Shown here: positions 1 through 64,000 of the stretch, piece after piece
Position numbering within the stretch: the stretch's first letter is position 1
Layout: each line of letters begins with the position of its first letter
Assembly: GCA_013397455.1 (NCBI GenBank)
Contig: VYZB01000078.1
Span: 2,373,543-2,437,542, forward strand
DNA length: 64,000 nucleotides
Reading direction: 5' to 3'
DNA from: Crotophaga sulcirostris
Taxonomy: Eukaryota > Chordata > Aves > Cuculiformes > Crotophagidae
Notes under the pieces: model-generated
The model's input: the letters and a program-made list of their open reading frames with translations, nothing else
Databases searched by the model: none
What the model was told of the DNA's origin: nothing
Translations under genes and position numbers: made by a program

Positions 1-193
1 ACTTAAAGTGCTTAGAAGGAAATCCCTAGAAATGTGTATGAAAACTTGAAGAGGTTTTCAGAGCTAATGTTTTTAAGGAATTAGAAAAAAAAAGCACCAA
101 AAAGGGCTGCATTTACAATAGTAGCTAAGAAGTTCCCTAAAAATGTTTCTATGAATTTTTTTTTTCTCAAACTGCAATTAGTTTCTGTTCCAT

Positions 194-1060
194 GTATCAC
201 AGTATCACAAGGTTGGAAAGGACCTCTGAGATCATCAAGTCCAACCTATAAGCCAACACTAACACCAACCCATCATCTAAACCGGGGCACTCAGTGCCTC
301 ATCCAGTCTTCCCTTAAACACCTCCAGGGTCGGCGACTCCACCACCTCCCTGGGCAGCACATTCCAATGGCCAGTCACCCTTTCAGTGAAGAACTTTTTC
401 CTAACATCAAGTCTAAACTTTCCCTGACGAAGTTTAAGTCCGTGCCCTGTAGTTCTGTCACTGGTCACCTGTGAGAAGAGACCAACCCCTGCTTGACTAC
501 AACCTCCTTTTAGGTAGTTGTAGAGAGCAATAAGGTCCCCCCTGAGCCTCCTCTTCTCCAGGTTAAACAGCCCCAGCTCCCTCAGTCGCTCCTCGTAGGG
601 CTTGTGCTCCAGCCCCTTCACCGTCTTTGTTGCCCTCCTCTGGACACCCTCCAGTATCCTGGCATCTTTCCCAAACTGAGGGGCCCAGAACTGCACACAG
701 TATTCAAGGTGAGGCCTGACCAGTGCCGAGTAGAGGGGGACGATAACTTCTCTGGTCCTGCTCGCCACACTATTCCTAATGCAGGCCAGGATGCCATTGG
801 CCTTCTTGGCCACCTGGGCACACTGCTGGCTCATGTTGAGCTTCCTGTCAACCAGCACCCCCAAGTCCCTTTCCGCCTGACTACTCTCCAGCCACTCCGT
901 CCCCAGTCTATATATAGCTTTGCATGGGATTGTTGTGTCCAAAATGAAGTACCTGACATTTGGACTTACTGAACCTCATCCCATTAGAGTCGACCCATCT
1001 CTCCAGTCTGTCCAGGTCCCTCTGTAGGGCCATCCTACCCTCTAACAGATCAAGTCACTC
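194..1060 (-). mobile_element. CR1 LINE, 5'-truncated, reverse-transcriptase 3' part
   Basis: Read on the minus strand, 942-277 is open for 221 codons. It carries C-terminal CR1 reverse-transcriptase blocks: [47 protein letters not shown] and [26 protein letters not shown]. The 3' end is at about 194, with the TATCACAGTATCACA-type tail that replaces the more common ATTCTGTG repeat. The 5' limit near 1060 is approximate. It lies in the SLC1A1 intron upstream of the first visible exon and is antisense to the gene. The uninterrupted frame suggests a fairly young copy. Confidence 0.92.
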
Positions 1061-1103
1061 TAATCCAACAGATCAAGTCACCCTCTAACAGATCATGTCA
1101 CTA
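1043..1103. repeat. Three imperfect ~22 bp tandem units
   Basis: The string CAGATCAAGTCAC or CAGATCATGTCAC recurs at about 1046, 1069 and 1089 with intervening CTCTAA/CTAATC. It sits at the 5' (truncated) edge of the CR1 copy. Confidence 0.6.
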
Positions 1104-2664
1104 TTCCTACCCACTGTTTTCTTTCTGTAGAATTTCCATCATGTAAGAATCAACTGCCACATATCTAAAATTGGCTTTCTCAGTATTTTTCATTTGAGGA
1201 AATGTGACTTGCATTTGCAAATGCAACTACAGATACACAGTTCTTTGGCATTTATAAAATTATATGTGCATATATACGTGTATGTTCATATCTGCCTTGA
1301 AAAGGTCACCATCCTATTTAATAGAAAATGTCTGCTGTCATCTGGGGTATCTCTGCCCCAGCACAAATCAAGATTGACCTCTTTGAGAATACCTCAATTT
1401 CTCTGAGGTTTGTATGTGAGATTGTTAACAGTCCTCAACCCCACAGCCCCATGTTCGATGAACCACAGCTTTTCCCAGCCTCTGTTCCCTCCTGCCTGGG
1501 CATGACTGGAGTGGTAGCTCCTTGGATGACTCATCTCATTCCTCATGATCACTTGTCTAGGAATTAATGAAGGGAACTGTGCAATTAGCTGCATTATAAA
1601 GCCTAATGCAGCCTCTTGCCAGTAATTTTCACATGAACATTTCTACACATATTCACAGGGCTGATGTAGTTCCATGCAAAAAGGTGTCCTCAAAGCAATG
1701 TGAATTGTAATTCAGAGTCATTTGGGGTTTTGCTAAGGTTATAGCTCAACTTCTTGTAAGTAAATGTAAGACTGTAAATTAGGAGTTTGGGGTCTGAAAT
1801 TCTTTTATAAAGGAATTATTGTTGCTTTTTCTACAAACTTATATTCATCAGATTTAAGATCTAAGTCTTGAATAGATTCCTAAGGAAATTCCCAGGCTTA
1901 TATAAGCTGCTCTTACCTTTGAATAAATTTTTCTTGAAAAGCTTGAAAAATAAAGGCAGGAGTTCGTGAAATATTTAGAAGAGAGATGAAAGACTTGTAC
2001 TTCAATATATAAACTGCCGTTTTCTGCACTGGACTGAGTATTCATTAAATAGGTAATTAATGCGTTTTTCTGCAATTGTTTGAATATGAAATTGGTGGTT
2101 GCAAATGAGGCACGCAACTAGATTACACAGCTTCTGATCTAATTTCCCAATTTTTCAGTGTCTGAAAATGGTTCTTGACCATGGAATAATGCATGGTAAT
2201 ATTCCATCAGCCAAGATTAATTTCTGAATTCAAAACTACAATAGAGCACACCTTATATCTGATTCTTACAGCATAGTGTTTAGAAGAGGTTGGGTTTTGG
2301 GGTTCTTTTTCCTTCCTGTATTTCACAAATCCTATGAAAATGATGTGTCGTCTATTCCTTGTGCAAATAATGGAAATGATGCGGCAGGGAAGAAAACACT
2401 GAGTAGTAGCTTACCAACAGAAATGTCAAATACTGAAAAATAAGACAAATAGTTCAACAGTAGGAAAACAGTTAACTGATCGTTGGGAGTCCTGAACCCT
2501 TAGTTTCTTTCAGCTTTATATCTGATGGTGCTAAATACATTGATTTCTGGATAAATGAACGCAACCTAATCTGTTTTTCAAGCAACAAATTTCATTATTT
2601 TGTTTATATAAACAACTTGTTCTTAGTATGCTGTAATGTTGAAATTTCTCTTCTTTTCTAACAG

Positions 2665-17522
<14,858 letters not shown>

Positions 17523-19420
17523 AACCAGTAGCTTTCAGGTGAAACAGGAGTACTAAAGGACATGGCCATATGCAATATCTCAAAAAGCTTAATGAATAAT
17601 TGAGCATGAATTACACCTCACATGCATTTGATTTACTACACAAACTCTGATTCTCCTTACCAGTTCTGCCCCCTTCTCGTTACCTCTCCCAACAATTTGA
17701 ACTCACCACTTTTAGTCCTTGCTGATAGGTTGAATAAAGAGACAGTTGTAAAATACTTTTTTTTTTTTTTTTTCCTAAGGATATACACTATTACTGAGGC
17801 TGTGACATGCGTCTTTGGAATGAGCATGCTCATAAATGGGGATCTTAGCTGCAACAGTCAAACGTGTTTTACTCAGGAGTAGCACAGCATTCCACATCTT
17901 ACCCACTTTACAAAGCACCTCTATGAAATCCCTTTTAACATCCTTGCCTTCTAAACAGATTGCACTGTACTTGACACCTACTGTAACTTGATCATGTGCC
18001 AAAATGCTCATTTCTGCAGATGAGAGAATTCAACTTGGGTGATTCAGGAAGGAGCAGACCAGAAAGGCTTTGTAATAAGTAGTTTACTGTGAACAGGGTT
18101 TCATTTTTCTTTGTGAAATAATTGGACATGGAAGAACTTCCAGTGTTTATGTAGCTAGGCTTCCCACTGCCTTTCATGTGAATGCTAGCTGCTGGGATTG
18201 GTCTTCAGATGTGAAATAAATTGCTGTGGATTTGCTCTTCTCATATTTTAAGATTTTTTGTAAAGCGATACTTCACCAATTTAGGTCCACTTCAATGGTC
18301 TCCTAGTACATTTCCATCAGAAGCAGAAATAACTTCATTTACTGTTGTTCACATTTGGCTCTAACCAAATATTAATCAGCCCAAAAGTAGGTGGAGGTCA
18401 TGAAGATGAAAACAGACTATATAGCAATGCATAGTGAAAATTCTAAACCTTTCCTTCTTTGAATAAAACCAGATATAATATCAAGAATATAGGAGGCATG
18501 ACTTTTTCTAGAAAGAAACCACTGTCACTCAACCTTTTACACAGACGGGTTGGCTTTTTTGCTCCTTCGTTTAGTTTACCAGTGGAACTTTCAAGTTCGT
18601 AGTTGCAACACTACTACAGTGCCAACATATCAGCTAAACTGTACCTTACGAAGCATTTCTGGATGCAGAAAATCATGTGTTCAGGTGGCTTGCTATAGGA
18701 TAAGAAGCATCAAGAACTTCCTCAGAAGAAAGTTCCTTTTTCTAAAACATTTTATAGAAGATTTTCATGGTGCAAAAATCACTCACTCAAGGGAAGAGTT
18801 GCTGTAACAAATGTTTTTGCCTTGCACGTTAAAGTCATTAGCCACTTTATATGTAAAGTAAACTGAAATTCATATACAGTTCTTTGTAAATAAGCTGTGG
18901 TAAACCTAATATTGCATTCTCATGCTAACAAAAAGCCTTCAAGTTCCTGCAGTGTTATCTACTTGATTACATCCTACACTTTTGTATTTAAATAAACCAG
19001 TAGCGTGCCAAAGAATTGATTAAGAAAAGAAGAAAATATTTACTGTAGGTTTTGATAATTTGCACCTTAACAAGTCAATGAGACATAATACTGTATTTAA
19101 ATTAAACATTGTAAACTATATGGAAGTCTTAATCTAAGTATTGGTGTGTTTCAACAAAACAAAGAAAATGTACAGACTGAGTAAACAGTCTTTTACCTGT
19201 GCAGAAATAGTAAGAAAGTCTTTATTTGTACAGCTTTGCTTATTGGAGAAAAAAAAAAAAACCACAGAAAAAAACTGCTAACCAATAATCTATGCTTTGT
19301 CTTTTCTTTGCTTTTTTGAATGACTGTTTTATGATCACTCTATTATGTAGTCCCCCTGTTATGATGTATTGTGAACAGTGTTCCTAATGTGTTCTAAATA
19401 AATAATTTCTCTGTTTATGG
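17523..19420 (+). other. SLC1A1: SLC1A1 3' untranslated region
   Basis: AT-rich sequence without coding signal after the SLC1A1 stop. AATAAA occurs at 18991-18996 and at 19397-19402. The distal one is followed by a T/GT-rich stretch and is the better end candidate, giving a 3'UTR of about 1.9 kb. The end position is inferred, not shown by transcript data. Confidence 0.6.
19397..19402 (+). terminator. Candidate distal poly(A) signal of SLC1A1
   Basis: AATAAA followed within 30 bp by a T/G-rich element. It lies on the SLC1A1 strand, 1.9 kb after the stop codon. Confidence 0.5.
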
Positions 19421-20381
19421 TTGGTTTAGCCTGCCATCCTCTGCTCACTGTAGCATATTCAATTCCTTTAGCTATAGCATAAAAAACAAAACTGGTTGAA
19501 TATAGGATTTATGTTACCTTCACTAGTGACTCAGCTGTAGCTTTGGCAAGAATTACTCTCTTGTTTTAATAAAATAAATGCTTAAGAGCACATTTCTGAG
19601 ACTGCAAGAAAGCCCTCTAACTATGGATGCTGTGGGTTGAGAGTATGCTATTAAACACATGCTAAACAGGGGATTAGTTTTGTATTTGTATGGATCAGCT
19701 AAAACTAAGCAGGGGTTGATGATGCTCTTTTGACACGTGTTCACCACCAAGAAACCTGTTAAGTCCAAGGATGCTTTTCCTGACACAGTGTTCTATATAT
19801 GCATCCTCTGTATATGTGGAAACATCCTTTATGGGGAATATGTCATCCTCCACCACAGCCTCCTGGTCTTCAAGCTCTGCAGAGTGGTGGAAAGTCTCCC
19901 AACACAGAAAGACACCTGAGGTTTTGGCCCTCTGCACCATGTTGTGTTCCTGTAGAGTCTTTGCAGGTGTAGAAGTTATCACAAGATTGGATCCTGCATT
20001 TTGAGTAGTATGTGCGCCTCTGAGTCATGGAGGACAAGGTTAGGCACTCACGCATCACTGCTGAAATACTCAGGGACTTGTAGTCAACTCTTTAACACTG
20101 AGAAAAGAAAGTGCTTGGACATAAACATACATAGGTCTGTCAACACGCACAGGTCAGCTATATGAGCTCCACAAGAGTTTAAACTGCATAAAACCAGTTA
20201 TGACATGCGCAGTTCACTTGCTCCTTAATCTTCCCTGATAAGAATGAAATGGCCCAGTTTGAGATCTTCAAAGACACAATCCACCAATCCCCAACTCCAT
20301 GGTTAGGTTTCCCCCTAAGTTACAGTTTCAAGCCCATTTTGACTATGTAAAATGTACCCTGGAGCATTTTCTGCTACCCAG
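19421..20381. other. Gene-free stretch between SLC1A1 and a solo LTR
   Basis: Nothing firmly identified. The longest minus-strand open frame (19982-19695, 95 codons) includes acidic DQEAVVEDDIFPIKDVST and later NRFLGGEHVSKEH. It shows no domain I recognise. Confidence 0.5.
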
Positions 20382-21078
20382 TGTCATAGTTTAACCCAGC
20401 AGCCAGCAACGAAGAATCATGTGGATCCAAGCTGGCAATGAAGAACCAGGCAGTCTCACACTCACTCGTCCCAGATGGGCTGGGGAGGAGAATCAGGATT
20501 TAAAAAAACAAAACTCGTGGGCTGAAATAAGTACAGTTTAACAGAGCAGAAAAGGGAGAGAAAATACAATAATAACAGCAAAAGAATACACAAAGCAAGG
20601 AACCAATGCACACTGCTTAAGGAAAAGCCAATGCCTGCACACATTCCCAAGTCACGTGGTCCTCAAAAAATATATCGCCACCATTCAGAAAAATGCCTGA
20701 GGAGGAAGGGCTGGCAGGGAGGAGCTGCTATGGACTGACCGTAATCCCCATCCCCCATCCCCCTGTGCTACTCGAGCTGGGGTGAAGGTAGAGGAGTCAG
20801 GAATGAAGGAGTAAAGGTGAACCTGGGAAGAAGACGGGGTTGGGTGGGAAGGTGGTTTAGATTTTGTTTCTCACCATTCAACTTCAGTTTGCAATAAATT
20901 AAGTTAATTTTTCTCCAGCTGAGTTTGTTTTGCCTGTAACAGTAATTGGTCAGTGATATCCCTGTCCTTGTCTCGACAAATGAGCTTTCACATCTTATTT
21001 TTCCCCCTGTTCCATTAAGGAGGTGTGAGAGAGTGGTTGGGTGGGCAGCTGGCAGCTGGCCAGGGCTAACCCACCACA
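20382..21078 (+). mobile_element. Solo LTR, avian ERVL-like
   Basis: About 697 bp, beginning TGTCATAGTTTAACCCAGC and ending GGGCTAACCCACCACA. It therefore has TG...CA ends, and the outer bases are imperfect inverted copies of each other. An AATAAA at 20893-20898 and a TTGGTCAGTGATATCCCTGT block towards the end fit the R/U5 region of LTRs common in bird genomes. No internal retroviral genes or partner LTR are seen nearby, so it reads as a recombined solo LTR. Flanking bases (CCCAG and ATGAT) do not form a target-site duplication. Confidence 0.75.
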
Positions 21079-21300
21079 ATGATATACACAATATACACAT
21101 ATACTGAATTATAAATAGAAAGGAGTTTATAAATATTTATGTATTTTATTTATCTATACATAGATACACTATGAACTGTACTACATGATATAGGTTCTAC
21201 TACTATCCCACACTATATAATAGATAATATACACACAAAATATATATACATACATCAAGATTCAGAAATGTACATAGCCCTAAAAGCAAAGGTATAAAAT
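21079..21300. repeat. AT-rich low-complexity block
   Basis: Runs of TA/CA-rich sequence (TATACACA, TATATATACATACAT) directly after the LTR. No gene signal. Confidence 0.6.
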
Positions 21301-23340
21301 GGTTAAAACATTCTTTAATAAGAGCTAATGGAATTAATAGACTGGGTCAGGGTCCTGCACTTTAGCTGGCTGCAGAACAAGCACTGTATGTCCAGGGTGG
21401 AGGGGACTTGAAAAGAGCAGAGGAATGCCAAAAGCATGGTGAGGTACAGACATGTTGTAATACACCTGAGGGCTACAGAGGCCACTAAGGGGCCACTGCT
21501 GCAAATCCTGTCATGTGCAGAGGCTGATCCTTTGCTAGACCAAGAAAGAAAAGACCTTAAGGGAATCATATGAAATGGCCATGGGAACCAGAGGAACCGG
21601 CTGACGGGCTTGTGTACACAAACAGGGTTTGGAGGTGTCACACAGGGAGAGCAGGTGGCAGGTCAAGCTCTCTTTGCCTATGGTTGTGAGGGATGTTCTA
21701 ATGACCTGTAAGAGCATTATTGTTATAAGAACCCTTTCAACTTTAAGCATTATGATATAAATTTTGTGGCCTTGTACATGGATGCTGAACTAATAGCAGT
21801 GAAATTCAATGCCAGTGCAGCAGCCCAGTTTTGAGAGTGCCTGCAGTATGAGAGAGTACACACAGCTCATTCAGATGATTGGCAGTCATATGAAAGCCCT
21901 TTCTGTGCTGATTTATAGGGACAAGTTTGTCAGTGGCTATTCCATTTGCCTTTGACTTGTCTCTAGATGAAGGATGTGCTGATAACTATTCCCAGATTAA
22001 AACAAGAAACCTGTGCACGTTGCAGGGGCCTTGATCACTATTGTTAATATGGTTAGGTACAGCATATTTGACAACATCATAGAAATAAACCAGTGGTGAC
22101 ATGTATTCTTTGACTGCCTGTGAAGATGGACACTGAACAGCTTCCTTATTTTTTTTTCAGTAGCCCTCTACAGCAAAGAAATATTTTCTAGACATTTACC
22201 TGAGCAAATGGCTCCCTAGGGCCAGTGCTTCTCCAGGACCAGTAAGCATGGTTATTAATAAACTTCCCTGGTTATCCTAAGAAGAAATATGTTTGTGTTT
22301 CCTTAAAGTACTTGTGCATTTTTCTGATATTGTGTGTGCACATAACCCAACACCTCCTGAACTATACCGCCAGAGGCCTAAGGAGTCTCAGGGTGCTTTT
22401 CCACTTCTGTCTGCATAGGGAGCACAGACAAAGAAACAGCTCACAAGGCAAGTGCCCCTTTATTTCGACCGTCCCAAAGCCAGTCGTCAGAGTGCCAAAA
22501 TTCTCAAAAATAATTTTGTGGAGTCCAAAAGCCTATTGTTTTGTTTTGTTCATGAAGGGAAAGAGGCTAGTAAAATCACAAAAAAATTATCCTTTCATTG
22601 GGAGCGCTTTGTAATATGGACAAAAAGTATTTCGCCTGCCACCAACAAGCACATCTCTGTGGACCAGCAGCATGAACAGTTTGGACCTGGCTAAAAACTG
22701 TGCAAGCTTCACATCTGATTTTGTCATAGTGGCCCATTAATGCTTCTATAAAGATGTGATGTGAAAACAGGCTCTCTTTATGTAGTGCTTCTTTCGTTGT
22801 GTTGTATAATACAAATATACAAAGGTAGTCTCTACGAGAAAGTTCTGGTCATTTTCATAGTAGCATTTGTTACAGCCGTAGGAAAAAAACATTAAATTCA
22901 AAAGCTTTTGGCATCCTACCAATAACTGCATAACCATCCAAGAAGCAGGATCCTATTTTACATTCACCACCTTGTAATGCTTAACAGATTTGAATATTTT
23001 CAGCCACACAGATATGCCATTGAAAGGGGTTGTATATGTCTTTTTCCTGAAATGATGGCCAACTGAAGGAAAAGTGCTACTACATTGCGTTTAAGGAACA
23101 TAAACTAGCATGTGGACATGCAAGTAGAGATCAGTGTAGTGCACTGTAAGGAATCTTCACTTTTTCACTGTCTTCTTTCCCATAGAATGTATGATGGGTT
23201 ATCACCATAACCTCATTCCTATATGATCTCAAAAGTTTTTACGTATTGCTGGCAATAGCAACTCAGCTGGTTTTGCGAGTCAGAAATCTTCTCCTGGCTA
23301 GCTGTGTGCCAAGATAAGAACTGTTTTTTATCTTAAAGCG

Positions 23341-23886
23341 TCATGTTGTCCGAAACATAATATTCCAGTGGTGGAAGAGGCCCCATATAAATTTGTTTTC
23401 CAGCAGTGTTCTGAATAAATGGGGGAAATAACCTTTGCAGTCCTCAATACCCAAAGTCTGAGGTGGGGTGCTTAATTTATTGGGTAGAAAATGTGACGAA
23501 TCACTGAAACGTACAGTCAGACTGGGTGCTTCTATACATATAAGTTCACTGCCTTTGGTGATAAACCATACATCCACTCTTGCCTTCAGAAGCTGACTAA
23601 CAGCAAAGTAGCCATCCTAGCCTTTGGCGTTGAGTGCTAGGGAAGTGTAGCCCTGAATCTTTGTGTCCATAAGCAACTGAATGAAGTACACAAAACCTGT
23701 GTCTTCCCATTCTTGTTCAGTTTTCATTTCTGCCCCTTCTTCATCCCAAGGGGCACCTGGTGTTAGGGGCAACCCTAACTCCATGGCAAAAGTGTAGTTT
23801 GGGTTACATGTCCCAGTCTCCTGCAAGCAGTACATATCATAGATAATACAGTCCTGCCCTGCCTCTGGGTTTTTGATCACAGGCAC
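23341..23886 (-). pseudogene. Best-preserved segment of the PolB relic: exonuclease domain
   Basis: The frame from 23886 to 23341 is open except for one TAG at 23617-23619, about 182 codons in all. It holds the CIIYDMYC block, NAKG/DGYF, a VRFSDSSHFLPNKLS block and KGYFPHLF. The last few codons already read in the wrong frame, since the GPLPPLEYY continuation lies in another frame at 23386-23357. The first exonuclease acidic pair is altered: YDMYC keeps the Asp, but the expected Glu two residues on is Tyr. Confidence 0.8.
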
Positions 23887-24544
23887 AAAACACCAGTGCT
23901 AGTTTACATTACAGATCTGTTCACAACACAGCCTGCACTTCCCGACTTTACATTTGTGATGTTTTTCTACATAGGCTTTATGTTTTTTCACAGAAAATCT
24001 TAGCCAGACAATTTGTTTTTTAACAGCCAAGGCCTTGTGCCCCTGCAAACATTTCCCCAACCTGCACAGCAGCTTCCAGCTGGCACACCTTATCTGTCCC
24101 CAGGTTAACTGCACAGGCATGAGCAAGCAGAGGCAGCAATAATATTTACAGCTTTATATAGTGCATAACAAAGTTCACATAACTTTCTCATCCCAAATAA
24201 CTTCTTGACACCCTTTACATCATAATAACCTTAAACATGTAAAAGGAAGAAAGAGATCTTGCAATACCAAAGACAATGATTTGGCATAAAAGTCCCCCAA
24301 CTGTTTTTCCCCTCAGGCAGGAGGATTATAAGTATATTTACACTTCGCAGATTATCAGACAAGGAGCTGTCACTCAGCATGACGTTCCTGTGTACAGCCC
24401 AGCCCGGTTTCTCATGTCACTCTTTTGCTCTGTTTAACATTTCTGCATCTATTAGATCCCTCATGACTGGAAGTTCTGCGTAAGAAAACTAGTAAAACAG
24501 AGTCTATTGTGACCATTGTGATTATTTTTGTCCATGGTTTTGGA

Positions 24545-24849
24545 ATGGAAGATCTCTTCTCTCTGGTGACCAAAGGCAGAACCTGAGGGAATGGCAAGAA
24601 GATGTGCCAGAGGAGGTTTTGTTTGGATATCAGGAAAAGGTTTTCCACTCAGAGGGTGGTGGAGCACTGGAACAGCTCCCTAGAGAAGTAGTTAAGGCAC
24701 CAAGCCTGACAATTCCAGAAGCATTTGGACAATGCCCTCAGACACACACGGTGTGAGTGTTGGGGTTGTCCTATGCAGGGACAGGAGTTGTACACAATGA
24801 TCCTTGTGGGTCCCTTCCAACTCAGGTCATTCTGTGAAGTTCTGTGAAA
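24545..24849 (+). mobile_element. CR1 LINE 3' end fragment inserted in the polymerase relic
   Basis: Plus-strand sequence with the standard CR1 3' terminus: GGATATCAGGAAAAGGTTTT, CAGAGGGTGGTGGAGCACTG, GATCCTTGTGGGTCCCTTCC and the tail CATTCTGTGAAGTTCTGTGA. The orientation is opposite to the polymerase relic it splits. Confidence 0.88.
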
Positions 24850-25271
24850 GATAGACTGTAGGATCCTGCAGAACTCATTCCTAATGGCTTTTACAATAAT
24901 GGTAGCTAGGCAGAAAGACTGATCAAAACATAGCTCTCTTCTACTTTGCAAAACAGTACTGACCCAGTCTAAAAATTTCCAGCCTTCATATGGCATGAAT
25001 TAGTAGTATGAGATTATAAAGAGTAATGCATGCTGGCAGTTTCAAGACAGAGCTGAGCATAATCATCAGGCTCAAACAGATGGTGTAAATTATCAAAAAT
25101 CTGCTCTACATCCTTAACAAATGTTTCATAAGCTCCACGTAGTGACACTTGATCTAAATTAACTAAGTTATATTCTGCATATTGTCTAGTCTTGAACCTC
25201 GGGATCAGCCACTCCCACTGCTGAATATGCACCACAGAAGTCGTGGGGTGATCTGCCACATCCTCCATCAA

Positions 25272-26570
25272 TCCTACATCCTACATTTGAGGATGGATTA
25301 AATCTAGGCATTCAAATGCCTCCTCAGTGCTTGGGAGTGCAGCCAATGGAGCCCATGGGAAACATCCTCGTGCCTGACAGCCTCTTGCTCCTCAGGGTGC
25401 TGCAGTGACCAGGAAATCCCTTTCAAGGGGTCATCTTCTACTCTAGTGGGAGATATGTTACTGGCCAACAAGGTTCAGAAAAGCAGTTTCCATATAAGAG
25501 CCCCATAACCACTTCCCAGCAAGACACTTGCTCTTTCTGCAGTGACTGTGGTCTCTAAGAGCAGAGAGCTCCAGTGCATGTCCCAAAGTCTGTGTCTTGA
25601 TGCTTTTGCAGTAATCATAGCCTAACATGAACACTTGATCTTCTGCTTCTTCTTTGGAGCATTGCCCTGAGGATAAATACATACCAGCACAGGTTTCTAG
25701 CTCAACACACTAAAGGAAAGCAGACTTGCATCAAACAGACTCCTTGAAATACTAGTATTTAATTTGCTAGTGCAGTCTGGGTAAGAGTGTGAAACTCTGA
25801 TCCAGACAAGAACAAGAGTGATGTTAAGAAATGACAGGCAACTCATGTTCCAGTCACATCTGTATTTAAGGGTGATGACCCTCAAAACAGGTATTTAAAA
25901 TGCATTTTAAAGTCAATTAACCATTTTAGAAGGAACATCTGAGGGTCTACATTGCCTCAAACGGCCTGAGAGGGTCAAGCTCTGCTGCAGGAAGGGATTT
26001 ATACATTTGGCACAAAAACAGAGTTCACTGGATGTCACCAGAGAAATCCAGGTTTTCTGCTGTTGTTTTGTTCTACCAGAGGGTCCCAAGGCAGTCTTAA
26101 CACTAGAACAGCTTGCAGATCAATACCTGGGGACTGAACAATTCGTAGGTTTGGAGGCTACAAAAAAATCAGAACCCAACTACAGAGCTTGTGTTAGGAA
26201 ACTACCTTAAAAATGCTCCATCATTGTCCCTGTTGAAACAGTTCCACAAGGGCTGATAGCTGCAGAACAATATATTAATTATTGTCTTAGATGCTGTAAT
26301 TTAATCTTCCCCAGAACATATAAAACACACTCAGAATAACTCACATTGACCAAGCTGTACTGATAATGGTAACAATACCTTTTTTAAACAGGAAGGTGAG
26401 AGTGTACCTAAGACAGGTGTTATACTGGCTAAGTCAGTGTAACAAAATCTGGCCTTTGATATCTGCAAACAGAACAGAAGAAAACTGGACAGAGCTAAAC
26501 ATAGTACGTGGTGTTAATGGAACAATCACAGCAGAAAATAAAGATGTTAAAAACAGAAAAATAATCCTGG
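25272..26570. other. Gene-free stretch upstream of the polymerase relic
   Basis: A short minus-strand open frame (25682-25458) reads MYLSSGQCSKEEAEDQVF and could be decayed sequence of the same element, but it has no recognisable domain. The rest shows nothing I can name. Confidence 0.4.
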
Positions 26571-26572
26571 AA

Positions 26573-27413
26573 CCACAGAATGGTTTGAGTTGGAAGGGAC
26601 CTCAAAGTTCATCCAGTTTCAACCCCACTTCCATGGGCAGGGACCCCTCCCACCAGCCCAGGCTGCTCCAGGCCCCATCCAACCTGGCCTTGAACACCTA
26701 CAGGGAGGGGGCACCCACAGCTTCCCTGGGCAACCTGTGCCAGGGCCTCCCCAACTATCATTGTGAAGAATTTCTTCCTAATGCTAATCTAAATCTTCCC
26801 CCTTTCAATTTAAAGCCATTCCCCCTCATCTTATCACTATTTGCCCTTGTAAAAAGTCCCTCTTCGGCTTTCTTGTAGAACTCCTGAGGGGGCGGGGGGG
26901 CTCTCTCCAGAGCCTTCCCTTCCCCAGTCTAAACAACCCCATCTCTCTCAGCCTGTCCTCATAGCAGAGGTGCTCCACCCCTTTGATCATCTTTGTGGCC
27001 CCCCTCTGGACCCATTCCAACAGTTTCATACCCTTCTTATGTTGGGGATTCCAGAACTGGACACAGTACTCCAGGTGAGGTCCCGCAAGAGTGGAGAACG
27101 GGGGAAGAATCACCTCCCTTGACCTGCTGGTCACGCTTCTTTTGATGTGGCCCAGGATACAGTTGGTCTTCTGGGCTGCAAGCACACATTGCCTGCTCAA
27201 GTTGAGCTTCTCATCAACCGGTACCCCCAAGCCTTTCTCCACAGAACTGCTCTCAGCTACATCATCCCCCAGTCTGTATTGAAACTATGGATTTCCCCAG
27301 GCCACCTGCACCACTCAGTTTGGTGCCATCTGCAAGCTTGCTGAGGATGTACTCAATCTCACTGCCTATATCACTGGTGAAAATAAACAGCACTGGTCCC
27401 AGTACAGACCCTA
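26573..27413 (-). mobile_element. CR1 LINE, reverse-transcriptase 3' part
   Basis: The minus strand reads CR1 RT blocks in 27242-26826: [47 protein letters not shown] and RLREMGLFRLGKGRL. The 3' end at about 26573 has the GGTTTGAGTTGGAAGGGACC consensus region. Upstream coding continues to about 27413, where another CR1 abuts it. The 3' untranslated part (GGGACCCCTCCCACCAGCCC) differs from the 194-1060 copy, so it is a different subfamily. Confidence 0.9.
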
Positions 27414-27610
27414 ATCACAGTATCACAGTATCACAGTATCACCAGGTTGGAAGGGACCTCTGAGATCATCAAGTCCAACCTATAAGCCAACACTAACACC
27501 ATCCCATCACCTAAACCATGGCACTCAGTGCCTCATCCAGTCTTCGGTTAAACACATCCAGGGTCAGCGACTCCACCACCTCCCTGGGCAGTGCATTCCA
27601 GTGGCCAATC
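27414..27610 (-). mobile_element. CR1 LINE, short 3' fragment nested against another CR1
   Basis: It starts with three TATCACAG units, then CAGGTTGGAAGGGACCTCTG, closely matching the 3' end of the 194-1060 element. It is 5'-truncated at about 27610 and lies directly at the 5' side of the previous CR1. Confidence 0.88.
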
Positions 27611-28571
27611 AATCAATGGTGCATTTTGGAGAAGACTCTGCTGAGCTGCAGCTAGAGATGAGCAAACAGTTGTGGTAGATGAAGAGCAGCTTTCTCTGAA
27701 TTAAAGGCAAATGAAGGAGCTCTGAAATCAGTAGAAGCCCCTGCTCACAGAATAGCTCAATAAAGGGAGAAAACCTAGTTCTACGTAGAAAGAGAAGAGC
27801 AGTGCAGTGCATTGTAAAGATGCGGTGAAGGACTGTAGAGTGGAAAACATGTAGGGTCTGAACTGTTGAAGAAACCACAATAGTGGAGCAAACACAGACT
27901 GAAAGCACAATTGGAGAGAACATGCACAGCAATCCAGTTGCCATGGACCATTTCTGGAGGGCCATCCATCCTGCAGCTGTCGACAGAAACTTCCATCTTA
28001 CAAACCCTGGTCCCAAGATTCAAGTTGGGTATGCTAACTGCACGACATATTGGCAGGATACACAAAAGGAAAAGGAGATAAGAAAACAGTATGCCTCGCA
28101 TTTACTCCCATTTCAGGATTGATTATTGGGACTTACTACTCTAAATACACCTGTTTTCTGGGACTCTTGTAGACCCAGAAGAATCTGTACTCGCATTGTT
28201 TTTCCATCTTACACTAGTTAAATGAAATATGTGTCTCTACAAAGCCTGGACTGTTGACTTGACCTTTCCATTTTCTTGTGTATTCTCACATTTAGGTGCC
28301 AAGATAAATGTTACTAATTTTTTTTTCATAACCCTCCCATTCTTTGTTTTAGTCATCCAGTAAGTGACTCATTCTTGTCATGGTCACAAGTTAGCTCTAC
28401 TGATATTCTCCCACCTGAAGTTCGTTGTATGATGACATATTGTCTTTCTCTGTTCTCAGAGGTCCTGTTCAGGCTGTTTGTTTTATGGGCATACGTACAA
28501 ACAGCCTCTTTTTGATCAATGTGCTTTTTCTGCTTATTAAAGGAAAGCCTCAAGAGCCTAGTAAGATAATT
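27611..28571. other. Unassigned stretch between CR1 copies
   Basis: A few overlapping open frames of 60-135 codons on both strands (for example minus 28016-27609) look like chance frames without recognisable domains. No repeat family recognised. Confidence 0.4.
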
Positions 28572-28709
28572 TTTTTCTTCACTGCCACAGTTGCAGGCAG
28601 CAATCAGGATGTCAGTCTTGATTGCCCCTCTGACTCTTACCCAGAGGCACTCAACCTGGTCATCACCAATCTCAACTCTTATGGCGTCAAGAGCTTCCTT
28701 AGGATACAG
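28572..28709 (-). pseudogene. CR1 ORF2 endonuclease fragment
   Basis: Minus-strand reading gives VECLWVRVRGAIKTDILI, matching the conserved APE-type endonuclease segment of CR1 ORF2 (VExLWVRxxG...DIxxG). Similarity ends about 30 codons later. Confidence 0.7.
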
Positions 28710-28711
28710 GG

Positions 28712-29228
28712 NNNNNNNNNNNNNNNNNNNNNNNNNNNNNNNNNNNNNNNNNNNNNNNNNNNNNNNNNNNNNNNNNNNNNNNNNNNNNNNNNNNNNNNNN
28801 NNNNNNNNNNNNNNNNNNNNNNNNNNNNNNNNNNNNNNNNNNNNNNNNNNNNNNNNNNNNNNNNNNNNNNNNNNNNNNNNNNNNNNNNNNNNNNNNNNNN
28901 NNNNNNNNNNNNNNNNNNNNNNNNNNNNNNNNNNNNNNNNNNNNNNNNNNNNNNNNNNNNNNNNNNNNNNNNNNNNNNNNNNNNNNNNNNNNNNNNNNNN
29001 NNNNNNNNNNNNNNNNNNNNNNNNNNNNNNNNNNNNNNNNNNNNNNNNNNNNNNNNNNNNNNNNNNNNNNNNNNNNNNNNNNNNNNNNNNNNNNNNNNNN
29101 NNNNNNNNNNNNNNNNNNNNNNNNNNNNNNNNNNNNNNNNNNNNNNNNNNNNNNNNNNNNNNNNNNNNNNNNNNNNNNNNNNNNNNNNNNNNNNNNNNNN
29201 NNNNNNNNNNNNNNNNNNNNNNNNNNNN
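28712..29228. other. Assembly gap (run of N)
   Basis: 517 undetermined bases within the CR1 copy. Reading frames drawn across it are not real evidence of coding. Confidence 1.
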
Positions 29229-29917
29229 AACAGCACCTGTGCTCCTGCCCCATCCATTAATCGGCCTAGATCCTTAAACTCCTTTTTAATTACCGTGGAG
29301 ACCTTCTTACCAATTTCATCACTGCTAGCCTGGACAGCCAACAAGGGATAATAATCCCAGGGCTGAATTAGATCCGGGAGTCTCTTAGCAATATCCTGTA
29401 CCTGGGCTTGAGGAAGGCAGCAGACTTCCCTATGGGATGGATCCGGCCTGCATATGGGACCCTCTGTGCCTTTCAGAAGGGAGTCACCTACTGCAACTCC
29501 CCTCCTTTTCTTTTTTGTACTGGAGGTTCTGATCGGCCTGACAGACGGAGAAAAGTTGAGAGGCTCCCCAGGTGAGTTTTCTCCATCACTCTCTTCAATC
29601 TGAGCCTCAAATTCCAGGACCCCAAACTTGTTCTGTAAGGGCAACTGGAAAGGTGGCATCTGGAAGGGAGTCAGAGGACGGGAGGGAGATCTATTACCCC
29701 CTCGAGAGCAGACCTGCTCCCGTTCCTCCTCACCACCCAGGTCACTCTGCTTAACCTGGTGAGGAGGAACACACGGCTCCTCCGCCCCCTGGGGAGGATT
29801 GCTGGGAGGAGAGAGGGTGCGACCCCACCAGTCTGTCTCCCTTTCACGGATACTCCTCAGCCTCCACCTGATCCTTGAGGGCTGCAACCATAAGAAGCAG
29901 ATCACAAGCCTGTTCAC
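29229..29917 (-). CDS. CR1 ORF1 fragment with GDSL-esterase-like segment
   Basis: About 229 codons without a stop up to the gap. A Pro/Glu-rich N-terminal part is followed by RRGVAVGDSLLKGTEGPICR, CCLPQAQVQDIAKRLPDLI and YYPLLAVQASSDEIGKK. GDSLL with the following spacing matches the esterase-like (SGNH-type) domain of CR1 ORF1 proteins. The open frame suggests a relatively young insertion. The C-terminal part is hidden in the gap. Confidence 0.8.
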
Positions 29918-30325
29918 ACCTCATGCAGGTGTTTCTTGGACTGTCCCCCGGCACCACGAGCAGGCTGAGGCATTCCCTGCAGCCCACGGCCTGGGCAGCT
30001 GCCCCCCTCACAGCGGCACCGTTTGGGCAGACTCACTCCTGGCAGCAGGGCTTTGGCTCGCCTGGGCACCCCTGTCAGTGAGGGGATTGGGAAAAGCCGA
30101 CCATGCCCACCAGAGGAGCCTCGCCTCGCCTCGCCTCACCTCACCTCGTGCCTGCTGCCACGTGGGCTGCCCACGTGACCGCTGCCACTTCCGGGGTTCC
30201 GGGGAGTCGCCCTGCCAGGGGCCTCTCCTGGGCCTCCCCGCTCTCAGGGGATTCTCTGCACCCCTTGATCGAGCACCCGGCGGCAGCACTGGCCAGTCCT
30301 GCTGCCGATCCGCGCTGAGGATCTT

Positions 30326-33300
30326 GTAACGGAAAAGAATGTTTGCTGTTCATGTGTTTTATTCTTGGTCATTCTCTGTCATTTGTTAACTGTCCTCCAG
30401 GTTCAGTCAGACTTCAGCTTTTGTAGGAAGGAACCGGTGGAGCCAAATATAACAGTATTCCATCTGGTTTTAGTGCCTGTTCATTAATAATTGAACTGGC
30501 ATCTGCTGTAACCTCAGAAATAACATTGAACAGACAACACAAAGGAACAGTCATCTAAGCTAATTACAGCCTGAAAAAGGTTTGACTTCTAGTCTGGCCT
30601 AAGTATCTCAGCTCTTTCCCTAGACAGTGGAAAGATGGTGGCTTGTTCTTTTGTAAAATCACCGTCTAAGGCAACTGGACTGTATCGTATACTGGCAGTT
30701 CTTACTTCATCTCTCTTTGATATGGACAAGTAGTCAAAAGTGGATGTCAAGTTTTCACATGGCCAATGTTAAGTGAGATGAACAGTGCATGTACTAATCT
30801 GCAGTCAGTATTATCAGAGGAGCCAGATTATTTTTTAATTGAACCCTACCACATATCATCACCTGTTTTAGACACTAGAATTTGCCTTCAGCCATTTTTT
30901 TTTATCCTCCTCTGAGTAACAGATCTACAGTTTCTCTTGCTGATACTGTAGCCCACTTATAATCTTTCTGGATCTAGAATGAATTCAGGATAGAAAAAGG
31001 CTAGGGTTTAGGCTGCTTAAATCTCATATAACAACTACATTATTCCTTTGAGTCATGAAACAGGGAACACCTCACAGAGGTAGACTTTCATTCAAAGACA
31101 TCATCGGTTTCATTCTTAGAAGCTCCCTAGCAAAAACACCTAAAGTTAATTCATTGCTTAGCTTCAAGAGAACTGATAAAAGTATCTAGTCCAAAACATC
31201 CTTTTTGCTTGTTTCCAAAGCAGTTGAACCAGCTCAGGCCAAAAGACACTGTCCTCTCTCCCTTGTAGCCTTTTCAAGAGCTGGATGCCTCATTATTAAA
31301 CATCACTTCAGCAAGACAAGGCTAAAAGAAGTGCCAAAATACTGGACCTCTGTCGCCCTCCAAAGGTTGTGATAAAACCAGTCTCTGACTGATAGAACAG
31401 CCACACTGAATGTAATGGCATTCTTGAGGATTACAAACTTCTTATCAACAGAGAAGTGTTTTATGTACCTTAGTAAGTAGCAATCAACATTCCAAAGCAC
31501 TGCTGAGAGTCAGAATAGCCCATTCCTATTTGTTTCTCATATGCTGCAGTGTCAATTCTCAATCTCAAAGTCATTCTCATGCGAACTCCACTGAAGCAGA
31601 TTAACATCTAACAGCATAACTAACAGTTGAAGCACCTGACCCTGTAAACACTTTCAACTTGTAACGAATTATACAGCTGTGCACTATGTGCCTTTTTGCA
31701 GCAACCACCAGACATATTAAATCACAAAGTCTGTAGAACCAGAAAGCTAAAGGAATTGTTAATTTGATTTCTGCCTCTTGCACTGGGCTAGTAATATTGA
31801 TTTATTCATACTCATTCACACATTTCCCTTTTTTTCCTCTAGGGTGGTTCCTTCAGGCTAGTGCAAGGCTAACTGAGACTTGCGATGTTTGTGTAACTCC
31901 AAACCATAAACAGATGCCACCAATTAGCTAAACAAAGGGAAATTACCTCTTTGGTATGAAGGGCATCATCCTGAAAGCCTGACTCATACAAGATCTCTTA
32001 CCATCTAACTCCTACAAGGTTATTTATCGTGACATTCTTCTTGTTTATGTTGTTTTACAACTCAGAAAGATAGGGAATAAAAGCGTGAATCCTGTCACTT
32101 CTGCCATCTGAGGTGGGTGACTCCCACTCATTGCCTATATAGAAGAAGGTGGGAGGGAAGGTGGAAGGGAACACCAGTGATTTGGATCTATAGCCCTTCC
32201 CTTGACTGTGTAATAAGTACCTCAGGCTTGGATTTGTCATTGAAATAAAAACCAGTAACAGACTGAAATAGCCTTCCATAGGCCAGTGCGGAACAGCAGG
32301 GTTGCAGTAGCCCTTTGGAAGATGGAAAAGTCATGTGGACTGTGGAGAAAGGCAGCATCCTGTTGGATCAACTATTAATACTGTAGCTGGAAAAAGAGAA
32401 CAAATATCATGATTCACCAGTTCTCTTGTCAATGATAGTGGGCTAATCTGGACGCAGCTGTGTAGTCCTTTGTTTCCAAGGTCCCAAATGCTATTTACAT
32501 TTATGTTTTCTTCTGATGCTACAGACACTGCTGATGTGCTCAAGTGCAAATGAAAATCCAAAACATCACTTTTCGTCTCTGTTCTGTGGCAATCCATATC
32601 AACAGAACATTTCTGTACTTGGCCAACTTTGTCAGGCAGATAACTAGCTACCAACAACTAAACAGGCATATATGTATGGACCAAGGGTAGAATGGTAGCT
32701 AAATGGCAAAAATCCTGACATGCCAGAAAGGGTAGATAACCAGGAGATACTGTCAGGTCAGGACTGGTGGCCCTTGACCTGTGATGTTAGTATCCACAGA
32801 AGCAAGGCACTGCTTGGCCTGTGCTGAGGTCAGGAGATTCCAAACTCCCTCATTGTTCTTCTTCCAGCTGAGATCCAAAGTGGAATTTAACCTACCAGAA
32901 GAGATCAAACAGTCACATCCCAGTTCCCCTCTGCAGTGATACCATTTGATTCCTTTGTGTACATTATTCCTAATGTCTCATTTCCCTCATCCTTTTAAAC
33001 CATCACATAAAATCATGATGATCCCTTCATCCCCTCATAACAAATCTCTGAATAGGGACACACACAAATAATTCTTCTTTTGTTCTTTTTCCCCTTCAGC
33101 TACTTATTTCTTCCTGCCATTTTCTTTAGGTTTTATACTCCCAGTGGAGCTCTCACACCCTCTCCTTTATCCTCAGCTCCTGTTCTGCTACTGCCCTCCA
33201 GACTTGTTCTCTTTTCCACTGTGCTCATCCCTGCATGCTCGTTCCACAAAAAAATTCCTGATCTAAATGAGCACTCATGAACAGAGCATGTGCGAGTCTT

Positions 33301-36300
33301 CCTACACAAATTGAAAGGGAGGATCACCCAGTTCGAATAGAAGGTCGCAGGCAGCTGTGTGCTAGGGAGGAGGGGAAAGAAAGGAACAGAGAATTTGTTT
33401 TCCTAATCACAAAGTTTATTGATTAAATCCTAGAAACACTTCCCACTAACTTCAAACTTTATGATTGACAACAAACTTTGATGGATCTAGGTAGAACCAA
33501 GAAAATGAGGTACGATGTGCTTAGGACTCTACATACGTGGATGGGGGAGACAAACTATCCTGGCCTACCGCACCCAAATCTTCTCTCCCCTTACTCCACA
33601 TTTGTTTCTAGTTCTTCTTTTCCTTTAGTAAAACCCATTAACTGTATCCTGAGTGAATGGAGAAGGTCCTCAGCGCTGCTTTATGCAGGTAGCACAGCCA
33701 GAGACAGAAGATACTTTCGTAAGCACCCAGAAGAGGAGGCAAGCTGTAAGGTTCATTGTCAAGTATCCAGCTTACAAACTGCAGCAAAGTTGGTGCTAAG
33801 CTGCCCGCAATGGATACTGTGTTATCAAAGCTGCTACTGCCTTCCCTTGGAGGGGTTCTGTGTCTTTACAGGGGAAGGACACACGCTCGCTTTTGACCAG
33901 ACTTAAGACAAACCCCGCAATTTGGTGATTTCCAGACAAAACAATGGCACAAAGAAGAAAATATTCAGAAAAAAGTTAATAATGAGAGTAAGGCTTTTGA
34001 TCCTATTTAAAGTTTCATCTTTTCTAGTCACATTGCCTGTAAGGACTGTCTTTTTAATGGATCGCAGCTTTACAATTACCAGGAAATACTCTTGTGAGCT
34101 TTCGAGAAAAAGCTTTACAAGGACCTAGGCAGGCACTGGTTCCCCTCATGAGGAATACACTTAGTTTTTTCCGGGTAATTCTTTAGTTTAGAAAGTTGAA
34201 AGAATAAAACATACCCCACTGTACAAAAAGAAAGTAAAATCTCTAACTTGCATATTTTTGCAGAGCCAAAAAAAAAAGGAAAACACTTGAAGTTTGAGTC
34301 ATAAAAGACATGTAGGTACTACACAGAAAAAACAACCAGTGCTCTACAGGGACCAGAATATGCTGAGGAGACTATTAAATTCTTTGGTAATTTTTAAAAC
34401 AGTTTCATCCCTTTTAGAATTATCACCAAATAGCCTTTCTGTCTTAACATGCACAGAGAAAATCTGCTGTGCTCTGGGGACAAACAAGCGTTACATACTA
34501 CGTCTAGCTACGTGACAGCATGATAGCCTCAAAGCTTGCATGAAAGTTATCATATAAAAAGAAGATCAAACTTTCTGGCTGGCCTTGTTTAAGTTTTTAC
34601 ATAGAGATAGTCACAGATTCTCTCATTTGAGTCTTTATATCTCATTTTTCCATTATCAATGAATGTTTTTGAACCAAAATGACATCACAAATAATTCTTC
34701 ATTGTAACAGCAACCCTTAAAAGCAAAAAACAAAGAAAGTGGAAGATGAACATCTGAAGCTAAGCATCTTGAAAAATATATACAATATGTACAAGGTACA
34801 CTTACTAGACAGGAAACATAAAGCATATTTTGAATTTGCCATAGTAGAACAATAACCAATTTTAACAAATTGCCTACAGTTTTAGAACATATACAAATGC
34901 TCCATAATCAGTGACCTTAACAGCAACACTCATCTGCCACCCAGTGTCCATTTGCCTTTTTTTCCATCCTGTGAAAACACACAATATGAAGTCTGTAGAA
35001 GACCAACAGTACTACCTGCCAAGATTAACTCTACATTATTATTCATGTTCTATTTGAATGTCACTTGCAAGCTAGACTACTACTAGAAATAAAATCAGGG
35101 TAAAGGAACTAAAGCAACTGATCCTAACAAATTATTCTATTAGTTTTCTCAGAAGAGGGATTTTTTTTCCTGTGTAATCAATAATATATCGGAAACGATG
35201 GAGTAGAAGGAAATAACATTGGAGGACGTCCTGAGATTCATGAGGGAGAGAAAGCTGGGGGAAATGGTATGAAACTAACACCCACCAATATGCTTTCCAG
35301 TCTCAAATTAACTAGCATGTAGAAAAATATTTACTTACCTATTACTTGAAGGCACAAGCTGTGTTAATTCAAACTTTGTTACATTACCTAGAAGGTGAAA
35401 AATAGATTATAGCAGTTTTACTACAGTTTTTACTGTTTACTGTTTACTCCTGGGACACGAATAAAAAACAAACCTTACAGGAAGGGATGGAGAAAGGACA
35501 GTAAAGGAAACAGAAGAGCAAAAAAAAGATAGAGGAGAAAGAAGATAGATGTAGAGCTAGTCCATTATAATTCACAACATTCTTCTTTGGTTCCTGGACT
35601 GTTTATGCAAGTATTATTAATATTAGAATAGAAACACGTGGAAAAGAATTATCAGCACAAGGTAACTCTTGTTTTTGGCACCTGATTGATTTGTAATTGA
35701 CACCTGATTGATTTATAGGCCAATGGGATAGTCAGTGGCTTTTGGCTTCACCTTCTGTTGACTTTACAGAAGCTAAGGGATGAAAACATTTTAAATTAAT
35801 GCAACACCTGCTATTGTAGGAAAGACTAAAAAGTCTGGCCAAAGGATATTTGCAATGATGAAACAGAATGTAGACAGATCGTTGTTATAGATAATTTTTT
35901 CTCTCCCTCTGCCCCCCCTCCAAAGTGATTATAGACAAAGGAGGTGTAAGGAAGTTTTCCTGTATGTTTCTAAGTATTATGTAAAGATTTTCCAAATATC
36001 TTATAAAAATAAAATTAATTAAGATATGTAATGTCTTTTAAGAAACAAATTCAAATGCAATTACCTGTATTTTGGTCTTGTTTATTTTACTGCAATGAAT
36101 TACGTCTTATTCAAAGACAGTATTCTCATGCCTTGGAGTGAAATTCTGACCCTTCTGAAATAAACGGGAACGTTACCACTGATTTTATTTAGGCATTCAT
36201 GCTGGACATTCAAGCTGTCTGAAGATGCTGCCCTTGGCTGCATCCCACATATTTTATCAACATTGACTGCATTTTGTTTCTTTCAAATGTGCCAACATCC

Positions 36301-36850
36301 TTCTTCAAATGATATCAGTGTTTTCAGAGAAGATTTTAGCAATAATTTTTGAGAATGCTGTGCAAAGTTATGTTTACCCTAAGAAAATGTTTTGCTTCAT
36401 TTTACTAATGACGGTCACAGGCACAAAAACACATTAATGTGAGGTAAGAAAAATGATGAACTTATCTGACATCTATTTCATGATAATTACTTTGATGGTC
36501 CTCTTATGGACAGGTAAGGTAACCTGAGGTAACCCTCTTCTTTCTGTAGAAGAGGGTTGTATCACCCACTTCTGGCCAGAACATGTCTACAGGCTTTTAT
36601 TGCAGAGAGGCTGAAGTGTCATGTGTTGAGGGCTGTGTTCCTCTTGAGACAGGATCAAGTCTTAATGAAAATCATGCTATGTACCTTTCAGATGTATTAA
36701 CTATGTACTTTTTCACGTCTGTCGATAACAACCAGGGGGGAAAGGGAAAGTATGTCCCTCAAGGAAAGGCCTGGTGTGAGCCAGATGCAAAGAATTTTAG
36801 AGAATTTTAGTTTGAAAAAGAATGGAGGAGTCTGAAAGAAATAGATAAGG
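30326..36850. other. Long stretch without recognised genes
   Basis: No exon of SPATA6L or PLPP6, no LTR and no CR1 was recognised. The longest open frames are plus 33478-33906 (142 codons) and minus 32657-32331 (108 codons). Neither has a recognisable domain or splice context. A short duplication of CACCTGATTGATTT occurs at 35679-35692 and 35701-35714. Confidence 0.5.
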
Positions 36851-36871
36851 AAGATACTGTTCCTCTAAACT

Positions 36872-39376
36872 TTGTCTATTCCTATTTTGCAATGCTTTCA
36901 GCTGCTGGGAACATTAAGTAAGAAAGAGATTATACAGAGACAGAGAACAGGAGGTGGCATGTCCCCAAACATGGAACCACAACAAATGGATCAGAGGTTG
37001 GAGGCCCTGGAGGTGATTGTGCAGGTGCAGCCTCAGAAGCCAAGCCCAAGACGGGAGGCCCTGGTGGTCAATGTGGCATGCAGTTACAGCAGGAGTGTCA
37101 AGGGCCAGCTCTTCCACAAGTAACTGTGTAGGTACAGCCACAGAAGTGGGGACAAAGAATGGGGACTAGGTCACAGTGCAGCTGCGGTTGGACCATGACC
37201 CAAAAGTAACCTGCCTTCAGGACCAAGGTGAAGAAATGTTAGGGAATGGAGAGTATGTGACCTCAAAACAATATCAGGGAGAGCCAAGGGCAAGTTCTGA
37301 AGGTGAGAGGGAACTGGCTGTGGTGGAGCAAATACCACTGGGGACTTTGAGCCAAAAGCAGGATCAAGAAAAGGTGACAAAACCCCATCAGAAACAGAGA
37401 CAAAGCCAGGAATTGTTATTGCAAAAATGAGGAGTTAAGTTGGAGGAATTGTTATTGCAAAAATTGTTATTACAGGGTAAAGAACAAGGATATGAGGCAA
37501 CTACTGTAACTTCTTTTAGTGTTTCTATCTGGAAAAAGTTAGGCAATAAATTGTTTGACTGTGCCACACGGGGGGCCAAAGACGGTGCAGCACTTCTGAT
37601 GAAGATGCGGAGTCTGCTTTTATGAGACTCTGAAAGACTTTAAAGTGCAACGAGATCAGGCAGAGGACATTGCCTCCACTTCTAATACCATGCAAAGTCC
37701 TGCACCCCTGGTGCTACTCCCTTCAGAGAAACAGACACAGGGGAATAAACAAATTATGGATGCAAAGGGAACAATGGGGAATGTAATGCTAGAAAGGGAA
37801 AAGATTGTTTATTCTGGAGTATGCCTTAAAACCTATGAGCTGCAGAGGAGGGTGAAGCTTTGGGTGGATTCTGATAATGAGATGTACACAAAACGCTCTT
37901 TGGCAACTCGTGATAGAACTTATAAAACACCCACAGAGCTGATGGGTGAACTAGAACCGGTGCCCTCAGTTGACACCGGTAATTCAGCTTTGGTGAAGTG
38001 ATTGGCTCCGCCACCTCCTCCTTCAGATGGGGGGGAGGCTCAGCACTATGCGAACCCGTTGTTGTATCCCCCACTCCCAGATGAAAGGCCTGATGATTGG
38101 AGTGATTTGATGAATGAGGGTGGGGAAAAAGAAAATGAGCAGTAAAGTGGAACAATTGGAGAAACCTCCTGGGGTTCCCTCTTGCAGAAAGATGTCTCAG
38201 TAACGGGATTTGCCTCCATCACGTATTACTGTTCATCCATATAATCCTCTATCCTTTTGGCAGAAGGTAAAAGCACGGGCTTTGCAGGAAGGAAATTGGG
38301 ATTTGTCTGAGGCAGTAGACACCCCAGTGACGGAACCCACTGCCAATCCTTCTATATCAATGGCCTTTCCTGTTGTAAGGAGGGACCCAGCACGAGGGAT
38401 AATGGACGAGCACAAAGCATAATCATGGAAGGTAATCCAAGATTTGCAAAAATGTGTGGCGCAGTATGGTCCAAATTCTCCAGTGACTATGCAATTAATC
38501 AGACTGTTAACTATGGAAGAAATGACACCTTATGACATTGCTATGATAGCGCAAATAATGTTTCAACTGGTGAAATATACTGCTTTTACAACAATATGGG
38601 TGCAGAAGACTGAAGCCCAAGCACTTTGAAATTTACAGTTTCCGCGAGATGATGTGCGTTTTGGTAATGGTTCAGATGTGCTATCAGGAACGGGACAGTT
38701 TTCTAACCCATAACATTAGGCACAGTGGCATCCATTGGTTTTAGAACAGGTCAAGGCTGTGGGTATCGAAGCCCTAATATGGACAGCTGAATTAGCTGAA
38801 CCTAAAGCAAAATACACCACAATTCAACAGGGGATTAAAGAACTGTTTTTACAGTTTGTTGAAGAGTTGCAAGCTGCAGTGGAAAGACAAGTATTTGACA
38901 GGAATTTAAGGACTATGTTAGTAACTCAACTTGTGAGAGATAAGGCAAATGCCAATTGCCAAAAAATTATTGAGGCATTGCCAGGGGACCCCACTCTGGA
39001 CACGATGATACAGGCTTGTGCCAAAGTGGGATCTGTAGAGCATAAAATGGCAGCCCTGGCCATGGCCATGGCTGCTATCAAAACAAAAGACCAGATATAC
39101 TTTACTTGTGGCCAGAGTGGGCACATTAAAGCAGCGTGTCCTAATAAATATAAAATGGGTGGGACGCCTGGAATGGCAGGAGCGGCAGGAGCGGCAAGGA
39201 TCATGTGTCATAAATGTGGAAAAAATGGCAACTTTGCAAAGCAATGTCAGTCTAAATTTCATTTAAATGGCCAGCCCTTGCCACAGGGAAATGGTACAAA
39301 GAGCGCGAGGGGGTGCGCGCAGACACAAGTAACTGCCACGTCAGCAAACAATCCATGGATTCTTGGCAGCTGGTAA
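36872..39376 (+). pseudogene. Endogenous retroviral gag remnant
   Basis: The matrix/linker part is broken over several frames (36872-37123, 37176-37430, 37440-37625, 37645-38001). The capsid-nucleocapsid part stays in one frame from 38210 to 39376 with stops at 38420, 38627, 38711 and 38717. Capsid blocks include PYNPLSFWQKVKARALQEG, the major-homology-like segment around IKELFLQFVEELQAAVERQ, and IQACAKVGSVEHKMAALA. Two CCHC-type knuckles follow, both with a lost ligand: Tyr (TAC 39098) replaces the first Cys of knuckle 1, and Asn (AAC 39230) replaces the His of knuckle 2. Capsid style fits betaretrovirus-like class II elements. Confidence 0.82.
37409..37475 (+). repeat. Two 20 bp direct repeats in gag linker
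   Basis: GGAATTGTTATTGCAAAAAT occurs at 37409-37428 and 37445-37464 (period 36), followed by a partial third copy (ATTGTTATTAC). Confidence 0.8.
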
Positions 39377-39560
39377 TGCATGGGCAGATCAATTGGTCTC
39401 AGCTGTGGCAATGGGACTGGTGCCTAACGTGAAACAACAGCAGAACGTATGGGTAACTTTGGCAAACATAACGCATATTAGCCCAAGGACAGGGATGTGA
39501 AGACTTTGAGGGAATGTGCTGTATGAATTTATTGGATCACTTGGCGAGGAGACAACTGCG
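39377..39560 (+). pseudogene. Env-like remnant with CX6CC motif
   Basis: The segment NVWVTLANITH (about 39448-39480) is followed, after a one-base frame change, by CEDFEGMCCMNLLDH (39496-39540). The CX6CC arrangement is the hallmark of covalently linked retroviral transmembrane subunits. A GNAWADQLVS stretch just before it (about 39370-39400) resembles the RNase H/integrase junction. Only fragments remain and no full surface or transmembrane protein is encoded. Confidence 0.55.
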
Positions 39561-39570
39561 GTACTACGAC

Positions 39571-40477
39571 ACTCTTTTTAGCAGACTTGATTCCTGCAGC
39601 CCCCCAAAAAACCATTCAGTGCCTCCTGTTTGGAGGAAGAACTAAATAACCCATGGTTGAGAAAGTATAGATACAATGAGGGTATGTTCTAATCTTCACG
39701 GGGATATTATCATGGCAAAGGTACAACTCTGTTTTATAGTATGTTCCATTCCTGGATGAGAATCAAGCTGTGAAAAACCAACTGGCTCCCCAGGAGCTCT
39801 TAGAACTGATGGTGCATTCACAGGTGTAAATACACAAATATTCAAACACAGTATACAAGGTCTGACAAAAAAAAGAAAAGAGACTGTGCCTGTCACTTTT
39901 TATTTAACAAACTAAGAAAATCAACAATGATCACTTTCACAATAGTTGCCTTCCAAGTTCACATGCAGCTGCATACAATGCTGCCAACATTCAAAGCAAA
40001 CTGCAGATCATTTTCTGAAAGATTGTTGAGGGTCTCTATTGTTTGTGCTTCCACATCTTTTATCAATAAAAAATGTATTCTTTCAAGCACAAAATTGATC
40101 TTTTGGAAGAGGTAGAAATTATCTCAGTCAGTAATTGAAAAGTTTCCATCATAAATTTCTTCAGTTTCACAAGAAACTTGATGTTAGCTCGCTGTTCACT
40201 CTTGCACACTGACATTTTCCATCTGAGGGTAAGAAAACACCTAAATTTGAATTCACATCCACTTGCACTGAGTGAAGAGATTGAGTCTTCCTGTGACAGG
40301 TTAGAACATGTTCTAAAGCCATCTCTTTGTCACTTCCCCCAACCCGGTACCCGAGTTATGGGTTACTCTTGGGTATTTTGTTTTGGACTGTGGAGGTACA
40401 TACACATAGACACACATATGTATATATATGTAAGTATGACATACACTATAGCAACAGGTATGCGCCTGTTTGTATCT
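39571..40477. other. Gene-free stretch 3' of the retroviral relic
   Basis: AT-rich sequence with a short CA/TA run (about 40400-40440). No 3' LTR recognised. Confidence 0.5.
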
Positions 40478-40910
40478 CATAGAATCATAGAATGGTTTGG
40501 GTTGGAAGGGACCTTAAAGACCGCCGAGATCCAAATCCCCTGTCATGGACAGGGACACCTTTCACTGTATCAGGCTGCTCCAAGCCTCATCCAGCCTGGC
40601 TTTGAACACCTCCACGGATGGTGCATCCACAACTTCTCTGGGAAACCTGTTACAGTGCCTCACAACGCTCAGAGTAAAAAAATTCTTCCTAATACTTAAC
40701 ACAGATCTACCCTCTTTCAACTTAACACCATTATCCCGTCTCCTATCCCTGCACTGTCTGATAAAGACTGTCCCCACCCCAGCTTTCCTGCAGCCCCTTC
40801 AGGCACTGGAAGGCTGCTGTAAGGTCTCCCCGGAGCCTTTCTCTTCTCCAGGCCGAACAACCCCAACTCTCTCAGCCTGTCCCCAGAGCAGAGGGGCTCC
40901 AGCGCCACCC
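40478..40910 (-). mobile_element. CR1 LINE 3' fragment
   Basis: The minus-strand copy has tail units TCATAGAATCATAGAATGG, the GGTTTGGGTTGGAAGGGACC consensus, and RT-end blocks readable in 40908-40717 ([20 protein letters not shown]) and 40777-40562 (EVVDAPSVEVFKARLDEAW). The boundary with the GC-rich sequence beyond 40910 is approximate. Confidence 0.88.
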
Positions 40911-40988
40911 CGGCTCAAGGCCACGCAGGGGCAGGGGAGGGGTTGGGACAGGGACAGGGCACGGCCTGAGGCTGAGGCAGGGCAGGTG

Positions 40989-41648
40989 NNNNNNNNNNNN
41001 NNNNNNNNNNNNNNNNNNNNNNNNNNNNNNNNNNNNNNNNNNNNNNNNNNNNNNNNNNNNNNNNNNNNNNNNNNNNNNNNNNNNNNNNNNNNNNNNNNNN
41101 NNNNNNNNNNNNNNNNNNNNNNNNNNNNNNNNNNNNNNNNNNNNNNNNNNNNNNNNNNNNNNNNNNNNNNNNNNNNNNNNNNNNNNNNNNNNNNNNNNNN
41201 NNNNNNNNNNNNNNNNNNNNNNNNNNNNNNNNNNNNNNNNNNNNNNNNNNNNNNNNNNNNNNNNNNNNNNNNNNNNNNNNNNNNNNNNNNNNNNNNNNNN
41301 NNNNNNNNNNNNNNNNNNNNNNNNNNNNNNNNNNNNNNNNNNNNNNNNNNNNNNNNNNNNNNNNNNNNNNNNNNNNNNNNNNNNNNNNNNNNNNNNNNNN
41401 NNNNNNNNNNNNNNNNNNNNNNNNNNNNNNNNNNNNNNNNNNNNNNNNNNNNNNNNNNNNNNNNNNNNNNNNNNNNNNNNNNNNNNNNNNNNNNNNNNNN
41501 NNNNNNNNNNNNNNNNNNNNNNNNNNNNNNNNNNNNNNNNNNNNNNNNNNNNNNNNNNNNNNNNNNNNNNNNNNNNNNNNNNNNNNNNNNNNNNNNNNNN
41601 NNNNNNNNNNNNNNNNNNNNNNNNNNNNNNNNNNNNNNNNNNNNNNNN
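40989..41648. other. Assembly gap (run of N) in a CpG island
   Basis: 660 undetermined bases flanked by GC-rich sequence. It probably hides CDC37L1 exon 1 and its promoter. Confidence 1.
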
Positions 41649-41658
41649 GGGGGGGGTA

Positions 41659-41725
<67 letters not shown>

Positions 41726-41780
41726 CCCGGCGCCGCTCCCGCGGCTCGGCGGCGGCGAGGGGGGGGGGGCGGCGGGGGGG
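41649..41780 (+). repeat. Poly-G run and G-rich flank
   Basis: Around 70 nearly uninterrupted G residues adjoin the gap, then GC-rich sequence with further G8-G9 runs. It may be partly a sequencing artefact or a true G-quadruplex-prone tract. The apparent polyproline/polyglycine frames are not genes. Confidence 0.8.
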
Positions 41781-41860
41781 GCTGGCGGCCGTTGCTGGCG
41801 GCGGTGCCACGTTTGACAAGTGATGCGGAGGGAGCCGGGCTGAAATTGTCCGGGGATATT

Positions 41861-42785
41861 CCCTTTCCAAAGAGAGAAATTTTTGTCTTGTTACAGAAAA
41901 AATAAAAATCCCCCCCAAAACTGACACAGGAACGTTGGTGTCCCTGCGTTGAAGGCTCCTTCAAATGGTCTTTCGCGATTTGTGTTGTGCTTTCGTGACT
42001 TTCTGCCAGAGGTTGTCGGCACCACGCTTTTCCACCAATAATATGGCAATGCAAGGCTGAGGAGCTAATGTGTATGCGTGCATTTTCCCCACTCTTTGTG
42101 GGAAGGCATGGCATATGCTTTAGAGGATAATTTTTAAGTTACTGAGTGTGAACTCCCAGCACACAGCTGCAAATAACATAAACACTGTGGTTTAAGAGCT
42201 GACTCTTTTTTTCCCAGCTATGGGTGGTGACCTCCTCAGTAGATTTGATCAAAAGGAGCATGTGCTGGTGCTGGGCCTCAGCCACTTCATAACTCAAATT
42301 CCTCTTTCACTGTCAGCTGAAGGGAAGATGTTGTCCATCTGTTAGGTAATAATGCATATTGGAAGGCAGACAGCAGCAGTGACTTTACTGTTCTGATCTG
42401 ATATCACAAAAACAATACTTTCTTCTCAGAAGTACATATTAAGAGTATTCTCACACTTGGCTGTTGGCTAGCATCGCAGCCCAAAGATAGCCAAAGGGGT
42501 TTCAGCTGTGTCAGAAGTATTTTACAGTTTGGAGACTACTGCTGATAGAAGTACTTGATCTGTGATTTTGCAAATGCACTTAAAAGTTAAGAATTAGAAT
42601 TCTTGAATTAGAAATCTCTTTCTAAAAACCTAGCAGTACAATACCTTGCTTCATCACTCCTGCAAATATAATGCTTCATATCTAAGTTGCCTTCCAGGTG
42701 CATTATCTTTGGGATTTAGGCCTCTTTACGAACTGTAAACGGTCAGTTTTCCCTCCATAAATAGCACATCTGATTTTCCTTACAG
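41861..42785 (+). other. Presumed CDC37L1 intron 1
   Basis: No exon or repeat recognised between the CpG island and exon 2. Confidence 0.5.
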
Positions 42786-43067
42786 CCATACCGTCAGGGG
42801 ATTGAATTAGCTTACCAAAAAGAAAGTGAGTTCGTGAAGCACTCTGTAGAATGTACATGGAACCTAGCAGACGCCCAGCAAAAACTTGGTAGCTTAGCAC
42901 TGCATAATTCAGAATCGTGTGATCAGGAAGCTGCTAAAGCAAACGCTGGATCTGCAGAGCTGAGATTGAGAGAGGAAGAGTGGAGAAGAAAAGAAGAAGC
43001 ACTAAACCAGCGGGAAAGACAGAATCTATGGAACACGGATCCTGTTAGTAAGGAGGTATTTAATAAG
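42786..43067 (+). CDS. CDC37L1: CDC37L1 exon 2
   Basis: 282 bp, phase 0 at both ends, acceptor ttttccttacag, donor gtatga. It encodes [13 protein letters not shown] through [10 protein letters not shown], including the charged coiled-coil-like segment. Confidence 0.95.
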
Positions 43068-46000
43068 GTATGACCCATATCAGTGTGCGTGAAAACCATT
43101 GCTAGCCTCTTTTTTTCATTCTACTTGTTACTAGTCTTGAGTGTCTTCTGTGTCCAGGACAGCCCAAAACCACAGTACGTGTTGTACTTGTTAAATAGGT
43201 TAAGGGTTTTTCCTTACTTTGTCTCATTAATGAGAACAAGCTGCACTCATATGACAAATCTGGATGACTTTTCTGTACTGGAAATGCCAATCAGAACTTG
43301 CCTGGGTCATCAGGTATTAGGCATGAACCAACAATGTGCACTCACAGCCCTGAAAGCCAGACATATCTTGGGCTGCATCAAAACAAGTGTGGCCAGAGGG
43401 ATAATCACCTCCCTCTCTACTCCACTCTGGTGAGACCTTACCTGGAGTACTGCATCCAGCTCTGGAATCTCCAGTACAGGAAAGATATGGACCTGTTGGA
43501 GCAGATGCAGAGGAGGGCCACAAAAATGGCCAGGGGGACAGAACATCTCCCCATCAAAGAAGGGCTGAGAGAGTTGGGGTTGTTCAGCCTGGAGAAGAGA
43601 AGGTGCTGAGGAGACCTGATTGTAGCCTTTTAATACTTCAAGGAAGCTTGTAAGAAAGATGGAAAGAGATGTCTTTTCCACTGCCTGTAGCAATAGGACA
43701 AGGGAAAATGGCTTTAAACTGAAAGAGGGTAGATTTAGACTGGGTATAAGGAAGAAATTTTCTATGATGAGGGTGGTGAAACACTGGAACAGGTTGCCCG
43801 GAGATGTTGTGGGTGTCACGTCCCTGGAAGCAATAGAGGTTAGGTTGGATGGGTCTTCAGTAACCTTATCTGGTGGAAGATGTGCCCACTCACAACAGGA
43901 CGGGATGGAACAGTATGATCTTTAAATGTCCCTTCCAATCCAAACCACTCTTTTATTCTGTGTAGCCCAAGTGTTGCCAAATGGGCTGAACAAACGTTTC
44001 TTCACGTGAAGAGGGTGCTTCTCTACTGTTCCAAATTCTTAAAATGTGGAACTGTTAGTTTGCATCTATTAATGACTACTGTAATACAGATCATTATTTA
44101 GCAAAAACTTTTGGTTTTTTCTAGTAGAATCTTAGCTTTAATTTCACAATTTAATTTGAACAGCCAGAACATCTCAATTTCACCAGTTTAGCTGAATCAA
44201 GGCTGCAATGTAGGTGACTCTCATTGTTTATGGATCAGTTAGTTCCTACTTGAGGACAGAGGTTTCTCAGAGTTCTTTGTTCAGTAAACTCTAATGATTG
44301 GACTTATAAACTCCATTATTAGGTAACGCACTTTCAAAAAGAAAACCTTCTCAAGTGTATGACATGTGACTCTGAAAGTAGAAAGTAACCCTTTAAACAG
44401 TGATATGTTAAAATACGATATAATGTAACACAAAAAGGTATATCTGGAGTCTCTGTGATAATACAAATTTTCTCTTCCTCAGAGTTTTATTAATCAAAAA
44501 GGAAAAGAAATAGAAGATGATGTGTCTGAACCACTTATGCAAAAACATGAACAAAAGATTAGACATTTTGGTAAGTGTGCTTTTTCCAACATTTCACAGT
44601 TCAAACTTCTACAGAATTTGTGTTGGTTTGCACCTTATTGTATGGAATGAATACTAACAAGTGAAAAACCCATCTAACAGACTGTTCAGCTTTATTTTAT
44701 CAGGACAGATAATAATTTTGAAGTGAAATAAGGTGTAAACTGTAGAAGCCTGTTAATTCCTGTGACCAGTAAGAACTTGCATTTGGAAAAAACAAACAAA
44801 AAAAACCAACACACATTAATACTCAAATAAGCTAAAACTCTGAAAACAAAAGTTCTAGCAACTTTTGGTGCTGTTCAGTGGGAAAAGACGTGTATATAAA
44901 AATACATGGGATTCTCCATAGCTATCTCCTTTTAAGAAATGTTTTTCTGGTGTCTATTAAGCTATAAGAGTAATGACTGATTAAAGGGAAACGTCTGTGA
45001 ACACCTGCTGAGAGTCTGTGCACATGGAATTGTGTGTTCCTTAAATTATATTTAATTATCCACTAGGTGTCACTTTAGCTCTACCATAATTGTTGAACCC
45101 AATTAAGCAACAAATGTAATCTTGTAAAGTAATATTCAGTGTTGATGGTTCTCTGAAGTGCTTTCCACTCTTAGTTACAGGCTGCTTTCAGACCATGGTA
45201 TAGTATAGGCGTATCTGGAATTCCAGAAAAATCAACAGGACTGAGTTGGCAAAATTCAATTCTTTGTACAATCTCATTTTTACTAAGACATTTGGCTTCT
45301 AACAATCTTAAACTGTTTTTAAGAAAGGGTTTCTACCCCTTTTAGCCTTAGCAAGCCTTGCAAGTACCAGATTGGGCCACAGTGCTGTCAGAGTATGCGA
45401 ACAGCAGAGATAGGCACAGATTCTCTCAAATATCAGATGATGTCTCCCCTGCTGTGCATTTCTGCAGAATAAATGAGGCTTTCTTGCAGGCTTCATAGCG
45501 TTGGGCAAAATTACTTTGTTGTCTAAATTCAGATTAAGCTGTTACAGTACCAATCTTATTACGGAACATCATCAATTTTTTTCCTACCTCCTATATTCAA
45601 AGTCATGTTGTTATTTTAATTCAAAATACGTAAGTCCATTGTAAAAATGGACAGTACATTAATACTTCTTCAAGTCTCTTGTTCTGTGCTAGCTGCTGCC
45701 AAGGAGCACTGTGGACTTGGCTAGCCATATTGCACAAGTCCCATTTCTGGATCCTGCTCTGGCTTCCAAGCAAGAAAGAACTTACGTGGAATAGCTCTCT
45801 TGAAAACAGCAAAAAGAAATAGTAGCCATTACTTTCTCTTCAGGCGTTAGCTTGCTAGAATTAATATTAGCTTAGGTCATTACGACTGAATTACCTTTAG
45901 CCCAGTTATAATTACACTCTGATAAGACAGGTAAAGCTGCACATCTGGTACCTGTTGCAAGTAGAGACCTGACTGTCAGTGATATGTGAAGGACAATTTT

Positions 46001-49000
46001 AAGATGTGGTGTGAGTATTGAGTTCTGACTTTTAAACTTGGCTCTTAATGTGAAGACCTTCATGGTATCACAACTAAATCTCCTAGTTAACTGATGTGGC
46101 TTTACTTTTTGAGATCAAGCTGTTCTTGCAATTAAATTGAAATTTCCTAAAAATATAGCAAACCATGTGTTACAAGCACTTTTATTTTTGACAGGTTACA
46201 CATTCTTTTCTTTGCTTTCTTATTTGCAGACATTTAGAGGATTTGTGTTTGTCAGAATCACTGAACGTAAATCTCTAGCCATAGTCTTTTTTTAAACTAT
46301 TTGATGGGGTAACTTGTGGAAGCACCAACAGTAACTAATAGACACCTACACCACATTGTTAGTGTCTATGACAACTGATTAAAAATAACTTATTAATGAT
46401 GCTAGACATGCATTAAAATTTAGGAAATTGTGACTGTTAAAATCTACTGCTAGTATCTTCAAAGTCTGGTTATATCTTCTGGTTGTGCTCTTTTAATGTT
46501 GGTTAGATTAAGCTGCATGCTGTCATCGTGAGGTCATAGACTTGCAAAGGTGTTATATATGCTTGGGTATCAATGCAAGTAACTTCCTTGCTGCATTAAG
46601 TCATTTATCCATTTAGAATATCTTAACTATGTTTCTCATTAGGTATGCTGAGCAGATGGGATGATAGTCAAAGATTTTTGTCTGATCACCCATATCTTGT
46701 ATGTGAAGAAACATCTAGATATCTCATGCTGTGGTGTTTTCATCTAGAAGCTGAACAGGTACGGAGATGTTTAAACTGTTTGGAAGCATACAGTTTCTCC
46801 CTGGCACTACAGAAAAGCTGACAAAGTTGATTAGCTGTTTAACTGTTCTTCCCACACTCTGTTGAAGAAAAACTGTATAGTGCATTGTCACATGTACGTA
46901 GCTAATTATCAGTCCCCTTGCTTCTGTGATCAACAGTTCTCATCTGTTTAGCAATTCAAAGAAAAGGAAATTATGCTGAATTTTTAGAAATATAATCATA
47001 GAAAATATCCTTAAATCATAACTCTAACTTTTTTTCCCCCTCCAGAAAAGAGCTTTGATGGAGCAAGTAGCACACCAAGCAGTTGTAATGCAATTCATTA
47101 TAGAAATTGCCAAAAGCTGCAATGTGGATCCAAGAGGCTGTTTTCGTATCTTTTTCCAAAAAGCTAAAGTAAGTCAGAGAAACTCTGGATGCTGTGCAAG
47201 GGACCAGAGTTTTAGAGAAGGCTTCTTCCTGGCTGTAAGAGGCAAAATATTTTAATGGACTGACAGACTGCTTATGGGAAAGTGTCTTGTTGGCAGTTCT
47301 TTCTAGTCAGAATATTTTGGTGTAATTCCAATTCTGAAAATGAAAGTTTTGTGGATTTTGCTTATCCCAGAGGGAAAGTGCTGTTATTACTTAAGTTAAT
47401 ACTTTCTATAACAGACAGACTAATTTAAAGACTGACTTTGGCCATTTACACCTGTGTTTTTAGTATGCCTACACATTGTCATAACTTCCCATTGCATCTG
47501 CAGTTCACAGTGGGATCCAAAATAGTGTCCCTTTCTTGTTACTGAAATAAAGCAATCTACAGCTGTGCAGGAGCAATGCAGGAATACTGAAAGTGTGGTT
47601 TGCTGTAGACCAGGGGTGTCAAACACAGCCCACGGGCCAAATCCAGCCCTCCACCTTGTTTTATCCAGCCCAGCACCTTGTTTGTACCTGGCAGCAGCAC
47701 CGAGCTCCTTGCCCCTGCGCTCCTGCCAGCGCTGGGCACGTGTGCAGCGGGTGTGACGCGCGTTACGCTGCAGGAGCAGGGGAACAGTGGGAGCCGTGAT
47801 TTTGACACCCCTGCACTAGGCTGTATTCAGTTATTCAAGACTCCAATGGATATCAGTATTGCCTAAAGGGGTTCAGTTTAAGTGTGAATCAACTTGTGCT
47901 TTACTTTTGACCAAAGCATTACAATAAGCACCTGTTCTTCTAAGGGCCCTAGCTTCTGTGTTGAAATAAAGGAAGGGCTAAAATTCGATTTATTTTTACA
48001 TGCCGTTAGATAAATCAATTGTTTTGCTTCTACATACAAACATTTCAGATTGTTTTTAAATTAAATCTGTCTGAAATTTCATTTTAAATTGACCAACATT
48101 ATTCTTGAGTTTTTCATAGTTTTTATTCCCTAAAAGGTATAACATGCATTACTGCATTTTTTTCAGCACTGTGTATGCATAAGCACATTTGCATGAAGTG
48201 CAATTTTTTTTTCTCTTTGCAGACAGGAGAAGACTATTTTGAGGCTTTTAAAAATGAACTTGAGGCATTCAAGACAAGAGTGAGAATCTGGTCACAATCA
48301 CATGGCTTTCAAGCTGTGTTACTACATGATCTCAGTGTCAATCCTGGTCTTGTAGGACAGCTGACATCTTTTTCACAGGTAAGTTTATTATTTCTGGAAA
48401 TTAGTTTAACTGACATATGATTAGGTCCTGCCTTGAGAAGCTGTACCTTTCTGAAATATCGAGGATTATTCTTTGAACAGCTAGAGCTCAGGATAGAACG
48501 TGCAGTATTATCAATATGTAAGACATGTATTGGCTTTCTTTTTCTTGCTGGAACTCAGAAAGCATCAACATAAGGTCAGAAGAGTTCAGTGCCCTTGCAT
48601 TTTCATTCTTAAAATAAACACTGCATCAGATGATAGAATTGTGTTCATTCTTTACCACAAGCAGTGAAACGAGCTTTCAATGTAAAATCATTAGTCCTAT
48701 TCATGGCATCGTTAGGGTAAGCCAAGCCTACAGAAGGTCTCCTGTTGTGATCAAAATAAAATGAGGATAGTTAGGTCTTTTGTTACATTATTAGTAATAG
48801 CCACATTCTGGAATGAAGAAGCAACTAAAAATACTGCCAGAAATCAGCTGTTAGGGAAGGAGTTACAACTGAAGCTACTTGTTTGAAATAATTTGATTAA
48901 AGCATCTCTCAAGTAAAGACCTAACAGCTGAATTCTAAGTAAATGTGCAGTCTGGTGCTAGAAATATTGAGACTAAATACAAGCTATGCAAGCAAACTTG

Positions 49001-49288
49001 AAGTTTCATGACACGGCGATACTATTGGTTGATGACTTTTTCAGAGTTTATTTCCTTACGATGCCAAATTTGTCTTCTCTTAAGATGTGTAACAGGAACT
49101 GAGTCCAATTTAAGCTAAAACCTGTTTCTCTCTCCCTCCATATATAGTTATGGAAAATTAAGCTGTCGGTTTTTTATCTGTTGCAGAACACAGGTGATCT
49201 ACCAGGTTCCATAAACAGAGATGTCTGCAGTTCAAACTCTGTGATACAAAGAGATGAAGAAGAATCCAAAATGATGGACACAGTATAG
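42786..49288 (+). CDS. CDC37L1: CDC37L1 (Harc), Hsp90 co-chaperone, exons 2-7
   Basis: Cytoplasmic co-chaperone related to CDC37 that binds Hsp90 and Hsp70. Exons 42786-43067, 44483-44570, 46643-46758, 47046-47168, 48223-48378 and 49187-49288 join in frame with GT-AG junctions. They give 288 residues; human has 337, so exon 1 (about 50 residues) is missing, most likely in the gap at 40989-41648. Visible blocks: [14 protein letters not shown] and [19 protein letters not shown]; a charged, coiled-coil-like stretch ([19 protein letters not shown]); [35 protein letters not shown] and [33 protein letters not shown]; and C-terminus KMMDTV. No break is seen. It is tail-to-tail with AK3. Confidence 0.97.
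43316..43963 (+). mobile_element. CR1 LINE 3' part in CDC37L1 intron 2
   Basis: Plus-strand RT-end blocks: [68 protein letters not shown] and [18 protein letters not shown]. The 3' tail is TCCCTTCCAATCCAAACC followed by ATTCTGTG. It is in the same orientation as the host gene, and frames are broken between about 43609 and 43659. Confidence 0.92.
44483..44570 (+). CDS. CDC37L1: CDC37L1 exon 3
   Basis: 88 bp, acceptor cttcctcag, donor gtaagt. It encodes [13 protein letters not shown] and [10 protein letters not shown]. The last Gly codon is split. Confidence 0.95.
46643..46758 (+). CDS. CDC37L1: CDC37L1 exon 4
   Basis: 116 bp, acceptor tttctcattag, donor gtacgg. It encodes [18 protein letters not shown] and then CFHLEAEQ. 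Confidence 0.96.
47046..47168 (+). CDS. CDC37L1: CDC37L1 exon 5
   Basis: 123 bp, acceptor ccccctccag, donor gtaagt. It encodes [18 protein letters not shown] to [10 protein letters not shown], part of the Hsp90-binding CDC37-like middle domain. Confidence 0.96.
47611..47813. mobile_element. Short non-autonomous hAT-like element (MITE)
   Basis: 203 bp bounded by a perfect 13 bp terminal inverted repeat: CAGGGGTGTCAAA at the left and TTTGACACCCCTG at the right. The CAGGGGTGTCAAA start is typical of hAT/Charlie-type elements. Flanking octamers CTGTAGAC and CACTAGGC agree at 5 of 8 positions around a central TAG, so a decayed 8 bp target-site duplication is possible. The interior is GC- and CpG-rich compared with the intron. 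It lies in CDC37L1 intron 5 and has no coding capacity. Confidence 0.8.
48223..48378 (+). CDS. CDC37L1: CDC37L1 exon 6
   Basis: 156 bp, acceptor ctctttgcag, donor gtaagt. It encodes [19 protein letters not shown] and a more divergent stretch ending LTSFSQ. Confidence 0.95.
49187..49288 (+). CDS. CDC37L1: CDC37L1 terminal coding exon
   Basis: Acceptor atctgttgcag. It encodes [18 protein letters not shown] to EESKMMDTV and TAG at 49286-49288. The C-terminal MMDTV is as in mammals. Confidence 0.95.
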   Translation, partial: NTGDLPGSINRDVCSSNSVIQRDEEESKMMDTV

Positions 49289-49925
49289 TACTCTTAAGAC
49301 TGAGGCCAAGTACTCTCTTTGGTTTGTTGTTGTTTTTTTTCTGAAGAAGCAAACATGGCTATTTTCTTGACACTTATTTTTCTGGGTACTGCACTTTATT
49401 TTTGGTGTCAGTTTTTTTTGTTGTTGTTTGGTTTTTGGGGGGGAAGGGATTTTGAAGGGTGAGTAATTCTGAAAAACTTCTAATATTGTTTGAAAATGTG
49501 CTGCTAGGTTTTTTTTGGTTGTCCTTGAAGAGCAGGGTTCTCATAGTGCCGAATGTGAAACTGGATGTGTTTTCTGCTACTAACCTTGCCTTTCATGACT
49601 TCATGAGTTAAAGTATGAAAAAAATATCTGCACAATTACAATGTTTACAAGAAGTGGTAGATTCTTGGTAGAATCTGCTATTGTCTTACTACAGATGTAG
49701 ACCTGTTTTACTCTATGACATTGGAGATCACAACTGTATTCATGCTACCTTGCTGACATTATAAGCTCTCAAATTTGGTTATCACTAATAGCAATAAATC
49801 AGTGTCTGGTATCAGTATTTCAGATCTGAATGGATTAGATTAAAACACTGGCTTTCTACCTCTGCTAAAGGGGATTTAAATGTTACATTGTGCTTTCATT
49901 AAACTTAACTTGATTTTGTCCTAAA
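49289..49925 (+). other. CDC37L1: CDC37L1 3' untranslated region (minimal extent)
   Basis: T-rich non-coding sequence. AATAAA occurs at 49793-49798 and ATTAAA at 49898-49903, followed by a TTGATTTTGTCC stretch. The true end is unknown and may lie further toward AK3. Confidence 0.5.
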
Positions 49926-52636
49926 ATGTAAGCAGTATGTGTCTACATATGAGTGCTGCGTTGTATGATTTCTCAGTCTGACTTTCTTCTTGCTCATAAG
50001 GCTAACTTCAGATTTTTTTTAAACTAAGTCTCATTATAAGTGTTTGATGGAGGGAAGTTGAGATACAAGGGTTAGGTTAAGACTTCAGTTTAAAGAAAAA
50101 GCTTTGTCATAGTTCATATAAGGTAAGGTGTCATGTGGGGTTTGAAAGGTATTTTATATGCTACTAAGCTAAAGTGGGTTTTTGATATCGCAAACTCAAA
50201 CAATTAAAGTGGAAAATCATTAAAAGTTTCCTGTTGGAGGATCTGGAAATTCAAATTCTGCTTCTAAACAAGGCCTTCCACAGAACCTCTGCAATCTAAA
50301 ATTCTACCATGCTTTTCTAACTTGCAGCTATTAAAGCAGTTCTATTGATAAAAACACATGGTGCAGTTGGAAGACTCCAGTGAAGGCAGCTCATATCTCA
50401 AACAATGGTCTTAGTATACACTTTCACCCCTTTATGGTATTGTTCTGGTTGTATGCAAGATCTTGAAGGTACCTAGATTTCAATAGTTAGATGAACACAG
50501 TCTACCTGTAGTTGCTATTTCAGGCAAAATTAAGCTTTGGCTATGGCAGAGAGGGGGAAAAGTCTAAGACTGCAGTATATACCAGAGCCAGTACAAAGGC
50601 AGTAGAAGCTGGAACTACAGATCCACTAATGGAAGTAGGTTTTCATTTGTCTTGTGTTCTCTCACAGTTCTTTTGCAGACATGCTGAGGATAAAGGAACG
50701 TGCAGCAGCTGTGTCCCAGATGCAAATTAGAGATAGCCTCTCTTACAAAAGTAAAGTAATTGTTTTTATTTTACTTTTATGTTTGATAGATAACCCCAGA
50801 GAGGATAAGTAAACACTGCCTCCTCCTTGTCGTTAGTTTTTAAGGTAATCTAAGGGAACTAATAACTTCAGGTTGTTTAACTGAATGTGATGTACAAGGG
50901 TAGTAAGGGCAGTATAGCACAGTAACTTGCAATTGCTACCATTAGCAGTAGAACCTCTCTGATCTAGCAGTCTGTGATATAATGAAGGTTATTTTTAAAG
51001 TTTCTGCAGTGTGGGAATAAGTGTCAAATCATAAGGATATTCCTTCCCTTTTCTCCTGCTGGCTAACTGAAATGTACATAGGCTGGCAAAAAGCCAAGCA
51101 CAGCTGCTTTCTATTGAAATTAGAATGCATAAGTAGAAGTAAGCAGCACATCGGGGTTTCTAATTGTAATGTGGTAGCTAGTGTTTTTTAACCATTACTT
51201 CTTTTCAGGAAGTGCATCTCTAAACTCACTCAGTCTACACTCTCCATATAGACGTTTCTGAAGATGAAGGTACAAATGGTGGGCCTTTTGGCAAGCTTCC
51301 TTTAAAACGTAAGGAAAGCTGCTTACAGTGATAGCTGCTGCCCATATTGTTCATTTAGAGTTATGGGAAAGCTTTACAAGTTCCACAGTGACCAAGTGTT
51401 TTGACTCAAACATCTCTCAGGATGCACCACAGTTCTGTAGTTGTTTACAGTCACTGCAAAATGAGATTGGGACCTGCAATTAGTACAACACAGCTACTTC
51501 AGACATTGTCTAGACAGTTGTTTGTTCCCCAGGCTTTTCCTGACTCTCCTTGAAACTCAATCTAGTGAGCATAAAAAAAGGGCTTGGAGAGTTCATTGAA
51601 AAATAGCAATGTCTGCATTACCTGAACTGCTAAAAAGTGTGGCCTGTGGAGGTTTGTAACTCCAGTTATCTAGTGAATAAATACAGGAGCTTTTTCAGAG
51701 ATAGGAATTAGTAGTATGAACTCATGAAACCCAGTCCAACTGGTACAAAAAAAACTTGCTCCAGTAACATGACAAAGCTAATAATTTGACCAGTGGAAAT
51801 CGTCACATTGGCATCAAAGAACAGTTGCTTTTTGGAAGATAGGGGAAAAGATACATTCACTAGTCAAGATCATCTAGCTACTGTCTTACCATATCACAAT
51901 CTGTTCAGTATCTGCTGTCTTTTTGCTAATAAGTCTTGCACAGTTGCACAAAGACAGATTTTACCAAATGTCCTGCACGTCATTGAAACTGCATTTCTCA
52001 TGCCTGGACAACTGCTCTGAGGGCAGAAATACAAGCATAGTAGTAAGGCCCATTATCCAAGCAAGTGTTCAGGATAATTTAAGCCCAGCAAAATCAATGA
52101 ACATTTGTGCAAGCAAAGCTAAAAGAAGGTGACTGTCTTCCACGAGGCTGACCTCTGTGCCAGTTCTGGTGTGAAATGGCTTTTTGCAGAATGGTGGTCG
52201 TGGTTCCCCACAGCTTCTGGCTGGCCCCAACTAATCACGCATTCAAGAAACATGCTTTCATGTCCTCACCACTGCTTCACACAACAGCTCGTGAGTAAAT
52301 CAACCAATGTGCTTTGTAATTAAGCTGTATTCTTAATGTGTTTCCTTCACCTGTCAATATTTGCAAACACAACTATTTTCTCAATAAGACACAACAGTAG
52401 CTGCTTTTGTTAAAGTCAGTTACTATATTATAAAAATTAGGTATCTTTAATATAAAAAAAATACAGCATTAAAGTAAGAATCACAGGCAACAAAGTTTTA
52501 TCATCATGTAAGTTAAGGACAATATTAGACTTTAATTATTGATCAGTCTGGTAGACTACTTAGAGAAATCCTTGATTGCTGAATCTCAGTTAATCAAGTG
52601 TGAGCATTGACAGATGAGCAGAAGTTAGATCTAGTT
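49926..52636. other. Convergent 3' region between CDC37L1 and AK3
   Basis: No coding signal. It probably holds the rest of either 3'UTR. Minus-strand poly(A) candidates for AK3 read ATTAAA at 52536-52531 and 52451-52446, and AATAAA at 50770-50765. Confidence 0.5.

Positions 52637-64000
<11,364 letters not shown>

What the first reader, a model, noticed from the sequence alone, without database searches (positions are those of the whole stretch)
21680..25271. Fossil protein-primed DNA polymerase (Polinton/Maverick or adintovirus-like) in an avian genome
The minus strand shows a colinear series of PolB blocks (zinc-ribbon HKCKVGKCRLC, GYFPHLF, GPLPPLEYY, GCNKCYY, VGGRRN, DFTSLFP, GHKIYI) in the order expected for self-replicating DNA elements. 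The pieces are scattered over all three frames with many stops. To my knowledge such elements are common in fish, amphibians and reptiles but sparse in birds, so this may record an old, little-described integration on the Z chromosome. The blocks are seen directly; the family assignment is by recognition.
Basis: partly seen in the sequence, partly recalled or inferred. Interest (0 to 1): 0.88.

Follow-up and report, generated by a model that had tools for sequence, protein, structure and literature searches.

The report
Decayed Maverick (Polinton) DNA polymerase fossil
A stretch downstream of the SLC1A1 gene, in what looks like a bird genome, holds the broken remains of the DNA polymerase gene of an ancient virus-like element called a Maverick or Polinton; such fossils are already known in birds, one of them on the chicken Z chromosome.

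Summary
All 7 motifs are on the minus strand, in order, in three frames; 6 of 7 lie in matches to an intact Polinton-type polymerase, obtained from one contig, L002. tblastn of that PolB on the window gives three colinear matches: aa 457-625 (E 6e-12), 596-663 (E 5e-4) and 813-964 (E 3e-5), spanning 23964-22434 with 2, 3 and 4 in-frame stops. The best of 200 shuffles scored 26.9 bits against 61.6. The first 0.3 kb and last 0.75 kb, GHKIYI included, lack significant support. A CR1-like insertion splits the gene. The L002 integrase and four other L002 frames gave no match. It is a dead PolB fragment. The kind is in print: degraded Mavericks in many birds (PMC8097293) and PolB remnants on chicken chromosomes 2 and Z, conserved in turkey, best on Z (PMC4992247). 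This is probably that Z locus or its orthologue, since the flanks are SLC1A1, a CDC37-type gene and AK3 (Z-linked by recall). Orthology and phylogeny were not tested: no vertebrate genomes were available and the genome search did not complete.

The parts
24889..24978 (-). Possible N-terminal PolB block (aa 200-229 of the L002 PolB)
   Evidence: tblastn E 0.59, 33% identity over 30 aa, no stop. A targeted search aligned 24984-24658 to aa 165-263 in another register (E 0.006 in that small search space), but that match runs into the CR1-like stretch, so neither is counted as significant
24553..24836 (+). CR1-like insertion that splits the PolB remnant (limits approximate)
   Evidence: 24553-24658 is 69% alike to the CR1-like stretch 376-481 (E 4e-6); 24609-24675 is 74% alike to 43724-43792 (E 1e-5); 24809-24836 is 89% alike, inverted, to 26574-26601; protein-level match to the 280-975 minus frame E 5e-4. 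The name CR1 is recalled; two CR1-like frames had no Pfam family at E 0.01
23902..24153 (-). Cysteine-rich (zinc-finger type) segment before the exonuclease
   Evidence: 84-aa open piece with 12 Cys; blastp to PolB aa 392-473 E 0.003 for that single comparison, one of 2801 pieces compared, so not significant alone
23407..23964 (-). End of zinc region and 3'-5' exonuclease domain, frame -2, two in-frame stops
   Evidence: tblastn aa 457-625, E 6e-12, 61.6 bits, 29% identity; piece 23344-23616 hits Pfam DNA_pol_B_2 at E 0.031
23291..23494 (-). Next PolB block in another frame (GPLPPLEYY), three in-frame stops
   Evidence: tblastn aa 596-663, frame -1, E 5e-4
22900..23025 (-). PolB block (aa 763-807)
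   Evidence: tblastn 22.3 bits, linked by BLAST to the next match at E 2.4e-6 in the low-complexity-filtered run
22434..22880 (-). Palm region with GCNKCYY, VGGRRN and polymerase motif A (DFTSLFP against DICSLYP), frame -3, four in-frame stops
   Evidence: tblastn aa 813-964, E 2.6e-5, 26% identity
22245..22340 (-). Possible continuation (aa 998-1031)
   Evidence: tblastn E 2.0 in a targeted search, 16.9 bits; not significant
13461..13700 (+). SLC1A1 (EAAT3) exon, flanking gene
   Evidence: phmmer to EAAT3 chains E 5e-34, residues 37-116 of the piece 13353-13703; Pfam SDF E 3e-24
63831..63950 (-). Exon of an AK3-type adenylate kinase (first exon by inference), flanking gene
   Evidence: Pfam ADK E 8e-13, residues 17-56 of the piece 63375-63998; P-loop at 63918-63944; the gene name AK3 is recalled

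Best explanation
The region is a decaying remnant of the protein-primed family B DNA polymerase gene of a Maverick/Polinton (adintovirus-type) element that integrated downstream of SLC1A1. Alive, the protein would have copied the linear element from a terminal-protein primer (family knowledge, not shown here). Here it is dead (shown): its blocks lie in three frames and are interrupted by stops. A CR1-like element sits inside it, and the part that carries polymerase motifs B and C is not detectable. That the decay is neutral is inferred.
For: An intact PolB (L002:2739-6683, Pfam DNA_pol_B_2 E 1.4e-49, next to an rve integrase E 2.2e-4) matches the window in three colinear same-strand stretches, E 6e-12, 5e-4 and 3e-5, far above 200 shuffles and the reversed protein. 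The best open piece also hits DNA_pol_B_2 at E 0.031 library-wide. The matches hold 2, 3 and 4 in-frame stops in three frames. A CR1-like insertion lies inside.
Against: Only one reference PolB was obtained, from a contig labelled as a Nocardioides MAG, which I take for a mis-binned virus-like contig. No vertebrate Maverick was at hand, so placing it among Mavericks rather than other Polinton-like PolBs rests on recall and papers. PolB aa 965-1315 is missing or unrecognisable. Nine of ten pieces had no DNA_pol_B_2 hit at E 1, nor nine of ten at E 10. At library-wide E 0.031, 104 pieces would give about three chance hits, so the Pfam hit counts only as a test of the family named beforehand; it lies below the curated cut-off. 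The structure model of the best piece was poor (pLDDT 52) and Foldseek gave no match at E 0.001 or better. PHROGs gave no polymerase. One unrelated PDB match (Ika8, E 8e-4, no stretch significant alone) was taken as chance.
Confidence: 0.93

Rival explanations
1. A reading about identity rather than kind: it is the locus already described as the Polinton PolB remnant on the chicken and turkey Z chromosome, or its orthologue in another bird, and so not a new integration.
For: PMC4992247 reports DNA polymerase B remnants on chromosomes 2 and Z, conserved in turkey, best conserved on Z (passages). The window's flanks SLC1A1, CDC37-type and AK3-type are Z-linked in chicken by recall.
Confidence: 0.7
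2. The motifs are chance resemblances in repeat-rich DNA.
For: About 30 of 2801 window pieces reach E 0.01 or better in single comparisons with the PolB, as chance would give, and most lie elsewhere; the Pfam hit is below the curated cut-off.
Against: 61.6 bits against at most 26.9 in 200 shuffles; three colinear matches on one strand.
Confidence: 0.01
3. A host-exapted, conserved element built from the old polymerase, for example a regulatory sequence, as reported for some Polinton fossils in mammals.
For: PMC9004415 reports human Polinton relics, some with strong conservation in mammals (passages).
Against: Stops and frame changes throughout exclude a full-length protein; conservation could not be measured, as no orthologues were at hand.
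Confidence: 0.05

Closest known systems
[not shown]
   Same: Interrupted DNA polymerase B frames of a Polinton, in birds, best conserved on Z
   Different: Exact place not comparable here; the paper also reports integrase and capsid remnants on chromosome 2, while the L002 integrase and its 500-aa neighbour protein have no match in this window
Degraded Mavericks of birds (PMC8097293, passages and two sections seen)
   Same: Defective copies, stated to form one well-supported avian group, in many bird orders
   Different: Single gene remnant here; group membership untested
Maverick integrations orthologous to human chromosomes 7 and 8 (PMC9683012, passages and part of the results seen)
   Same: Old PolB fossils with stops and frameshifts, without terminal repeats
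   Different: Placental mammals, and more than one gene is detectable there
L002 (PBYI01000028.1), a contig labelled Nocardioides MAG
   Same: PolB matches the fossil block by block, 26-29% identity in the three significant matches
   Different: Intact 1315-aa PolB beside an integrase; host unknown

Membership tests
Protein-primed family B DNA polymerase of Polinton type | Exonuclease and palm blocks colinear with an intact PolB | tested here: met
Protein-primed family B DNA polymerase of Polinton type | Polymerase motif A (D..SLYP-like) | tested here: met
   DFTSLFP at 22557-22577 aligns with DICSLYP inside the E 2.6e-5 match
Protein-primed family B DNA polymerase of Polinton type | Motifs B (NS.WGKF) and C (DTDS) | tested here: not met
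   No significant match to aa 965-1315; expected if that part is deleted or decayed
Maverick/Polinton element (Eupolintoviridae) | rve-type integrase with PolB | tested here: not met
   L002 integrase: best match in the window E 1.5. So only a polymerase fragment is claimed, not an element
Maverick/Polinton element (Eupolintoviridae) | Capsid, ATPase, protease genes | tested here: inconclusive
   The L002 500-aa neighbour protein (capsid only by guess; no Pfam hit) has its best window match at E 2.3, and three short L002 frames none below E 0.45; ATPase and protease references not at hand; none of the 21 Pfam families listed for 104 pieces of 16.7-31.4 kb is of these kinds
Maverick/Polinton element (Eupolintoviridae) | Terminal inverted repeats and target-site duplication | tested here: inconclusive
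   Eleven inverted pairs of 25-30 nt, 71-89% complementary, in 16.5-31.5 kb, none like long terminal repeats; target-site duplication not sought
Adintovirus PolB | N-terminal OTU-like domain (feature named in PMC11071296, passages) | tested here: inconclusive
   Region before the zinc segment matched only weakly (E 0.59; E 0.006 in a targeted search that runs into the CR1-like stretch)
Vertebrate Maverick clade | Groups with vertebrate Maverick PolBs in a tree | not testable with these tools
   No vertebrate PolB retrieved: the search for homologous proteins was off, the genome search busy, viral-contig scans gave no relative

The most novel reading that the evidence does not exclude
The insertion is not the galliform Z remnant but a separate or much older one, shared with crocodilians or turtles, that dates Maverick activity in the archosaur stem and keeps some constrained sequence.
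Probability: 0.1. Interest if true: 0.5.

Novelty: already known. Interest (0 to 1): 0.2.

Why it matters
Orthologous, datable virus fossils fix minimum ages for DNA virus lineages and record when Mavericks died out in birds. This one sits between host genes that can be recognised in other species, so presence or absence across birds and crocodilians could be scored. The class, and probably the locus, is already in print.

Tried and rejected
Tried without result: IMG/VR searches with two window pieces and with the L002 PolB and with four degenerate motif patterns (one locus, L001, whose two ORFs of 200 aa or more do not look like a polymerase by eye). A strict motif-A pattern has no match in the window itself. 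tblastn of the best piece on phages: 3 of 50,697 records at E 7-9, chance. PHROGs: 3 of 10 pieces with weak hits, E 0.24-0.43, function unknown. Single-sequence structure model: poor; Foldseek on it: 167 matches at E 10, none at E 0.001 or better. PDB match to Ika8 at E 8e-4 and matches of the L002 PolB to designed repeat proteins: no stretch passes on its own, taken as chance. Two better Pfam E-values among 104 pieces (DUF5817 4e-5, zf_VAL1_N 3e-4) lie at 29.8-30.0 and 16.8-17.0 kb, outside the fossil. Rejected: chance, and another gene family in the same order.

Pieces given to Pfam in batches were stop-to-stop pieces without N: 104 of at least 52 aa in 16.5-31.5 kb, 140 of at least 58 aa from 31.4 kb on, and 98 of the 105 of at least 54 aa listed for 1-17.6 kb (the other 7 were already in the first batch). 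Shorter pieces were not scanned this way. The table for the 140 shows 25 of 41 families, so a DNA_pol_B_2 hit worse than E 0.066 there would not be seen. The SDF hit among the 104 pieces (E 0.0052) and the CDC37_M hits among the 140 were not traced to a piece.

Full report
What was checked. The finding claims PolB blocks on the minus strand of 21680-25271. All seven motifs exist there, in order, in three frames. With Pfam alone the case was thin: of ten separate pieces only 23344-23616 hit DNA_pol_B_2, at E 0.031 against the whole library and below the curated cut-off (the same among ten). Among 104 pieces of 16.7-31.4 kb one hit this family; of 98 pieces in 1-16.6 kb none did at E 0.5; for 140 pieces from 31.4 kb on it is not among the 25 of 41 families shown.

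A reference. IMG/VR gave no relative. One scan of bacterial and archaeal genomes with the best piece found one locus among 75 candidate stretches, L002, an 8468-base contig labelled as a Nocardioides MAG (E 4e-9 for the candidates only). It encodes an intact 1315-aa PolB (DNA_pol_B_2 E 1.4e-49), an rve integrase beside it (E 2.2e-4, below its curated cut-off), and a 500-aa protein on the other strand without a Pfam hit. Its PolB also matches a record annotated protein-primed DNA polymerase B (E 4e-14, one of 7 phage or archaeal virus records). I read L002 as a mis-binned Polinton/adintovirus-like contig (inference).

The test. tblastn of this PolB on the whole window gives three matches with E below 1e-3: aa 457-625 at 23964-23407 (E 6e-12), aa 813-964 at 22880-22434 (E 2.6e-5) and aa 596-663 at 23494-23291 (E 5e-4); in a filtered run aa 763-807 at 23025-22900 is linked to the second. 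All are on the minus strand and colinear with the protein; frames are -2, -3 and -1; stops within them are 2, 4 and 3. Shuffled 21-26 kb: best of 200 is 26.9 bits, real 61.6; sum of the best three 65.7 against 137.4. The reversed PolB has nothing below E 0.69. Six of the seven motifs lie in these matches; DFTSLFP aligns with motif A. GHKIYI is outside them; past 22434 only a weak colinear block at 22340-22245 (E 2.0) was found, and motifs B and C were not. The first 0.3 kb of the interval is unsupported; 24978-24889 is a weak colinear block (E 0.59). A targeted search gave 24984-24658 at E 0.006 in another register; it runs into the CR1-like stretch and is not counted.

Anatomy. Between the N-terminal block and the zinc region lies a CR1-like element in plus orientation, about 24553-24836; if it is an insertion, as I infer, it is younger than the PolB. 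The L002 integrase and four other L002 frames gave no match below E 0.45 in the window. So a polymerase fragment is left, not a whole element.

Setting. SLC1A1 exons lie upstream on the plus strand (EAAT3, E 5e-34; a second SDF exon in the piece 14171-14353, E 1.5e-13). Two of 140 pieces beyond 31.4 kb hit CDC37_M (best E 0.0042). An AK3-type exon is at about 63.9 kb on the minus strand. That these genes are Z-linked in birds is recalled. That the genome is a bird's is inferred from this order and the CR1-like repeats; no tool named the species.

What it does. It can make no full polymerase: it is dead. The living gene would have replicated a linear Maverick genome by protein priming (family knowledge).

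What is known. PMC8097293 (passages and sections 5 and 9): 3,511 Maverick loci in 143 species, defective copies in many birds, avian Mavericks a well-supported monophyletic group, minimum ages 3-95 Ma. PMC4992247 (passages): PolB remnants on chicken chromosomes 2 and Z, conserved in turkey, best on Z. PMC9683012 (passages and the first part of the results): PolB fossils across placentals. PMC9004415 (passages): Polinton fossils older than the amniote/amphibian split. PMC11089739 (passages) left Polintons out of its count; PMC11071296 (passages) defines adintoviruses. Adintoviridae resolves to Eupolintoviridae. Literature searches. The last looked for at least two of SLC1A1, CDC37L1, Polinton and Maverick; the 10 of 148 papers listed hold neither gene name. 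I saw no paper that names this interval, in listings and passages only.

Verdict. A real Maverick-type PolB fossil; kind already known, locus probably already described; low interest.

Noticed in passing
window 38720-39373 (+): 218-aa open retroviral gag fragment (Gag_p24_C E 3e-13, zf-CCHC_5 E 1.5e-8), with Gag_p24 (E 2e-17) in another of the 140 pieces, not traced: an endogenous retrovirus remnant.
   Followed up: partly
window 277-975 (-), 26.6-27.3 kb, 40.5-40.9 kb, 43.3-43.95 kb: Mutually similar repeats (67-73% in the longer matches, 269-631 bases), CR1-like by recall; the frames 280-975 and 26829-27284 have no Pfam family at E 0.01.
   Followed up: partly
L002 (PBYI01000028.1): A contig in a MAG labelled Nocardioides carries an intact Polinton/adintovirus-like PolB and an integrase, so the bin probably holds a eukaryotic virus-like contig.
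   Followed up: partly
window about 28.7-29.3 kb and 41.0-41.65 kb: Runs of N (1177 in all; seen as X), the second beside a G run at 41649-41723: assembly gaps.
   Followed up: no
window 29904-29987 (-): Pfam DUF5817 hit, E 4e-5, below its curated cut-off; unexplained.
   Followed up: no
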